Source: Burkholderia metallica (GTDB taxonomy: Bacteria > Pseudomonadota > Gammaproteobacteria > Burkholderiales > Burkholderiaceae). Taken from it: a DNA stretch of 64,000 bases. The translations under genes were made by a program, and so were the position numbers. Below, in pieces: positions 1-64,000 of this stretch. The stretch covers positions 1,302,001 to 1,366,000 of the forward strand of contig NZ_CADFDB010000001.1 of NCBI RefSeq assembly GCF_902832845.1. The letters run 5' to 3'. The notes beneath the pieces are model-generated. The model worked only from the letters and a program-made list of their open reading frames with translations, was not told the origin of the DNA and made no database searches. Each line of letters starts with the position of its first letter. Within the stretch, counting starts at the first letter, position 1.

Positions 1-1
1 G

Positions 2-1669
2 GCGGCCGACGATCTCGACAAGCGGATGCCGGCCACGCCCGAGTACACGCCGGTCAGGACGGCGCTCGCGGGCGATCGCACGATCGCCTATGCGGCGCGC
101 GGCGACATGACGAAGGCCGTTGCGACGTTCGAGACGATTCCGTCCAATGCGGAGATCTCGATCGACGCGCTGTCGGCCGTCGGCGACGCGTACCTGTACC
201 TGAGCGAACCGGGCAAGGCGAATGCCGTGTACCAGCGCGCGCTGCAACAGGCGACCGCGTCGCCGACCGACCGCGCGACCCGCGGCTTCCAGTACGGCGC
301 GCGCACGCGCCCGATCGAGCTGCGCGAAGGGCTGTTCTGGTCGTACGTCGACCAGGGGAACCCGGCGGGCGCGAAACAGGCGCTCGACGACATGGGCAAG
401 TCGCTGCCGCCGGCCAGCCAGGTCGTCAACTACGGCCCGGGGGAAAGCGACTACCTGCGCTACTACCGGCTGCGCGCGCAATACCTGATCTACACCGGCC
501 ACGTCGACGAAGGGATCGCCGCGCTCGAAGCGCTCGAGAAACAGGTGCCGTTCAACGCGGAGATCCGTGCGGCGCACGCCGACGCGGTGTCCGGCCAGTC
601 GCATCCGCGCCAGGCGATCGCGATGTATCGCGCGTCGCTGACCGATCACCCGGACAGCGTCGAGATGCTCGCGGGCCTCGGCCGCGCGTCGCTTGTAGCC
701 GACGACTACGCGAGCGCGAAGAGCGTCGACCAGACCCTGGACAACACGTTCCCGGACAGCGGCGCCGTGCGCGGCTTCAAGCGCGACTACAACGCGTACC
801 GCAGCCCCGTGTTCACGACCGACCTGAGCTTCGAGCACGGCAACAGCGCGCTGGCCGACAACAGCTTCACGTCGGACAGCTACATCTATTCGCAGCCGTT
901 CGGCGACAACTGGCGCGTGTTCTCGCATACGTTCTTCGGCTACGCGCAGACCGATGGCGGCAACCTGAGCCGCACCCGCACGGGCGTCGGCGGCGACTAC
1001 CGGCACGGGCCGCTGACCGTGCAGGGCGAAGTCACGCGCTCGCTCGGCGGGGACGGCCGAACCGGCGGGCGCGGAACGATCGCGTATGCGCTGAACGACT
1101 ACTGGACGGTCAGCGGCGACCTCGACACCAACGACAACTCGCTGCCGTGGAAAGCGTATGCCGCGCACATCTGGGGCCGCTCGGCGAACGTGTCGGTCGT
1201 CTATCGCCAGAACGACCGTCGCCAGGTCAGGCTGAGCTACGGCGTGAGCCGCTACAGCGATTCGAACCTGCACCAGGAGATCTCGGCGGGCGCCACGCAA
1301 CGCGTGTACACGAGCGCCAACCAGCTCGTCAACGTGTCGCTGGATCTCGGCACCGACAGCAACACGCGGCACGACGCCCCCTACTTCAGCCCGGGCCGCG
1401 ACTACGCGGCCGCGGCCACCGTCATGCATCAGTTAACGCTGTGGAAGAAGGGCGACCTGGGGCTGCAGCAGCGCGTGTCGGTGTCCGGCGGCGCGTACAA
1501 CGAGCGCGGCTTCGGCACCAGCGCCCTGTGGAGCGCGCGCCTCGAACATGCATGGACCTTCAAGCACGACATCACGCTGAGCTACGGCGTCGAGGTCAGC
1601 AGCCACGCGTACGACGGCCAGCACGAGCGTTCCGAAACCGGCTTCATGTCGGTCAACCTGCCGTTCTAG
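2..1669 (+). CDS. pgaA: PNAG outer-membrane export porin PgaA (5' end missing)
   Basis: C-terminal part of the outer-membrane protein that exports poly-beta-1,6-N-acetylglucosamine. The frame is open from base 2, so the true start lies before the window. The first roughly 250 visible residues are alpha-helical, TPR-like repeats rich in Ala and Leu (for example around YLIYTGHVDEGIAALEAL). The rest alternates aromatic and polar residues like a beta-barrel and ends in Phe (VNLPF), the usual outer-membrane barrel end. In the family the TPR part binds periplasmic PgaB and the barrel forms the pore. It is followed 15 bases later by pgaB, and the order pgaA-B-C-D matches the E. coli operon. Identity rests on architecture plus the operon. 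Confidence 0.93.
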   Translation, partial: AADDLDKRMPATPEYTPVRTALAGDRTIAYAARGDMTKAVATFETIPSNAEISIDALSAVGDAYLYLSEPGKANAVYQRALQQATASPTDRATRGFQYGARTRPIELREGLFWSYVDQGNPAGAKQALDDMGKSLPPASQVVNYGPGESDYLRYYRLRAQYLIYTGHVDEGIAALEALEKQVPFNAEIRAAHADAVSGQSHPRQAIAMYRASLTDHPDSVEMLAGLGRASLVADDYASAKSVDQTLDNTFPDSGAVRGFKRDYNAYRSPVFTTDLSFEHGNSALADNSFTSDSYIYSQPFGDNWRVFSHTFFGYAQTDGGNLSRTRTGVGGDYRHGPLTVQGEVTRSLGGDGRTGGRGTIAYALNDYWTVSGDLDTNDNSLPWKAYAAHIWGRSANVSVVYRQNDRRQVRLSYGVSRYSDSNLHQEISAGATQRVYTSANQLVNVSLDLGTDSNTRHDAPYFSPGRDYAAAATVMHQLTLWKKGDLGLQQRVSVSGGAYNERGFGTSALWSARLEHAWTFKHDITLSYGVEVSSHAYDGQHERSETGFMSVNLPF

Positions 1670-1684
1670 CAAGGAGAGCGCGCA

Positions 1685-3784
1685 ATGCAATCCAGACGGA
1701 CCTTCATGTGCGGATGCCTCGGCGCGTTTACCGCGTGCTCGCTGTTCCCGGGTGTGACGAAGGCCAGAATGATCGACCTGCTGCCGCCGTCCGACCCGGC
1801 CGACGGCAAGACGTTTCGCGTGATCTGCCTGCACGACGTGCGCGACAACCTGATGGCGTCGTTTTCGTCGCCGTCGCCGTCGGCGATGCTCGATCCGTTC
1901 GCGGTCGATACCGGCACGTTGACCGCGATCTTCTCGTGGCTGCAGACCAACAACTACCACACCATCACGGTCAAGCAGATCGAGGAGTCGCGGCACGGCG
2001 GCAAGCCGCTGCCGCCGCGCGCGGTGCTGCTCACGTTCGACGACGGCTTTCGCAGCCACTACACGAAGGTGCTGCCGCTGCTCGAGCGGTTCAAGTATCC
2101 GGCCGTGATGGGCATCGTCACCGCGTGGATCGATACGCCCCCCGATACGCCGATCCGCCTCAGCGACAAGGTCCAGGTGCCGCGCGACTACTTCATGTCG
2201 TGGAACGAGGTGAAAGCGCTCGGTCAGTCGAACCTCGTCGAGCTCGGCTGCCACACGCACAATCTCCATCACGGCGCGATCGCGAATCCGCAAGGCAACG
2301 AGCTGCCGGCGACGACGTCACACCTGTACCTGCCGGACCAGAAACGCTACGAGACCGACGCCGAATTCGAAGCGCGCGTGCACGACGACCTGCAGACCTG
2401 CGTGCGCCAGATCCGCGAACATACCGGCATCGTCGCCCGCTCGATGGTGTGGCCGTACGGCGCGGAAAACCAGCCCGTGCGCCAGATCTCGACGTCGCTC
2501 GGCATGGACATCCAGTTCAGCCTCGACGCCGGCCCGAACACGCCGGACGTGCCACTCGACCGGCTGCGGCGGATCCTGCTGATGTACGACGTCGACATCG
2601 GCGGGTTCGAGCGCTCGATGCGCGAGCCGGCATCGAACCGCGGCGACGTCGACGTGCCCGAGCGCACCGTGCAGGTCGATCTCGACCAGGTCTACGATCC
2701 GAACCCCGCGCGACAGGAAGAGAATCTCGGCAAGCTGATCGAACGCATCTACCGGATGCAGCCGAAATCGGTGTACCTGCAGGCGTATGCGGACCCGAAA
2801 GGCACGGGTGTGGCCGAAGCCGTGTATTTCCCGAACCGGCACCTGCCGATGCGCGCCGATCTCTTCTCGCGCGCCGCATGGCAGCTCAACACGCGCGCCA
2901 ACGTGCAGGTGTACGCATGGATGCCGGTGCTCGCGTTCCGGCCGCCGGCCGACAAGCTGCGCGCGCTCGAGGCCGTGAGCGCGTACGGCGGCGCGCCGGC
3001 CCGCGAGAACGGCACGCGCACGTTCCGGCTGAGCCCGTTCGATCCGGACGCGCGGCTGATGATCCAGCAGATCTACGAGGATCTCAGCAAGCATGCGTCG
3101 TTCAGCGGCATCCTGTTCAGCGACGACGCGGTGCTCGACGACTACGAGGATGCCGGCCGGCATGCGCAGCGCATCTACGCGCAGTGGGGGCTGCCGGCCG
3201 ACGTCGGCAAGATCCGCGAGAACCCCGACCTGATGAAGCGCTGGACCCGGCAGAAGTCGCGCTACCTGATCGACCTGACGCGCCAGCTCGAACAGGTCGT
3301 GCTCGCGCACCAGAACGTGGGCGACGTGCTGACCGCGCGCAACATCTTCGCGATGCCGGTGCTCAAGCCCGAATCGGAGGCGTGGTACGCGCAGAACTAC
3401 GACGATTTCCTCGCCGCCTACGACTACGTCGCGCTGATGGCGATGCCGTACATGGAACAGGCGAAGGACCCCGAAGGCTGGATGGACCGGCTCGTGCAGG
3501 CCGTCCGCGCGAAGAAGCTCGGGCTGCGGCGCACCGTGTTCGAGCTGCAGTCGTACGACTGGCACGCTCGCAAGGCGGTGGCGGCCGGCACGCTGCTCGC
3601 GCAGATGCGGCGGCTGCGCAGCGAGGGCGCGGTGAACTTCGGCTACTACCCGGACAACTTCCTGAACGATCAGCCGGATCTCGACGCGATGCGCGACGTG
3701 ATGTCGCTGAAGTCGCGCCTCGACCCGACCTCGATCAACGCGCTGATGCAGATGCAACCCATCCAGGGGACGAAGACGCCATGA
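1685..3784 (+). CDS. pgaB: PNAG de-N-acetylase PgaB
   Basis: 699-residue periplasmic enzyme that partly deacetylates PNAG so that it can be exported. The N-terminus is a signal peptide with a plausible lipidation Cys (FTAC), as in E. coli PgaB. A polysaccharide-deacetylase (NodB-type) domain occupies about residues 50-320: FDDG with Asp119/Asp120 and the metal-binding HTH pair His190/His192. The C-terminal half (about 330-690) is the glycoside-hydrolase-like GHL13 domain found in long PgaB proteins, with an acidic DDAVLDDYED stretch. The start has an AAGGAGA ribosome site. The stop overlaps the pgaC start by four bases (ATGA), so the genes are translationally coupled. Length equals the family's usual ~670-700. 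Confidence 0.95.
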   Translation: MQSRRTFMCGCLGAFTACSLFPGVTKARMIDLLPPSDPADGKTFRVICLHDVRDNLMASFSSPSPSAMLDPFAVDTGTLTAIFSWLQTNNYHTITVKQIEESRHGGKPLPPRAVLLTFDDGFRSHYTKVLPLLERFKYPAVMGIVTAWIDTPPDTPIRLSDKVQVPRDYFMSWNEVKALGQSNLVELGCHTHNLHHGAIANPQGNELPATTSHLYLPDQKRYETDAEFEARVHDDLQTCVRQIREHTGIVARSMVWPYGAENQPVRQISTSLGMDIQFSLDAGPNTPDVPLDRLRRILLMYDVDIGGFERSMREPASNRGDVDVPERTVQVDLDQVYDPNPARQEENLGKLIERIYRMQPKSVYLQAYADPKGTGVAEAVYFPNRHLPMRADLFSRAAWQLNTRANVQVYAWMPVLAFRPPADKLRALEAVSAYGGAPARENGTRTFRLSPFDPDARLMIQQIYEDLSKHASFSGILFSDDAVLDDYEDAGRHAQRIYAQWGLPADVGKIRENPDLMKRWTRQKSRYLIDLTRQLEQVVLAHQNVGDVLTARNIFAMPVLKPESEAWYAQNYDDFLAAYDYVALMAMPYMEQAKDPEGWMDRLVQAVRAKKLGLRRTVFELQSYDWHARKAVAAGTLLAQMRRLRSEGAVNFGYYPDNFLNDQPDLDAMRDVMSLKSRLDPTSINALMQMQPIQGTKTP

Positions 3785-5052
3785 CCACCCACAGCATCAT
3801 CCAGCGCCTGCAGGATTTCGTTTTCTACTATCCGTTCTTCATGTCGTACCTGTGGATGATCGGCGGTGTCGTGCACTACTTCCTGCTCGAAGAAGGCCGC
3901 ACGCTGTCGACGCGCACGATCGCGGCGAGCGGCATTCCGAAGATCTCGATCGTCGTGCCGTGCTTCAACGAGGCGGCGAACGCGCGCAGCGTGATCCGTC
4001 ATCTGAACGCGATGGATTACCCGAACTACGACATCATCGCGGTCAACGACGGCAGCCAGGACCGCACCGGCGAGATCCTCAACGAGCTGGCCGTCGAGAT
4101 TCCGCGGCTGCTCGTCATCCATCACGCGCGCAACGAAGGCAAGGCGGTCGGGCTCACGACCGCGGCCGCGGTATCGAACGCGGAATATCTGCTCTGCATC
4201 GACGGCGATGCGCTGCTCGCGCACGACGCGGCCGGCTGGATGCTCGAGCATTTCCTGACCGATCCGGGCGTCGGCGCGGTAACCGGCAATCCGCGCATCC
4301 GCACGCGCACGTCGCTGCTGGGGCGCATGCAGGTCGGCGAATTCTCGTCGATCGTCGGCCTGATCAAGCGCACGCAGCAGGTGTACGGCCGCATCTTCAC
4401 GGTATCGGGCGTGATCACGATGTTCCGCAAGACCGCGCTCGCCGACGTCGGCTACTGGAGCTCGGACATGCTGACCGAGGACATCGACATCAGCTGGAAA
4501 CTGCAGTGCCGGGACTGGCGTGTGGTGTACGAGCCGCATGCGCTCAGCTGGATCCTGATGCCCGAGACGCTGAAGGGGCTGTACCGGCAGCGGCTGCGCT
4601 GGTCGAAGGGCGGCATCCAGGTGCTGATCAAATATGCGGGCACGCTCGTGCGGCCGACGCAGATGATGATGTGGCCGCTGTTCGCCGAGTACCTGATCGG
4701 CATCGCGTGGGCGTACTCGATGTCGTTCATCCTGCTGCTCGCGCTGATCGACGTGGTCTACCCGCTTCCGCCGAACTGGCATGTATCCGTGGTGCCGCAC
4801 TGGCACGGGATGCTGCTGGTCGCGACCTGCATCCTGCAGCTGATCATCGGCAGCATGATCGATCGTCGTTACGACGAAAAACTCCTGATGTATTTCCTTG
4901 ACACCATCTGGTACCCCGTCGCCTTCTGGCTGATCAGCATGATCACCACCGTCGTCGCCCTGCCCGCCGTCGTACTGCGGGGCCGCGGCAAGCGGGCCGT
5001 ATGGGTCAGTCCCGACCGAGGCATTCGACATGAAGAACGCGCCGATTATTGA
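3781..5052 (+). CDS. pgaC: PNAG synthase glycosyltransferase PgaC
   Basis: 423-residue inner-membrane family 2 glycosyltransferase that polymerises UDP-GlcNAc into PNAG. Motifs in order: VVPCFNE, VNDGS (nucleotide-binding Asp), DGDA, TEDID (catalytic base) and QRLRW, all typical of processive GT2 enzymes. One N-terminal and three or four C-terminal hydrophobic segments (for example residues 300-350 and 365-400) are visible. The ATG at 3781 overlaps the pgaB stop and fits the start of known PgaC proteins; the much longer upstream open frame is only antisense/shadow sequence of pgaA and pgaB. The 3' end overlaps pgaD by 23 bases. In E. coli PgaC works with PgaD and is activated by c-di-GMP; that control here is inferred. 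Confidence 0.96.
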   Translation: MTTHSIIQRLQDFVFYYPFFMSYLWMIGGVVHYFLLEEGRTLSTRTIAASGIPKISIVVPCFNEAANARSVIRHLNAMDYPNYDIIAVNDGSQDRTGEILNELAVEIPRLLVIHHARNEGKAVGLTTAAAVSNAEYLLCIDGDALLAHDAAGWMLEHFLTDPGVGAVTGNPRIRTRTSLLGRMQVGEFSSIVGLIKRTQQVYGRIFTVSGVITMFRKTALADVGYWSSDMLTEDIDISWKLQCRDWRVVYEPHALSWILMPETLKGLYRQRLRWSKGGIQVLIKYAGTLVRPTQMMMWPLFAEYLIGIAWAYSMSFILLLALIDVVYPLPPNWHVSVVPHWHGMLLVATCILQLIIGSMIDRRYDEKLLMYFLDTIWYPVAFWLISMITTVVALPAVVLRGRGKRAVWVSPDRGIRHEERADY

Positions 5053-5518
5053 CCTTTCCCTGCGCGCACCGCGCGAAATCATCGCCGAACGCGGCAGGTT
5101 CGTCGGGCCCGTGCTCGTCGCGTGGTACCGCCTGTTGCGGCCCGCGCTCGTCGGCGGCGTATGGGCATCGATCTGCATCTACACGTACCGCTACCTGCTG
5201 CCGTTCAACGAGGCCGAGATGCCGATCGAGCAGATCGTGTTCTACGTAACGAGCATCGCGCTCATCGCCGGCACGATCGTCACGTGGCTGATCGCCGGGC
5301 GCGTCGTGCACCCGTTCGCGTACCGGTTGCGCACGTCGAAGATGCTGCGTCGCTCGGCCAGCGTGAAGATGCGCGCGGTGCCGCCGACCGCGCTCGCGGG
5401 CGCCCGCCGGCGCGGCGCGCGGCGCACGACGCGCATTCTCGTCGCGTCGCACGACGCGAACGGCTCGATTTCCGGCATCGAATGGGTCGCGCACGCAGGG
5501 CCGCAACCCCGCGAATAA
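5030..5518 (+). CDS. pgaD: PNAG synthase accessory protein PgaD
   Basis: 162-residue small membrane protein that stabilises and activates PgaC; together they form the c-di-GMP-responsive PNAG synthase in E. coli. Two hydrophobic segments are visible, about residues 26-55 (WYRLLRPALVGGVWASICIY) and 65-90, followed by a basic tail ending in an Arg-rich region. The start lies inside the 3' end of pgaC (23-base overlap), the usual arrangement for this pair. PgaD proteins are poorly conserved, so identity relies on position, size and the two-helix topology. The tail is somewhat longer than E. coli PgaD (137 residues). Confidence 0.9.
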   Translation: MKNAPIIDLSLRAPREIIAERGRFVGPVLVAWYRLLRPALVGGVWASICIYTYRYLLPFNEAEMPIEQIVFYVTSIALIAGTIVTWLIAGRVVHPFAYRLRTSKMLRRSASVKMRAVPPTALAGARRRGARRTTRILVASHDANGSISGIEWVAHAGPQPRE

Positions 5519-5637
5519 GTCACCGGAAAGGGACCGCGCCGGGCGCGACGCGTGCCAGCACGGCGCGATGCCGTTGCCGAAATCGTGCTGACGCGCGCCG
5601 CGCGCCAGCCGCCAACTTCTTGTGGACGAGGTGAATC

Positions 5638-7461
5638 ATGTGCGGAATCGTCGGAGCAAGCGGCCTGAACAATCAGGTGCCGCAACTGGTCAATGCGCTG
5701 AGCCGGCTCGAGTATCGCGGCTACGATTCGTGCGGCATCGCCGTGCAGGGTGACGGCCGCCTGCGCAGCGAACGCACGCTGCGGCGGGTAACCGACCTGC
5801 AGGCCCGCGTGCTGACGCTGGGCCTCGAAGCGCAGACCTGCATCGCGCATACGCGCTGGGCGACCCACGGCGCGCCGTCGGAAATGAACGCGCATCCGAT
5901 CATGTCCGGCGACACGATCGCGGTCGTGCACAACGGGATCATCGAGAATCACGACACGTTGCGCGCCGAATTGCGGGAGCGCGGCTACGTGTTTCGCGGC
6001 CAGACCGACACCGAGGTCATCGCGCACCTGATCCACAGCCTCTATCGCGACGACCTGTTCGACGCGGTCGTGCGCGCCGTCAAGCGGCTGCACGGCGCGT
6101 ACGCGATCGCGGTGCTGAGCGCGCGCGAGCCGCAGCGCCTCGTCGCCGCGCGCGCGGGCTCGCCGCTCGTGATCGGCATCGGCGCCGAGCAGAACTACCT
6201 CGCGTCGGACTGCGCGGCGCTCGGCGACCTGACCGACCGTTTCGTCTACCTGGAAGACGGCGACGTCGCGCTGATCACCCCGGAGCGCATCGCGGTGGTC
6301 GACGCGGGCGGCCACGAAGCGCGGCGCCCGCTGTGCGAAGTGAAGGCGCGCGTAGGCGACGCCGCGCTCGGCCCGTACCAGCATTTCATGCAGAAGGAGA
6401 TCTTCGAGCAGCCGAAGGCGATCGACAGCACGCTCGACGGCATCGACGCGATCTCGCCGGCACTGTTCGACGCGACCGACGGCACGCGCGCCCAGCTGTC
6501 GAGAGTCAGGAGTGTGCTGTTGCTCGGTTGCGGCACCAGCTACTACGCGGGCCTGACCGCGAAATACTGGCTGGAGAGCATCGCCGGCATCCCCGCGCAG
6601 GTCGAGATCGCCAGCGAATTCCGCTACCGCGACACGGTGGCCGATCCGCGTACGCTCGTCGTCGGCATCTCGCAATCGGGCGAGACGGCCGACACGATCG
6701 GCGCACTCGAACAGGCCCGCGCGACGGGCCAGACGTTGTCGATGGCGATTTGCAACGTCGCCACCAGCACGATCGCGCGCAACGCGCCGCTGCGGTTCCT
6801 GACGCGGGCCGGCATCGAGCTCGGCGTCGCGTCGACCAAGGCGTTCACGACGCAGCTCGTCGCGCTGTTCGTGCTGACGCTGACGCTCGCTCAACTGCGC
6901 GGCCGGCTCGACGCGGCACAGGTCGCGCTGCACCTGAAGCAGTTGCGCGCGCTTTCCGGCCGCATCAGCCACGCGCTCGCGCTGGAAACGCAGATCATGG
7001 GCTGGGCCGCGAAGTTCGCGCGCACCGAGAACGCGCTGTTCCTCGGGCGCGGCATTCATTTCCCGATCGCGATGGAGGGCGCGCTGAAACTCAAGGAAGT
7101 GTCGTACATCCACGCGGAAGGCTATGCGGCCGGCGAGCTGAAGCATGGCCCGCTCGCGCTCGTCACGAGCGCGATGCCGGTCGTCACGATCGCGCCGGAC
7201 GACCGCCTGTTCCAGAAGCTCAAGTCCAACATGGCCGAAGTACGCGCACGCGGCGGGCGGCTCTACGTGCTGGCCGGCAGCGCGCTCGAGATCGACGCCG
7301 ACCGCGACACGCACCTGATCCGCGTGCGCGAATCGGGCGACCTGCTGTCGCCGATCGTCAACGTGATCCCGCTGCAACTGCTCGCGTATCACGTGGGCTG
7401 CGCGCGCGGCGCCGACGTCGACAAGCCGCGCAATCTCGCGAAATCGGTGACGGTCGAATGA
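5638..7461 (+). CDS. glmS: glutamine-fructose-6-phosphate aminotransferase GlmS
   Basis: 607-residue cytosolic enzyme that makes glucosamine-6-phosphate from fructose-6-phosphate and glutamine, the first step to UDP-GlcNAc. It starts MCGIVG, so Cys2 becomes the N-terminal nucleophile of the glutaminase domain (residues 2-~220). Two SIS sugar-isomerase domains follow ([28 protein letters not shown]) and the C-terminus is [13 protein letters not shown], the standard GlmS end. A GAGGTG ribosome site precedes the ATG. It lies 119 bases after pgaD in the same direction, so it probably supplies precursor for PNAG; a housekeeping glmS is expected elsewhere on the genome (inference). Confidence 0.96.
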
Positions 7462-8735
7462 AGCGACGCGCGCGTGCGGCGCACGCGGCTGCGCTGGGTG
7501 TCGCGGCCGCGCTGGGCGGCGCCTGCGGCATCGTCACGGCGCCGCCGCCTGCCTGCGCCGCCGCGCCGCCGGTCGTGCATACGGTCACCGTGCCGGCGCC
7601 GGCTGCGGCATCGCCCCGCCCGGGCGTCGATCCGCGCAGCTTCATGCACGGCATCGGCGTGGCCGACGCCGGCGACGGCAGGCGCTGGGTGTTCTTCAGC
7701 AGTTCGGGCCTCGTGCCGCGCGGCGCGCTGCGCAGCGGCAACTGGCCGCATGACGTGTACGTCGGCGAATGGCTGCCCGGCAAGCCGCAACTGGTGCACG
7801 TCCGTCCGTTCATCAGCCGCCCCGAGGCGCAGGAACCCGTATCGGTCGCGCAGAACGCGCGCGGCGACATCTTCGTCACGTTCGAGGACGGCTGGAACAC
7901 GCCGAACGTCGTGAGCCAGCGATACGGCGTCTATCGGCGCGACCTGAAGCCGATCAAGCCGTATCCGAACGACGTCGAGTCCGGCGGCCACTCGGGGCAC
8001 GTCGCCACGGCGGCCGACCGCTTCGTCGTGTTCTATTCGGCCGACTGGATCGACGGCGGCGGCGTCGACAACCTCGGCACCGGCAACGGCGTCTACGTGA
8101 AAACCTACGACGCGGCCGGGCGCGTGCTCAACCATGTCGCGGTCGCGCCGCGCCGCCGCGAGTGGTGGCCCGTCGGCGCGGGCTCGCCGCACACCGCGCT
8201 GCTCGTGTGGCAGAAATTCATCGAAGGCAGCACGGACGCGACGCTCGAATACGCGATGTTCGACCCCGTCACCGCAAAGCTGGACAAGCTCGGGACGCTG
8301 AACGACGCGATCCGGTACTACGTGTACTCGTCGGCTTATGTGCCGGCGATCGATCGCTTCCTCGTCGTCACGACGACGGCGGACGATCGCGGCGTCGCGA
8401 TGCTGATCGCGCCGGACGGCCGCCGCACGGCGACGCTCGACTGCCTGCCGGCGTCGGTGCGCGAGTCCGGCATCGGGGTGTCGGGCGCGCATGCGTACGT
8501 GCCGACCCGCGACGGGCGGCTGCTGACGCTCGCGCTCGGGCCCGCGGACATCGCGGTCGGCGGCGTGCAGCGCTCGCCGATTCCGTGGAGCACGACAGGG
8601 ATCGCCGCCTTCCCGGCGAGCGGCACCGCGATGCATTTCGTGTCGCTGACGCCGTCGGGCGCGCGCGAAGCCGATTTCGAACCGGCGCACGAGACGCCAT
8701 GGCCGAACGGCGAAGCGCGTTGTTCAAGTCGTTGA
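7458..8735 (+). CDS. secreted protein of unknown function coupled to glmS
   Basis: 425 residues, not recognised. The start overlaps the glmS stop by four bases (ATGA), so it is translated with glmS. The N-terminus has an Arg-rich start and a hydrophobic stretch ending near ACAA, a probable export signal, then a Pro/Ala-rich linker (to about residue 55). The mature part repeats short beta-strand patterns with W/Y/F and Asp/Gly turns (for example [48 protein letters not shown]), which looks like a six- or seven-bladed propeller. Its position behind pgaABCD-glmS suggests a role in PNAG handling at the cell surface, but this is inference. Confidence 0.75.
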
Positions 8736-9024
8736 CGCAGGCCCGGCAGCGGGTTGGCCGTCAACGCGGTGGGGGCGAGCGCGCCCGCCCCTGATCCGTC
8801 GATCCGCTCTTTCCCGCGTCGCGTCGCGTTGCGCGCTGCCGCAGCGTGCCCCGCCCCGATCGTCGGGCACGCGCGCCGCTTGCGCCGAACGCGCGCGATC
8901 GCCGCCCCTCAGCGCGCCGCAGTCGCCAGCGTCGCGCGTACCGGATAGACTGTCGCCCGATTCCTTCCCTCGGCCGCGGCCTGCTTCGCATGTCGCCGCC
9001 GCAACGCCCCTTCCCGGAGAACGC

Positions 9025-9861
9025 ATGCTGATGCGCCGGTGGTTTCCGCTTTTGCTGCTGACGATCTGCGTCGTCGGACAACACGCGTCGGCGCAGTCCG
9101 CGCTCGAACTCGACACCGACGGCACGGCCCGCGCCCTTACGCGGCAAACGCTGCTCGCGCGCCCCGATGCGACGGACGTCCACGTGCCGCGCGACATCGC
9201 GTACGGCCGGCCGATGACGTTCCGCGCGGTGCCGTTCGCGGCGCTGCTCGGCGACACGCCGCTGCCGGCCGACGGCGTGCTCGAAACCCGCGCGGCCGAC
9301 GGCTTCGCCGCGCAACTGCCGCTGGACCTCGTCGCCCGCCGTACGCCGGCCGGCGCCGTTCCGTGGCTCGCGATCGAGGACCCGGCGCATCCGTGGCCGA
9401 AGCTGCCCGGCAAGCAGGTCAGCGCGGGGCCGTTCTATCTGGTCTGGCTCGGGCCGCACGCGTCGTCGGTGCGCGGCGAGCAGTGGCCGTACCAGATCGT
9501 GCGCGTCACGATCGAATCGTCGCCGCTCGCGCGCTGGCCGTCGCTCGCCGTCGATCCCGCATTGCCCGCGAACGATCCGGCCCGCGCGGGCCAGCGACTG
9601 TTCGTCACGCAATGCCTCGCGTGCCATCGTCTCGACGGCGCGGGCAGCAGCCATGCCGGCCCCGACCTGAACACGCCGATGAATCCGGTCGACTACTTCC
9701 AGCCCGCCGCGCTGCGCCGCTATATCCGCAACCCGGCATCGGTGCGCGACTGGCCGGGCCGCAGCATGCCGGCGTTCCCCCCCGATCAGCTGAGCGAGCG
9801 CGAACTCGACCAGATCGTCGCGTATCTCGCATACATGGCGCGGCGCAAGGCCGGTCAATGA
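9025..9861 (+). CDS. periplasmic c-type cytochrome with molybdopterin-fold-like N-domain
   Basis: 278 residues with a cleavable signal peptide (cut near ASAQS). A single haem-attachment motif CLACH (Cys197, Cys200, His201) sits in a C-terminal cytochrome c domain, with a probable axial Met in RSMPAFP. The N-terminal half (about 25-170), including ITRQTLLARPD-like and VPFAALLGD patterns, resembles the sulfite-oxidase molybdopterin-binding fold, but the Cys that ligates molybdenum is absent, so it is probably structural. It should pass electrons in the periplasm. A GGAGA site precedes the start; MLMRR offers a second ATG at 9031. No obvious redox partner gene is adjacent. Confidence 0.8.
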   Translation: MLMRRWFPLLLLTICVVGQHASAQSALELDTDGTARALTRQTLLARPDATDVHVPRDIAYGRPMTFRAVPFAALLGDTPLPADGVLETRAADGFAAQLPLDLVARRTPAGAVPWLAIEDPAHPWPKLPGKQVSAGPFYLVWLGPHASSVRGEQWPYQIVRVTIESSPLARWPSLAVDPALPANDPARAGQRLFVTQCLACHRLDGAGSSHAGPDLNTPMNPVDYFQPAALRRYIRNPASVRDWPGRSMPAFPPDQLSERELDQIVAYLAYMARRKAGQ

Positions 9862-9890
9862 CGTATGACTCGCCCCCGCAAGGAACCTCG

Positions 9891-10370
9891 ATGACGTCAG
9901 GCGATACGCTGTTTACCGTTGCAACGATCGCGGCCGCGCAAACGCACCCGCTGCGCGCGACGATCCTGCTGAACGGCGATCTGAACGCGTGCGAACTCGC
10001 CGGCGACCATGCGCCGACGACCCTGCACGTCGGCGTGCGCGATGCGTCGGGTATCGTCGCGGTCGCGTCGCTCTGCGAGGAGTCGCGCAACGATGATCCC
10101 GCGCAGCCGGCGTGGCGGCTGCGCGGGATGGCCGTCCACCCGGCCGTGCGGGGCCTGGGCTTCGGGCGGATGCTGGTGCAGGTTTGCGTGCGGCACGCCG
10201 ACACGCACGGCGCCGCGCTCGTGTGGTGCACGGCACGCGAAGCCGCGTACCGGTTCTATGAAAAGCTCGGGTTCGCAGCCGACGGGGCGACGATGACGAT
10301 GCCGGGGCGCACCGATACCGCATTTCACGTGATGCGGCGCTATCTCGACCGACCGTCGCCGGCGGCCTGA
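9891..10370 (+). CDS. GNAT family N-acetyltransferase
   Basis: 159-residue acetyltransferase of unknown substrate. The GNAT core is clear: a strand ending WRLRGMAVHPAVRGLGFGRML, where RGLGFG is the acetyl-CoA pyrophosphate loop, and the C-terminal AYRFYEKLGF motif. The ATG at 9891 is chosen because AAGGA lies seven bases upstream; an in-frame ATG at 9858 overlaps the end of the cytochrome gene and would add 11 residues. It runs in the same direction as the cytochrome gene and is convergent with the carbamoylase gene. Confidence 0.85.
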   Translation: MTSGDTLFTVATIAAAQTHPLRATILLNGDLNACELAGDHAPTTLHVGVRDASGIVAVASLCEESRNDDPAQPAWRLRGMAVHPAVRGLGFGRMLVQVCVRHADTHGAALVWCTAREAAYRFYEKLGFAADGATMTMPGRTDTAFHVMRRYLDRPSPAA

Positions 10371-10453
10371 CGCGCGCCGCAAGCACGCACGCAACGTCAG
10401 CGGAAAACCGGCACGGCGCGCACGTTTTCGCCGGCGCGCCGCGCAACGCAGGT

Positions 10454-11743
10454 TCAGGCTTCCTGCGCGCTTTGCAGCACCGCGCGCAACAGCACGTCGG
10501 CGCCCGCCGCCGCCCATTCGGGCGTAATCGCTTCGGCTTCGTTGTGGCTCAGCCCGTCGACGCACGGCACGAAGATCATCCCCGTCGGCGCGACACGCGC
10601 GACATAGCACGCGTCATGGCCCGCCCCCGACACGATGTCCATGTGCGGCAGCCCGAGCGCGCGGGCCGCGTCGCGCACCGTGTCGATGCAGCGCGGGGCG
10701 AACGGAATCGGCGCATACGTGAAGATCTGCTCGATCTGCGCGCCGAGACCGGTTTCGCCGGCCACGCGCGCCAGTTCCGCACGCAGCGCCGCATCCAGTG
10801 CGTCGAGTACCGCGTCGTCGGGGTGGCGGAACTCGACCGTGAAGAAGCAGCCGCCCGGCACCGTGTTGCGCGAATTCGGCCGCGCGTCGATCATCCCGAC
10901 CGTCGCGCGCGCATGCGGCGCATGACGGCGGCCGAGCGTGTCGACGAACGCGATCATCCGCGCGGCGCCGACCAGCGCATCGCGGCGAAATTCCATCGGC
11001 GTCGTGCCCGCGTGCGCATCGACACCGGTGAGCGTCACCTCGTACCAGCGCTGCCCCTGCCCGGCCGTCACGACGCCGATCGTCTTGCCGGCCCGTTCGA
11101 GAATCGCGCCCTGTTCGATGTGCAGTTCGTACGCCGCATGCACCGGATAGCCGCCGACGGGCTCCGCGCCCGCGTAGCCGATCCGCGCCAGTTCCTCGCC
11201 GATCGTCCGGCCCGCGGCGTCGGTGCGCGACAGCCCGTATTCGAGCGTGTAGACGCCGGAGAACACGCCGGCCGACACCATCGCCGGCGCGAAGCGCGAC
11301 CCTTCCTCGTTGGTCCAGATCACGACGTCGATCGGGCGCTCGGTCTCGATGCCCGCATCGTTCAGCGCGCGCACGACCTCGAGCCCGCCGAGCACGCCGT
11401 AGATGCCGTCGTAGCGGCCGCCCGTCGGCTGCGAATCGGCGTGCGAGCCCGTCATGACCGGCGCGGCGTCAGGGTTGCGGCCCGCGCGGCGCGCGAACAC
11501 GTTGCCCATCCGGTCGACGCGCACCGTGCAGCCGGCGTCCTGCGCCCATTGCACGAACAGGTCGCGCGACTCGCGATCGAGATCGGTCAGCGCCAGACGG
11601 CAGACGCCGCCCTTCGGCGTCGCGCCGATCTCGGCCATCCGGTCGAGCGACGCCCACAGGCGCGCGCCGTCGACGCGCGGCGCGCTCGCGCTCGCGCGTT
11701 GCGCATCGACGGTGAAGCTGGCGTTGGCGGTGTCGTCACGCAT
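10454..11743 (-). CDS. M20-family N-carbamoyl-L-amino-acid amidohydrolase
   Basis: 429-residue zinc amidohydrolase of the hydantoinase/carbamoylase family. Visible metal and substrate motifs are GSHADSQPTGGRYDG (His and bridging Asp), TNEEGSRF (Glu), HIEQGAIL and the late GAGHDACY His. The family hydrolyses N-carbamoyl amino acids, allantoate or ureidoglycine. The gene is last in a three-gene operon and its start overlaps the ATC-hydrolase stop by eight bases. In Pseudomonas the pair AtcB/AtcC turns L-2-amino-thiazoline-4-carboxylate into N-carbamoyl-L-cysteine and then L-cysteine, so this is the AtcC-like partner (inference). The start at 11743 (MRDDTANAS) is preferred to an upstream ATG that would lie deep in the previous gene. 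Confidence 0.9.
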   Translation of the reverse strand: MRDDTANASFTVDAQRASASAPRVDGARLWASLDRMAEIGATPKGGVCRLALTDLDRESRDLFVQWAQDAGCTVRVDRMGNVFARRAGRNPDAAPVMTGSHADSQPTGGRYDGIYGVLGGLEVVRALNDAGIETERPIDVVIWTNEEGSRFAPAMVSAGVFSGVYTLEYGLSRTDAAGRTIGEELARIGYAGAEPVGGYPVHAAYELHIEQGAILERAGKTIGVVTAGQGQRWYEVTLTGVDAHAGTTPMEFRRDALVGAARMIAFVDTLGRRHAPHARATVGMIDARPNSRNTVPGGCFFTVEFRHPDDAVLDALDAALRAELARVAGETGLGAQIEQIFTYAPIPFAPRCIDTVRDAARALGLPHMDIVSGAGHDACYVARVAPTGMIFVPCVDGLSHNEAEAITPEWAAAGADVLLRAVLQSAQEA

Positions 11744-12260
11744 CGCCGTTCTCCGGCGCGGCCTGCCGCGCGTAGCGGAAATCGCAGCGCTTGCCGCCTT
11801 GCATGATCGTGCTCGTGCGCGTGAGCGCGATGTCAGGCGCATAGCCCTGGATGAAATAGCTGTCGCGCGCGCAGCTCAGCAGGTGCCCGATCTCGCCGAG
11901 CCCCATCGCGTGGTACATCTCCGCGTAGCTGCAGCGATGCACGTCGTAGTCGTAGTGCGCGTCGTCCGCGCGCTTCACCTCGACGTCGAGCGCATCGTCC
12001 TTTTCCCACAGCACCTGCAGCGCGATGAACGACTGCACGCTCGTGCCGTCCGGCTCCTGCGCGGCGAACGTGCGGCCCGCGTCGACGGCCGCGCCGCGCA
12101 CGGCTTCCGCGATCACCGCCTGCGCGCGCTCGGTGCCGAACTCGCGCTTCATGATCTCGTAGATCGGCTTGATGATTTCCGCTTCGATGCGCCGCCGCGC
12201 GAGGATGCCGAGGCGCGTGTCCTCGGGGGCGGCGGCGGATGGGGAGGTCGCTTCGGTCAT
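11736..12260 (-). CDS. L-2-amino-thiazoline-4-carboxylic acid hydrolase family protein
   Basis: 174 residues resembling the ATC hydrolase family (ring-opening enzymes, AtcB type). The family-like region runs from about residue 20 (RRRIEAEIIKPIYEIMKREFG) to the C-terminus and has the conserved-looking RCSYAEMYHAMGLGEIGHLLSC and CDFRY patterns with paired Cys residues. The ATG at 12260 has a GGAGA ribosome site eight bases upstream; an ATG at 12290 overlaps the preceding stop (ATGA) and would add ten residues. It sits between an amino-acid ABC binding protein and a carbamoylase, which fits a pathway that opens the ring and then removes the carbamoyl group. Confidence 0.82.
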   Translation of the reverse strand: MTEATSPSAAAPEDTRLGILARRRIEAEIIKPIYEIMKREFGTERAQAVIAEAVRGAAVDAGRTFAAQEPDGTSVQSFIALQVLWEKDDALDVEVKRADDAHYDYDVHRCSYAEMYHAMGLGEIGHLLSCARDSYFIQGYAPDIALTRTSTIMQGGKRCDFRYARQAAPENGDA

Positions 12261-12286
12261 GGGGATCGTCTCCGTTGTGTCGTGGT

Positions 12287-13456
12287 TCATTGCCGCGCCG
12301 CGGTGCGCGCGCCGCCGAGCACGTCGACGACGGTCCACTTGCCGCCGCGCACCTGGTAGATCGTGAAGGCCGGGTCTTTCAGGTTGCCGTCGGCATCGAA
12401 CGCGATGCGCCCCGTCACGCCGGGCCGGTCGATCGCGCGCACCGCCGCGACCAGCTTCGCCGGCTGCGTCGTGCCGGCCTTCTGCGCGGCCGCGATCAGC
12501 GTGGCGGCCGCGTCGTACGCGAACGGCGCATGCAGTTCGATCGGCGCGCGAAAGCGCGCCTGGTATTGCGTGTCGAACGCTTTGCCGCCCGGCATCCGGG
12601 CGAGCGGCAGGCCCGGTTCGAGCGCGGTCACGCCGTCGCCGTCCTTGCCCGCGAGCGACAGGAAGGTTTGACTCACGAAGCCGCCCGCGCCGAGCAGCGG
12701 CGCGTTCACGCCGAGCTGGCGCATCCGGCGCGCGATCGGCGCGGCCTGCGCGTCGAGCCCGCCGAAGAACACGAGATCCGCGCGCTTGCCCTTGATTGCC
12801 GTCAGCACGCCGCTGAAGTCGGTCGTCTTGTCGTTCACGTACTGGCGATCGACGATCGCGCCGCCGTTCGCCTGCACGCCCTTGATGAACTGGTCGGCCA
12901 GCCCCGCGCCGAACGACGTGCGATCGTCGATCACCGCGATGCGCTTCGCCTTCAGCGTCTTCACCGCGTACGCGCCCGTGAAGTTGCCGCCCGCATCGTC
13001 GTGACCCATGATGCGGAACGCCGTCGCGTAGCCCTGCTGCGTGTATTGATGGCCGGTGGATGCCGGCGCGATCTGCGGAATGCCCGCATCGCGATAGACG
13101 CGCGACGCCGGCACGCTGCAGCCCGTGTTCCAATGGCCGACGACGCCGATCACGTGCCGGTCGACCAACTGCTGCGCGACCGCGACGGCCGTGCGCGGAT
13201 CGGATTGATCGTCGGCCGCGACGAGCTTGTAGACCACCGCCTTGCCGCCGATGGTCGGATGCTTCGCGTTCGCGTCGTCGATCGCGAGTTGCGCGCCGTT
13301 CTGCAGATCCTTGCCGATCCGCGCGGACGGGCCGGTGAGCGGCGCGGCGAGACCGATCAGGATCGTCTGCGGCGCGGATTGCGCGAAGGCGGGAGCGGAG
13401 GCGACCAGGGCGGCCGCCGCAAATGCGAGGCTGGCGGGGAGGAAGGCGAGTTTCAT
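12287..13456 (-). CDS. branched-chain-type amino-acid ABC substrate-binding protein
   Basis: 389-residue periplasmic binding protein of the LivJ/type 1 fold. A signal peptide ends at PAFAQS. The start of the mature protein (ILIGLAAPLTGPSARIGKDLQNGAQLAIDD) is the standard LivJ pattern. No permease or ATPase gene is nearby, so it must use a transporter coded elsewhere. It is the first gene of the operon with the ATC-hydrolase-like and carbamoylase genes, which suggests that its ligand is a thiazoline or N-carbamoyl amino acid (inference). It diverges from a LysR gene across 177 bases of AT-rich DNA. Confidence 0.9.
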   Translation of the reverse strand: MKLAFLPASLAFAAAALVASAPAFAQSAPQTILIGLAAPLTGPSARIGKDLQNGAQLAIDDANAKHPTIGGKAVVYKLVAADDQSDPRTAVAVAQQLVDRHVIGVVGHWNTGCSVPASRVYRDAGIPQIAPASTGHQYTQQGYATAFRIMGHDDAGGNFTGAYAVKTLKAKRIAVIDDRTSFGAGLADQFIKGVQANGGAIVDRQYVNDKTTDFSGVLTAIKGKRADLVFFGGLDAQAAPIARRMRQLGVNAPLLGAGGFVSQTFLSLAGKDGDGVTALEPGLPLARMPGGKAFDTQYQARFRAPIELHAPFAYDAAATLIAAAQKAGTTQPAKLVAAVRAIDRPGVTGRIAFDADGNLKDPAFTIYQVRGGKWTVVDVLGGARTAARQ

Positions 13457-13491
13457 GTGCGGGGATCGGCGAGTCGAATCAAAACATGAAA

Positions 13492-13504
13492 AATATTAAA
13501 TATT
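13492..13504. promoter_or_regulatory. AT-rich palindrome upstream of the binding-protein gene
   Basis: AATATT-A-AATATT is a perfect 6-1-6 inverted repeat 36 bases before the ABC binding-protein start. It lies in the AT-rich divergent region shared with the LysR gene. It could be part of the promoter or a regulator site; no promoter elements could be assigned with confidence. Confidence 0.35.
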
Positions 13505-13583
13505 CAGCACCCAAACCCCAAATACCCAATTGTTGGATGCTTATGCCATTCCCTGCACATTAACCTACTGCGCTGTAAATAAA

Positions 13584-13602
13584 CGACATTTTCTTGTTGT
13601 CG
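13584..13602. promoter_or_regulatory. candidate LysR-type binding site
   Basis: CGACA and TGTCG form a dyad with a nine-base spacer, 32 bases upstream of the LysR start. The total size and position suit an autoregulatory LysR site, but the arms are short. Confidence 0.35.
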
Positions 13603-13633
13603 CTTACCCTGACTTTTCGATAAAATTCGACAC

Positions 13634-14530
13634 ATGAAAAATATCGAACAATTGCCGCACGATCCGCCATTGCGCGCGGTGCGTGCGTTCGAAGCCTTCG
13701 CGCGTCTCGGGTCGGTCACCGCGGCGGCGGGCGAGCTCGACATCACGCCGTCGGCGGTCAGCCATCAGCTTCAGCTGCTCGAAGCGTTCATCCAGACGCC
13801 GCTGACGGTGCGCGAAGGCCGGCTGCTGGCGCTCACCGACGAAGGCCGCGACTACTACCGCTCGATCAGCGCCGCGTTCTCGGTGCTGCGCAGCGCGACG
13901 CGCTTCGTGCGCGACCGCTCGTCGCTGCGGCAGATCACCGTCAGCCTGATTCCGCTGCTCGGCATCGGCTGGTTCATCCCGCGCCTGCACGCGTTCCTCG
14001 CCGACAACACGGACGTCGACGTCACCGTGCTGTACGCGCATCACCGCAACTACCGCAGCGATGCGTCCGACCTGTCGATCCGCTTCGGCACCGGCGACTG
14101 GCCCGGCTATCGCTGCGAGCGGCTGCTGCCGGGCGCGATGGTGCCGATGTGCAGCCCGGCGTTCCTGAAGCGCCACGGGCCGTTTCGCACGCCGGCCGAT
14201 CTCGCGCGCGCGCCGCTCGTGCACGACGAGGACCGCAGCACGTGGGTCAACTGGCTGCAAGGTGCCGGCGTGCGGCACGTGTCGCATGCGGTGGGGCCGA
14301 TGTTCGAGGACGGCCAGCTCACGCTGAGCGCCGCGCGCGCGGATCTCGGCGCGGCGTTGCTGCGCGCGCCGCTGGTCGAACGCGAACTGGCGAACGGCGA
14401 ACTCGTGAAGCTGTTCGATCACGCGCTCGACGACGGACGCGATTACTACCTGTGCACGCGCGAGGATGCGGACATGCCGGACGGCGCGCGGCGGCTCGCG
14501 GCGTGGTTGAGGAAGATGGCGGGGATCTGA
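13634..14530 (+). CDS. LysR family regulator, GcvA-like
   Basis: 298-residue transcription regulator. The N-terminal winged helix-turn-helix (residues 10-68: LRAVRAFEAFARLGSVTAAAGELDITPSAVSHQL) is the GcvA subgroup signature. The effector-binding domain occupies residues 90-295. It is transcribed away from the ABC/ATC-hydrolase/carbamoylase operon, so it probably controls that operon in response to its substrate; the divergent region holds two small dyads. The Met at 13634 gives a normal LysR start (MKNIEQLPHDPPLRAVRAFEA). Confidence 0.9.
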   Translation: MKNIEQLPHDPPLRAVRAFEAFARLGSVTAAAGELDITPSAVSHQLQLLEAFIQTPLTVREGRLLALTDEGRDYYRSISAAFSVLRSATRFVRDRSSLRQITVSLIPLLGIGWFIPRLHAFLADNTDVDVTVLYAHHRNYRSDASDLSIRFGTGDWPGYRCERLLPGAMVPMCSPAFLKRHGPFRTPADLARAPLVHDEDRSTWVNWLQGAGVRHVSHAVGPMFEDGQLTLSAARADLGAALLRAPLVERELANGELVKLFDHALDDGRDYYLCTREDADMPDGARRLAAWLRKMAGI

Positions 14531-14594
14531 GCGGCGCACCGCGCTCGCGCTGCCGGATGCGCGAGCACTCGCCGCGCCGCCTCCTGCCCGGGTC

Positions 14595-14640
14595 TTGCAC
14601 GCGCGCGATTGAATATATACGATATACATATCATATATCG
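14595..14640 (+). promoter_or_regulatory. promoter and operator of the RHH/PIN pair
   Basis: A sigma70-type promoter is readable: TTGCAC at 14595-14600, a 17-base spacer and TACGAT at 14618-14623. A perfect inverted repeat, CGATATA and TATATCG separated by seven bases (14620-14640), overlaps the -10 element. Antitoxins of the ribbon-helix-helix type bind such dyads to repress their own promoter. The ATG follows nine bases after the repeat with GGAGG between. Confidence 0.65.
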
Positions 14641-14649
14641 GAGGCTGTC

Positions 14650-14868
14650 ATGAGCCGGATTCTGATCGACCTGTCGAATGGCCAGCTCGACGAGCTGGCC
14701 GCCATCGTCGAGACTGAACGTCGTCCCCGCGCCGCGGTCATCCGCGACGCGATCGATGCCTACATTGCCCTGCACAAGCGCCCGCTCGCCGACGACGTCT
14801 TCGGTCTCTGGAAGGATCGCGCGGTCGACGGGCTCGCCTACCAGGAGGAATTGCGTTCGGAATGGTAA
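14650..14868 (+). CDS. ribbon-helix-helix (CopG-like) antitoxin
   Basis: 72-residue DNA-binding antitoxin. The N-terminal strand SRILIDLSNGQLDELAAI followed by two helices (RRPRAAVIRDAIDAYIAL) is the ribbon-helix-helix fold; the C-terminal tail with WKDRAVDGLAYQEELR is the region that in relatives blocks the PIN toxin. GGAGG lies just upstream of the ATG. The stop overlaps the toxin start by seven bases, the usual antitoxin-first arrangement. Confidence 0.88.
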   Translation: MSRILIDLSNGQLDELAAIVETERRPRAAVIRDAIDAYIALHKRPLADDVFGLWKDRAVDGLAYQEELRSEW

Positions 14869-15227
14869 AAGCGCTCTTCGACACCAACATCCTGATCGAC
14901 TATCTGGGCGGCGTGGAATCCGCCCGCGCGGAACTGGGCCGCTACGACTATCGTGCGATCAGCACGATCTCGTGGATGGAGGTCCTGGTCGGTACGTCCG
15001 CACGCGACGAAGCCCCGATCCGCGCGTGGCTTTCGTCGTTCGACGTCATCGCGCTCGACAGCGCGATTGCCGATCGCGCCGTGACCATTCGAAAGGAACG
15101 CCGCATCCGCCTGCCCGACGCGATCGTCTGGGCATCGGCGCAAGTAAACGGCCTGCTGCTCGTGTCGCGCAACACGAAAGACTTTCCTCCCACCGAGCCC
15201 GGCGTCCGGATGCCGTACCGGATCTGA
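14862..15227 (+). CDS. PIN-domain toxin (VapC-like ribonuclease)
   Basis: 121-residue PIN-domain protein, expected to be a Mg-dependent RNase toxin. The acidic residues are all present: LFDTNILIDYL (Asp7), SWMEVLVGT (Glu), RLPDAIVWASA (Asp) and a late NTKDF. Its length fits VapC. It overlaps the antitoxin gene, with AGGAGGAA inside that gene serving as ribosome site. Unlike the PIN gene near 46.4 kb, this copy is intact. Confidence 0.9.
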   Translation: MVKALFDTNILIDYLGGVESARAELGRYDYRAISTISWMEVLVGTSARDEAPIRAWLSSFDVIALDSAIADRAVTIRKERRIRLPDAIVWASAQVNGLLLVSRNTKDFPPTEPGVRMPYRI

Positions 15228-15443
15228 CGCGAGGCGCGCGGCTGCGCGCGTCCCTCCTTTCGCCGCGACCTGCTCCGCGATCCAAAGCCGCCGGACGAGC
15301 CTCCCCGCATCGTCGTCAAACAAGGGCCGGAAGCAGATAGAAATTCCCGATGCCGCGGATTGAAACAAGCAATTTCACAAACTCAGGGTGAACCCGGATA
15401 CTGGCAACACTCCACTCCACACCGAAGCAAAGGAAACCACCAG

Positions 15444-16007
15444 ATGCCGATCATCAACACCCAAATCAAACCGTTCAAGGCAACCGCATACCACAACGGC
15501 GAGTTCGTGCCCGTCTCGGAAGAGAACTTCAAGGGCAAGTGGTCCGTCGTCGTGTTCTACCCGGCCGACTTCACGTTCGTCTGCCCGACCGAACTGGGCG
15601 ACCTCGCCGACCGTTACGCGGAATTCCAGAAGCTGGGTGTCGAAATCTACGGCGTGTCGACCGACACGCACTTCACGCACAAGGCATGGCACGACACGTC
15701 GGACACGATCGGCAAGATCAAGTACCCGCTGGTCGGCGACCCGACGCTCACGCTGTCGCGCAACTTCGACGTGCTGATCGAGGAAGAAGGGATGGCACTG
15801 CGCGGCACGTTCGTGATCAACCCGGAAGGCGAGATCAAGCTGTGCGAAATCCACGACAACGGCATCGGCCGCGACGCAGGCGAACTGCTGCGCAAGGTGC
15901 AGGCTGCGCAGTACATCGCGGCGCACCCGGGTGAAGTGTGCCCGGCCAAGTGGACGCCGGGTGCGGAAACGCTGACCCCGTCGCTCGACCTGATCGGCAA
16001 GATCTGA
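15444..16007 (+). CDS. ahpC: alkyl hydroperoxide reductase subunit C (peroxiredoxin)
   Basis: 187-residue 2-Cys peroxiredoxin that reduces H2O2 and organic peroxides. The peroxidatic Cys47 is in FTFVCPTEL and the resolving Cys lies in GEVCPAKW. The length equals E. coli AhpC (187). The ATG at 15444 ([16 protein letters not shown]) is the family start and has AAAGGAAA upstream; a longer frame from 15360 is not supported. AhpF, its reductase, follows after 128 bases. OxyR-dependent control is common in the family, but no clear OxyR site was seen in the 216 bases upstream. Confidence 0.97.
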
Positions 16008-16016
16008 CGATCGCCG

Positions 16017-16077
16017 CGCGCGCCTCGCCCGGGGCGCGCGAGCCGCACCAAGACGGGCCGCTGCAGCATGCGGCCCG
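16017..16077 (+). terminator. two GC-rich hairpins between ahpC and ahpF
   Basis: Two adjacent perfect inverted repeats: CGCGCGCC (16017-16024) with GGCGCGCG (16033-16040), and CGGGCCGC (16054-16061) with GCGGCCCG (16070-16077). Neither has a following T run. They may protect the ahpC mRNA 3' end or partly stop transcription, so that AhpC exceeds AhpF. Confidence 0.5.
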
Positions 16078-16135
16078 CACCCTCCTCCGGCACGACGTGC
16101 CCGACCCGCCTCATCAATACGGAATCCGAAACGCC

Positions 16136-17734
16136 ATGCTCGACGCCAATCTCAAGAACCAACTGAAAGCGTACCTCGAAAAGATCACGCGCCCGATCGA
16201 ACTCGTCGCGTCGCTCGACGACGGCGCGAAATCGCAGGAACTGCTGGCGCTGCTGAACGAGATTGCGTCGCTGACGGATCGCGTGAGCGTGACCGAACGC
16301 CGCGACGACGCCGAGCGCAAGCCGTCGTTCTCGATCGGCGAGCCCGGCAAGCCGGCGGGCATCCGCTTCGCCGGCATCCCGATGGGGCATGAATTCACGT
16401 CGCTCGTGCTCGCGCTGCTGCAGACGGGCGGCCATCCGATCAAGCTCGACGACGACGTGATCGAACAGATCCGCGCGCTCGACGGCGACTACGCGTTCGA
16501 AACGTATTTCTCGCTGTCGTGCCAGAACTGCCCGGAAGTCGTGCAGGCGCTGAACGTGATGTCGCTGATCAACCCGCGCATCCGTCACGTCGCGATCGAC
16601 GGCGCGCTGTTCCAGGATGAAGTCGAGTCGCGCCAGATCATGGCCGTGCCGACGATGTTCCTGAACGGCGCATCGTTCGGCCAGGGCCGCAGCAGCGTGA
16701 AGGAAATCCTCGCGAAGCTCGATACGGGTGCGAGCGCGCGCGCCGTGAAATCGCTGGAAAACAAGCCGGTGTTCGACACGCTGATCGTCGGCGGCGGCCC
16801 GGCGGGCGCGGCCGCGGCCATCTATTCGGCGCGCAAGGGCATCGCGACGGGCGTCGTCGCCGAGCGCTTCGGCGGCCAGGTGCTCGACACGATGGCGATC
16901 GAGAATTTCGTCTCGGTGCAGGAAACCGAAGGGCCGAAGTTCGCGACCGCGCTCGAACAGCACGTGAAGCAGTACGACGTCGACATCATGGACGTGCAGC
17001 GCGCCGATGCGCTGATTCCGGGCGACGTGCACCAGATCCGCCTCGCGAACGGCGCGGTGCTGAAGGCGAAGACGATCGTTCTCGCGACCGGCGCGCGCTG
17101 GCGCGAAATCAACGTGCCGGGCGAGCGCGAATACCGCAACCGCGGTGTCGCGTACTGCCCGCACTGCGACGGCCCGCTGTTCAAGGGCAAGCGCGTCGCG
17201 GTGGTCGGCGGCGGCAACTCGGGCGTCGAGGCCGCGATCGACCTCGCCGGCATCGTGAAGGAAGTCACGCTGATCGAATTCGGCGCGCAACTGCGGGCGG
17301 ACGAAGTGCTGCAGCGCAAGCTGCGCAGCCTGCCGAACGTGACGATCGTCACGCAGGCGCAGACGACCGAGCTGACCGGCGACGGGAGCAAGCTGAACGG
17401 GCTCGTCTACAAGGATCTGCGCTCGGGCGACACGCAGCGCATCGAGCTCGAAGGCGTGTTCGTGCAGATCGGCCTCGTGCCGAACACCGAATGGCTGAAG
17501 GGCACGGTCGAACTGTCGAAGCACGGCGAGATCGTCGTCGATGCGCGCGGCGCGACGTCGATACCGGGCGTGTTCGCCGCCGGCGACGTGACGACGGTGC
17601 CGTTCAAGCAGATCGTGATCGCGGTGGGCGAAGGCGCGAAGGCATCGCTCGGCGCGTTCGATCACCTGATCCGGCAGGACGTGGCGCCGGTGGCCGCCGC
17701 GCAGCCGCAGGCCGAAGAGGCCGTCGCCGCGTAA
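16136..17734 (+). CDS. ahpF: alkyl hydroperoxide reductase subunit F
   Basis: 532-residue FAD-dependent NADH oxidoreductase that recycles AhpC. The N-terminal double-thioredoxin domain carries the redox pair CQNC (Cys129, Cys132), which transfers electrons to AhpC. The FAD/NADH part has [10 protein letters not shown] (FAD), the redox-active CPHC (Cys341, Cys344), [10 protein letters not shown] (NADH) and [15 protein letters not shown] near the end. The start [14 protein letters not shown] matches E. coli AhpF (521 residues). A strong terminator follows 38 bases after the stop. Confidence 0.97.
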
Positions 17735-17772
17735 CGCGCGTCAGCCCGTCGGCATACCCGTTTGTCTCTCTT

Positions 17773-17810
17773 GGCCCCGCATGCTTTGGTCGGCGTGCGG
17801 GGCCCTTTTT
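17773..17810 (+). terminator. rho-independent terminator after ahpF
   Basis: Stem GGCCCCGCA (17773-17781) with TGCGGGGCC (17796-17804), then C and five T. It ends the ahpC-ahpF transcript and sits just before the stop of the convergent gene. Confidence 0.85.
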
Positions 17811-17829
17811 ATACGCAAGACATCGGCGC

Positions 17830-18600
17830 TTACTGGGGCGCGGCCGGGCCGTCGTTCGCCGGCACGGGCGCAGGCGCCGTCGACTTGAAACTGCTCGACT
17901 GCCTGACCAGTTGCTCGGTCATCGCGGCGGCCACCGGATTCGCGCCGGACGACGCCTTTCCCTGACGATACGAACCGGTGCTCGCCGACGTCGCCTGCAT
18001 CGATGACGTCGACGGCGTCGACGGCGGCGGCAGCGACGGATCGAGCTTCGCCGATTCCCTGACGAGCGCGGCCGTCTCCGGCGTTTCGGATTTCGTCGCG
18101 GCCGGTGCGGCGGCTGCGTGGCGGTCGAGGCCATCGCGCTTGCGCGGCGCATGTTGCGCGGCCTGCGCGGGCGCAGCCGACGGAGCGAGTGCGGCGGCCG
18201 GTGCCGGCGGGGTCGAATCCTGTGCATCCACCGTCACGACGTTGACCTTGGGCGGCGGCGCGGCCGGCTTCGTCTCGGGTTGCGGCTTGTCGCTGACTAT
18301 CGGAACGGGGGGTGCCGCCGCAGGCGCGGCGCCCACGCGCGCGGTTGCGGCCGGTGCGGGTGCGGATAAAGACGGCGCGGCAGCCGCCTGCTTCGTTGCC
18401 GTCGGTGCCGGCGGCGCGATCGCGCCCTGCACCGCGTGATCGTCGCCCGCGGGCGCCGCGGCAACAGGCGCGGCCGAATCGCCGATGCCGGCGTCTTCGA
18501 TCGCACGGTGGTCCGCGCGCAGCAGCATCACGTACGCGGAGCCGGCCGCGACGACCAGGAGGCCGCCTGCGATCATCATGGTTTTATGGGTACTCGTCAT
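17830..18600 (-). CDS. membrane-anchored Ala/Pro-rich protein of unknown function
   Basis: 256 residues, not recognised. One N-terminal membrane helix (about residues 7-27, MMIAGGLLVVAAGSAYVMLL) is followed by a long low-complexity region rich in Ala, Pro, Thr and Ser, suited to spanning the periplasm or wall. The C-terminal 70 residues contain more Ser and charged residues (VRESAKLDPSLPPPSTPS, NPVAAAMTEQLVRQSS). Codon use is typical of the window. The layout recalls TonB-like or secretion-system spacer proteins, but no conserved domain is visible. It is convergent with ahpF, sharing the region of its terminator. Confidence 0.7.
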   Translation of the reverse strand: MTSTHKTMMIAGGLLVVAAGSAYVMLLRADHRAIEDAGIGDSAAPVAAAPAGDDHAVQGAIAPPAPTATKQAAAAPSLSAPAPAATARVGAAPAAAPPVPIVSDKPQPETKPAAPPPKVNVVTVDAQDSTPPAPAAALAPSAAPAQAAQHAPRKRDGLDRHAAAAPAATKSETPETAALVRESAKLDPSLPPPSTPSTSSMQATSASTGSYRQGKASSGANPVAAAMTEQLVRQSSSFKSTAPAPVPANDGPAAPQ

Positions 18601-18767
18601 GCTTGCTCACCGATCGTATCCACGTGAACAAGCCATCATACGCGGCCGGCGTGCGTTGATCCCGCATGAATACATTTGGTTGCATTGATGTCGGCAAAGG
18701 CCGCCGACGCGGTGCCGCGCGCACCATCCGCACTATCGTCAGACGGAAAAAATACCGCGCTCGCCCG

Positions 18768-19667
18768 TCAGATGCAGAAGATCGCGACCGCGATCCCGCC
18801 GAACAGCAGCCACTTGACGATGTAGTACACGGTGCGATTCCACGCCTTCAGGCGCTTGCCGGCACGGCGAATTGCATACAGGTACCTGAACGCACGATTG
18901 AGCCCGCCCGTGCGATCGCCGGTTTCGTTCGGCGACGCGGCCGCGCGCATCAGCAGTTGCCCGAATGCATCGTTCACGCGCTGCGCCCAGCGATATTTCA
19001 TCGGGCGATCGATGTCGCAGAACAGGATCACGCGATCGTGCGCGGTGCGGTTTTCGGCCCAGTGCAGATACGTCTCGTCGAACATCACGGCCTCGCCGTC
19101 GCGCCATGCGTACGACTCGCCGTCGACGACGATCCGGCACGCGTCGTCGTTCGGCGTATCGAGCCCGATGTGGTAGCGCAGCGAGCCCGCATACGGATCG
19201 CGATGCAGCCCGAGCTTGCCGCCCGGCGGCAGCTGCGCGAACATCGCCGCCTTGATCGACGGAATCCGCGACAGGATCTCGACCGAGCGCGGACACAATG
19301 CCTGCGCGGACGGATGCGGCGCGTCGTACCACTTCAGGTAGAAACGCTTCCAGCCGTGGCGAAAGAACGAATTGAAACCGATGTCGTTGTACTCGCCCGA
19401 CGCCTTGATCCGGCTCGCGTCGCGCAACGCGAGCGCTTCGCTGCGGAACGTGCGCCATTCGCGCTGCAGCACCGCGAGTTCCGGAAAATGATTCGTGTCG
19501 AGAAACGGCGTGGTCGGCACCGACGAGAACGCGTACGAAAAGCAGTTCAGCGGTGCGGTAAAGGTCGAGTGGTCGGATAGTTGCCTGAACAACGGGTGCC
19601 GAACCTTGCCGCGCCGATGCGTGTACACGACACACGCAATGAACACGATCAACAGGACCCAGCGCAT
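18768..19667 (-). CDS. lpxO: LpxO-like aspartyl/asparaginyl beta-hydroxylase
   Basis: 299-residue Fe(II)/2-oxoglutarate dioxygenase of the aspartyl beta-hydroxylase superfamily. In relatives LpxO adds a 2-hydroxyl to a lipid A acyl chain, or to ornithine lipid. An N-terminal membrane helix (residues 2-18) and a C-terminal hydrophobic segment (about 280-298) bracket the catalytic core. The iron ligands appear as LHRDP and LHWAENRT, and the region around RYHIGL fits the cofactor pocket. GGGGGAA precedes the ATG. A short GGAAA/TTTCC dyad lies at 19711-19721 upstream. The exact lipid target is not determined by sequence. Confidence 0.85.
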   Translation of the reverse strand: MRWVLLIVFIACVVYTHRRGKVRHPLFRQLSDHSTFTAPLNCFSYAFSSVPTTPFLDTNHFPELAVLQREWRTFRSEALALRDASRIKASGEYNDIGFNSFFRHGWKRFYLKWYDAPHPSAQALCPRSVEILSRIPSIKAAMFAQLPPGGKLGLHRDPYAGSLRYHIGLDTPNDDACRIVVDGESYAWRDGEAVMFDETYLHWAENRTAHDRVILFCDIDRPMKYRWAQRVNDAFGQLLMRAAASPNETGDRTGGLNRAFRYLYAIRRAGKRLKAWNRTVYYIVKWLLFGGIAVAIFCI

Positions 19668-19794
19668 CGATATTTCCCCCGTAAGCTGTTTGCCAAAATT
19701 CTAGGTACGGGGAAATTTTCCTGCTCTGACGCGCAGATCGTACGGTGCGCCTGTCACGACGCGGCGAGGCGGCGGATCGATCCGCGCCGAAACG

Positions 19795-19824
19795 CCGAAA
19801 AGCCCGAAAATACGGGCTTTTCGG
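19795..19824 (-). terminator. terminator of the C45/aminotransferase/ABC operon
   Basis: Perfect 12-base stem, CCGAAAAGCCCG (19795-19806) and CGGGCTTTTCGG (19813-19824), with a six-base loop. It lies 50 bases after the last stop (19875) of the minus-strand operon. Runs of A and T inside the stem let it act in either direction. Confidence 0.8.
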
Positions 19825-19874
19825 GCAATCCTGATGCGCGCGCGACCTGCTGCCGACGCACGCGCCGGCGGCGA

Positions 19875-20429
19875 TTATTCCGGAAACGGCAAATCAGTTT
19901 GTCCGTCTGCGCGCATATCGAACGTGTTGAGCGTCATCGCGACGAGCGCGTAATAGCCGAGCAGTGCGACGAGGTTCACCACGGTCTCGTGGCCGAAGCG
20001 CGCCTGCGCGCGCGCGAACGTCGCATCGCTCACGCGGCGCGTGTCGTACAGCTCGCTCGCGAACGCATGGATCAGCGCGTCGTCGTCCGATTCGAACGCG
20101 GGCGCGACGCCGCGCCGGATCGCGTCGGCCGTCGCGGCCGGCACGCCTGCGTCGAGCGCGATCGGATGATGGATGTGCCATTCCGCCTGCGAACGCCAGC
20201 GCGCCGCAGTCACGAGAATCGCGAGTTCCGACAGGCGCAGCGGCAGCCCCGTGCGATAGCGGCAGAACGCGCCGAGCTTCTGTGCGTGCTGAGCGAGCTC
20301 GGGGCTCGCGATCCAGCCGAGAAACGGCCCGTTCAGGTTGCCGCGCGGGCCGCTGAGAATGTCGGCGAGCACGGCCTTCTGTTCGTCGGTGGCCGACGCG
20401 GGATCGAAAGGAGGCAGTCTGTTGGTCAT
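19875..20429 (-). CDS. carboxymuconolactone decarboxylase-like (AhpD-fold) protein
   Basis: 184 residues of the CMD/AhpD superfamily. The core runs from LPLRLSELAILVTAARWRSQAEW to ALVAMTLNTFDM. The CxxC pair of AhpD peroxidases is absent; the Glu-Trp-His motif (EWHIHHPIA) resembles the CMD subgroup without the redox Cys. Substrate unknown. The ATG at 20429 (MTNRLPPFDPASATDEQ) is the typical family start. It is the last gene of a six-gene operon, 25 bases after the aminotransferase, followed by a terminator. Confidence 0.82.
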   Translation of the reverse strand: MTNRLPPFDPASATDEQKAVLADILSGPRGNLNGPFLGWIASPELAQHAQKLGAFCRYRTGLPLRLSELAILVTAARWRSQAEWHIHHPIALDAGVPAATADAIRRGVAPAFESDDDALIHAFASELYDTRRVSDATFARAQARFGHETVVNLVALLGYYALVAMTLNTFDMRADGQTDLPFPE

Positions 20430-20454
20430 GGTGAACCTTCGGTGAGGTCGGCGT

Positions 20455-21789
20455 TCACGCGTGGGCCGCGGCGAGCGCCGCGCCGATCGCGCCGGACAGC
20501 CGTTCGACGATCGTATCGATCTGCTGCGCGGTACTGACGAACGGCGGCGCGACGAGGATGTGGTCGCCGTGCACGCCGTCGATCGTGCCACCCATCGGAT
20601 ACACCATCAACCCGCGTTGCATTGCTTCGCGCTTGACCGCCGCATGCAGTTTCAGCGCGGGATCGAACGTCGCCTTGGTGTCGCGATCGCGCACGAGTTC
20701 GACGCCGACGAACAGGCCGCGGCCGCGCACGTCGCCGACGTGCGGATGCGAACCGTAATGCTCGCGCAACGTTGCGCGCAGTTGTTCGCCGCGCGCCTTC
20801 ACGTTGTCGAGCAGATGCTCTTCGGCGATCACGCGCTGCACTTCGAGCGCGGCCGCGCAGGCGGTCGCGTGGCCGAGGTACGTGTGGCCGTGCTGGAAGA
20901 AGCCCGAGCCGTCGACGATCGTCCGGTAGATCCGGTCGCTCACCAGCGTCGCGCCGATCGGCTGGTAACCCGCGCCGAGACCTTTCGCGATCGTCAGCAG
21001 GTCGGGCGCGACGCCGTCTTCTTCGCACGCGTACAGATAGCCCGTGCGCCCCATTCCCGACATGATTTCGTCGAGGATCAGCAGCACGCCGTACTGGTCG
21101 CACACCGCGCGAATCTTCTTCAGGTACGTGCGCACGGGCGGCACCGCGCCGGCCGTCGCACCGACCACCGTCTCCGCGACGAACGCCGCGACGTTTTCCG
21201 CGCCGAGCTCGACGATCTTCCGTTCGAGTTCGTCGGCCAGGCGCTGCGCATACGCTTCGTCGGTTTCACCGGCCTGCTGGTCGCGGTACGCATAGCACGG
21301 GCTCACGTGGTGCGCCTCGATCAGCAGTGGCAGGAACGGCTCGCGCCGCCACGCGTTGCCGCCGATCGCGAGCGCGCCGAGCGTGTTGCCGTGATAGCTC
21401 TGGCGCCGCGCGATGAAGTGGCGGCGCTGCGGCTCGCCCTTCTCGACGAAATACTGGCGCGCGAGCTTCAGCGCGGCCTCGATCGCCTCGGAGCCGCCCG
21501 ACACGAAATACACGTGTTCGAGGCCCGCCGGCGCGGCGTCGACGAGCCGGTCGGCAAGTTCCTCCGCCACGTCGGTCGTGAAGAACGACGTATGCGCGTA
21601 CGCCAGTTGCTGCGCCTGCCGCTTGATCGCGTCGATCACGCGCTGGTTGCTGTGGCCGAGACACGACACGGCCGCGCCGCCGCATGCGTCGATGTAGCGC
21701 TTGCCGGTGGAGTCGATGATTTCGATGCCGTCGCCGGCGACGGCGACGGGCAACGTGGCGCGCGGAGCGCGATGGAAAACGGTCGTCAT
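20455..21789 (-). CDS. class III PLP-dependent aminotransferase
   Basis: 444-residue aminotransferase of the omega-amino-acid/polyamine type. The PLP-site motifs are FVSGGSEAIEAALKLARQY, DEIMSGMGRTGYLYA and the Schiff-base Lys in LTIAKGLGAGYQPIGA; FQHGHTYLGHATACAAAL is the typical second active-site loop. The ATG at 21789 has GAGG six bases upstream; another ATG at 21801 would add four residues. In the operon it follows a C45 amidase/acyltransferase, so it may accept the amine released by that enzyme (inference). Typical partners would be pyruvate or 2-oxoglutarate. Confidence 0.92.
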   Translation of the reverse strand: MTTVFHRAPRATLPVAVAGDGIEIIDSTGKRYIDACGGAAVSCLGHSNQRVIDAIKRQAQQLAYAHTSFFTTDVAEELADRLVDAAPAGLEHVYFVSGGSEAIEAALKLARQYFVEKGEPQRRHFIARRQSYHGNTLGALAIGGNAWRREPFLPLLIEAHHVSPCYAYRDQQAGETDEAYAQRLADELERKIVELGAENVAAFVAETVVGATAGAVPPVRTYLKKIRAVCDQYGVLLILDEIMSGMGRTGYLYACEEDGVAPDLLTIAKGLGAGYQPIGATLVSDRIYRTIVDGSGFFQHGHTYLGHATACAAALEVQRVIAEEHLLDNVKARGEQLRATLREHYGSHPHVGDVRGRGLFVGVELVRDRDTKATFDPALKLHAAVKREAMQRGLMVYPMGGTIDGVHGDHILVAPPFVSTAQQIDTIVERLSGAIGAALAAAHA

Positions 21790-21804
21790 GCGTTGCCTCA
21801 TGGT

Positions 21805-22854
21805 TCAGGACGCGTCGTGCGCGCGTCCGGACGGCTCGATGCGCGTCGCGAAACGCTGCGTGCCGTGTTGATGAATCGTGAAATCGATCGATGCCGCGCC
21901 GATCGCGAACACTGCGGTTGCCAGCGTGTTCTCGTCGTCGGGGTCGGCCGGATCGTCGCGGTAGATCGGCAGCCCTTGCGGCGCGCGATCGCCGAGCACG
22001 TGCAGCAGCGCGGCGGTGTCGATCGTGTCGATGCCGGGCGTCAGCGCGTCAACGCGGCGCTGGCGGTCGGCAGACGACTGCGTGACGATCTGCGCCTCCG
22101 CGTCGCAACCGGGATGCACGAGATGGTTCGCGTGGCCCGCGAGCCGTGCGACATCGACGACCGAACAGCGCGCGACGCTCGCCTCGATGCTCAGCACGCG
22201 TTCATCGCCGGTCGCACCGAGCGTGTGATGAAAGCCGCTCGCGCGCGCATGCCCGCGCAGCACGTCGACCGCTGCATCGAGCGACGTCGCGTCGAGCACG
22301 GCGCGCGCGAGGATCATGCGCGGGACGCCCGGCGCCGGCGTGCGGATCCGCAGGTTGTTGATCGCCTGCGCGATGCCCGTGCGGTTCGCGGCAAACGTAT
22401 GGCCCGGCAGCGAGCCGGGGTAGTAGAAGCTGATGAAGCCCGGCTTGCCCGCCGGCTGCACGTCGACGAGCAGGCAGCGTTCGCGCAGGTACGGATCGCC
22501 GTCCTCGTTGTGCGCGATCCAGCGCGTGCCGTTCGCATCGCGCGCAGCGAGCGTCGTGCAGCCGTCCGGCGCGTGGTGGATCAGCTCGCCGCGGCAGTTC
22601 CACAGGAAGATGTCCTCGGCCGGCCAGCCGATGCCCGCCGCGATCCCGTCCAGCTCCGCGACGAGGTCGGGGTACGCGGCCAGCGCCACCTGCCGCAGCG
22701 CGGCGACGAACGGATCGCCGCGCCAGCGGCGCACGGCCTGCCATGCGCTGCTCTGCTGCATGTACGCGTCGAACACCGGGCGGGCGAGTTCGCCGAGGCG
22801 CACGCCGATGTCGAACGGCGTGCCGGCGATGACGGGAGAAAGGGAAAGCGGCAT
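21805..22854 (-). CDS. peptidase C45 / acyl-CoA:6-APA acyltransferase-like hydrolase
   Basis: 349-residue N-terminal-nucleophile hydrolase. The conserved Gly-Cys cleavage site is in APDGCTTLAARD, with Cys99 the predicted nucleophile freed by self-cleavage; IAHNEDGDP and FAANRTGIAQAINNLR are the other family motifs. Members remove or transfer acyl groups on amides (penicillin acyltransferase, choloylglycine relatives). No signal peptide is seen, so it works in the cytosol on an imported compound. It is 20 bases after the ABC ATPase gene and just before the aminotransferase. Confidence 0.87.
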   Translation of the reverse strand: MPLSLSPVIAGTPFDIGVRLGELARPVFDAYMQQSSAWQAVRRWRGDPFVAALRQVALAAYPDLVAELDGIAAGIGWPAEDIFLWNCRGELIHHAPDGCTTLAARDANGTRWIAHNEDGDPYLRERCLLVDVQPAGKPGFISFYYPGSLPGHTFAANRTGIAQAINNLRIRTPAPGVPRMILARAVLDATSLDAAVDVLRGHARASGFHHTLGATGDERVLSIEASVARCSVVDVARLAGHANHLVHPGCDAEAQIVTQSSADRQRRVDALTPGIDTIDTAALLHVLGDRAPQGLPIYRDDPADPDDENTLATAVFAIGAASIDFTIHQHGTQRFATRIEPSGRAHDAS

Positions 22855-22874
22855 GTCGGATGTTTCGGTTTCGT

Positions 22875-23597
22875 TCAGGACACGTGTTTCAGGAATTCCT
22901 TCAGGCGCGGCGTCGGCGGCCGGTCGATCAGGTCGACCGGATGGCCGTCCTCGGCAATGCCGCCCTGATCCATGAACAGCAGCCGCGTGCCGACCCGCTT
23001 CGCGAAGCCGATCTCGTGCGTGACGACGATCATCGTCATCCCTTCGGTCGCCAGATCCTGCATCACTTTCAGCACTTCGTGGCGCAATTCCGGATCGAGC
23101 GCCGACGTCGGCTCGTCGAACAGCATCAGCCGCGGCCGGATCGCGAGCGCACGCGCGATCGCGACGCGCTGCTGCTGGCCGCCCGACAGCTCCGACGGGT
23201 AATGATTCGCGCGCGATTCGAGGCCGACCTTGTCGAGCAGCGCCATCGCCTGGTCGCGCGCATCGGCACGCGATGCGCCGCGCACCTGGATCGGCCCGAA
23301 CATCACGTTCTCGAGCGCGGTCATTTGCGGAAACAGGTTGAACTGCTGGAACACCATGCCGGCTTCGAGCCGGATGTTGCGGATCGTCGTCGCGTTGCCG
23401 CGCACGCTCTGGCCATCGACGAGCAGTTCGCCGCCGGTGATTTTCTCGAGCGCGTTGATACAGCGCAGCATCGTCGACTTGCCCGAGCCCGACGGGCCGA
23501 TCACGACGACCACTTCGCCAGTGTCGATCTTCAGGTCGATATGCTTCAACACCGGCACGTGGCCGAAGCTCTTCGACACGTTCTGGAATTCGATCAT
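22875..23597 (-). CDS. polar amino-acid ABC transporter ATPase (GlnQ family)
   Basis: 240-residue ATP-binding subunit. Walker [11 protein letters not shown]-loop VFQQFNLFP, signature LSGGQQQR, Walker [14 protein letters not shown] and the switch His in VVTHE are all intact. The length and [16 protein letters not shown] region are those of GlnQ/HisP proteins. It starts two bases after the permease stop. Confidence 0.94.
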
Positions 23598-23599
23598 GC

Positions 23600-24256
23600 T
23601 CACAGGATGCGCATCCTCTTCTCGACGAGCCGCAGCGTCAGCGTCATCGCGCCGGTCAGCAGCAGATAGATAATGGCCACGGCCGTCCAGATCTCGACCG
23701 CCTGGAAATTGCCCGCGATGATTTCCTGCCCCTTGCGCGTCAGTTCGCCGACGCCGATCACGATGAACAGCGACGTGTCCTTCAGGCTCACGATGCACTG
23801 GTTGCCGAGCGGCGGAATCAGCCGCCGGAATGCGAGCGGCCCGACCACCTTCAGCAGCACGCGCGGCATCGACAGGCCCATCGCGAGCCCCGCTTCCGTC
23901 AGCCCCTTCGGGATCGACAGCAGTGCGCCCCGCACCACTTCCGCGAGATACGCGCCGGAATTCACCGTGATCGCGATGATCGCGGCCGTCAGGCCGTCGA
24001 TGCGGATATGCGCGAGCAGCGGCAGCGCGAAATACAGGAACATCACCTGCACGACGATCGGCGTGCCGCGGATCAGTTCAATATAAACCTGTGCGAGCAC
24101 GTTCATCGCCTTCGGTCCGTACGCGCGGAACATCCCCGCGATCATCCCGACGACGAAGCCGCCCACCAGCCCGAAAAATGCGATGAACACCGTCAGCCGG
24201 ACCCCGTCCATCAGGTCCGGCAGCGCTGCCCAGATCGCCGACCAATCGAAATTCAC
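23600..24256 (-). CDS. polar amino-acid ABC transporter permease (HisM/GlnP family)
   Basis: 218-residue inner-membrane permease with about five hydrophobic segments. The coupling motif with [25 protein letters not shown] is typical of the family, as is [13 protein letters not shown]. The GTG at 24256 ([13 protein letters not shown]) is chosen because GGGGAG lies about seven bases upstream and the protein then begins like its relatives; the longer frame from 24307 would add a hydrophilic, non-conserved extension. One permease gene suggests a homodimer. Confidence 0.93.
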
Positions 24257-24322
24257 GTATCGCTCCCCGTTCGATTCAAGACCGGCGCGGCCGCCCGGCC
24301 GCGCCATGGCGCGTGCTCACGC

Positions 24323-25075
24323 TCACATCTTCGGCGGCTCGGCGCCGAACCACTTCCGGTAGATCTGCGCGTAGCGGCCGTCAGCCCGGATCTTCACGAG
24401 CGACGCGTTGACCTTCGGCACGAGCGGGCTGCCCTTCGGGAAGCCGATCCCGTATTTGTCGCCGCTGACCGGCTGGCCCGCGACCTTCACCTTGCCCTTG
24501 CCTTCGTTGTTCACGAAGAACAGCACGTTCGGCGTGTCGTGCATCGCCGCGTCGACGCGGCCCGCTTCGAGCGCGAGGTACGCCTGGTCGATGTTCGGGA
24601 ACTGGCGGACCTCCTTCGGCTTCAGGTGCGCCTTGATCCAGTCGATCGTCGCCGTGCCGGTTTTCGCGGCGATCACCTTGCCGTTCAGGTCGTCGATCGA
24701 CTTGATCGACGTGTTGCCGGTCTGCACCATCGCCGCGAGGCCGCTGTCGTAGTACGGCGCGGAGAAGTCGATCGCCTTCTTTCGCTCCTCGCGGATCGTC
24801 ATCCCCGACAGCGCGACGTCGATGTTCTGCGTCTGCAGCGCCGGGATCAGGCCCGCGAAATCCATCGGCTGGATCGTGTATTTCCAGCCCTGGTCCTTCG
24901 CGATCTCCGCCCACAGGTCGAGATCGAAGCCGACGTACTTGTCGCCCTGCTTGAACTCGAACGGCATGAACGACGTATCGGTCCCGACGACGAGCGTCCT
25001 GGTATCCGCGTGCGCGAGGCTGGCGCCGAGCGCGGCAGCAACCGCGACGGCTTTCAGGAAGGAACGGCGACTCAT
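24323..25075 (-). CDS. polar amino-acid ABC substrate-binding protein (GlnH family)
   Basis: 250-residue periplasmic binding protein, type 2 fold. A twin-Arg-like start (MSRRSFLKAVAVAAALGASLAHA) is followed by the mature protein (VVGTDTSFMPFEFKQGDKYVGFDLDL). The ligand-site Arg appears in SGMTIREERKK and the Asp in EAGRVDAAMHDT. GGAGAG precedes the ATG at 25075. First gene of the operon with permease, ATPase, C45 hydrolase, aminotransferase and CMD-like protein. Confidence 0.93.
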   Translation of the reverse strand: MSRRSFLKAVAVAAALGASLAHADTRTLVVGTDTSFMPFEFKQGDKYVGFDLDLWAEIAKDQGWKYTIQPMDFAGLIPALQTQNIDVALSGMTIREERKKAIDFSAPYYDSGLAAMVQTGNTSIKSIDDLNGKVIAAKTGTATIDWIKAHLKPKEVRQFPNIDQAYLALEAGRVDAAMHDTPNVLFFVNNEGKGKVKVAGQPVSGDKYGIGFPKGSPLVPKVNASLVKIRADGRYAQIYRKWFGAEPPKM

Positions 25076-25651
25076 GGTTTCTCTCCGCATAATTGAGCGA
25101 TATGACCGGCCAGCCGGCCGGCGGTAACGACGACATCGAGCCGCACCGCAACATGCGATGCCGAATTAGACATTAGTGCAACAAGTGTTGTCAATGGCGA
25201 TACTACGACGACAAAAAAGTCCGCAACAGGGAAATGCATCGAGACAAACCCGGCGCGTGCGACGCGGTTAAATCGGAGGAAAGGAAGTGCGGCTCGAGGG
25301 GAGAGGCGGCCGGGACGGATCGTGCCGCGCGGGCCGATGGCGGCGGCTGGCGAGCAGTTGGCGGTGAGTGGTGAGTGGCCCGGACGGGCAGGTTTGCCGC
25401 CTCGGGCATCATGCGCGAGAGGAGGATGGCGGCGCGACCGCGCGGCGCTGATCGCCGCCGCGAGCGCGCTCGTCGGGCCGTTTTTCAACCCGTTTTGGGT
25501 TCACGTGTCAGCGCGGATCGTCGTCGGTTCGACGTGCGGCGCGGCGCCGGGGCGGCCGCCCGCGCGATGCCCTCAATCGCCGGTGCGGCTCAACACATGT
25601 TGCCGAATGCGCGCGCCCCAACCGGCCGGCCGCGCGCCGCTGCGGCATCGC
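25076..25651. other. 576-base intergenic region
   Basis: Leader and promoter of the ABC/C45 operon lie in 25076-25200 and are described separately. From 25200 to 25651 both strands show open frames only because stops are rare at this GC content; codon use is poor and no domain is visible. It also contains the 3' end region of the fused ABC exporter. Nothing else was seen. Confidence 0.6.
25165..25194 (-). promoter_or_regulatory. sigma70 promoter of the six-gene operon with a spacer palindrome
   Basis: On the minus strand a perfect -35 TTGACA (25194-25189), an 18-base spacer and a TCTAAT -10 (25170-25165) lie 90 bases before the binding-protein start. CAACA-AG-TGTTG (25179-25190) forms a dyad that overlaps the -35 and spacer, a place where a repressor would block RNA polymerase. 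Confidence 0.65.
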
Positions 25652-28600
25652 TTACGCCGCCACCCCACTCGCCTGATGCGACACGAGCCGCGCATACGCA
25701 CCCTGCCGCGCCATCAGGTCCGCATGCCGTCCGGCCTCGATCACGCTGCCGTGCTCCATCACGAGGATCAGGTCGGCATTGCGCACGGTCGACAGCCGGT
25801 GCGCGATGACGATCGACGTGCGCTGCGTCATCAGGTCTTCCAGCGCCGCGCGGATCTGCTGCTCGCTGATCGTATCCAGATGGGACGTCGCTTCGTCGAG
25901 GATCAGCACCGGCGCATCCTTCAGGAACGCGCGCGCAATCGCGACACGCTGGCGCTGGCCGCCCGACAGTTGCACGCCGCGCTCGCCAACGCGCGTCGCG
26001 AGCCCGTCCGGCAGCCGCGCGACGAATTCGCCGAGCGCCGCATGGTCGATCGCACGCCGCACGTCCGCGTCGGACGCATCGTTCGCCGCGAGCCGGATAT
26101 TCGCTTCGAGCGTGTCGTTGAACAGGTAGGTATCCTGCGCAACGAGCGCGATGTGCTGCCGCAGGTCGTCGAGCCGCAAGTCGCGCAGGTCGACGCCGCC
26201 GAGCGTCACGCGGCCTTGCTGCGGGTCCCAGAAGCGCAGCAGCAGGCTCGCGACCGTCGATTTGCCGGCGCCCGATGCGCCGACCAGCGCGACGGTACTG
26301 CCGCGCGGCACCTCGAAACTCACGCGGTCGATCGCGGGCACGCTGCGGCCCGGATACGTGAAGCTCGCGGCTTCGAAACGCACCGCCGGATCGGCGGGCA
26401 TCGCGTGCGTGCCGTCGGTCACCGGCACGGGTTCCTTCTCCAGCGCACGCAGGCGGCGCGTCGACGCGATCGTGTCGGCGAGCTGGCGCGCGACCTGGCC
26501 GATTTCGGCCACCGGCATGAACGCGGCCACCGCGACCAGCACCAGCAGCGGCAACGACTCGCGCGGAAACCAGCCGCGCGCGCACAGCAGCGCGCCGAGC
26601 GCCGCGACGACCAGCCCGCCGAGCCCACTCGCGACTTCCAGCGCGGCGCTCTGCGACGACAGGTCGTCGAGCAGCTTCGCGCGCTGCTTCCGGTATGCAT
26701 CGACTTCGGCCACGAACGCGTCGCGCCGGCGCGCCACGGCCTGGAACGCGGTCAGCTCCGCGAGCCCCTGGATCGTTTCGGTCAGGTGCGCGCCAAGCTG
26801 GCCGAGCGCTTCGCGCGCGCCGGTGCCGAGCCGGTCGACCTCGCGCCGCGCGAGCACCGGCGCGAGCCCGGCCCACAACAGGAACGGCAGCAGCACGAGC
26901 GCGAGCGGCCACGCAATCGATGCGAGCAGCACCAGCACCGCGGCCGGCACGAGCACCGCGACGAATGCGGGCGCGAGCGTGTGCGCATAGAAATACTCGA
27001 CGGTCTCGACGTCCTGCGTCGCGAGCGACACCAGATCGCCGGACCGGCGGCGCAGCAGCCCGGCCGGCGCCAGACGTTCGAGCGTCGCGAACAGCGCGAT
27101 GCGCATTTCCGCGAGCAGCCGGTAGGCCATGTCGTGCGCGAGCCACGATTCGAGCCAGTGCAGCACGGCCGCCACCGGCGCGATCACGAGCAGCGCGGTG
27201 ACGAGCGCCGGGCTCACGTGCCCGCCCGGCACCGCTCCAACCACCAGCGCGCCGATCACGCCGACACCGATGAACGCGAGCACGCGGCCGATCCCGAACA
27301 GCACCGTCAGCACGACCTTGCCCGTCCACGGACGCACGAAGCGCAGCAGCGTCTGCAAGGTTTCCGGCCAGCCGACTTCGGCCGCATCGTCGTTCAGCGG
27401 CCGCACCTGCGGGCCCGACGATACGCGTGCGGTAACACCGGCCGGCGCCGTCGCGCCGACCGTTTCGGCGACCGCTTCCAGTTGCGGCCCCATCAGCCGG
27501 CGATACGGGCCGTCGCGCGCGATCAGCGCCGCGTGCGTGCCCTCGTCGACCACCCGTCCCTGGTCGAGCACCAGGATGCGGTCGGCGCCGATCACGCTGG
27601 ACAGCCGGTGCGCGAGCACGAGCGTCGTACGCCCGCGCGTGAGCCGGTCGAGCGCCTGCTGGATCAGCGCTTCGTTCTCCGCATCGACCGACGACAACGC
27701 CTCGTCGAGCAGCAGGATCGGCGCGTCGCGCAGCAGCGCACGCGCAATCGCGATGCGCTGGCGCTGACCGCCCGACAGCATGAGCCCGCGCTCACCGATG
27801 CGCGTCGCGTAGCCGTCGGGCAGCGCCGAGATGAAATCGTGCGCGTTGGCCGCGCGCGCGGCGGCGATCATGTCCGCGTCGGTCGCGTCGGGGCGGCCGA
27901 GCCGCAGGTTGTCGGCGACGCTGCCGTCGAACAGCGTCGCATCCTGCGCGACGACCGCGATCATTTCACGCACCTGGCCGGCATCGAGCGTGCGCACGTC
28001 GCGGCCGCCGATGCGGATTGCGCCGCCCTGCGCATCGTGCTGGCGCAGCAGCAGGCGCACGATCGTCGATTTGCCCGCGCCGCTCGGCCCGACGATCGCC
28101 ACCGTCTCGCCTTCGCGCACCGAGAAGCTCAGCGCCGCATGCGCATCCGCGCGGCGGCCCGGATACGCGAAGCTGACCGCGTCGAACGCGATCTCCGGCC
28201 GCAGGCCCGTCACGCGCGGCGCGTCGGCGGCCGGCGCGTGGCTCTGCGCGTCGAGCAGCGCGTGGATCGCATTCGCGGCCGACTGGCCGATCATCCCCTG
28301 GTGCAACACCGACCGCAGGTCGCGCAGCGGCCGGAAGATTTCACTGCCGGCCATCAGCACGATCAGCAGCGCTTCGAGGCTCATGTCGCCGTGCCGCACG
28401 CGCCACGCACCGACCGCGATCGCGACGGCCGCGCCCAGGCCGGTGCCGAGATCGGTGAAGAAGCGCGTCAGCAGGCCGAGCGCGAGCACCCAGAACGTGC
28501 TGTCGGACAACGCGCGCGCCTTCGCGGCCAGCTTCGCGCCGAACGCCGTGCTTTGCCCGAACGCCTTCAGCGTCGGCAGGCCCTGCACCGCGTCGAGAAA

Positions 28601-29191
28601 CTCCTCGCCGAACGCCTTGAACGCAGCCGAACGCGCGAGCGCGGCGCGCTTGTCGGCGCGATGCACGAGCTGCGGCAACGCGAGCGTGACGAGCGCCGCG
28701 ACCAGCAGGATCGCGGCCGTCGGCACGTCCCACCACGCGAGCACCGCGAAGATCATCACCGGCGCACAGGCGGCGATCACGAGCTGCGGCAGGTAGGTGC
28801 CGAAAAAGGTCTGCAGCTGCTCGACGCCGTCGACGACGGCCAGCATCACACCGCCCGTGCGTTCGCCGCTGAACCACGCGGGGCCGAGCGCGGCGATCCG
28901 GTCGAACAGCCGCGCGCGCAGCGTGGCCTGCACGCGCCCGGCCGTGTGCTGCGCGAGCACCGTGCGGCGATGATCGAGCCATGCGCGCAGCAGCACGCAG
29001 GCCGCCGTTGCAGCGACGGCTTCGCCGATGCTGCGCGCCGGCGCGCCGGAAAAGACCAGCGCCAGCACGCGGCCGAGAAATACGAAGCGCAGGATGCCGA
29101 CACCCATCGCGAGCAGGCCGAGCGCGACGGCCGCGGCCACCCGCCAGCGCAGCCCCGCCATCATCGCCCATAGTCGTCGGTCGAAATACAT
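25652..29191 (-). CDS. fused CydD-CydC type ABC exporter
   Basis: 1179 residues, two complete ABC half-exporters in one chain. First half: membrane domain (about 1-320, CydD-like, start MYFDRRLWAMMAGLRW), Walker A GPSGAGKST with Lys374, LSGGQRQR and LLLDEALSSVD. Second half: CydC-like membrane domain (about 600-890, with LLAEMRIALFATLERLAPAGL and RRSGDLVSLATQDVET), Walker A GASGAGKST with Lys977, LSGGQRQR and LILDEATSHLD. In E. coli CydD and CydC are separate and export cysteine/glutathione to support cytochrome bd. Fusion is clean, without frameshift. No cytochrome bd genes are adjacent, so another substrate is possible. It diverges from a LysR gene. Confidence 0.88.
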   Translation of the reverse strand: MYFDRRLWAMMAGLRWRVAAAVALGLLAMGVGILRFVFLGRVLALVFSGAPARSIGEAVAATAACVLLRAWLDHRRTVLAQHTAGRVQATLRARLFDRIAALGPAWFSGERTGGVMLAVVDGVEQLQTFFGTYLPQLVIAACAPVMIFAVLAWWDVPTAAILLVAALVTLALPQLVHRADKRAALARSAAFKAFGEEFLDAVQGLPTLKAFGQSTAFGAKLAAKARALSDSTFWVLALGLLTRFFTDLGTGLGAAVAIAVGAWRVRHGDMSLEALLIVLMAGSEIFRPLRDLRSVLHQGMIGQSAANAIHALLDAQSHAPAADAPRVTGLRPEIAFDAVSFAYPGRRADAHAALSFSVREGETVAIVGPSGAGKSTIVRLLLRQHDAQGGAIRIGGRDVRTLDAGQVREMIAVVAQDATLFDGSVADNLRLGRPDATDADMIAAARAANAHDFISALPDGYATRIGERGLMLSGGQRQRIAIARALLRDAPILLLDEALSSVDAENEALIQQALDRLTRGRTTLVLAHRLSSVIGADRILVLDQGRVVDEGTHAALIARDGPYRRLMGPQLEAVAETVGATAPAGVTARVSSGPQVRPLNDDAAEVGWPETLQTLLRFVRPWTGKVVLTVLFGIGRVLAFIGVGVIGALVVGAVPGGHVSPALVTALLVIAPVAAVLHWLESWLAHDMAYRLLAEMRIALFATLERLAPAGLLRRRSGDLVSLATQDVETVEYFYAHTLAPAFVAVLVPAAVLVLLASIAWPLALVLLPFLLWAGLAPVLARREVDRLGTGAREALGQLGAHLTETIQGLAELTAFQAVARRRDAFVAEVDAYRKQRAKLLDDLSSQSAALEVASGLGGLVVAALGALLCARGWFPRESLPLLVLVAVAAFMPVAEIGQVARQLADTIASTRRLRALEKEPVPVTDGTHAMPADPAVRFEAASFTYPGRSVPAIDRVSFEVPRGSTVALVGASGAGKSTVASLLLRFWDPQQGRVTLGGVDLRDLRLDDLRQHIALVAQDTYLFNDTLEANIRLAANDASDADVRRAIDHAALGEFVARLPDGLATRVGERGVQLSGGQRQRVAIARAFLKDAPVLILDEATSHLDTISEQQIRAALEDLMTQRTSIVIAHRLSTVRNADLILVMEHGSVIEAGRHADLMARQGAYARLVSHQASGVAA

Positions 29192-29275
29192 GAAGCCCTC
29201 CAGTCGTATCTGTGACGTTTTTGTTGACCGGATCGAGGCTACCCGCGCGGCCCGCGCGCGGCAAAAGATGATTTT

Positions 29276-29295
29276 TCAACGGGTGTTGAGTCAAC
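29276..29295. promoter_or_regulatory. clustered TCAAC/GTTGA half-sites
   Basis: TCAAC (29276), GTTGA (29285) and TCAAC (29291) sit in a row with four- and one-base gaps, and another GTTGA is at 29223. They lie between the divergent exporter and LysR genes, close to the LysR start, and are candidates for its binding site. Confidence 0.4.
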
Positions 29296-29308
29296 TACAA
29301 TACCCCGC

Positions 29309-30271
29309 ATGTCGCATCTCCCTCCCCTCAGCGCATTGCGGGCTTTCGAGGCGGCTGTCCGCCTCGGCGGGTTCGCGCGCGCGGCAGTCGAGCTGAACGT
29401 GTCGACCAGCGCGGTCAGCCACCAGATCCGCGCGCTCGAGGAATCGCTCGGCGCGCGGCTGCTCGAACGCAGCACGGGGCTCGGCGGCATCAGCCTCACG
29501 CCGGCCGGCGCACGCCTGCTGCCGGCCGTCAGCGATGCGCTGTCGCGCCTGACCGACGCCTGTGCCGAGATTCGCGGCACCGCACAACGGCTGACGGTTT
29601 CCGCCAACGCGCCGTTTTCGGCAATGTGGCTCGCCCGCCGCCTCGCGGAATTCTCGTCGCTTCATCCCGACACGCCGCTGCATGCGGTCGTGCTCGACGA
29701 CGAGCCGGATTTCGCGCGCAGCGGCATCGACCTGGCGATCGTGCACGTGCCCGCGCACCGGCTGCGGGCCGACGACGACGTGCTGATGCGGGAGACCGTG
29801 TTCCCGGTCTGCAGCCCCGAACTGTTTCCGTACGCATCGGGGTACGTGTGCCGCTCGCGGCTGCTGCAGGAGATGCACGAGCACAGCCCCGAGATCGACT
29901 GGCGCAACTGGGCGTCGGAATTCGGCTTGCCGGGCGACTTCGAGACGAAGATCGTCCGTTACAGCAGCTTCAGCCAGGTGATCGGCGCGGCGGTCGGCGG
30001 TGCGGGCATCGCGCTCGGCCGCATGCCGCTGATCGAGCCCGACCTGCGCAGCGGCCGCCTGGTGCCGTTGAAGCCGGGCATCGAACGCGCCGCGTCGTGG
30101 CGCTTCGTGCTGCGCCGCAACCCGTCGACGCGGCACCGGCTGCTCGATCCGCTGATCGCGTTCCTGCGCCGCGAAGCGGAAGCGCAAGCCGCGCCGGTCG
30201 CAGGCCCGATCGTTGCGCGCGCATCCAACGACAGTCTCGTGCGCGGCACGGGCGGCGCGACCGGCAAGTAA
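29309..30271 (+). CDS. LysR family regulator, GcvA-like
   Basis: 320-residue regulator. Winged helix-turn-helix in residues 5-62 (LSALRAFEAAVRLGGFARAAVELNVSTSAVSHQI), then the effector domain. The C-terminal 20 residues are Ala/Gly-rich and probably disordered. It diverges from the fused CydDC-type exporter with 117 bases between, and probably controls it or itself. Targets and effector are unknown. Confidence 0.9.
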   Translation: MSHLPPLSALRAFEAAVRLGGFARAAVELNVSTSAVSHQIRALEESLGARLLERSTGLGGISLTPAGARLLPAVSDALSRLTDACAEIRGTAQRLTVSANAPFSAMWLARRLAEFSSLHPDTPLHAVVLDDEPDFARSGIDLAIVHVPAHRLRADDDVLMRETVFPVCSPELFPYASGYVCRSRLLQEMHEHSPEIDWRNWASEFGLPGDFETKIVRYSSFSQVIGAAVGGAGIALGRMPLIEPDLRSGRLVPLKPGIERAASWRFVLRRNPSTRHRLLDPLIAFLRREAEAQAAPVAGPIVARASNDSLVRGTGGATGK

Positions 30272-30298
30272 CGCGCGGGCCTCGCCCGCATGCGCCGC

Positions 30299-30670
30299 TT
30301 ACGGCGCGGCGAAGAACAGCGCGACCACGCACGCCATCCCGCCGAACCACACGAGCGAGCGCAGCGACGCCCAGTTCAGCAGGTACATCAGCATATACAC
30401 GACGCGCAACGCGACGAATGCCATCGCGAGCTGATCGACGCGATGCACGTTCGCGCCGTTGTGCCACGCGACCACCAGCGCGGCCGTGAACAGCGCGAGC
30501 GCCTCCCATGTGTTCTGGTGCGCGGCCTGCGCGCGGGCGCGCCAGCCTTCGAGCTTCGCCAGGTATTCGCGCGGCGCGTGGTTGTCGTAGCCCTTGCGGG
30601 CCTTCGCGAGAAACGTCATCGGGAACGGCAACAACGCGACGATGAACAGGCACAGCTGGGACGTCGTCAT
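30299..30670 (-). CDS. MAPEG family membrane protein
   Basis: 123-residue protein with four hydrophobic segments, matching the MAPEG family (membrane-associated eicosanoid/glutathione metabolism). Family-type features are the GYDNHAPREYLAKLEGWRARA loop with Asn and Arg, and AHQNTWEALALFTAALVVA. Bacterial members are often of unknown substrate, some with glutathione transferase activity. The ATG at 30670 has a full AAAGGAGG ribosome site. Confidence 0.87.
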   Translation of the reverse strand: MTTSQLCLFIVALLPFPMTFLAKARKGYDNHAPREYLAKLEGWRARAQAAHQNTWEALALFTAALVVAWHNGANVHRVDQLAMAFVALRVVYMLMYLLNWASLRSLVWFGGMACVVALFFAAP

Positions 30671-30972
30671 CAAAAGTCTCCTCCTTTATGATTACATTGA
30701 TCAATGACAAGATCGCCGAGAGCTTAGCATCGCGTCGTGCCGTTCGCGCACCGGTTTTCTAGACGGGAGACTCGGCTGCACGGGCCGCCGGCAGCCGCGG
30801 CGAGCCTTGTGCGACACCTCAAATTCCACCAAATCATCGACAAATACGTTAATTAAAACTGGTCGAACACCAATAAGATAGCGTTCAACACTGGCCTGAC
30901 GCACTATCGCGCCAGCCTGCCGTTTCCATCCGCGCGCCGCGCCCCGAACGACATCCGATCCGAGACATCGCC
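30671..30972. other. 302-base region between the MAPEG gene and alr
   Basis: Divergent leader region of the MAPEG gene and alr. It is more AT-rich near 30830-30890 (around GTTAATTAAAAC), where the alr promoter is expected, but no convincing -35/-10 pair with correct spacing was found. No small gene is seen. Confidence 0.5.
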
Positions 30973-32094
30973 ATGCCCCGTCCCATCGTCGCCCATATCC
31001 GCCCCGACGCCGTCCGCCACAACCTCGACTTCATTCGCCGCACCGCCGCGCAATCGCGCGTGTGGGCCGTCGTCAAGGCCAACGCATACGGCCACGGGAT
31101 CGAGCGGATCTACCCGGGGCTCGCTGCCGCCGACGGCATCGCGCTGCTCGATCTCGACGAAGCGGTGCGCGTGCGCGAGCTCGGCTGGGACAAGCCCGTG
31201 CTGCTGCTCGAAGGGATCTTCGAGCCGGCCGACGTCGAACTGGCCGATCGCTACCGGCTGACGGTAGCCGTGCATTGCGACGAACAGCTCGACCTGCTGA
31301 TCGCGGCTAAGCCGCGGCAGCCGATCGACATCCAGCTCAAGATGAACTCCGGGATGAACCGGCTCGGCTACCGGCCCGCCGCTTTCCGTGCCGCATGGGA
31401 ACGCGCGGCGAACGCACCGTCGATCAGCAAGATCACGCTGATGATGCATTTCGCGAACGCCGACGAAGGCGAAGTCGACTGGCAGCTCGACCAGTTCGAT
31501 GCGGCCACGGCGGGGATTCCGGGCGAGCGCTCGGCGTCGAATTCGGCCGCCGTGCTGTGGCATCCGCGCGCGCACCGCGACTGGGTGCGGCCCGGCACGA
31601 TCCTGTACGGCGCCTCGCCGACGGGTGCGGCGCGGCATATCGCCGATACGCCGCTGATGGCCGCGATGACGCTGTCGAGCCGGATCATCGGCGTGCAGAC
31701 GCTGTCACCGGAAGAAACCGTCGGCTACGGCCGCCGCTTCACGGCCGAGCGGGCGATGCGGATCGGCGTCGTCGCGTGCGGCTACGCGGACGGCTATCCG
31801 CGCGACGCGCCGACCGGCACGCCGATCGCGGTGGACGGCGTGATGACGCGCGTCGTCGGCCGCGTGTCGATGGACATGCTGACCGTCGACCTGACGCCGT
31901 GCCCGAACGCGGGCATCGGGTCGAGCGTCGAGCTGTGGGGCGACCAGGTGAAGGTGGATGACGTGGCGGAAGCCAGCGGCACGATCGGCTACGAGCTGAT
32001 GTGCGCACTCGCGCGTCGCGTGCCGGTCGTGATCGTGCCGCCGGGTGCGTCGAGCGCGCAGCCCGCGCTGCGCACCGGAAGCTACGGACGCTGA
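30973..32094 (+). CDS. alr: alanine racemase
   Basis: 373-residue PLP enzyme that interconverts L- and D-alanine for peptidoglycan or for D-alanine use. The PLP Lys is in [10 protein letters not shown]; the second catalytic Tyr is in [21 protein letters not shown] and [12 protein letters not shown] are further family motifs. Length is normal. It stands alone, not beside a D-amino acid dehydrogenase (dadA), so whether it is the biosynthetic or the catabolic copy cannot be told. Confidence 0.95.
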
Positions 32095-32257
32095 CCGGCG
32101 TCGATGCGGCGGCGTGCCCTCGCGCCGCCTTGTGTACTGCTTCGGTGATGGCTTCGGTTGCGGCTCGCCTCGGGCGGCCCGCTTGCGTTTCCGGGCAAGC
32201 AACAGGCGCGCGTTGCCGCCCTTCCCGCTTCGCTCGACACGCGCGTTCGTCAATGCA

Positions 32258-33052
32258 CTACGAGCGCCACGTCGGCTTGCGCTTCTCGAGAAACGCATCG
32301 ATGCCTTCGCCCGCGTCCTCTTCCATCATGTTGCGCGCCATCACGTCGCCCGCGTACGCGTAGGCTTCGTCGAGCGGCAATTCGCGCTGGCGGTAAAACA
32401 TCTGCTTGCCGTAGCGAACCGCGGCCGGGCTCTTCGCGACGATCTCCGCAACCTTGCGCGCGACGGCCGCATCGAGCGCGTCCTCGGGCACGGCCTCGTT
32501 GACGAGCCCCCACGCGGCGGCCGTCGCCGCATCGACGAAGCGCCCGGTCACGAGCATGTCGAACGCGCGCTTCGCCGTGACGTTGCGGCTCAATGCAACG
32601 GCCGGCGTCGAACAGAACAGCCCCACGTTGATGCCCGATACCGCGAAGCGCGCGGTGTCGGCCGCGATCGCCAGGTCGCACGCGGCGACAAGCTGGCAGC
32701 CGGCCGCCGTCGCAATGCCGTGCACGCGCGCGATCACGGGCACCGGCAACGCACGCATCGCGAGCATCACGCGGCTGCACTGCGCGAACAGCGTGCGGTA
32801 GTAGTCGAGTTCGGGCTTGCCGCGCATCTGCCGCAGGTCGTGGCCCGCGCAGAACGCCTTGCCTTGCGCGGCCAGCACGACGCAGCGCACGTGCGGATCG
32901 GCCGCGAGCGACTCAAACGCATCGTGCAGGCTCGCGAGCATCGCCTCGGACAACGCGTTGAACTGCTGCGGCCGGTTCAGCCGTAGCGTGACGACGCCGT
33001 CGTGCGCATCGCGCAGCAGGATCGGCCCGGCAGTCTGTTGATCGGATTCCAT
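32258..33052 (-). CDS. enoyl-CoA hydratase/isomerase family protein
   Basis: 264-residue crotonase-fold protein. The CoA/oxyanion motifs are GKAFCAGHDLRQM and HGIATAAGCQLVAACDLAIA. The second region corresponds to ECHDC3-like proteins (GLFCSTPAVALSRNV), in which one of the two hydratase Glu residues is often absent, so true hydratase activity is uncertain. The ATG at 33052 (MESDQQTAGPILLRD) is a normal start. It is convergent with alr and not in an obvious fatty-acid operon. Confidence 0.88.
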   Translation of the reverse strand: MESDQQTAGPILLRDAHDGVVTLRLNRPQQFNALSEAMLASLHDAFESLAADPHVRCVVLAAQGKAFCAGHDLRQMRGKPELDYYRTLFAQCSRVMLAMRALPVPVIARVHGIATAAGCQLVAACDLAIAADTARFAVSGINVGLFCSTPAVALSRNVTAKRAFDMLVTGRFVDAATAAAWGLVNEAVPEDALDAAVARKVAEIVAKSPAAVRYGKQMFYRQRELPLDEAYAYAGDVMARNMMEEDAGEGIDAFLEKRKPTWRS

Positions 33053-33245
33053 GATGTTCCGCTCGATGGGGTTCGGCAGGAGTCGATGCGGCGCGAACGG
33101 GCGGCCGATGAGGCACGCACGCTCACGGCACCGTGACGATAAATGGTCCTCCACATTCCGCGCGGCGTCCAGTCGCGCGGCCGCACGTGCGTGCGCGGTG
33201 GTCTGCGTACCGCCGTACCCGCGTGCGGACCACGCGATTCGCGCG

Positions 33246-34667
33246 TCAGCGGCCTCGCTGCGCGGTTTTCGCCGTGCCGGCCGTCCGCGCGGCAACGGCG
33301 GCCGTCGCATAGGCGACACAACCGACCGCCGCGACCGCCCACAGCGCGGCGGTCGGATTCGGCAACAGCATCGTCGCGGCGCTGGCGATGGCCACGCCGA
33401 ACAGGCTTCCCGCCTGTCGCGCCGCATTGAGGAATCCCGACGCCACGCCCGCCGCGTCCGCGGGCACCTGTTCGAGTACGGTCGCGATCATCGGCGCCAC
33501 GGACAGCGCGGTCCCCGTGCCGAATGCGGCCATCGCCGTCCAGGCCACCGGCCACGGCGCGCGCAGCGCAAGCGCGGCCGCGAGCGCCGGAATGGCCAGC
33601 GCCGCCATCCCGAGACCGTTCGCCATCAGCCGGGCCGGGTGCACCCGCCCCTGCAATTTTCCGGACAACAGATTGCCGAGCGACAGGCTCAGCGCGAACG
33701 GCAACAGCGTCAGCCCCGTCTGCCGCGCGCTCATGCCGAGGCTCCCGTGCAGGTACAGGCTCAGCACGAACAGCAAGCCGAAGTAGCCGACATAGACGAG
33801 GCTGCCCATCAGGTTCATCGCGACGAAGGTGCGATTGCGAAACCACGCCAGCGGAACCATCGGATCGCGAACACGCCGCTCGATGACGACCAGCGCGGCG
33901 GCGGCGAGGCCGGCGACCAGCAGCGCGCACCGGACTTCCGCCGCGCCCGGGCCGCGCGTCGGCAGTTCGATCACGGCGAAACACAGCGCGCCGAGCGCCA
34001 TCGCCCCGACACACTGGCCGGCCCAATCGAAGTGGCGCGTTTGCCGCGCGACCGACGCCCGGACGAGTACGGCCGCCCCGGCAAACGCGACCGCGCCGGT
34101 CGGCACATTGATCAGGAACGCACTGCGCCAGCCGAAATCGTCCACGAGGATGCCGCCCAGCACCGGCCCCACGGCCACCGCAACCGACGCGATGCCCGCC
34201 CAGACCGCAATCGCCCGCGCCCGCTCGGCAGGCACGTCGAAGGTGCCGCGCACGACCGCGAGGGACGCGGGTAAAAAGAGCGCGGCGCCCATGCCCTGCA
34301 CGAATCTCGCGGCCACGAGGACGGCCACGGACGATGCGAAGCCGCATCCCGCCGATGCGGCGACGAACAGCGCCAGCCCCGCGAGGTAGACGTGCTTGGC
34401 GCCGAACCGATCGGACAGCGCGCCGCCCGCGAGAATCAGCGCGGCGAAGCTGAGCGTGTACGCGTCGACGATCCACGCGAGCGCCGCGACCGTCGCACCG
34501 AGACTCGCGCGCATCGCCGGCAGCGCAACGTTGACGATCGTCGTATCGAGTACCGCCATGAACATTCCGATCGCGACCAGCGCAAGCGTGAAGCGGCGTT
34601 CGCGGGCCGTCGGGCGGCCCGCTGCCATGACGGGTACGGGAAGGGAAACAGGCGTGCAATCGGGCAT
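33246..34667 (-). CDS. MFS multidrug exporter, DHA2 (EmrB/QacA) type
   Basis: 473-residue transporter with about 14 hydrophobic segments. Motif C-like and DHA2 signatures are visible: MAVLDTTIVNVALPAM near the first helix, GGALSDRFGAKHV (motif A) and GPVLGGILVDDFGWRSAFLINVP. The ATG at 34667 has GGAGG five bases upstream. A LysR gene diverges from it across 115 bases with a perfect palindrome, so it is probably induced by an export substrate that this regulator senses. Substrate unknown. Confidence 0.92.
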   Translation of the reverse strand: MPDCTPVSLPVPVMAAGRPTARERRFTLALVAIGMFMAVLDTTIVNVALPAMRASLGATVAALAWIVDAYTLSFAALILAGGALSDRFGAKHVYLAGLALFVAASAGCGFASSVAVLVAARFVQGMGAALFLPASLAVVRGTFDVPAERARAIAVWAGIASVAVAVGPVLGGILVDDFGWRSAFLINVPTGAVAFAGAAVLVRASVARQTRHFDWAGQCVGAMALGALCFAVIELPTRGPGAAEVRCALLVAGLAAAALVVIERRVRDPMVPLAWFRNRTFVAMNLMGSLVYVGYFGLLFVLSLYLHGSLGMSARQTGLTLLPFALSLSLGNLLSGKLQGRVHPARLMANGLGMAALAIPALAAALALRAPWPVAWTAMAAFGTGTALSVAPMIATVLEQVPADAAGVASGFLNAARQAGSLFGVAIASAATMLLPNPTAALWAVAAVGCVAYATAAVAARTAGTAKTAQRGR

Positions 34668-34740
34668 GAAACCTCCAGGCAGATGCCGGGAGTCTAGAAA
34701 CGGCACACGATGCAGAAAAGTGATAATTTCGCATTTGCCT

Positions 34741-34756
34741 GATGCAGATATGCATC
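34741..34756. promoter_or_regulatory. operator-like palindrome between MFS and LysR genes
   Basis: GATGCA-GATA-TGCATC is a perfect 6-4-6 inverted repeat. Another GATGCAG half-site lies at 34709. Because the palindrome covers the ATG at 34750, that upstream start for the LysR gene is unlikely. Confidence 0.5.
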
Positions 34757-34782
34757 TCCACTGCCTGCCGCCACCCTGCCCG

Positions 34783-35682
34783 ATGACACTGCCGACCCGC
34801 ATGAACTGGGACAACGCCCGCTTCTTCCTGGCCCTCGCGCGCACCGGCACGCTGCGCGGCGCCGCGGCGCAACTGAACGTCGATCAGGCGACGGTGGGGC
34901 GTCGGATCGCCGCGCTCGAAGACGAACTCTCGGCCCGCCTGTTTCTCCGAACGCCGGCCCTCTATGTGCTGACGACCGCCGGCGAAGCGTTGCTCGAGCC
35001 CGCCGAAACGATGGAACGGGCGTCGCTCACGATCGAGCGGCGCGTGATGGGCCTCGACGAGCAGCTTGCCGGGTCCGTGCGAATCGCCACGACCGACACG
35101 CTCGGCAAGCGCTTCGTGATTCCCGCCATCGCCAGCTTGCGGCGCAGGCATGCCGGCATCGACGTCGTGTGCGTGACGTCGGCCGAAATCGCCAATCTCA
35201 CGCGCCGCGAAGCGGATCTCGCGATTCGCACGTTGCGGCCGGAATCGCCGGACCTGATCGTCAGGCGGCTCGGGCATCTCGAAACGGGCATCTACGCGTC
35301 GCGCCGCTACCTGGCCGAGCGTGGCGAACCGGCCGCGGGCAGCGCGTTCGAGGGACACGATCTGGTGATGTACCAGCAGCCGGTGGTGCCGACGATGTGG
35401 GACGCCCTGTGCGGCGAATCGACGTCGCGCGGCCGCGTGATGTTCCAGACATCGTCGACGATGATGCTGGTCGAAGCCGCCCTTGCGGGGCTCGGCATCG
35501 CGGAGCTGCCGTGCTTTCGCGCGGAAACCGAGCCGGAACTGGTGCGCCTCATGCCCCGACGATGCAATCATTTCGACGTGTGGCTCGTCGCGCATGCCGA
35601 TCTGTACAAGACCGCACGCGTGCAGGCGGTGATCGAAGCCGTCGTCGACGAATTCGCGAGCGTCGCGCCGTCAGGCCGGTAA
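34783..35682 (+). CDS. LysR family regulator
   Basis: 299-residue regulator. Winged helix-turn-helix in the first 65 residues (MNWDNARFFLALARTGTLRGAAAQLNVDQATVGRR), then the effector domain. Possible starts are 34750, 34783 and 34801; none has a clear ribosome site. The first overlaps a perfect palindrome, so 34783 is reported and 34801 (MNWDN) is equally likely. It diverges from the MFS exporter and probably regulates it. Confidence 0.88.
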   Translation: MTLPTRMNWDNARFFLALARTGTLRGAAAQLNVDQATVGRRIAALEDELSARLFLRTPALYVLTTAGEALLEPAETMERASLTIERRVMGLDEQLAGSVRIATTDTLGKRFVIPAIASLRRRHAGIDVVCVTSAEIANLTRREADLAIRTLRPESPDLIVRRLGHLETGIYASRRYLAERGEPAAGSAFEGHDLVMYQQPVVPTMWDALCGESTSRGRVMFQTSSTMMLVEAALAGLGIAELPCFRAETEPELVRLMPRRCNHFDVWLVAHADLYKTARVQAVIEAVVDEFASVAPSGR

Positions 35683-35698
35683 CGAACGCGCTACGGCT

Positions 35699-36157
35699 TC
35701 AGCGCGCGGCCGGGATCCGCCTGCCGCGCCATGCGCGCACGCCCGACCGCAGGTGGCCGACACCGACGAGAAAAAAGACGGCACCCATCGCGCCGAAGGT
35801 CAGTACGCCGCCCCAGATCCCCCCGAACGTATTCATTCGCGCCGTCATCTTCGGTGCGTCGGGCAGATAACGCACCTCGACGCTCGCGCCGTCCTGCACG
35901 CTGACCGCGCCGCCCTGCGCGTATTCGACCCGCTCGCCCGCGAGCGTCGTGAACGCGATCTCCGGATGATGCGGCCCCGCGTTCAGCTTGACGACGCGCC
36001 CCGGCACGACGACCGACGCCTGCAGGAATTCACGCATCGACCGCGCGTACAGCGCAGTGCCGATCAGCAGGCACGTGCCCGCGACGGTGAAAACGACGCC
36101 CTTCGCGATCAGCATCTCCGTCTGCTGCGCGGCACTGCGGCCGGCTCCGAACGCCAT
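35699..36157 (-). CDS. DUF3592-like membrane protein
   Basis: 152 residues with two membrane segments (about 17-38 and 108-130) around an extracytoplasmic beta-rich region (VVPGRVVKLNAGPHHPEIAFTTLAGERVEYA ... VEVRYLPDAPKMTARM). This helix-beta domain-helix layout and the Asp-Pro/Ala pattern before the second helix fit DUF3592. Function unknown. It follows the lipoprotein gene by ten bases and forms a two-gene operon with it. Confidence 0.75.
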   Translation of the reverse strand: MAFGAGRSAAQQTEMLIAKGVVFTVAGTCLLIGTALYARSMREFLQASVVVPGRVVKLNAGPHHPEIAFTTLAGERVEYAQGGAVSVQDGASVEVRYLPDAPKMTARMNTFGGIWGGVLTFGAMGAVFFLVGVGHLRSGVRAWRGRRIPAAR

Positions 36158-36167
36158 CGCGCTCGCC

Positions 36168-36752
36168 TCAATGACGCGACTGATAGAACGACACGTCGAT
36201 CCTCGACGGCGTCTTGCAGCGATACATCACGCCGCGCCCCGTTTCGTCGGTCACGCCTTCGTACGGACCGTTGCAGCCGGTGACCTTGTACTGCGCGAAC
36301 GGAATGCGCTGGCCGTCCTGCGGCCGGACCAGCACCGGGATGCGCGCCGTCGGGCCGTCGCCGATCGTGCGGACGAGCACCATGCGCGACGCATTGATCG
36401 GCGCGGCGGAACGCATGTAGATCGTGCGCCCCCGCGCGTCGGTCGTGCCTTCGACTTCGAGTTCCCGGTTGTCCTGGGCTGCGCGCGTGTAGAGCGCGAA
36501 CGCATAGCGCGTGTACGGCAGCGCCTGCTTCGTCGCGGGATCGTGCAGCACGAAGTAGCACCCGTAGACGCCCCTGCCGCCGATGGCCTGCCCGTCGGCC
36601 TGCACGGGGTGGCACGTGTACGACGAACCGTCGCCGACGGCCGCCTGTTGCGGATTCTGCTGCCCGGTGCCGGCGCACCCGCTTGCCAGCGCGGCCGCCA
36701 GCGTCGCGCATGCGCCGCGTACGAGCGCTGCCCGATCGATCTTGATTGTCAT
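36168..36752 (-). CDS. predicted lipoprotein of unknown function
   Basis: 194 residues. The lipobox LASGC (Cys about residue 25) follows a hydrophobic signal, so it is probably lipidated. The mature part has paired Cys residues (YTCHPV, YGCYFV, VTGCNG, MYRCKT) that could form two disulfides in the periplasm, and beta-strand patterns such as RYAFALYTRAAQ and GRTIYMRSAAP. No family was recognised. The ATG at 36752 (MTIKIDRAALVRG) gives a normal signal peptide; a longer frame is not supported. Confidence 0.78.
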   Translation of the reverse strand: MTIKIDRAALVRGACATLAAALASGCAGTGQQNPQQAAVGDGSSYTCHPVQADGQAIGGRGVYGCYFVLHDPATKQALPYTRYAFALYTRAAQDNRELEVEGTTDARGRTIYMRSAAPINASRMVLVRTIGDGPTARIPVLVRPQDGQRIPFAQYKVTGCNGPYEGVTDETGRGVMYRCKTPSRIDVSFYQSRH

Positions 36753-36896
36753 CGGAGGGGGTCCCGTTCCTGATGGTTGGTCCTGAATGCCGGGCGTGCC
36801 GCGCAGGTCGCGCGGGCACGCCGCCCTCGGCATCGGGCAGGATACGGACATCGCTCCGCGCTGTAAATTGCGCGCGCGGCCGGCCGCGCCGCGCGG

Positions 36897-37820
36897 CTAC
36901 CCGCCGCTCGCGACGCGCGCGATCGTCTGCCGCAGCCAGAGGTGCGCGGCGTCGCCGTGCCGGCGTTCATGCCAGTGCTGCGCGAACTCGAACGAATCGA
37001 TCGGGAACGGCGGCTCGAACACGCGCAGGCGCGCGTCGTCGCGCACACGGTCGAGATTGCGGCGCGCGACGGTCAGCACGAGGTCGGTGCCGGCGATCAG
37101 GTCGTTGGCCACGCCCCAGAACGGCAGGATCACCGCGATGTGCCGCTCGCGCCGCAGCCGCGCGAGCGCGCGATCGACTTCGTTGTCCATCCCGTCGCGC
37201 ATCGCGACGAGCGCATGCGGCCGCGCGAGCCACGCATCGAGCGCGAGTTCGCCGCGACGCGGCAGGCGGCTCGCATCGGCCATGCACGCGAACGATTCGA
37301 CGAACAGCGGCTGCGCGTGCAGGTCGCGCTGCACCGCGGGCAGCACGCCGAGCGCGAGATCGACCTCGCCGTCCATCAACTGCATCCGCATCGCCTCGCG
37401 CGTGCCCTGCGACACGATCAGCTCGATGCCCGGCGCGTCGGCGCGCAGCGTCTTCACGAGCGCCGGCAGCACGATCCGCGCGCCGTAGTCGGACATCGCG
37501 ATGCGAAACACGCGCGTGGCCGCCGACGGATCGAACGCCGGCGGCTCGATCAGCGCGCCGAGCCGGCCGAGGACGTCGTTCAACGGCTCGACCAGCTCGT
37601 TCGCGCGCGCGGTCAGCTCCAACCGGCCCGCGCGCCGCACGAGCAGCGGATCGCCGAAGATTTCCCGCAGCCGCGCGAGCGCGTGGCTGACGGCCGGCTG
37701 GCTGCGGTGCAGCCGGACGGCGGTGCGCGAGATGTGCTTTTCGCTCAGCAGCGCATGCAGCGTCACGAGCAGGTTCAGGTCGATGCGGGCCAGATTATTC
37801 ATGAAAGGAATATGAAGCAT
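36897..37820 (-). CDS. LysR family regulator, NodD/LeuO-like
   Basis: 307-residue regulator. The helix-turn-helix part (RIDLNLLVTLHALLSEKHISRTAVRLHRSQPAVSHAL) is of the NodD/SyrM/LeuO subgroup. The effector domain spans residues 95-300. A second ATG at 37802 (MNNLARIDLNLL) would fit the subgroup start better; neither has a strong ribosome site. It diverges from the DMT transporter gene across a short AT-rich region and may control it. Confidence 0.9.
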   Translation of the reverse strand: MLHIPFMNNLARIDLNLLVTLHALLSEKHISRTAVRLHRSQPAVSHALARLREIFGDPLLVRRAGRLELTARANELVEPLNDVLGRLGALIEPPAFDPSAATRVFRIAMSDYGARIVLPALVKTLRADAPGIELIVSQGTREAMRMQLMDGEVDLALGVLPAVQRDLHAQPLFVESFACMADASRLPRRGELALDAWLARPHALVAMRDGMDNEVDRALARLRRERHIAVILPFWGVANDLIAGTDLVLTVARRNLDRVRDDARLRVFEPPFPIDSFEFAQHWHERRHGDAAHLWLRQTIARVASGG

Positions 37821-37892
37821 CCGAAGAACGAATTTCCATTCGCGATCTTAATGGATAACAATCATTTCAAATTTCTTTCACGATGGACCACG

Positions 37893-38423
37893 ATGACGAC
37901 TTCCCTTTCCTTCGCCACCCTTCCGCTCGCCGTCGCGGCCTTCGTCGCGGGCGCGCTCGTGCCGCTGCAAGGCGGCAGCAATGCCGCGCTCGGGCGCGCG
38001 CTCGGCCACCCGCTGTGGGCGAGCGTCGCGTCGCTGACGGTCAGCCTGCTGGCAGTGCTGCCCGTGCTGCTCGCCACGCGTGCGAACGCGCCGCTGATCG
38101 GCGACGCGCTGCAGCGCCCGCTGTGGATGTGGCTCGGCGGCCTCGCGGGCGTGATCTACATCACCCTCGCGCTGATCCTCACGCCGCGGCTCGGCGCGAC
38201 GACCTTCATCGTCTGCGTCGTGGCCGGCCAAATGCTCGCGTCGCTGCTGATCGACCACTACGGGCTGATGGGGCTCGCGCAGCGGCTCGCGACGCCCGGG
38301 CGCATCGCGGGCGTCGCGCTGATCTTCGCGGGGATGATCGTCGTGCAGTGGCAAACGCCCGCGCCGCGCGTGCCGGCCGCCGCCGGCGACGTGGCGGCCG
38401 TGCAACCCGAGCCGCAGCGCTGA
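37893..38423 (+). CDS. DMT superfamily transporter, DUF606/YdcZ type
   Basis: 176 residues with about five membrane segments; a single-domain relative of the EamA transporters. Family-type features are LVPLQGGSNAALGRALGHPLWASVASLTV near the start and GATTFIVCVVAGQMLASLLIDHYGL. Such proteins work as pairs or dimers; substrate is unknown. In-frame ATGs at 37851 and 37893 exist; 37893 (MTTSLSFATLPLA) leads straight into the first helix. Confidence 0.85.
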   Translation: MTTSLSFATLPLAVAAFVAGALVPLQGGSNAALGRALGHPLWASVASLTVSLLAVLPVLLATRANAPLIGDALQRPLWMWLGGLAGVIYITLALILTPRLGATTFIVCVVAGQMLASLLIDHYGLMGLAQRLATPGRIAGVALIFAGMIVVQWQTPAPRVPAAAGDVAAVQPEPQR

Positions 38424-38465
38424 GCGCTGCAGCCGACCGTGGCCGCGTGCGTGGCCCGCTGCGCG

Positions 38466-38831
38466 TCAGCCCGCGAGCTTCTTCAGCGCGTCGAGCACCG
38501 CGTCGCCCTTGAACGGCTTCACGATCCAGCCCTTCACGCCGGCCGCCTTGCCGCGCTCCTTCATCGCCGGGCTGCTTTCGGTCGTCAGCATCACGACGTT
38601 GACCGTCGCGTTCGCCAGTTCGCCGCGGATCTTCTCGACCATCGTCAGGCCGTCCATGTTCGGCATGTTCACGTCGCTGATCACGAGGCGCACGCCGGGC
38701 GTCGCCTTGAGCTTCGCGAGCCCGTCCTTGCCGTCGACGGCCGTCGCGACGTCGAGCCCGTGATTGCGCAGGAATCCCGCGACTTCGTCGCGCACCGTGC
38801 CAGAATCGTCGACCACCAGAATCTTTGCCAT
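38466..38831 (-). CDS. CheY-like single-domain response regulator
   Basis: 121-residue receiver without output domain. Acidic pocket LVVDDSG (Asp8, Asp9), phosphoacceptor Asp53 in VISDVNMPNMDG, the conserved Thr in VVMLTTE and Lys in GWIVKPF are all present. The length is that of CheY. It is the last gene of a minus-strand run: CheA-type kinase, MCP-like protein, CheX, receiver-CheX, CheY. It is the likely target of both the kinase and the two CheX phosphatases. Output partner unknown (motor, PNAG synthase or other). Confidence 0.93.
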   Translation of the reverse strand: MAKILVVDDSGTVRDEVAGFLRNHGLDVATAVDGKDGLAKLKATPGVRLVISDVNMPNMDGLTMVEKIRGELANATVNVVMLTTESSPAMKERGKAAGVKGWIVKPFKGDAVLDALKKLAG

Positions 38832-38871
38832 GTCGTATTCCCCTTCCTTTCGTTGTTGCTGACTTCAATCG

Positions 38872-39831
38872 TCAAAACAGTTCGAGCTCGCCCGACTCGA
38901 CCATCGGCCCGACGTCCTGCACCGATTCGCGGAAATCCTCCGGCGACCAGCTCAGGCTGAACACGAAGCGCTGGTCGAGACAGACGGCGCGCCCCGATGC
39001 CGGGTCGGTCATCCGGTACTTGAAGCAGAGCTGCGGGCAATCGCCGCCGAACGAGATGAACTTCTGCTTGTGATTGACGACGAGCGGCACCTGCACCGGA
39101 TGGCGCGCGAGTGCCTCGGCGTCGCCGAGATAGCGGTTCTTGAACGCGCCCCACACGAGGTTGGTCAGCTCGCCGAGCACGCTGTTCACGTCGCGGAAAT
39201 CCGGCGCGCGGCCGGCGTCGCGCGTGCCGCCGAGCATGTCGAGCAGCGGCTGTTCGCTCGTCTGCAGCAGCATGTAGCCGCGGCACCATGCGCTTTCGAG
39301 CGCGATCAGGCTGAACACCTCGCCGAAGATGATCTGGTCGCGCACGATGCACGGCGTTTCATGCTCGATCGTCATGCCGGGAAACAGGCTGTCGATGCGC
39401 GCCTCGGTGATCTCCGAGATGCCGCGCACGAGCGCGTTCGGGTAGTCGCGGCCGAACAGGTATTCGTCGACCGCGCGCTTGAGCGGCGTCATGTCGTCGG
39501 CGACGTAGGCCGCGCACGCGACGCGTGCCAGCGCGTCCGGCAGCCCGTCGCGCGACGCGAGCGATTCGCGGCGCAGGATGATCGGCAGCTCCGGACGCAG
39601 CGCGTCGATCTGCGTCGCGATGATCGCGCTCTCGGCCGGCGAGCCGCCGTAATCCTCGGCCAGCAGGATCGCGCCGAGGTCGATGTTCGAGCGCAGCACC
39701 TTCAGCAGCCGGTTGCGCCGCACGGTCAGGCCGACCAGGTTGTGCTCGTCGCAGAAACGCTTGATCGCGTCGGCGTGCGCGCGGCTGTCGTCGAGCACGA
39801 GCACCTTGCTGACTGGCTTGTCGAGGGTCAT
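38872..39831 (-). CDS. receiver-CheX fusion phosphatase
   Basis: 319 residues. The N-terminal ~125 residues are a receiver-like domain (LVLDDSRAHA and Asp60 in LLAEDYGG), but the usual Thr and Lys switch residues are not clear, so it may be degenerate. The C-terminal part (about 140-319) is a CheX/CheC/FliY-type phosphatase: the motif Ser-x3-Glu-x2-Asn is seen as SVLGELTN. These enzymes dephosphorylate CheY-P. The chain ends SGELELF, the same six C-terminal residues as the next CheX protein. Sits 40 bases before cheY and 41 bases after the other CheX gene. Confidence 0.8.
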   Translation of the reverse strand: MTLDKPVSKVLVLDDSRAHADAIKRFCDEHNLVGLTVRRNRLLKVLRSNIDLGAILLAEDYGGSPAESAIIATQIDALRPELPIILRRESLASRDGLPDALARVACAAYVADDMTPLKRAVDEYLFGRDYPNALVRGISEITEARIDSLFPGMTIEHETPCIVRDQIIFGEVFSLIALESAWCRGYMLLQTSEQPLLDMLGGTRDAGRAPDFRDVNSVLGELTNLVWGAFKNRYLGDAEALARHPVQVPLVVNHKQKFISFGGDCPQLCFKYRMTDPASGRAVCLDQRFVFSLSWSPEDFRESVQDVGPMVESGELELF

Positions 39832-39872
39832 TTCAGGGTTCCTAAGTGTGGATCCGGGTCGATCGGGGTCGA

Positions 39873-40454
39873 TCAGAACAGTTCCAGCTCGCCGCCGGTT
39901 TCCATCACCGCGGTATCCGGCACGTGGAAATCGACCGGCGCGTTCGCGCACACGCACAGCGTCGCGCCGATCCGCACGTCGCCGTCGAGCGTCAGGTCGT
40001 AGGACGCCACGTGATCGGGGGCCAGCGCGGGCAGGTAGTCGATGCTCGCTCCGCTCAGCAGGTACGGCGTCGACATGCCCAGGTCGGGAAACGGCACGGT
40101 CAGCGCCTGGTTGATCGCGCCGCAACACAGGTTCGCCACTTCCATGAACGCGTCGGGCAGCGGCCGAGCATTGTTCGTACTTGCGGTCGCGCCGACGAAA
40201 TGGCGGCGCGTCGCGTCGTCGTCGCTGAAGCGCAGCGCGAGCAGCAGGCGGAAATGGAGCGCCGAGATCGTCAGCACGGCGACCTGTTCGGAACCCTTCT
40301 GCTTCGCGCGCGACTTCGCGTGGGCAGGATCGTGCCCGTCTTGGGCGGGGCCGGCGGCCGGACGGATGTCGCACGTGCCGCCGGACGCGAGCCGCGTGCG
40401 CGCCGCATCGAAGAAGATTCGCTCGAAGCCCGTTTTGGCCTGCGCGCTGATCAC
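39873..40454 (-). CDS. CheX-like phosphatase
   Basis: 193 residues. The CheX/CheC catalytic signature Asp-x3-Glu-x2-Asn is visible as DAFMEVAN, followed after 21 residues by Pro (STPYLL), as in that family. The N-terminal 70 residues have a polar insert (PAAGPAQDGHDPAHAKSR) of low complexity. It ends GGELELF. The GTG at 40454 overlaps the stop of the MCP-like gene (GTGA), which fixes the start and implies coupling. A much longer open frame upstream of this GTG is a shadow of the MCP-like gene. Confidence 0.82.
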   Translation of the reverse strand: MISAQAKTGFERIFFDAARTRLASGGTCDIRPAAGPAQDGHDPAHAKSRAKQKGSEQVAVLTISALHFRLLLALRFSDDDATRRHFVGATASTNNARPLPDAFMEVANLCCGAINQALTVPFPDLGMSTPYLLSGASIDYLPALAPDHVASYDLTLDGDVRIGATLCVCANAPVDFHVPDTAVMETGGELELF

Positions 40455-41197
40455 GCCGCGCCTCCTTCGATCCGCGCATGCAGTTGCCCGGCCAGCGTCT
40501 CGACGGTCGCGAGCGCCGCCGTGATCATCTTGCCGCCGGCCTGGATGTCCTGGAACGTCGCGGCCGTCACGAGATCGTTGCGGTTCAGGCTGTCGCGATA
40601 GCTGTTCGACAGTTGCTGCGAACGCGCGGCCAGCCCGCGCACCTCGCTCGCGACGATCGAGAAGCCGCGCCCGGCCGTGCCGGCGCGCGCGGCCTCGATC
40701 GACGCGTTCAGCGACACGATCGACACGTGCGCGACGATCGCCGACAGCTCCTGGTTCTTCGTGCGCATGTCGTGGTTCTGCGTGGTCAGCGAGATCATCT
40801 GCTCGTGCCAGCGCTCGAACGTGCCGGCCAGCCCGCGCAGACGCGCGGCTTCGTCGGCGATCTTCAGCACGTGCTGCGCGAGCGCCGCGCGATCGGCCGA
40901 CAGCGCCTGCAGCGCGTCGCGCTGCGCGCCGGCCGCCGACGCCTCGCGCGCCAGCGCATCCTCGAGCTGCGCTTCGCGCTGCGCCCACGCGTCGGCCGCT
41001 TCCGCATGCGCGGCCACCGCCTCCGCCGCACGCGCTTGGGCCGCGTCGAGCGCGCCGCGCAACGTGTCCGCGTCGTGCTCCAGCGCCGCGACGAGCCGCT
41101 TGAGCGTCACGCGAAACACGACCGCCGCCACGATCGCGACGACTGCACCGCCCGCCAATGCGGCGGCCACCTGAATCATCCACGCCTGCACGATCAC
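40451..41197 (-). CDS. short membrane-anchored MCP-like signalling protein
   Basis: 248 residues. One N-terminal membrane helix (IQVAAALAGGAVVAIVAAVVF) leads into a long Ala/Glu-rich coiled coil, then the hairpin tip of methyl-accepting proteins: AHVSIVSLNASIEAARAGTAGRGFSIVASEVRGLA, close to the consensus (LLALNAAIEAARAGE-GRGFAVVA). There is no periplasmic sensor domain and no HAMP domain. The GTG at 41197 is chosen for the GGAG seven bases upstream; it overlaps the kinase stop by a few bases on the other frame. It probably scaffolds the kinase encoded just upstream. Confidence 0.82.
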   Translation of the reverse strand: MIVQAWMIQVAAALAGGAVVAIVAAVVFRVTLKRLVAALEHDADTLRGALDAAQARAAEAVAAHAEAADAWAQREAQLEDALAREASAAGAQRDALQALSADRAALAQHVLKIADEAARLRGLAGTFERWHEQMISLTTQNHDMRTKNQELSAIVAHVSIVSLNASIEAARAGTAGRGFSIVASEVRGLAARSQQLSNSYRDSLNRNDLVTAATFQDIQAGGKMITAALATVETLAGQLHARIEGGAA

Positions 41198-41201
41198 GTC
41201 G

Positions 41202-43583
41202 TCACTCCGCCGCGCCGATATCCGCGCTGCGCGCATGCTCGTGCGCGATGCCCTGCGCGGCACCGTCCGCCGCGAAGCGGGCCGGCAACGACACGATCGT
41301 CTCGAACGCGCGGTACGGCGCGCCGACGCGATCGTCGGTGAAGCGCAGCGCGATGTCGCCGCCGTCGCGCTTCAGGAAGCTGCGCACCGCATCCATGCCG
41401 ACGCCGCGCCCCGACACTTCGGTCACCGTGCTCGCGGTCGAAAAACCCGGCCGGAAGATCAGCTCGGCGACCGCTTCGTCCGACAGCGCCGTTTCATCGC
41501 CGGCATCGATCCAGCCGCGCTCGCGCGCGATGCCGCGAATCCGGTCGAGCGCGAGGCCGCGGCCGTCGTCGCTCAGCACGAACCACAGCTCGCCGCCGCC
41601 CACGCCGACCGCGATGTCGATCGTGCCGGATGCCGCCTTGCCGGCCGCGCGACGCTCGTCCGACGATTCGATGCCGTGGTCCATCGAATTGCGCAGCAGA
41701 TGCATGAACACGTTCTTCAGCGTCGCGACGATTTCGCTGCGCACGCGGTGGCCGTGGCTGTCGATGTGCACGACGGGCGCCGGCTTGCCGAGCTCGGCCG
41801 CGAGCGACGGCAGCGATTCGATCACGCCGCCGAGCGCGTCGCCGATGCCCTGCGTGCCGAGCTGGATCAGCATGCGGCGCACGGCATCGCGCGCCGCGTG
41901 CCAGTCGGACGCATTCGCCGGATCGGCGCCGTCGAGCACGCGCAAGCTCTCGCGGATGTGCGCGCGTTCGACCATCATGAAGTCGGCGCCCTGCACCGCT
42001 TCGCCGCTGCGGCCGAGCGTGACCGCGTTGATCGTCGCGTAGTGCTCGACGGCCTCGCGCACGCGCGCGAGGTCCTCCATCAGCGCATCGCGGTTCCACT
42101 CGGGGCCGCCGTCCGCGCGGCGCAGCGAGTCGTACGCCTGCTCGGCTTCGTGGACGATGTTCGTCAGATGCTGCAGGCTGTACGTGCGCGCATTGCCCTT
42201 GATCGTGTGCATGTTGCGGAACAGCGCCGCGACGATCGAGTGATCGGCGCGCTCGTGCTGGCGGATCATCCGCTCGTTCTCGCTGAGGAAGCCCTTCGCG
42301 CTGTGCACGAAGTCGTGGAACTTGTCCTGGCTGATCGACAGGATCTCGCCGATCATCTCGAGGCGGCGCTGCTGCTCGCCGGCCTGCGCGGTCAGCTCGC
42401 GAATCTCGGTCACGTCGCGCACGCACAGCATCAGGCGCACGACGGTGTCGGTCTCGTCGGTGATCGCCGACCAGCTCAGGTCGAGCCACTTGTCGCGGCC
42501 GTCCGGCATCCGTTTCGCGACTTCGTTCACGAGCAGGTGCTCGTTGAACGCGAAGTTCATGCTGTCTTCGCCGAGGCACGCGTGCACGGCCGCGTCGACC
42601 TGCGAGCGCGCGTCGGCGCCGAGGTTCGAATCGTCGAACACGAGCGCCATCAGGTCGCGGCCCGCGATGTCGTTCGTCTCGAAGATGGTTTCGAGGTACG
42701 CCGAATACTCCGCATGCACGACGCCGCCTTCGACGACGGTCATAATCCCCTGCTGCATGTTCTGCAGCATCGCCTGGATGTCGGCCGTCTTCTGCTTGAG
42801 CTGCGCGGAGTTCTCCTGGATCTTCTCGATCATCCCGTTGAACGCGACGATCGAATGGCCGATTTCGTCCATCCGGCCCACCGGCACGCGGCGCGTGAAA
42901 TCCTGGCTCGTCGCGATCTCGCTCATCGCCGTCTGCATCCCGATCAGCGGGCGCGTGATCTGGCGATACAGCAGCAGGCCGAGCGCGGTCAGCAGCACGA
43001 TCACCGTGCCGGCGACGCCCGCGATCGCGGTCGCCGTCGTCGAGAGCATGCCGTTCAGCGCGCTGATCGCGTCGTCCTTCTGGCGGTTCTTCTCGACGCG
43101 CAGCGTGTCGACGATGCTTTCGAGTTCGTCGCGATACTGCGCGACGTTCGCGAACAGGTACGCCTGCGCCATCTCGGGCTTGCCGTCGGCCTTCATCTTC
43201 ACGGTGTCGTCGATCGCCGCGAAATAGTTCGCCGCGCTGTCCTTCGCCTGCGACACGAGCCCGACCTGCGCGTGGCCCACCGCCGATTTCGCCTGCACGT
43301 CGAGCGCGGCGCGCAGCGCAGCCTGCTTCGCCTTCAGCTCGTCGCGCGCCTGGGCGGCGGTGTTCGCATCGGGCGCGTAGACGAGCGTCATCGTCGCGAT
43401 CTGGATGTTCTTCACGTCGGCGACGAGATCGGCGGACGCGAGCGCGCTCGGCACGATTCCCTGGGTGACCTGACGCACGTCGGACGCACTCTTGCGGGTC
43501 TGGTACACGGCATAGATGCCGATCGCGGACAGCGCGAAGAACGTCAGGACGACTAGCAGCGTAATGCGATGACGGATGGTCAT
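41202..43583 (-). CDS. membrane-bound CheA-type sensor histidine kinase
   Basis: 793 residues. In order: membrane helix (about 8-28), four-helix-bundle MCP sensor (about 30-185), second helix (187-208), HAMP (to 265), PAS-like domain (280-400), short coiled coil, HPt domain with phospho-His459 in FRNMHTIKGNART, and a CheA-type ATPase with N box LRNSMDHGIE, SDDGRGLAL and VSGRGVGMDAVRSF. The CheW-binding P5 domain of CheA is absent: the chain stops about 25 residues after the ATPase. It thus merges an MCP receptor and a CheA kinase. First gene of the operon; a 15-base palindrome lies about 130 bases upstream. Confidence 0.88.
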   Translation of the reverse strand: MTIRHRITLLVVLTFFALSAIGIYAVYQTRKSASDVRQVTQGIVPSALASADLVADVKNIQIATMTLVYAPDANTAAQARDELKAKQAALRAALDVQAKSAVGHAQVGLVSQAKDSAANYFAAIDDTVKMKADGKPEMAQAYLFANVAQYRDELESIVDTLRVEKNRQKDDAISALNGMLSTTATAIAGVAGTVIVLLTALGLLLYRQITRPLIGMQTAMSEIATSQDFTRRVPVGRMDEIGHSIVAFNGMIEKIQENSAQLKQKTADIQAMLQNMQQGIMTVVEGGVVHAEYSAYLETIFETNDIAGRDLMALVFDDSNLGADARSQVDAAVHACLGEDSMNFAFNEHLLVNEVAKRMPDGRDKWLDLSWSAITDETDTVVRLMLCVRDVTEIRELTAQAGEQQRRLEMIGEILSISQDKFHDFVHSAKGFLSENERMIRQHERADHSIVAALFRNMHTIKGNARTYSLQHLTNIVHEAEQAYDSLRRADGGPEWNRDALMEDLARVREAVEHYATINAVTLGRSGEAVQGADFMMVERAHIRESLRVLDGADPANASDWHAARDAVRRMLIQLGTQGIGDALGGVIESLPSLAAELGKPAPVVHIDSHGHRVRSEIVATLKNVFMHLLRNSMDHGIESSDERRAAGKAASGTIDIAVGVGGGELWFVLSDDGRGLALDRIRGIARERGWIDAGDETALSDEAVAELIFRPGFSTASTVTEVSGRGVGMDAVRSFLKRDGGDIALRFTDDRVGAPYRAFETIVSLPARFAADGAAQGIAHEHARSADIGAAE

Positions 43584-43712
43584 GAGTACAGCTCCCCGCA
43601 GCGATCCGGCTTCGATCGCCCTCTGGTCTATTGAAAGAATGTGAGCGGCGAATTATCGGGGATGGTGTATGACGTTCCGATGACCGGAAATCAATCGTTC
43701 ATTGATAAAAAT

Positions 43713-43727
43713 GCAATTAATAATTGC
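43713..43727. promoter_or_regulatory. perfect 15-base palindrome upstream of the kinase operon
   Basis: GCAATTA-A-TAATTGC (7-1-7), 130 bases before the kinase start in AT-rich DNA. Candidate regulator site; the regulator is unknown. Confidence 0.45.
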
Positions 43728-43965
43728 GAATGAAAATCCCTAAAGTTTTTCAGGAATCTGCCGTTAACCCGCTGCCTCAAGGCTTCGGACGGCGCTGCGG
43801 CACCCCGATGAGCTTCCTGGATACGGATAATTATTTTTAATTATTTGATCCGCGAATTAACCGCAATCGGGTTTTCGCAAAACGTTTGCGCATTATCGGC
43901 GAATCCATGCGAATTCGCGATTGGTTCGTGGTCGTCGGGTGATTCGACCCACGCTTGAAACGATA

Positions 43966-44028
43966 CCGCCCGCCCCGGCGCGACGCGCGACGCTGCATCA
44001 CGTCGCATCGCCGCCCCGGGGCGGGCGG
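43966..44028 (-). terminator. long GC stem after actP
   Basis: CCGCCCGCCCCGG (43966-43978) pairs exactly with CCGGGGCGGGCGG (44016-44028) across a 37-base loop, starting 17 bases after the actP stop. No strong T run follows, so it is a candidate terminator or 3'-protecting stem. Confidence 0.5.
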
Positions 44029-44045
44029 GACCGGCCAACTACCGC

Positions 44046-45776
44046 TCAGTGGCTGCTCGCGCGGGTTGCGCCCAGCCCCGTTTCCGAACGCACCTGCTGC
44101 GCGGCGAACGCGCCCTTCTCCGCTTTCGCGCGCACGCTCGTGTCGAGTACCGAGAACAGCCACACGCCCACGAAGCCGATCGTCATCGAGAACAATGCGG
44201 GCGACGTGTACGGGAACCACGCCGAACCCTTCGGATAGCCGAGCGTCGCTTCCCACACCGACGGCGACACGATGGTCAGCCCCACCGACGAGACCAGCCC
44301 GAGGAAGCCGCCGATCACCGCGCCGCGCGTGGTGCAGCCCTTCCACATCATCGACAGGAACAGCACCGGGAAATTCGCCGATGCCGCCACCGCGAACGCC
44401 AGCGACACCATGAACGCGACGTTCTGCTTCTCGAACGCGATGCCCAGCAGCACGGCGATCACGCCGAGCACCAGCGTCGTGATGCGCGACACCTTCAGTT
44501 CGTCGGCGCTGTCGGCCTTGCCGTTCTTGAAGACGGTCGCGTAAAGGTCGTGCGACACCGCGGACGCACCCGACAGCGTGAGCCCGGCGACCACCGCCAG
44601 GATCGTCGCGAACGCCACGGCCGAGATGAAACCGTAGAACACGTCGCCGCCCACCGTCTTCGCCACCAGCACCGCGGCCATGTTGGCCGTGCCCGCGCCG
44701 CCCTTGATCACGCCCTTCGCGACATCGGCCAGTTCCGGATTGGTCAGCACCAGCGTGATCGCACCGAAGCCGATGATGAAGATCAGCACGTAGAAGTAGC
44801 CGATCCACGTGGTGGCCCAGAACACCGACTTGCGCGCTTCCTTCGCATCCGGCACCGTGAAGAAGCGCATCAGGATGTGCGGCAGACCGGCGGTGCCGAA
44901 CATCAGCGCCATGCCGAACGAGATCGCCGAGATCGGGTCCTTGATGAAGCCGCCCGGCGACATGACCGACAAGCCGATACGGGTCGCGTCGTCCGGCGAT
45001 TTGCCGGCGTTCGCCGCAATCGCGGTCTTCACCTCCACGGCCCTGGCGAACAGCGCCTCGGGGCTGAAGCCGTACTGCGCGAGCACCATGATCGCCATGA
45101 ACGTCACGCCCGCGAGCAACATGCACGCCTTGATGATCTGCACCCAGGTGGTCGCGGTCATGCCGCCGAACAGCACGTAGACCATCATCAGCGCGCCGAC
45201 GATGACGACGGCCACCCAGTAGTCGAGACCGAACAGCAGCTTGATCAGTTGCCCCGCGCCCACCATCTGCGCGATCAGGTAGAACGCGACCACCACCAGC
45301 GTGCCGACCGCGGCGAAACTGCGGATCGGCCCCTGCTCGAAACGGTAGCCCGCGACGTCGGCGAACGTGAACTTGCCGAGGTTGCGCAGCCGCTCGGCCA
45401 TCAGGAACGTGATGACCGGCCAGCCGACCAGGAAGCCGATCGAGTAGATCAGGCCGTCGTAGCCCGACGTCATCACCGCGGCGGAAATGCCGAGGAAGGA
45501 TGCCGCCGACATGTAGTCGCCCGAGATCGCCAGGCCGTTCTGGAAGCCGGTGATGCCGCCGCCGGCCGTGTAGAAATCCGCCGCGGAACGCGTGCGCGAC
45601 GCCGCCCACTTGGTGATCCACAACGTTCCGGCCACGAACAGCGCGAACAGGACGATGGCCGTCGTGTTGGTCGCCTGCCTGGCGGTCTGCCCGACCTCGC
45701 CACCGCCCGCGAAGGCCACGCCGCATGCGCTCGCGGCCAGCAGCGCGACGAGCATCGTCGAAAGTGTCTTCTTCAT
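44046..45776 (-). CDS. actP: acetate/cation symporter ActP
   Basis: 576-residue inner-membrane symporter of the sodium:solute symporter family that takes up acetate (and glycolate) with a cation. A signal-like N-terminus ([15 protein letters not shown]) and about 13 helices are present, with family motifs [29 protein letters not shown] and [23 protein letters not shown]. Length equals the family (~550-580). The start overlaps the DUF485 gene stop by four bases, the standard yjcH-actP pairing. In E. coli the operon includes acs; no acs is adjacent here. Confidence 0.95.
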
Positions 45777-46081
45777 CGCGCGACGTCCTGCAGGATGTCC
45801 TGCGTCAGTTGATCGTATTCGTTGTTCGCGCGGCGCACGTAGATGCCGGTGATGACGACGGTAAACACGATCACCGCCATGCCGACCGGTACGCCGACAC
45901 TCGTCACGCCGGTGCTCACGGGCTTCGCGAGGAACGACTTGTCGAATGCGATCAGTGCGATGTAGCCGTAGTACACGATCAGCATCAGCACGGTCAGGAA
46001 GATGCCGAGCGTGTTGCGTCGTCGCTTGAGCAGCGCATACTTCGGATGCGCTTCGATTTTTTTCACCATCCCGTCATGCAT
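45773..46081 (-). CDS. DUF485 membrane protein (YjcH-like)
   Basis: 102 residues with two membrane helices (about 26-48 and 60-84). The region [37 protein letters not shown] is the DUF485 signature. Always found beside ActP and translated first; it may help the symporter, function unknown. The stop overlaps the actP start (ATGA). Confidence 0.93.
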
Positions 46082-46198
46082 CGCCTGTCTCCTGGTTTGC
46101 TTTTTGAATGAGTGCGGCGATTCTGACCAGCGAAGCTGACTGCGTGCTTACTCGATCTTTCGCGGGCGCACTATGGTTTTCCCTAGCGGCGCCGGGCG

Positions 46199-46641
46199 CT
46201 ACGTCGCGGTCGCGCGCGCAAGCCCCCTTTCCGATCGCGAGCGCGTGCCGTCGAGCCAGTCCTCGACCTGTAGCGCGGGAACGCGTGCAAACTCACGCAC
46301 GTTGTGCGTGACGAGCACCCGACTTCGAGCGCGCGCCTGCCCTGCAATCAGCGCATCGTACGGACCGATCGGCGTTCCTGCCCGCGCTCAGTTGCGCACG
46401 AATCTCGCCGGCGTGCTGCGCATCTTCCGCATCGAACGACACCACCTCGAACTGAAGCGCCTCGACACGTGCAACGTTCGCTGCCGCTCTCCGGCTTTTG
46501 TATGCACCGTAGTAGAACTCGTGCGCGACGATCGCCGGCATGCCGAAATCCGCCGGCACGATACGTGCGCAGCCGGGCCAGCATCGCCGGCGCGCCTTTC
46601 AGGATGGCGATGACGGCATGGGTGTCCAGCAGAAATTTCAT
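46199..46641 (-). pseudogene. PIN-domain toxin gene (vapC) broken by two single-base insertions
   Basis: The reading begins MKFLLDTHAVIAILKGAPAMLARLRTY with the first PIN Asp, then needs a shift near 46567 (an extra C in the TATCGTG context) to continue as VPADFGMPAIVAHEFYYGAYKSRRAA, and another near 46380 (an extra G in GCGGGCAGG) to continue as GTPIGPYDALIAGQARARSRVLVTHNVREFARV, ending at 46199. After repair all three PIN acidic sites are present. The ATG overlaps the vapB stop (ATGA). Both shifts are +1; they may be real decay or assembly error. Only the second is in a short G run. Confidence 0.75.
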
Positions 46642-46892
46642 TCGAATACGTCGAGACCCGGACGCTCCTGAGCCGAAGGCTCGGTCGTTGCCGCGGCCTC
46701 GAAATCGGCGTCGACCGGGCCGATCAGCGGCGTCAGCCATGCCCAGTCTTGCGGAACCGGTTCGAGAATGACGGACGAGCCGTGGCGACGAATCCGGACC
46801 TCGGCCGTTTCGAAGCGGAAATCCTTCGGCAGACGCACGGCCTGCGATCCGCCATGCTTGAAAATCTTGGCAGTATCCGTCGCCGCCACCAT
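46638..46892 (-). CDS. vapB: AbrB/VapB-type antitoxin
   Basis: 84 residues. The swapped-hairpin AbrB/MazE DNA-binding region is TAKIFKHGGSQAVRLPKDFRFETAEVRIRRHGSSVIL; the C-terminal tail (residues 45-84), which in relatives blocks VapC, is acidic and Pro-rich. The gene is intact although its toxin partner is frameshifted. A perfect ATCTACA-AAA-TGTAGAT dyad lies directly before the start. Confidence 0.88.
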   Translation of the reverse strand: MVAATDTAKIFKHGGSQAVRLPKDFRFETAEVRIRRHGSSVILEPVPQDWAWLTPLIGPVDADFEAAATTEPSAQERPGLDVFE

Positions 46893-46894
46893 GT

Positions 46895-46911
46895 ATCTAC
46901 AAAATGTAGAT
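46895..46911. promoter_or_regulatory. vapB operator palindrome
   Basis: ATCTACA-AAA-TGTAGAT, a perfect 7-3-7 inverted repeat three bases before the vapB ATG. Likely autorepression site; it covers the place where a ribosome site would be, so the mRNA may be leaderless or poorly translated. Confidence 0.6.
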
Positions 46912-47089
46912 GTTTTAGTAGCGAGACGCCCCGATGACGAGTCATCGCTTCGGCCTATGCCCGACAGACAGTCGAGCGCCGTGGAGCGCCCATTCGTTCC
47001 CGTCAGGAAACAATCAATCGCCATTCGGTGATTCTCGTCGCCCGTCGCGCGCTTTAGACTGCCGGGTAACCTCCTTTCGGACCCAAGCA

Positions 47090-47773
47090 ATGACCGACGC
47101 CCTGCCGCTGACCACCGAACCCGAGTCGGGCCTCCATTACCGCCTGCGCACGGCCACCGGCCGCCCCGTTGCCCGTCTGTTGCTGCTGCATGGCGTCGGC
47201 GGCAACGAAACCAACCTGCTGAACCTCGCCGGCGTCATCGATCCGCGCGTCGAAATCGCGTTCCTGCGCGCGCCGCTCGCGTTCGGGCCCGGCCAGCACG
47301 CATGGTTTCCGGTGCGCTTCGGCCCGAACGGCCCCGAAATCGACGCGGGCCGCGCGGACGCGAGCCGCCTGCGGCTGATCACGCTGCTGCGCGCGTTGCG
47401 GGCCCGCGACGACGCGGGCGCCGCCCTGCCGACCGTGATCGCCGGCTTCAGCCAGGGCGGCATCATGAGCGCGAGCGTCGGCCTCACGTCGCCGGGCGAC
47501 GTCACAGCCTTCGCCGTGCTGTGCGGGCGCATCCTGCCCGAAATCGATCCGCTGATCGCGCCGCGCGACGCATTGCGCCCGCTGCATGCACTGATCATGC
47601 ACGGCCGGTCCGACGACAAGCTGCCCGTCGCGTGGGCCGACACCGCCGACGCGAAACTCACGGCGCTCGGCGTCGCGCACGACACGCGGTTGTATGAAGC
47701 CGGCCACGAGCTGACCGCGGAGATGGCCGGCGATTTCGGCCGATGGGTCGGCGAACGCGCGGGGCTGAACTGA
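47090..47773 (+). CDS. alpha/beta-hydrolase, phospholipase/carboxylesterase family
   Basis: 227-residue cytosolic esterase. Nucleophile Ser in GFSQGGIMS, catalytic Asp in MHGRSDDKLPV and His in YEAGHELT; oxyanion region LLLHGVGGNETNLL. This is the YpfH/carboxylesterase-2 type fold. Natural substrate unknown. No signal peptide. It stands alone, convergent with ansP. Confidence 0.9.
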   Translation: MTDALPLTTEPESGLHYRLRTATGRPVARLLLLHGVGGNETNLLNLAGVIDPRVEIAFLRAPLAFGPGQHAWFPVRFGPNGPEIDAGRADASRLRLITLLRALRARDDAGAALPTVIAGFSQGGIMSASVGLTSPGDVTAFAVLCGRILPEIDPLIAPRDALRPLHALIMHGRSDDKLPVAWADTADAKLTALGVAHDTRLYEAGHELTAEMAGDFGRWVGERAGLN

Positions 47774-47816
47774 CGGCACCCGCACTTCGACGCATATCAA
47801 TGCACCTCAACGCACC

Positions 47817-47847
47817 GGCACGCCGCCCGCGGACGGCGCGGCGTGCC
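47817..47847. terminator. GC hairpin between convergent esterase and ansP genes
   Basis: GGCACGCCGC (47817-47826) pairs with GCGGCGTGCC (47838-47847), an 11-base loop, no T run. Possible bidirectional terminator or barrier. Confidence 0.45.
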
Positions 47848-47866
47848 CGGCGCGTACCGCCGGCCG

Positions 47867-49378
47867 TCAGGCGCCCTGCGCCGGATCGGCGACGATGCGT
47901 GTGACCGCGGATGCCCGCGCGCCGGCCGCCAGCTCCCGCGCCACCCCGCGCTTCGCCAGCTTCCAGCCGACCACCAGCGCGAGCACGACGACCGGAATCG
48001 TCGCGATGGTCCACGTGCCGCCCGGATAGTCGAATGCCATCAGCACCAGCACGCCGGCGAGGAACGCGAGCGTGAGCCACGACGTGAACGGCGCGCCGGG
48101 CATCCGGAACGACACGGCCTGCAGTTCGCCGCGATCGACCGCGCGGCGGAACTGGATCTGGCACATCACGATGAAGCCCCAGGTCGAGATGATGCCGAGC
48201 GACGCCATGTTCAGCACGATCTCGAACGCCTGGGCCGGCACGATGTAGTTCAGCGGCACGCCGATCGCATTGATCGCGACCGTGACGAGGATCCCGCCGT
48301 ACGGCACGCCGCGCGCATTCATCCGCGACACGAAACGCGGCGCCGAGCCGCCCATCGCGAGCGAGCGCAGCACGCGGCCGGTCGAATAAAGGCCGGAGTT
48401 CAGGCTCGACAGCGCGGCGGTCAGCACCACGATGTTCATCACCGTGCCGACGTACGGCACGCCGAGCTTGCTGAAGAACGTGACGAACGGGCTTTCGTGC
48501 GCGCTGTACGCGGTCCACGGCAGCAGCATCGTCAGCAGCACGACCGAGCCCACGTAGAACAGCGCGATCCGCCACATCACGCTGTTGATCGCCTTCGGCA
48601 GCACCTTGCGCGCATCGGCGGTCTCGCCCGCCGCGACGCCCACGAGCTCGATGCTCGCATACGCGAACACGACGCCCTGCACGATCAGCACGGCCGGCAG
48701 GATGCCGTGCGGAAAGATCCCGCCATGATCCGCGATCACGTGCAGCCCCGGCATCTGGCCGGCGACCGGATGGCCGCTCGCGAGAAACACGGCGCCGACC
48801 GCGAGGAACAGCGCGAGCGTGCCGACCTTGACGATCGAGAACCAGAACTCCATCTCGCCGAACACCTTCACGCCGATCATGTTCATCACCGACACGATCC
48901 CGAGCGCGCCGAGCGCGAACACCCACTGCGGCACGTCCGTAAACACGGCCCAGTACTTCATGTAGATCGCGACCGCGGTGATGTCGACGATGCCGGTGGT
49001 CGCCCAGTTCAGGTAATACATCCAGCCCGCGACGAACGATGCGCGCTCGCCCAGGAACTCCCGCGCGTACGACACGAAGCTGCCGCTGGTCGGCCGGTGC
49101 ATCACGAGCTCGCCGAGCGCGCGCATGATCAGGAATGCGAACACGCCGCACACGAGATACACGAGCGCGAGCGCGGGCCCCGCGTGCTGCAGGCGCCCGC
49201 CCGCGCCGAGAAAGAGGCCGGTGCCGATCGCACCGCCCATCGCGATCATCTGCACGTGGCGCGGTTTCAACTGCTTCGCATAGCCGGCTTCGTGCGACGC
49301 GAACATCGCATCCGGATCGGCATGACGGGATTGCGCGCCGCCGGCCGGATCGGCCGGGCGCTTGCTGGAGTGGGTCAT
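47867..49378 (-). CDS. ansP: L-asparagine permease AnsP family
   Basis: 503-residue amino-acid permease of the APC family with 12 helices. The N-terminal motifs [20 protein letters not shown] and [21 protein letters not shown] and the region [20 protein letters not shown] match E. coli AnsP closely (by recollection of the family). It is 110 bases after aspA in the same direction, and asparaginase is coded nearby, so asparagine uptake is well supported. Confidence 0.9.
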
Positions 49379-49488
49379 CGTAAGTCTCCGTTTGTTGTCT
49401 GTTGATGTGTCGCGCCCCGCGTCGGCGCGCGTGCGCAACGATTGCGCGCGGGCCGCCGGCGGCACGCGCCGGCGCCGCGCGGGCGGCG

Positions 49489-50895
49489 TCACAGCACGCG
49501 CGGCCGGATCAGCGCGTCGGGCTGCAGTGCCTCTTCGAGCTGCGCATCGGTCATCCACGCGCGTTCCAGCACGACCTCGCGGATCGACTTGCCGGTGGCA
49601 TGCGCTTCGGCCGCCACGGCGGTCGCGCGCTTGTAGCCGATGTACGGGTTCAGCGCGGTCGCGAGCGCGACCGAACGCTCCATCGTTTCGCGCAGCCGTT
49701 CCGGGTTCGCGGTGATCCCGCTCACGCAACGCTGCGCGAGCGTCGTGCACGCGGCGGTCAGGTGGCTGAAGCTGCGGAACAGCGCGCTGGCGATCACCGG
49801 CTCGAACGCGTTGAGCTGCAGTTGCCCGGCCTCGGCGGCGAAGGTCACGGTCAGGTCGTTGCCGAACACCTCGAACGCGACCTGGTTCACGACTTCCGGG
49901 ATCACCGGATTCACCTTGCCCGGCATGATCGACGAGCCGGCCTGCACCGGCGGCAGGTTGATCTCGCCGAATCCCGCGCGCGGGCCGCTCGACAGCAGCC
50001 GCAGGTCGTTGCAGATCTTCGACAGCTTCACGGCGATCCGCTTGAGCACGCCCGAGACCTGCACGAAGGCGCCGCAATCCTGCGTCGCTTCGATCAGGTT
50101 CGGCGCGGTGCTCAGGTCGAGCCCGGTGATGCGCCGCAGCGCCGCGAGCGCCTTCTCCGCGTACTGCGGATGCGCGGTGATCCCGGTGCCGATCGCGGTC
50201 GCGCCGAGATTGATCTCGCGAATCAGCCAGCCGGCTTCCTGCAGCCGCGCGATGTCTTCGGTCAGCATCACCGCATAGGTCGAGAACTCCTGGCCGAGCG
50301 TCATCGGCACCGCGTCCTGCAACTGCGTGCGGCCGAGCTTCAGCAAGCCGGCGAATGCATCGGCCCGTTCCGCGAACGCATCGCGCAGGCGCGCCATTGC
50401 CTCGAGCAGATGTTCGAGCGCGAAGCAGGTCGCGACCCGGATCGCGGTCGGATAGACGTCGTTGGTGCTCTGCGCGAGATTGACGTGCTCGTTCGGATGC
50501 AGATAGTCGTACTGCCCGCGCGCGTGCCCCATGATTTCGAGCGCACGGTTGCAGATCACCTCGTTCGCGTTCATGTTGGTCGACGTGCCGGCCCCGCCCT
50601 GGATGATGTCGACGACGAACTGGTCGTGCAGGCGCCCTTCGCGGATCTCGACGCACGCGGCGGCGATCGCGTCGCGATGCTGCTGCGACAGCAGCCCGAG
50701 TTCGCAATTGGCGTCCGCTGCGGCCTCCTTGACGGCGGCGAGCGCCATCACGAGATACGGCAGCGACGCGATGGTGCGGCCGGAAATGTCGAAATTCTCT
50801 TTCGCTCGCAGCGTGTGGACGCCGTAGTAGGCCTCATTCGGAATGCTTCGCTTACCTAAAAGATCCGCTTCGACGCGGAAGCCGTTTTCTGCCAT
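49489..50895 (-). CDS. aspA: aspartate ammonia-lyase (aspartase)
   Basis: 468-residue enzyme that splits L-aspartate to fumarate and ammonia. The fumarase/aspartase signature [12 protein letters not shown] is present, with the catalytic Ser loop, and the [15 protein letters not shown] and [19 protein letters not shown] motifs. The N-terminus [28 protein letters not shown] is typical. GGAGG precedes the ATG. Upstream LysR gene is divergent. Together with ansP and asparaginase it completes asparagine to fumarate. Confidence 0.95.
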
Positions 50896-51036
50896 CGTGC
50901 CCTCCTGAATGTCTCGTGCCGCCCGTCGTTCGCCGCTTCCCGACGCGACGGGTTCGCATTCTATGCCTTTGCAAAAACATGCTCGCCTCTGTATTATCGA
51001 AAGCGGTTTTGCGTGGAATGCAACAGCGAGAATCGA

Positions 51037-52011
51037 ATGAAAAAAGGCGCGAGAGAAACCGGCGTCGATCACCTGGGCGCGATGCGCACGTTCGTCAGGG
51101 TGGTCGAAACGGGGAGTTTTTCGGCGGTCGCGAAGGAGATGCACGTGTCGACGTCGACCGTCGCGCGCAAGGTCACGGCGATCGAGGAAGCGCTCGGCGT
51201 CGCGCTGCTGCACCGCTCCACGCACAGCGTGACGCTCACCGAAGCCGGCCATATCTACCTGGAACGCGCGGTCACGCTGATCGCCGATCTCGACGACACG
51301 TTGCGCGTCGTCGCGGAACTCAATGCCCACCCGAGCGGCCCGCTGAAGCTCACCGCGCCGGTTGCGTTCGGCCGCCGCCACCTCGCGCCGCTGGTCGCGC
51401 CGTTCCTGGCGCGCTACCCGACGATCCAGCTCGACGTGCGGCTCACCGACAACCACAACGACCTCGTGGCCGGCGGCTTCGATCTCGACATTCACGAAGG
51501 CGAGAACTACCTGGACAACCTCGTCGTCCACCGCCTGTCGCGCAACGACAGCATCCTCTGCGCGACGCCCGGCTATCTCGACCGCTGCGGGCGCCCGGCC
51601 ACGCCGGACGACCTGAAGCACCACAACTGCCTGCGCTACGTGCATCCCGAAGGCGATCCGCGCTGGTTTTTCGTGCGCGACGACGCGCAGCACAGCGTGC
51701 TGCCGGGCGGCAACCTCGTCACCGACCACTCGGAGCTGCTGCTCGAAGCGACCTGCGCGGGGCTCGGCATCGCGGAATTCGAGATCTGGCTGGTGCGCGA
51801 CCTGCTCGCGAGCGGCCGGCTCGAAGCCGTGCTGCCGCGCTACCGGCTGCAGAACCGGCTGACCGGCGAATACATCTACATCGCGTATCTGGCGAACCGG
51901 CGCAGTTCGGCGAAGCTGCGCGTGCTGAAGGATTTTCTCGCGGAACACCTCGCACAGATCGGCGAGCTGTCGGCACTCGAACTGACGAAGATTCGCGGCG
52001 CGCGCGCATAG
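51037..52011 (+). CDS. LysR family regulator of the aspA region
   Basis: 324 residues. Winged helix-turn-helix in residues 15-70 (GAMRTFVRVVETGSFSAVAKEMHVSTSTVARKV), then the effector domain (about 95-310). ATG at 51037 has GCGAG upstream; a GTG at 51013 in frame would add eight residues. It diverges from aspA-ansP (141 bases between) and runs toward the convergent asparaginase gene, so it probably controls the asparagine/aspartate genes (inference). Confidence 0.9.
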   Translation: MKKGARETGVDHLGAMRTFVRVVETGSFSAVAKEMHVSTSTVARKVTAIEEALGVALLHRSTHSVTLTEAGHIYLERAVTLIADLDDTLRVVAELNAHPSGPLKLTAPVAFGRRHLAPLVAPFLARYPTIQLDVRLTDNHNDLVAGGFDLDIHEGENYLDNLVVHRLSRNDSILCATPGYLDRCGRPATPDDLKHHNCLRYVHPEGDPRWFFVRDDAQHSVLPGGNLVTDHSELLLEATCAGLGIAEFEIWLVRDLLASGRLEAVLPRYRLQNRLTGEYIYIAYLANRRSSAKLRVLKDFLAEHLAQIGELSALELTKIRGARA

Positions 52012-52084
52012 CGCCCGCGTTCATGCGCGCGCCGCCCCGCACGGCCCGATGCGCGGGCCGGCGGCAGCTGCGCATCGGCGCCGT

Positions 52085-53149
52085 TCAGGCTGCCTGCAAT
52101 TCGAACGGGAACGTGGCGCGCCCGATCTCGACGCCCTGCGTGTTGAGCATCCGCGGCCGGTGGAACGCGGCCAGTTGCGCGCGCTGCGCGGCCGTGCCGA
52201 TCTGCAGCCGCTCGAGGAGTTCGCTGACGATCATGTAGAGCACGTCGAGATTGCCGTCCTCGATCTTCACCGAGATGCCGAGCGCGCCGTCGGCGCCCAG
52301 TTCCCGCGTGCGCGCCGATGCCCGCACGCCGATCCCGTAGCATGCGTCGGCGCCGAGCTTGCCGACCACCTGCCCGTCGAACGCGCGCATCAGCACCGTG
52401 CAATAGCGTCCGTCGCCGGCCACCAGCTCCGGATACGCGGTCATCGCACGATGAATGCGCGCCAGCGCGCGAACGCGATCGGTGAGCGCGCCGGCGCCCG
52501 CGTCCACCTTGTCCGCGCCGTCGGCCAGCGACGCGTAAAGACGCGCGAGCCGGTCCAGCGAAAACGCCGGCGTCGGCAGGTTGCATCCGTCGATCGCCCA
52601 GTCCACTTCGTCGTCGCGCAGCCCGCACGCGTCGGCCACCACCTGCTTGACGCGCACCTGCATCGGATGGTCGGGCAGATGGTAATCGGCGATTGCGGCG
52701 CCGATCGCCTGCGCACCGGCCAGCATCCCGACGTGCTTGCCCGAACAGTTGCTGCATACGCCGGTCGGCGTGTAGTCGCGCTTGATCCACGACCGGTACA
52801 CCGCGTCGGACAACGGCGGATGGCCGCCGCAGCGCAAATCCGATTCGTGCGCGGCGACCTTGGCCAGCATCGCGCGCGTGCGTTCGATATGCCGGTCCTC
52901 GCTGCTATGCGACGCGCACATCAGCGCGATGTCCGCATCGTCGAAGCCGAAACGCTCGGGCGCGCCCGTCTCGATCACCGACAGCGCCTGGGCCGGCTTG
53001 GCCGCCGACCGCGCGAGCGTCATCCGGAACGGATCGCCGAACCGGGCCAGCAGCCGGCCGCCGGCGTCGACCACCGCCACATGGGCGACGTGCGTGTTCT
53101 CGATCGCATCGCCGCGGTACGTGACGACTGCTGCGCGTGGGGTGTCCAT
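52085..53149 (-). CDS. L-asparaginase II family (PF06089-type)
   Basis: 354-residue enzyme of the Rhizobium-type asparaginase family, distinct from the E. coli AnsA/AnsB fold. Family features are VTYRGDAIENTHVAHVAVVD at the start, the LARSAAKPAQALSVIE active-site region with Ser-Ala-Lys, ASHSSEDRH, and GVCSNCSGKHVGMLAGA. Expected reaction: asparagine to aspartate and ammonia. No signal peptide, so cytosolic. AAGGAGA lies about ten bases before the ATG. Confidence 0.9.
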   Translation of the reverse strand: MDTPRAAVVTYRGDAIENTHVAHVAVVDAGGRLLARFGDPFRMTLARSAAKPAQALSVIETGAPERFGFDDADIALMCASHSSEDRHIERTRAMLAKVAAHESDLRCGGHPPLSDAVYRSWIKRDYTPTGVCSNCSGKHVGMLAGAQAIGAAIADYHLPDHPMQVRVKQVVADACGLRDDEVDWAIDGCNLPTPAFSLDRLARLYASLADGADKVDAGAGALTDRVRALARIHRAMTAYPELVAGDGRYCTVLMRAFDGQVVGKLGADACYGIGVRASARTRELGADGALGISVKIEDGNLDVLYMIVSELLERLQIGTAAQRAQLAAFHRPRMLNTQGVEIGRATFPFELQAA

Positions 53150-53471
53150 CGTGTGTTGTCTCCTTGCTCGGGGCCGCTTGCCGGGGCCCGTCCATCCGGT
53201 ACGGCAGTGTAGCGAGTCGTCGCCGCCGCGCGCCGGCCGGGCGATGGAAAGCGGTGTTGCACGCGACGCAAAGGCAAGCGCGCCCCCACAAAACCCTGAC
53301 CGGATTAGTACAGAAACCATTCGATCGTTTACAGAATTAGTACCAATCCGTACAATTGCGACCGCAAATACGAATCATACGCATTTACATAGACGTTTTC
53401 CGATCCGCGCGCCCGCCGCGCCGCCATCGAGAAGACGCGCCCGCTCACCGAACCTTTTGCTGCCTCTCGCT
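53150..53471. other. 322-base divergent region with Fur-like box
   Basis: Between the asparaginase gene (minus) and the TonB receptor gene (plus). Base composition turns AT-rich after 53300. The Fur-like box at 53366-53386 is described separately. Two repeats of TTAGTAC (53305 and 53337) are also present. No coding sequence seen. Confidence 0.6.
53366..53386 (+). promoter_or_regulatory. Fur-like box of the siderophore receptor
   Basis: AAATACG and CGCATTT (one mismatch between arms) flank a seven-base centre AATCATA. About 16 of 21 positions agree with the Burkholderia/E. coli style Fur dyad (AAATGAGAAT...CTCATTT). It lies about 86 bases upstream of the receptor ATG, where a promoter is expected. 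Confidence 0.5.
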
Positions 53472-55712
53472 ATGCCCGCCCAGTTCAAGACGAGGCCTCG
53501 CGCCCTCGTGTCGGCGCTGACCTGCTCCGTATTCCTGACCCCGCTGCTCGCGTCCGCCGAAACCGCCCCTGCTCCCGCACCCGCCGCCGGCCAGCCCGCC
53601 CCGTCCGCCGACGTGCAGGCCACGCTGCCGACGATCACGGTCCAGTCCACCGCGCCGTCGGACATGCAGGTGAAGCGTTCGCCGTCGTACAAGTTCACCG
53701 CGCCGCTGCTCGACACGCCGCGTTCGGTCACGGTGATCCCCGAGCAGCTGATCAAGGAAAAGAACGTCACGTCGTTCGCCGACGCGCTGCGCTCGGTGCC
53801 GGGCATCACGTTCCTCGGCGGCGACGCGGCCGCGAACCCGTCGGCCGATCGCCCGGTGATTCGCGGCTTCGAATCGCGCAACTCGATCTTCGTCGACGGG
53901 ATGCGCGACTCGGGGCTGCAGAACCGCGAGACGTTCGCGGTCGAGCAGATCAGCGTGATCAAGGGCCCCGATTCGGTCTACGCCGGGCGCGGCTCGGTGG
54001 GCGGCAGCATCGACATCGTCACGAAGACGCCGAAGAACGACGACTTCATCAACAGCAGCATCGGCTTCGGCACCGACGGCTACAAGCGCGCGACGGTTGA
54101 CGCGAACCGCAAGCTCAACGACACGACGGCCGTGCGCCTGAACGTGATGGGCCACGACGCGAACCAGGCCGGCCGCAACGACGTGTACAACAAGCGCTGG
54201 GGCGTCGCGCCGTCGGTCGTGTTCGGGCTGAACACGCCGACCACGGTCACGGTCAGCTACTACCACATGAACTCGTACGACATGCCGGACTTCAGCGTGC
54301 CGTTCCGCGCGTCGGGCGGCACGCCGGTGCCGACCGATCGCGGGCAGTTCTTCGGGCTGAACACGCGCGATTACCGCTACGGGCAGACCGACACCGCCGA
54401 AGTACGCGTCGAGCACAAGCTCAACGACGACTGGAAGCTGAAGAACACGACGATGTTCGGTCGTTCGACGCTCGACTACGTCGCGACGAATCCGCAGATC
54501 CTCGCGTCGAACCCGTCCATGCTGAGCCTGCAGGCGAAGAGCGGCAAGTACGCGCTCAACGGCTTCTCGAACCAGACGGAAGTGACCGGCAGCGCGAGCC
54601 TGTTCGGCATGAAGCACACGATGACGGCCGGCGTGGAGTTCAGCCACGAGCAGGCGCGCTACGAGGGCTATCTCGTGTCGGATTCGGCCGGCAACAACAT
54701 CCGCTCGGGCGGCCCGTGCTCGGTGGCCGGCAACTGCACGCCGCTCGCGGGCGGCTGGAACCCGAACATGCCGTGGACCGGCAGCATCGTGCTGAACGGC
54801 GACAAGGGCTTCCCCGGCGCGACGACGAACACGCGCACCGATACGGTTTCCGCGTACATCTTCGATACGGTGAAGCTGTCCGAGCGCTGGCAGTTCAACA
54901 CGGGGCTGCGCTTCGACCGCTACGACACGACCGGCAAGCAGGCGGGCGTGGCCGACCTGTCGAACACGTCGAACCTGTTCAGCTACCAGTTCGGCCTCGT
55001 GTTCAAGCCGGTGACCAACGTGAGCCTGTATGCGTCGTACGGCACGTCGTCGAACCCGCCGGGCTCGAACGGCGGCCTCGGCGGCGGCACCGACCAGATC
55101 ACCGCGACCAATCAGGATCTCGCGCCCGAGCGTTCGCGCAACATCGAGATCGGCGCGAAGTGGGACGTGCTGCACGACCAGCTGTCGCTGACGTCCGCGC
55201 TGTTCCAGACCGAGAAGACCAACGCGCGCGTCAGCGACGGCCTCGGCCACACGGTGAACGCGGGCAAGCAGCGCGTGCGCGGTTTCGAATTCGGCTTCGC
55301 CGGCAACGTGACGCCGAAGTGGCACGTGTTCGGCGGCTACTCGTACCTGAACGCGATCACGACCGACGCCGGCCCCGGCAGCCCGGGCGCATCGGGCCTG
55401 CCGATGGTGATGGTGCCGAAGCACAACTTCACGCTGTGGACGAGCTACGACGTGATGCCGAAGCTCACGCTCGGCGCCGGTGCGACGGTGATGAGCCAGA
55501 CTTATGCGTCGGTATCGGCGACGACGAAGAAGTGGACGCCCGGCTATGCGCGCTTCGACGCGGCGGCGACGTGGCGCGTGAACAAGACGATGGACGTTCA
55601 ACTGAACGTGCAGAACCTGTTCGACAAGAAGTACTACGCGAGCGCGTATCCGATCTACGCGACGTGGGCGCCGGGCCGTTCGGCGATGGTCACGCTCAAC
55701 TTCTATCAGTAA
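53472..55712 (+). CDS. TonB-dependent siderophore receptor (catecholate type)
   Basis: 746-residue outer-membrane receptor. Signal peptide to about residue 30 (LASAE), an Ala/Pro linker, a TonB-box-like TLPTITVQS (residues 52-60), plug domain (about 75-190 with DTPRSVTVIPEQLI, VPGITFLGG, GFESRNSIFVDGMRD, VIKGPDSVYAGRGSVGG) and a barrel ending YASAYPIYATWAPGRSAMVTLNFYQ. The C-terminal aromatic pattern is that of Fiu/FepA-like receptors for catecholate siderophores or their breakdown products. Expected iron-limited expression via the Fur-like box. The start at 53472 is preferred; upstream frame is shadow of the asparaginase gene. Confidence 0.93.
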   Translation: MPAQFKTRPRALVSALTCSVFLTPLLASAETAPAPAPAAGQPAPSADVQATLPTITVQSTAPSDMQVKRSPSYKFTAPLLDTPRSVTVIPEQLIKEKNVTSFADALRSVPGITFLGGDAAANPSADRPVIRGFESRNSIFVDGMRDSGLQNRETFAVEQISVIKGPDSVYAGRGSVGGSIDIVTKTPKNDDFINSSIGFGTDGYKRATVDANRKLNDTTAVRLNVMGHDANQAGRNDVYNKRWGVAPSVVFGLNTPTTVTVSYYHMNSYDMPDFSVPFRASGGTPVPTDRGQFFGLNTRDYRYGQTDTAEVRVEHKLNDDWKLKNTTMFGRSTLDYVATNPQILASNPSMLSLQAKSGKYALNGFSNQTEVTGSASLFGMKHTMTAGVEFSHEQARYEGYLVSDSAGNNIRSGGPCSVAGNCTPLAGGWNPNMPWTGSIVLNGDKGFPGATTNTRTDTVSAYIFDTVKLSERWQFNTGLRFDRYDTTGKQAGVADLSNTSNLFSYQFGLVFKPVTNVSLYASYGTSSNPPGSNGGLGGGTDQITATNQDLAPERSRNIEIGAKWDVLHDQLSLTSALFQTEKTNARVSDGLGHTVNAGKQRVRGFEFGFAGNVTPKWHVFGGYSYLNAITTDAGPGSPGASGLPMVMVPKHNFTLWTSYDVMPKLTLGAGATVMSQTYASVSATTKKWTPGYARFDAAATWRVNKTMDVQLNVQNLFDKKYYASAYPIYATWAPGRSAMVTLNFYQ

Positions 55713-55732
55713 TACCGACCTTGCCGGTAGCG

Positions 55733-55760
55733 GCGGGAAGGTGCGATGCGCCCTTCCCGC
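55733..55760 (+). terminator. GC hairpin after the receptor gene
   Basis: GCGGGAAGG (55733-55741) pairs with CCTTCCCGC (55752-55760), ten-base loop, 20 bases after the receptor stop. No T run. Confidence 0.5.
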
Positions 55761-55766
55761 TCGCAT

Positions 55767-55976
55767 TCACCACGGAAGCGAATGCGCCTTCGCGTTCGTG
55801 AAGCGCTTCATCGCTTCCTGCACGCCTTCCTTGTAGCCGAGCGCCGAATCCTTCACGCCGCCGAACGGCGCCGGTTTGCCGACCAGCAGCCGCGCACCGC
55901 GCGCGATCGCATCGTTCACCTGCTGCTCGCGGAGCCTCGCGGCCGCTTCGTCGATCGCGGTGCTGTATGTCGAACG
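55767..55976 (-). pseudogene. aldehyde dehydrogenase remnant
   Basis: In one frame the minus strand reads [20 protein letters not shown], then [11 protein letters not shown], joined straight to [28 protein letters not shown] and AHSLPW before a stop. The last part is the conserved C-terminus of aldehyde dehydrogenases of the phosphonoacetaldehyde type; the first part belongs about 80-100 residues earlier, so the middle is deleted, and there is no start or catalytic Cys. The remnant has normal Burkholderia codon use. It is a decayed gene fragment, not expressed as a functional enzyme. Confidence 0.75.
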
Positions 55977-56003
55977 CGCTCATGCGCTCACGCATTCACA
56001 CGT

Positions 56004-56327
56004 TCACGCGAGGTGGTATCGCAACCAGAAGGTTTCGCGGCATGCGTTGTCGAACGTCTGCCGCGTCGGGCTGATCGGCTGCGCATCGGGCTGCCGGATC
56101 ACGTCGTAGTCGATCCAGCATTCGGCGCACAGCAGATCGGACGGCGCGCGGTCCTGCTCGACCGAGCGGCGCACGATCGCGCCGTTGTCGAAGCGGTATT
56201 CGGTTTCGGCCCGCGTGACTTCGACGTCGTCGTCGGTCCAGCGGTCGTGCGACGTCGCATGCGACACGACCGACACCGGGCCCGGGAGTCCGTGGATCGC
56301 GGCAACGTACGAAATGAGCTTGTCCAT
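56004..56327 (-). CDS. small hypothetical protein
   Basis: 107 residues, not recognised. It is acidic and aromatic in the middle (DRWTDDDVEVTRAETEYRFDNGAIVRR), with two Cys in LLCAECWIDYD and one in DNACRETFWL. No signal peptide or membrane helix. The start at 56327 (MDKLISYVAAIHG) is the best candidate; an ATG at 56372 would add 15 Arg-rich residues. It lies between the ALDH remnant and the DUF2891 gene. Confidence 0.6.
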   Translation of the reverse strand: MDKLISYVAAIHGLPGPVSVVSHATSHDRWTDDDVEVTRAETEYRFDNGAIVRRSVEQDRAPSDLLCAECWIDYDVIRQPDAQPISPTRQTFDNACRETFWLRYHLA

Positions 56328-56442
56328 GGCGAGGCAGTGAACGGAAGGACGGCCGCGTCGCGCACCCTGCATCGCACGAGACGGCCCGAGCGGCGAGTAT
56401 AGCCGCGCGCCGAAGACCTTGCCGCCTGCGGGGTTTCGCGCG

Positions 56443-57480
56443 CTATGCGTCCAGCGCCAGCAACGCGAACGTCGCGAGCCAGTGCTCGCCCATGTAGTCG
56501 CCGGCCACGTGCGCGAGCGCGCTCGCGAGATGGCGGTCGGCCGCGTCGAGCAGCTTCGCGCGCCGCGCGTCGCCTTCCGGCAGCGCGCCGGCGAGCGTGC
56601 GCTGGCACCACGCGCGGCTCAGGTTCAGCCCGTCGAGGTGCGCGATCTTGCCGTCGCTGCGATCGCTGACCGTCGCCGGCTCGAACAGCGTCGCCGGCTC
56701 GCCGCGCGCGAGATCGGGCAGGAAACGCGCGAACCAGCCGTCGAATTCGGCGGCCGGCAGCACGCGCCGCATCAGCTCGGCTTCCATCAGCGCGGGCGAC
56801 AGGAATTCGTCGCCCGACGGCTCCCACGCCTGGCATCCGACGTCGTTCAGGTGCCAGCGCTTCGCGGTATCGACGATCAGCGCCGCGAGCCCGTCGCGCT
56901 GCGTGTCGCGCGCGAAGTCCAGCGTGAGCGCGAGCGCGAACGCGGTGTTGAAGTGCGTGCCGACCCGAAGCGGATAGGTCGCTTTCGGCAGGAACGTCTC
57001 GAAGCGCGACACGAAGAGCTCGGTGAGCGGCGCCATCGTCTTCGCCCAGCGCGCGGCCTGCGGCATCGCCCCTTTCAGCGCGAGCCGCTCGAGCTGCGCG
57101 GCGAGCGCGAGCAGCCACGCCCAGCCGTACGGCCGCTCGAAGCCGCTGTTGTGCGGCAGCGCGAGATACGCGCGCTCGCCGGCGACGTTCGCATCGGTGA
57201 AGTGCGCATCGACGGTCGCGACGATGCGCTCGGCTTCCGGCAACGCCGGATAGCGTTCGAGCACGCGCAGCACGAGCCAGTAGCCGTGCACGCACGAATG
57301 CCAGTCGTAGCTGCCGTAGAAGATCGGATGCAGCGCGCGCGGGCCCTGCACGTCGTGCGGGCCTGCGAGCGAATGCGTGAGCTTGTTCGGATATTCGCGG
57401 GTCAGGTGCGCGAGCGCGAGCGACGCGAATTTCGAGGCGAGTTCGGGCGTGAGTCGGTCGGTCATGGGCATCTTGTCCAT
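56443..57480 (-). CDS. DUF2891 family protein
   Basis: 345 residues of the DUF2891 family, an all-helical (alpha/alpha-barrel-like) fold seen in proteins acting on sugars or amides. Conserved-looking motifs are FYGSYDWHSCVHGYWLVLR near residue 55-75, ERPYGWAWLLALA, and HLDGLNLSRAWC in the C-terminal third. Function unknown. It starts four bases after the DUF979 stop; an alternative ATG is at 57465 (MTDRLTPELASK). Operon with DUF979 and DUF969. Confidence 0.85.
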   Translation of the reverse strand: MDKMPMTDRLTPELASKFASLALAHLTREYPNKLTHSLAGPHDVQGPRALHPIFYGSYDWHSCVHGYWLVLRVLERYPALPEAERIVATVDAHFTDANVAGERAYLALPHNSGFERPYGWAWLLALAAQLERLALKGAMPQAARWAKTMAPLTELFVSRFETFLPKATYPLRVGTHFNTAFALALTLDFARDTQRDGLAALIVDTAKRWHLNDVGCQAWEPSGDEFLSPALMEAELMRRVLPAAEFDGWFARFLPDLARGEPATLFEPATVSDRSDGKIAHLDGLNLSRAWCQRTLAGALPEGDARRAKLLDAADRHLASALAHVAGDYMGEHWLATFALLALDA

Positions 57481-57483
57481 CGG

Positions 57484-58434
57484 TCAGAAGCGGAAAGCGA
57501 ATGCATACATCAGCAGCGTGTTCACGGCGAGCAGCAGCAGGGCCGTCGGCCACTGCGCCTTGATCACGCCGTTCTTGTCCTTCAGTTCGAGCAGCGCCGC
57601 CGGCACGATGTTGAAGTTCGCGGCCATCGGCGTCATCAGCGTACCGCAGAAGCCGCTCAGCATCCCGATCGCGCCGACGATCGCCGGGTTGCCGTGGAAC
57701 TGGTGGACGATCAGCGGCAGGCCGATACCGGCCGTCATCACGGGAAACGCGGCGAAGCCGTTGCCCATGATCATCGTGAACAGCGCCATGCCCACCGTGT
57801 AGGCCGCAACCACCGCGAACGGCGAATCGATCGGCACCCAGTCCTTCACGAGCCCCGACACCACGCCGCCGACGCCCGCGACCGCGAACAGCGCGCCGAG
57901 CGCCGCGAGCATCTGCGGCAGGATCGCGGCCCAGCCGACCGCGTCCATCGTGTGGCGCGCCTCCTTCACCGCATGCACCGGCGAATCGCGCAGCATCGCG
58001 AGTGCGACGGCGAACGCGACGAGCGTGCCGAGCACGAGCGAGATCAGCGTCACGCTCTTCTGCTCGACGAACGGCACGAGCTTCAGCGCGAACGTGCCGA
58101 TCAGCGTGACGACCGGAATCAGCAGCGCGGGCAGGAACAGCCGGTTGCCGAAACGCTGCGCGAGCGTCTCGCGCCGCACTGCCGCGGCCTCCCCGGCTTC
58201 GTCGGATTTGCCGCGCCCGAGCTTGCCCGAGCCGGCGATCACCGCGAGCGCGATCGCGAGGCACCCCGTCACGAAATGCGGCAGCAGCGCGCCGAACAGG
58301 AACGTGGCCGCGTAGATCGCCCAGAACGCGAAATTGACGACGCGGCGCGGATTCGTGCGGTCCGTCAGGTTGAAGTACGCGAACGCGGCGAACATCAGGC
58401 CCGCGAGCGTGTACAGCGATTCGAGGCCGATCAT
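57484..58434 (-). CDS. DUF979 transporter subunit
   Basis: 316 residues with about nine membrane helices. Family features are SLYTLAGLMFAAFAYFNLTDRTNPRR at the start and GNGFAAFPVMTAGIGLPLIVHQFHGNPAIVGAIGMLSGFCGTLMTPMAANFN near the end. DUF969/DUF979 pairs are predicted permeases, often beside pyroglutamyl peptidase and thought to carry 5-oxoproline. Overlaps the DUF969 stop by four bases. Confidence 0.88.
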   Translation of the reverse strand: MIGLESLYTLAGLMFAAFAYFNLTDRTNPRRVVNFAFWAIYAATFLFGALLPHFVTGCLAIALAVIAGSGKLGRGKSDEAGEAAAVRRETLAQRFGNRLFLPALLIPVVTLIGTFALKLVPFVEQKSVTLISLVLGTLVAFAVALAMLRDSPVHAVKEARHTMDAVGWAAILPQMLAALGALFAVAGVGGVVSGLVKDWVPIDSPFAVVAAYTVGMALFTMIMGNGFAAFPVMTAGIGLPLIVHQFHGNPAIVGAIGMLSGFCGTLMTPMAANFNIVPAALLELKDKNGVIKAQWPTALLLLAVNTLLMYAFAFRF

Positions 58435-59120
58435 CGCGCGCCCTCCTGCCCCACCAGCCCGAAGCCGCGCGTGAGCCGGCGGTCGAGCAGCGCAAGGCGC
58501 GTGCAGTGGATCAGCAGCGCGGCGATCGCCGTCGGGATCGCCCACACCGACAGGTGCAGCGGCTCGATGGCGATCCCGTTCTGTTCGAGAAAGCCCTTGA
58601 TCAGCAGGATCGACTGGATCGCGATGAAGATGTCCTCGCCGAAGAACACGGCGACGTTGTCGACGCCCGACGCATGCGCGCGGATCTGCTGGCGCACCGC
58701 TTCGGGCAGCTCGCCGTGCCGGTTGACGGCGGCGGCCTCGGCCATCGGCGCGATCAGCGGCCGCACCATCTGCGCATGACCGCCGAGCGACGTGAGGCCG
58801 AGCGCGGCCGTCGCCTGGCGCAACACGAAATACAGCATCAGCACGCGGCCCGTGGTGGCTGCCTGCACGCGCGAGATCATCCGCTTCGCCTGCTCCTTGA
58901 GCCCGTTGCGCTCGAGCAGCGCGATCACCGGCAGCGTCAGCCAGATGAGCCCCATGTAGCGGTTTTCGGTGAACGCCTTGCCGAACGCGCTGACGATGTC
59001 GACGAGATTCAGCCCGCCCGCCAGCCCCGTCGCGAGCCCCGCGATCGTGACCACCAGCAGCGCATTGAAGCGCAGCGCAAAGCCGATCACGACGATCGGC
59101 ACTCCAATCAGCACCAGCAT
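58431..59120 (-). CDS. DUF969 transporter subunit
   Basis: 229 residues with about six membrane helices. Motifs GVPIVVIGFALRFNALLVVTIAGLATGLAGG and ASGVDNVAVFFGEDIFIAIQSILLIKGFLEQNG match DUF969. Partner of the DUF979 protein. First gene of a three-gene operon with DUF979 and DUF2891; a TTTATCGATAAA palindrome lies 90 bases upstream. Confidence 0.88.
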   Translation of the reverse strand: MLVLIGVPIVVIGFALRFNALLVVTIAGLATGLAGGLNLVDIVSAFGKAFTENRYMGLIWLTLPVIALLERNGLKEQAKRMISRVQAATTGRVLMLYFVLRQATAALGLTSLGGHAQMVRPLIAPMAEAAAVNRHGELPEAVRQQIRAHASGVDNVAVFFGEDIFIAIQSILLIKGFLEQNGIAIEPLHLSVWAIPTAIAALLIHCTRLALLDRRLTRGFGLVGQEGAR

Positions 59121-59466
59121 TGCTCCTCCTTGTTTCGGACGCGCGGCGCGTTGGCCCGCGCAGCCTGCCCGGTTTGGACCGGGCTCGGTCGGCGCAATCT
59201 AACACGATACTTTATCGATAAATAGTCGACGATTTGCAGCTTCGGGTAAACGTTGAACGATGCAGACACCGTGCCCGGCCCATGTGTCGCGGGTGTTTCA
59301 TCCGATGAATCGGTGGTCGGTCGGCGGCCGGCGCGCGGCGCGGGCGCACCGGTCGCGGCACGCACGTTCGCTCGCCGGGGGCGGCGTGCGACGAGTCGCC
59401 GCGCGTGGCGTGGCCGCGGTGCGCCGACTACACTGGAAAGCATCGGCAACGGACGGGAGAGCCGCC
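59121..59466. other. 346-base region upstream of the DUF969 operon
   Basis: Divergent region between the DUF969 operon and a small plus-strand gene. It contains the palindrome at 59211-59222 within AT-rich DNA. From 59270 to 59440 it is very GC-rich with rare stops, so open frames there are not evidence for a gene. Nothing else recognised. Confidence 0.55.
59211..59222. promoter_or_regulatory. operator-like palindrome TTTATCGATAAA
   Basis: A perfect 12-base palindrome 90 bases before the DUF969 start. Its size and place suit a GntR-type or similar regulator of the permease operon, but no regulator gene is adjacent. Confidence 0.45.
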
Positions 59467-59691
59467 ATGATTGACGTATTCCAGACCATCGGCAGCCGCG
59501 CGTTCTCCGCTCATCTGGCGAAGGACGGGATGGTGACGCTGATGGAACAGCACCATGAGGTCGATCGTGTGACGCTCGCGACCGCCTATGCCGCGCTCGT
59601 CGAGGAATCCGAGCAGGAAAGCGACCTGCTCGACGCGACGGTCGAAGGAATGATGCGCGCGCTGATCCAGGGGTACGCGCGCAGCCATTGA
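59467..59691 (+). CDS. small hypothetical protein
   Basis: 74 residues, not recognised. Mostly helical with acidic patches (MEQHHEVDRVTLATAYAALVEESEQESDLLDATVEGMMRAL). GGGAGA lies about eight bases before the ATG. Codon use is normal for the window. It has no partner in its direction until wspF. Confidence 0.6.
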   Translation: MIDVFQTIGSRAFSAHLAKDGMVTLMEQHHEVDRVTLATAYAALVEESEQESDLLDATVEGMMRALIQGYARSH

Positions 59692-60141
59692 CGGCGCAGC
59701 CGCGCAGCTGGTGCGCTGCCGGTTTCCGCCTTCGCCCGCTGAACCGGGCGACGGATGTGCGCGGGCTACGCGGCCGACGTGCCAGCGCGCCGGCGCCGAT
59801 GTCGAACCGCCGGCCCGCGCGCAGTTGCCTGTAGTCGGCCTGCGTGAAGATCGTCGGCAGGTTCGCGACCGCACCGTTGCCGGCGCGGTCGCGTTCCGTC
59901 GTGAGCACTTCGACTTCGCCGCGGCCCGCAAACAGGATAGAGGAAACGTACTGAAACAGCGCAATGCGCAAATTTTTCGATTGCCGCCGCCCGCGCCGCA
60001 TGACAGCATGCGGGGCGTCGCCAACCAAAAAGAATGCCGTGCCGTCCGGCCGCCGATGCCGTACGGCGGCGCCGAACCGGCAGCCCCTTCCATGAACCCG
60101 GCCTACCTCCAACATTACGAACCGACCGGAGAATTCCGCTT
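59692..60141. other. 450-base region before wspF, with a coding remnant
   Basis: No intact gene. On the minus strand 59775-59932 reads with strong Burkholderia codon bias as GEVEVLTTERDRAGNGAV followed by ANLPTIFTQADYRQL, RAGRRFDIGAGALARR, then loses coding character at both ends. It looks like the leftover of a deleted gene whose family I do not recognise. The wspF leader with its GGAG site is at the right end. Confidence 0.35.
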
Positions 60142-61146
60142 GTGAACATCGGCATCGTCAACGACCTCCCGCTTGCCGTCGAGGCGATGCGCCGCGCGAT
60201 CGCGCGCCGGCCCGAGCACCGCGTGCTGTGGGTCGCGACCGACGGCGCGCAGGCCGTCGAGCTGTGCGCCGCGCAGCCGCCCGACGTCGTGCTGATGGAC
60301 CTGATCATGCCGAAATTCGACGGCATCGAAGCGACGCGGCGGATCATGCGATCCGAACGACCGTGCGCGATCCTGATCGTGACGAGCTGCATCGGCGCGA
60401 ATGCGTGGCGCGTGTTCGAGGCGATGGGCGCCGGCGCGCTCGACGCGGTCGATACGCCGCGGCTCGGCGACGGCGCGGCCGGCGACACGACCCGGCTGCT
60501 GCTCGCGAAGATCGACCAGATCGGCCGCCTGCTCGACGCACCCGGCGGCGCGCGCGTCGCCGGCACGGCCTCCCGCACCGCGGGCGGCCCGCTGGTCGCG
60601 ATCGGCGCATCGGCCGGCGGCCCCGGCGCGCTCGCGTCGATCCTCGGCAGCCTGCCGGCCGATTTCAATGCGCCGATCGTGATCGTCCAGCACGTCGACC
60701 GCGCATTCGCCGAAGGCATGGCGCAATGGCTCGACGGGCAGACGCCGCTCACGGTGCGCGTCGCGCGCGAAGGCGACCGGCCGCAACCGGGCGTCGCGCT
60801 GCTCGCCGCGACCGACGACCACCTGCGCATCACGCGCGCCGGCACCCTCGAATACACGCGCGAGCCGGCCGCCACGCCGTATCGTCCGTCGGTCGACGTG
60901 TTCTTCAACAGCCTGACCGAACACTGGCCCGGCCGCGTGATCGGCGTACTGCTCACGGGCATGGGCCGCGACGGCGCGATCGGCCTGAAGGCGCTGCGGA
61001 TGAAGGGCTACCATACGATCGCGCAGGACGAAGCGACGAGCGCCGTGTACGGCATGCCGAAGGCGGCCGCGACGCTCGGCGCGGCGCGCGCGATCCTGCC
61101 GCTCGGGCGCATCGCGGGCGAACTGGCGGCGCTGGCACGAATCTGA
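60142..61146 (+). CDS. wspF: CheB-type methylesterase, WspF-like
   Basis: 334 residues. N-terminal receiver (NDLPLAVEAMRRAI; phosphoacceptor Asp in VVLMDLIMPKFDG) and C-terminal CheB methylesterase with Ser in GASAGGPGAL, His in IVQHVDRAFAEGM and Asp in TGMGRDGAIGLKAL. In Pseudomonas WspF removes methyl groups from receptor WspA and so limits WspR activity. The GTG at 60142 (VNIGIVNDLPLAVEA) matches the WspF start and has GGAG upstream. It is followed after 55 bases by wspR; the receptor, kinase and coupling genes (wspA-E) are not in this window upstream. Confidence 0.9.
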   Translation: MNIGIVNDLPLAVEAMRRAIARRPEHRVLWVATDGAQAVELCAAQPPDVVLMDLIMPKFDGIEATRRIMRSERPCAILIVTSCIGANAWRVFEAMGAGALDAVDTPRLGDGAAGDTTRLLLAKIDQIGRLLDAPGGARVAGTASRTAGGPLVAIGASAGGPGALASILGSLPADFNAPIVIVQHVDRAFAEGMAQWLDGQTPLTVRVAREGDRPQPGVALLAATDDHLRITRAGTLEYTREPAATPYRPSVDVFFNSLTEHWPGRVIGVLLTGMGRDGAIGLKALRMKGYHTIAQDEATSAVYGMPKAAATLGAARAILPLGRIAGELAALARI

Positions 61147-61201
61147 GCCCGATCAACACGCGCAACACCCATGCCTGCCCTCGCCCCCACCCGCCTCGAC
61201 C

Positions 61202-62269
61202 ATGACCATTGACCTGACTCGCCCGCCAGGCGGCATGCCGCCCGTCGACGTGCCGGCGATGGTGCTGCTGGTCGACGACCAGACGATCGTCGCCGAAGCC
61301 GTGCGACGCGCGCTCGTCGACGAAGAAGGCATCGATTTCCACTACTGCCCGCGCTCGGACGACGCGATGGCCACCGCGATCGAGACGCGGCCGACCGTGA
61401 TCCTGCAGGATCTCGTGATGCCCGGCATCGACGGGCTGAGCCTCGTGAAAGCGTATCGCGCGAATCCGGCGACGCGCGACGTGCCGATCATCGTGCTGTC
61501 GACGCAGGAAGAGCCCGTGATCAAGAGTGCCGCGTTCGCGGCCGGCGCGAACGACTACCTCGTGAAGCTGCCCGACCGCATCGAGCTCGTCGCCCGCGTG
61601 CGCTACCACTCGCGCTCGTACATGAACCTGCTGCAGCGCGACGAGGCCTATCGCGCGCTGCGGCAATCGCAGCAGCAGTTGCTCGAAGCGAATCTCGAGC
61701 TGCGCCGCCTCACGCATTCCGACGGCCTGACCGGGCTGTCGAACCGGCGCTATCTCGACGAATACCTCGCCGCCGAATGGCGGCGCGGCACGCGCGAGCG
61801 CAGCGAGCTGTCGCTGCTGATGATCGACGTCGACAACTTCAAGCTGTACAACGACACGTACGGCCACGTGTCGGGCGACGGCGTGCTCAAGCAGATCGCG
61901 TCGACCATCGAGCGCTGCCTCGGCCAGTCGGGCGAGCTCGCCGCGCGTTTCGGCGGCGAGGAATTCGCGGTCGTGATGCCGGCCACGTCGCCGGGCGCCG
62001 CGCGGCTGCTCGGCGAGAAGATCCGCCTCGCGGTCGAGGCTCTGCGGCTGCAGCACGCGCATTCGTCGACCGGCGATTCCGTGACGATCAGCATCGGCGG
62101 CGCGAGCATCGTGCCGATGTCCGGCCTGCCGACGACCGTGCTGATCGAAGCGGCCGACCGCGCGCTCTATCGCGCGAAGCACGACGGCAAGAACCGCGTC
62201 GAGATCGATGCGCCGCCGCCGGCGCCCACGCCCACGCCCGGCGGTTTCGGCACGCCGCGCGCCGGCTGA
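61202..62269 (+). CDS. wspR: WspR-type response regulator diguanylate cyclase
   Basis: 355 residues. Receiver in about 20-145 with the phosphoacceptor in VILQDLVMPGIDG, a coiled-coil linker (YRALRQSQQQLLEANLELRRLTHSD) and a GGDEF domain with active site RFGGEEFAVV. It makes c-di-GMP when phosphorylated. The product-inhibition site seen as RxxD in Pseudomonas WspR aligns here with QSGE. The start MTIDLTRPPGGMPPVDVPAMVLLVDDQTI fits. A Pro-rich C-terminal tail (PPPAPTPTPGG) is unusual. Convergent with the GGDEF-EAL gene, 20 bases apart. Confidence 0.93.
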   Translation: MTIDLTRPPGGMPPVDVPAMVLLVDDQTIVAEAVRRALVDEEGIDFHYCPRSDDAMATAIETRPTVILQDLVMPGIDGLSLVKAYRANPATRDVPIIVLSTQEEPVIKSAAFAAGANDYLVKLPDRIELVARVRYHSRSYMNLLQRDEAYRALRQSQQQLLEANLELRRLTHSDGLTGLSNRRYLDEYLAAEWRRGTRERSELSLLMIDVDNFKLYNDTYGHVSGDGVLKQIASTIERCLGQSGELAARFGGEEFAVVMPATSPGAARLLGEKIRLAVEALRLQHAHSSTGDSVTISIGGASIVPMSGLPTTVLIEAADRALYRAKHDGKNRVEIDAPPPAPTPTPGGFGTPRAG

Positions 62270-62289
62270 ACGCCGCGCGCGCGCCGCGC

Positions 62290-64000
62290 TCACGCGGCGC
62301 CGAGCCGGCGCGCGTAGTCGTTCGGGTCCAGCGGGCGGCTGAACAGGTAGCCCTGCTGCATGTCGCAGCCGATCTGCTGCAGGAACCACGATTGCGCCTG
62401 CGTCTCGACGCCTTCGGCCGTGACCTTCATCCCGAGCGAATGCGCCATCGCGACCACGGCCTGCGTGATCGCCACCGAGTCGTGATGATCGGGCACGCCC
62501 GACACGAACGAGCGGTCGACCTTCAGGTTGTGCAGTGGAAAGCGCTTCAGGTACGCGAGCGACGAATAGCCGGTGCCGAAATCGTCGACCGAGATCCGCA
62601 CGTTCATGTCCGTGAGCGCCTCGAGCATCGGCAGCACGGTGTCCGTGTCGTTCATCAGCAGTCCTTCAGTAATTTCGAGCTCCAGCGCGGACGGATCGAG
62701 CCGCGCTTGCGCGAGGCAGCGACCGACCGATTCGACGAGCCCTTCGTGGAACTGCCGCGGCGACAGGTTGACGGCCAGCATCAGGTCGGGCGCGATCGTG
62801 CGGCGCCATTCGGCCGCCTGCCGGCACGCGGTTTCGAGCACCCACTGGCCGATCGCGACGATCTGCCCCGTATCTTCCGCGACCGGAATGAACTCCGCCG
62901 GCGACATCGGCCCGAGCTCGGGGCTCGTCCAGCGCAGCAGCGCTTCGGCGCCGACCGTGCGGCCGCTGCGCGCATCGACGACGGGCTGATACGCGAGCCG
63001 CAGCATGTCCGACGACAGCGCGCGCCGCAGCGACTGTTCGATCGCGAAGCGGCGCTGCAGCCGCAGGTTAAGCTGCGCGGTGAAGAACGTGAAGTGGTTG
63101 CGGCCGCGCTGCTTCGCGTCGTACATCGCCGAATCGGCGTTGCGCATCAGCGTGACGGCATCGTCGCCGTCGCGCGGCGCGACGCTGATGCCGATCGACA
63201 CGCCGAGCCAGTATTCGTTGTTCGCGATCGCGAACGGCTTCGCGATCGCGTCGATCACCTCGCGCGCGAGCGCCGCGAGCCGGTCGGGATCGTCGCAGTC
63301 GTCGACCAGGATCACGAATTCGTCGCCGCCGACGCGCGTGAGCGCATAGCGGCCGCCCGCGCAGGCCGCGAGCCGCGCGGCGACGCTGCGCAGCAGCGCG
63401 TCGCCGGCGTCGTGGCCGGCCGTGTCGTTGACCTTCTTGAAGCCGACCAGATCGATGAACAGGATCGCGACGCGTGCGGGGCCGGCCGCCGCATCGCGCC
63501 CGCCGAACAGCTCGCGCATGCGGTCGGCGAGCCAGCGGCGGTTGTAGAGACCCGTGAGCGCATCGCGCGTGGCCATGTAGCGCAACTGCTGCTGCGCTTC
63601 GCGCACCGGGCCGATGTCGTTGAACGACACGAGCACCGAATCGGCCTGCGTCTCGCCCGGCTTCACGATCGGCACCGCGTTGCCGCGCACCCAGATGATG
63701 TCGCCGTCCGCGAGGCCGAAGCCGACCGTGTAGTCGAGCAGCGGCGTGGCCGTCATCAGTGCGCGCCGGCTCGGCCAGTCGTCGGGCGCGATCGGCGTGC
63801 CGTCCTCGTGCAGCTTGCGCAGGATCACCGTCGACAGCCGGCGGCCGACGAGGTCGCCCTTCACGCGCATCATCCGGTTCGCGCTCGGATTGCTCGCGAC
63901 CACGACGCCGTCGCGCGACACGACGAGGATTCCTTCGTTCAGGCTGTTGACGACGAGCCGGTGATGCTCCTCGCTGCGCGCGAGCTGCCGCACCATCCGG
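62290..64000 (-). CDS. PAS-GGDEF-EAL c-di-GMP enzyme (5' end missing)
   Basis: Visible part about 570 residues; the frame continues past the window edge, so the start is not seen. In order: PAS domain (about 10-130, NEGILVVSRDGVVVASNPSANRMM), GGDEF domain with intact VGGDEFVIL and no I-site, and EAL domain with AEALLRW, EITEGLLM, DDFGTGYSSL and KVDRSFVSG. Both cyclase and phosphodiesterase sites look complete, so it may make or break c-di-GMP; the PAS domain is the likely switch. Ends with DPNDYARRLGAA. Confidence 0.92.
   Translation of the reverse strand, partial: RMVRQLARSEEHHRLVVNSLNEGILVVSRDGVVVASNPSANRMMRVKGDLVGRRLSTVILRKLHEDGTPIAPDDWPSRRALMTATPLLDYTVGFGLADGDIIWVRGNAVPIVKPGETQADSVLVSFNDIGPVREAQQQLRYMATRDALTGLYNRRWLADRMRELFGGRDAAAGPARVAILFIDLVGFKKVNDTAGHDAGDALLRSVAARLAACAGGRYALTRVGGDEFVILVDDCDDPDRLAALAREVIDAIAKPFAIANNEYWLGVSIGISVAPRDGDDAVTLMRNADSAMYDAKQRGRNHFTFFTAQLNLRLQRRFAIEQSLRRALSSDMLRLAYQPVVDARSGRTVGAEALLRWTSPELGPMSPAEFIPVAEDTGQIVAIGQWVLETACRQAAEWRRTIAPDLMLAVNLSPRQFHEGLVESVGRCLAQARLDPSALELEITEGLLMNDTDTVLPMLEALTDMNVRISVDDFGTGYSSLAYLKRFPLHNLKVDRSFVSGVPDHHDSVAITQAVVAMAHSLGMKVTAEGVETQAQSWFLQQIGCDMQQGYLFSRPLDPNDYARRLGAA

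Follow-up and report, generated by a model that had tools for sequence, protein, structure and literature searches.

A conserved five-gene proteobacterial unit with a receptor-fused CheA-type kinase, two CheX-type proteins and no CheW of its own

Five minus-strand genes of Burkholderia metallica, in a block at positions 38466-43583 of the window (the whole stretch of DNA analysed, 64,000 nucleotides), form a conserved unit composed of a receptor-kinase with a CheA-type ATPase, an MCP-like hairpin, two CheX-type proteins (CX1 and CX2) and CheY. The explanation we favour, and consider reasonably probable, is a stand-alone CheA-type phosphorelay with two CheX-type shut-off enzymes and a predicted PhoB-type switch. 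The genes, domains, motifs, C-terminal tail, degenerate receiver, conservation, co-variation and promoter repeat described below are observed directly. New here are the matched tails of CX1 and CX2, the degenerate receiver of CX2, the co-variation pattern, the Pho-box-like repeat and a CheY unlike that of the che cluster. A full-text literature search, with subscription journals largely outside its coverage, found no description of the five-gene system, in keeping with a first-pass annotation of the same DNA to which no characterised example of this exact architecture was known.

Layout, spread and neighbours of the unit

All five open reading frames of the single minus-strand run described in that annotation are confirmed in the window, and the intergenic distances are as small as it had stated: 4, -4 (a GTGA overlap), 41 and 40 nt in the order kinase to CheY. 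Relatives of CX2 (CheX-like protein 2) were found at 236 places in a collection with one genome per species, the best 80 of which were kept, and a gene-neighbourhood check, suggested with the first-pass annotation, places the complete five-gene set in 78/84 loci examined. The carriers include many beta- and gammaproteobacteria, with the environmental species Paraburkholderia phenazinium (locus L056) as one example. Since the same proteins recur in other genera, all five of them and mostly in the same order, their co-occurrence is beyond chance and the five genes are a conserved unit. The module is also present on plasmid records.

Conservation was assessed on representatives (loci L022-L047, L049 and L071 left out), using alignments A2-A5 of 43, 40, 42 and 42 rows hand-picked from those available. 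Protein distances of the MCP-like protein, CX1, CX2 and CheY co-vary tightly (pairwise rho 0.67-0.78), and those of the kinase correlate with the other four at rho of only 0.23-0.34, values that also reflect species history. The distance comparison comprises 44 rows, window included, with the kinase taken from residue 260 onward and one kinase used at loci with two; left out were L022-L047, L049, L071, the rows L062, L067, L072, L076, L085, L088, L091 and L100, and loci without one of the genes.

A sixth conserved gene as the output was sought among the nearest neighbours and rejected: 75 of the 89 picked neighbours were scanned, and of the 62 families seen the 25 commonest have at most three members each, a number reached by EAL and CorA. 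Clustering of all flanking ORFs at 56 loci joined proteins from 13 loci in a loose chain, whose eight scanned members are five EAL/GGDEF proteins and three histidine kinases, and set apart a small PstS-like protein present at 5 loci, but neither group is a general neighbour. The same clustering also returned a group in 6 loci that overlaps module genes or is antisense-like, and one more in 5 loci. Genes related to polyphosphate also occur nearby, CYTH-CHAD at L055 and L068 and Ppk at L086, but are too few to be taken as a linkage.

The first-pass annotation had named PNAG as a possible output, and pgaA- and pgaB-like genes are indeed found at 26-3784 of the window. That the module governs PNAG made by these genes is nevertheless very improbable: they lie about 34.7 kb away with unrelated genes between, and no pga family occurs among the 25 most frequent of the 62 nearest-neighbour families at other loci, the families recurring beside the module in other genera being different ones.

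Receptor-kinase, MCP-like hairpin and CheY

The receptor-kinase (41202..43583, minus strand; 793 aa) combines a four-helix sensor, HAMP, a PAS-like region, an HPt domain with His459 and a CheA-type ATPase, as assigned by Pfam, an AlphaFold2 model and Foldseek. Pfam matches above cut-off are 4HB_MCP_1 (1-161), HAMP (204-257), Hpt (447-509) and HATPase_c (621-746), and the earlier description of a receptor fused to its kinase is borne out in that sensor, HAMP, HPt and ATPase share one chain. The PAS domain of the same description falls short of its Pfam cut-off (268-391; 17.4 vs 22.6 bits), but a mixed alpha/beta domain is confidently modelled there by AlphaFold2. His459 is invariant in 43/43 kinase rows including the window, and N632, D635, D673, G674, G676, G725, G727 and G729 are likewise found in 43/43. 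Foldseek matches the kinase to CheA P3P4 and CheA P4, with the P3 (dimerisation) region aligned to the P3P4 structure 4xiv (TM 0.61 of target); Pfam H-kinase_dim is absent from the families listed for the 43 kinases. The N-terminal sensor is variable between loci, with 4HB_MCP_1 in 18, 7TMR-DISM in three and TarH in one of these kinases.

No CheW domain is matched by Pfam in the window kinase at E up to 0.5, and CheW (P5) is not among the families listed for the 43 kinases at E up to 0.01. The stretch after the last conserved ATPase residue measures 7 to 57 residues, against 138 positions in the CheW profile. Because at most 57 residues follow the ATPase, there is no room for a P5 domain in any of the 43 kinases, and the claim that the CheW-binding domain is absent withstands this check.

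The MCP-like protein (40451..41197, minus strand) is a coiled-coil hairpin with an N-terminal hydrophobic stretch. Its MCPsignal match is above the Pfam cut-off (57.2 bits) and a sensor domain is absent, as previously described. At the hairpin tip N164, E168 and R171, residues also found in classical receptors, are kept and the QTN triad is lost, a triad present in 13/17 MCPsignal matches of the same genome.

Neither CheW nor CheR is matched in the 64-kb window, and the earlier reading that no cheW or cheR is linked thus holds. The contig does contain CheW, the closest match lying about 293 kb from the module; the genome encodes five CheW domains and two CheR outside the module, and CheW is present somewhere in 48/48 module genomes searched, a set drawn from 50 of the 84 loci. 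Array-free working, as the first-pass annotation had proposed, stays conjectural because of these CheW and CheR copies elsewhere in the genome. In fact, since CheW is found in all 48 genomes and the tip residues of the MCP-like protein are kept, a borrowed CheW, and contact of the module with arrays, are possible.

CheY (38466..38831, minus strand), named as such from the start, is a single receiver domain with the key residues D8, D9, D53, T83 and K105 in 83/83 rows. Phosphotransfer from the kinase to this CheY is very likely. Its best solved match is 4h60, which we take to be V. cholerae CheY4, and after 4h60/4hnr the next are flagellar CheYs from E 4.6e-19.

These flagellar matches are consistent with a motility output, for which the first-pass annotation had left room, and with a rival explanation in which the module feeds flagellar chemotaxis, the MCP-like protein joining ordinary arrays via a borrowed CheW and CheY acting on the motor. 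FliM occurs in 44/48 module genomes and, in an order sample, in 12/12 CX2-positive vs 226/337 CX2-negative genomes (p 0.009, uncorrected for kinship), and the retained tip residues and ubiquitous CheW fit as well. Against this, the QTN triad is lost, and the module CheY, compared by eye around helix 4 and strand 5, does not resemble its E. coli-type counterpart in the genome's own che cluster. The presumed identity of the best match also counts against the motor, since V. cholerae CheY4 is described in the available text of PMC3774744 as not binding to FliM. We therefore regard the flagellar explanation as unlikely.

The CheX-type pair and the promoter

CX1 (CheX-like protein 1; 39873..40454, minus strand) carries ExxN at E105/N108, and CX2 (38872..39831, minus strand), a degenerate receiver followed by a CheX domain, carries it at E221/N224; both end in GELELF. 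CX2 exceeds the Pfam CheX cut-off (35.5 bits vs 27), its profile matches PDB CheX/CheC entries at E 7.2e-7 to 6.8e-5, and its model has fold matches to the CheX/CheC structures 3iic, 3h2d, 6vpw and 3hzh. CX1 remains below cut-off (E 0.0053, 17.2 bits vs 27), with 29/40 rows of its family matching CheX at E up to 0.1, and hhalign relates CX1 to CX2 with probability 51% and E 1.6e-4. The ExxN motif, the catalytic motif of CheX, is found in 40/40 CX1 rows and 42/42 CX2 rows. The CheX/CheC signature ascribed earlier to two proteins is thus retained as a motif in both, with a profile match over cut-off in CX2 and a weaker one in CX1. The N-terminal part of CX2 (about residues 7-125), the degenerate receiver, was absent from the first-pass annotation and has conserved residues of its own.

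A GELELF-type C-terminal tail, or a close variant, terminates 81/81 CX1 and 84/84 CX2 proteins. It is not strictly invariant, since some CX1 proteins have Ala, Val or Met in place of the first Glu and a few end in Leu. The tail is absent in 3/3 stand-alone CheX relatives inspected, of eight CheX-only matches. The stricter DNA pattern GE-x-E-x-F-stop has three matches in the window's own genome, two of which are CX1 and CX2; the third, antisense to an ORF resembling, by eye, a sugar-binding transcription regulator, was not counted.

With this conservation, CX1 and CX2 likely act as CheY-P phosphatases, and the chances are about even that the tail docks CheY or the MCP-like protein. Alternatively, both could be CheX-fold adaptors rather than phosphatases, a pair that brings CheY to a partner via the tails while CheY-P decays by itself. 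The weak CheX match of CX1 would suit such a role, as would the own conserved residues of the CX2 receiver, which an adaptor might have, and a tail conserved nearly as well as the catalytic motif. An adaptor, however, would not need ExxN, which is present in every row of both families, and we consider this alternative improbable, slightly more so than the flagellar one.

A pattern scan locates a Pho-box-like direct repeat, GTCAT-N6-GTCAT, upstream of the kinase (43669..43684, minus strand), followed 11 nt on by a -10-like hexamer, GATAAT (43652..43657, minus strand), that is conserved in Burkholderia. Pho boxes are direct repeats of 11-bp period with consensus TGTCA; the leading T is missing in the Burkholderia copies listed. 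The pattern GTCA[TC]N6GTCA[TC], which the E. coli pstS promoter fits as a yardstick, precedes the kinase in 28/30 Burkholderia loci and 6/46 other loci, compared with 15/2150 background windows not matched for promoter status. The scan covered 350 bases upstream and 150 bases downstream of the first base of the kinase ORF and, outside Burkholderia, the 46 of 54 loci that have a long plus-strand kinase ORF. In 40/46 of these the exact repeat is missing, and other spacings from 0 to 14 gave no match on the same strand. Five loci, that of the environmental carrier Aquabacterium fontiphilum among them, have a small PstS-like gene in the neighbourhood of the module. The predicted site makes control by the PhoB family somewhat probable, and control by PhoB itself a possibility of rather less than even weight.

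Other promoter and RNA signals gave little. A sigma-28-type promoter, whose -10 part reads CCCGATAA, was dropped since no conserved -35 was seen by eye; a simple sigma-70 scan found no promoter, Rfam gave no match at gathering threshold, and terminator-like sites number 3 vs 3.8 expected.

Proposed pathway and comparison with known systems

In the phosphorelay that we favour, the receptor-kinase would sense via its variable N-terminal sensor and autophosphorylate His459 of HPt with the CheA-type ATPase, and CheY, encoded alongside, would then receive the phosphate on Asp53. Its removal from CheY-P would fall to the ExxN motifs of CX1 and CX2, whose GELELF-type tail may let both dock on a single partner, either CheY or the MCP-like protein; with a common docking tail, both shut-off enzymes would therefore act at the same site. 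The MCP-like hairpin, rather than being a receptor for ligands, would serve as a fixed scaffold or regulator of the core. A PhoB-type regulator may switch the unit on via the Pho-box-like repeat in Burkholderia and several relatives.

A broader and more tentative proposal, which we hold at clearly less than even odds, is a CheW-free chemosensory design in which the kinase is its own receptor, a sensorless MCP-derived hairpin is the internal scaffold, and a tail-matched CheX phosphatase pair, one member having captured a receiver, controls how long CheY-P lasts; in Burkholderia and relatives this design would be linked to phosphate starvation, and surveys defined by CheW would miss it. By combining MCP-type and CheA-type parts in a conserved unit without its own CheW, the module illustrates how such components can be rewired and makes a clean test case for the role of an MCP hairpin without a coupling protein. 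The GELELF-type tail is a directly testable candidate docking motif, and the Pho-box-like promoter points to low phosphate as the condition in which to look for a phenotype.

Sensor histidine kinases carry HAMP and PAS domains and HisKA plus HATPase. The module kinase resembles them in joining a membrane sensor, HAMP, a PAS-like region and an ATPase in one chain, but differs in having HPt and a CheA-type ATPase instead of HisKA plus HATPase.

With CheA/CheW/MCP/CheY systems the module shares HPt, the CheA-type ATPase, CheY and an MCP signalling domain, here without a sensor or the QTN triad; unlike them, its sensor is fused to the kinase, the kinase lacks P5, and the cluster is without a CheW protein or a linked CheR. 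In the available text of Berry et al. 2023 (PMC10782961), CheA is marked by HATPase_c plus CheW, and receptor, CheA, CheW and CheY are the four proteins present in every chemosensory system. Because CheW is part of this definition, a survey of the kind set out there would miss the module.

The Flm pathway of Comamonas testosteroni is, from the accessible part of PMC6391922, a similarly chemosensory-like betaproteobacterial cluster without CheR/CheB and with a CheY-like output. It belongs to the Tfp class and includes a CheW-like protein, FlmC, for which reason identity of the module with Flm was rejected; the gene content differs as well.

Among CheX/CheC phosphatases, V. cholerae VC0377 is named in the available text of PMC8789113, and solved examples for comparison are 3hzh (Borrelia CheX-CheY) and 6vpw (Vibrio vulnificus CheX). 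The module is like these CheY-P phosphatases in the CheX fold of CX2 and in the ExxN of both CX1 and CX2, and unlike them in encoding two such proteins per operon, with a common GELELF-type tail and with one of the two fused to a degenerate receiver.

Architecture and distribution of the module

The five genes run on the minus strand from 43583 down to 38466 of the window (contig C1, about 1,340,466-1,345,583, in an assembly of 7.55 Mb and 37 contigs), with intergenic gaps of 4, -4, 41 and 40 nt. The five-gene module described in the first-pass annotation is borne out, and was understated. Its second CheX-like protein (CX2) has its closest named relative, 99% identical, in Burkholderia puraquae, a species of the Burkholderia cepacia complex, to which the host therefore very probably belongs. 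The genome also has a second chemosensory cluster, about 293 kb from the module (L018, G000:C1:1634000-1650000), which holds three CheW domains together with a CheR and is Wsp-like in its layout.

A scan with the CX2 alignment, one genome per species, returned 236 relatives, of which the best 80 were kept. Among these and four more loci, all five genes were detected in 78 of 84 by phmmer (E up to 1e-3, within the stretch examined), usually in the order kinase, MCP-like protein, first CheX-like protein (CX1), CX2 and CheY. Two loci (L095, L098) have the order kinase, CX2, CheY, MCP-like, CX1, two others (L092, L099) carry two kinases, and in L072 and L097 the kinase lies on the opposite strand. 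No convincing MCP-like or CX1 gene was found in L065 and L096, profile recheck included, and no kinase within the stretch in L015 and L085, the latter starting near a contig end; L087, at a contig end, has no CheY. The CX2 relative at L017:8896-9882, a diverged paralogue ending in GELEFF, has no CheY, MCP-like or CX1 gene in the 20 kb examined, and its genome also contains a full module (L016).

CX2 is rare in evenly drawn samples: the order sample yielded it in 12 of 349 genomes, the class sample in 6 of 369 (two of these CheX-domain matches only), and the phylum sample in 12 of 398 (five full-length matches, six confined to the CheX domain, and one that is short and has a stop). One module locus, L088, is titled as an Akkermansia muciniphila MAG; its CX2 is 49% identical to a proteobacterial CX2, and the contig is probably mis-binned.

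A proposed conserved core and variable receptor-kinases

The receptor-kinase (41202-43583) scores over the Pfam cut-offs for 4HB_MCP_1, HAMP, Hpt and HATPase_c, with a PAS match below cut-off, and no CheW domain appears among its Pfam matches even at E 0.5. Two CheA models rank best in NCBIfam, covering the ATPase, far under their cut-offs. CheA is also matched in the PDB by phmmer (E 3.6e-30), and a Foldseek search with the AlphaFold2 model (pLDDT 84.1) ranks CheA P3P4 (4xiv, E 8e-13) second, behind an unrelated sensor-kinase model. His459, the predicted HPt phosphorylation residue, and the listed ATP-site residues are invariant in 43/43 kinases, the window's included. Beyond the last conserved ATPase residue these proteins have only 7 to 57 residues left, and since the CheW profile spans 138 positions, they cannot hold a P5 domain. 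Their sensors differ (4HB_MCP_1 in 18, HAMP in 32, 7TMR-DISM in 3 and TarH in 1).

The MCP-like protein retains an MCP signalling core (57.2 bits), and many of its relatives, though not all, have an N-terminal hydrophobic stretch. Its C-terminal arm is very constant: of 42 proteins, 41 have 75-84 residues beyond the tip glutamate and one has 97. The tip residues N164, E168 and R171 are kept in 54/54, 54/54 and 53/54 representatives, whereas the QTN found ahead of them in ordinary receptors has given way, in most cases to [H/Q]-aliphatic-aliphatic. In the own genome, 13 of 17 MCPsignal matches read FQTN and the module's protein reads AHVS. We take it to be a distinct receptor-derived family. 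Another partial MCP domain of this genome (L120, G000:C2:618215) has EAT at its tip instead of QTN.

CX2 has a CheX domain over the Pfam cut-off, its profile matches CheX/CheC entries of the PDB (7.2e-7 to 6.8e-5), and its model (pLDDT 77.3) matches both receiver and CheX folds. The receiver part is, to judge from its key positions, degenerate: across 42 rows, with positions assigned by eye, the phosphoacceptor site is Ser in 25, Ala in 10 and Asp in 2, the expected Thr/Ser site (residue 87) is Arg in 41, and the expected Lys is Tyr or Phe in all 42. CX1 is a weaker CheX, the window's copy falling below cut-off and 29 of 40 rows matching at E up to 0.1. The ExxN signature is kept in both (40/40 rows of CX1, 42/42 of CX2).

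Both proteins also end in G-x-[LIMV]-[EDQ]-[LMFI]-[FL] plus at most one residue (81/81 CX1, 84/84 CX2), most commonly, in CX1 and CX2 alike, as GELELF. This tail was absent from three stand-alone relatives examined of eight CheX-only matches, and a DNA pattern for GE-x-E-x-F-stop has three sites in the own genome: CX1, CX2 and one antisense match. To our knowledge, CheX proteins carry no tail of this kind. The C-terminus of CheZ binds CheY and, because the tail recalls it, we propose that the tail may serve as a docking peptide.

Pairwise distances over 44 rows correlate at 0.67 to 0.78 among the MCP-like protein, CX1, CX2 and CheY, and at 0.23 to 0.34 between the kinase and any of these four. 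Of 999 permutations, nine of the ten pairs exceed every one and kinase/MCP-like exceeds 998, with species history contributing. In our reading, a fixed four-protein core would be combined with more freely exchanged receptor-kinases.

Promoter repeat and neighbouring genes

A putative Pho-box-like direct repeat, GTCAT-N6-GTCAT, lies 5' of the kinase on the minus strand (43684-43669), followed 11 nt on by a -10-like hexamer, GATAAT (minus strand, 43657-43652), 68 nt ahead of the start codon; the hexamer, too, is conserved in Burkholderia. Of 30 Burkholderia loci, 28 carry the exact repeat; the remaining two are L032, where it lies beyond the scanned stretch, and L047, where it has one mismatch. 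In other genera, it is found exactly in 6 of 46 scanned loci (L054, L056, L073, L081, L086, L095) versus 15 of 2150 background windows (p 2.6e-6), and with one mismatch allowed in 14 of 46 versus 87 of 2150 (p 5.5e-9), the background being 500-base windows of the same loci, drawn irrespective of promoters and including true sites. Other spacings from 0 to 14 gave no match on the module strand of the scanned loci; for the opposite strand, there were hits in 1 locus each at spacings 4 and 10, in 3 loci at spacing 13 and in none at spacing 6. Taken as our yardstick, the pstS promoter of E. coli also fits this pattern, with one match in 8 kb. In the Burkholderia copies the T of TGTCA is missing, which counts against the Pho-box reading. 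The simplest candidate regulator is PhoB or another member of its family.

No Pfam family among the nearest neighbours has more than three members of 75 scanned (25 most frequent of 62 families). When every ORF flanking 56 loci is considered, five of these loci share a small periplasmic-type protein, encoded each time on the same strand as the module: directly before the kinase (L074:2176-2583, L091:1658-2305), about 1.45 kb before it (L099:215-691, L101:214-687), or after CheY (L076:4750-5223). Four of the five weakly match the PstS family model, far under cut-off (best E 1.1e-5), and two weakly match PBP_like_2; no additional copies were found in 88 search-set loci or the window. The receptor-kinase may have this small PstS-like protein as a binding partner. 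CYTH-CHAD genes adjoin L055 (L055:7442-8944) and L068 (L068:7028-8557), both on the module's strand, and a Ppk gene adjoins L086 on the other strand (L086:7505-9589). Together with the PstS-like protein, these neighbours fit a phosphate theme without proving it; CYTH-CHAD, seen twice, and Ppk, seen once, are too few for a real linkage to polyphosphate.

At least five loci have EAL/GGDEF proteins in their flanks. The window also encodes a receiver-GGDEF protein and, on the opposite strand, a GGDEF-EAL protein (61202-63996), about 18 kb from the module; at 46293-47090 lies a gene pair that, judged by eye, resembles the VapBC type, its toxin half appearing split over two frames.

Output and comparison with chemosensory systems

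Signalling from a CheA-type kinase to CheY, with two CheX proteins to end the signal, is the predicted pathway and is well supported by sequence. The catalytic residues of CheY are present in 83/83 rows, and the stretch running from MLTTE to IVKPF is nearly invariant. Among three own-genome receivers compared by eye, the che-cluster CheY is of the E. coli kind in that stretch; judged by these residues, the module CheY is of a different type. Among solved structures, 4h60/4hnr matches the module CheY best (E 1.5e-25) and flagellar CheYs come next, from E 4.6e-19; 4h60 we take to be V. cholerae CheY4. Biswas et al. (PMC3774744) report that CheY4 does not bind FliM. On its sequence, direct motor output appears less likely for the module CheY.

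FliM was found in 44 of 48 module genomes, the four without it being records titled metagenome assemblies, and CheW in all 48; the module therefore lives in motile, chemotactic bacteria. In the order sample, FliM is present in 12/12 CX2-positive genomes versus 226/337 others (p 0.009). Given the ubiquity of CheW in module genomes, the suggested freedom from arrays is not supported. Nor is an output through PNAG, as the PNAG genes of the window (26-3784) lie about 34.7 kb away; these, probably the ones meant in the first-pass annotation, are a pgaA-like gene (PgaA barrel) and a pgaB-like gene (deacetylase plus GHL13).

In the open-licence full texts searched, we found no prior account of the module. 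According to Berry et al. (PMC10782961), CheA is defined by HATPase_c plus CheW, and every chemosensory system has a receptor, CheA, CheW and CheY. The parts of the module are similar to those of such systems, yet it falls outside the chemosensory systems so defined.
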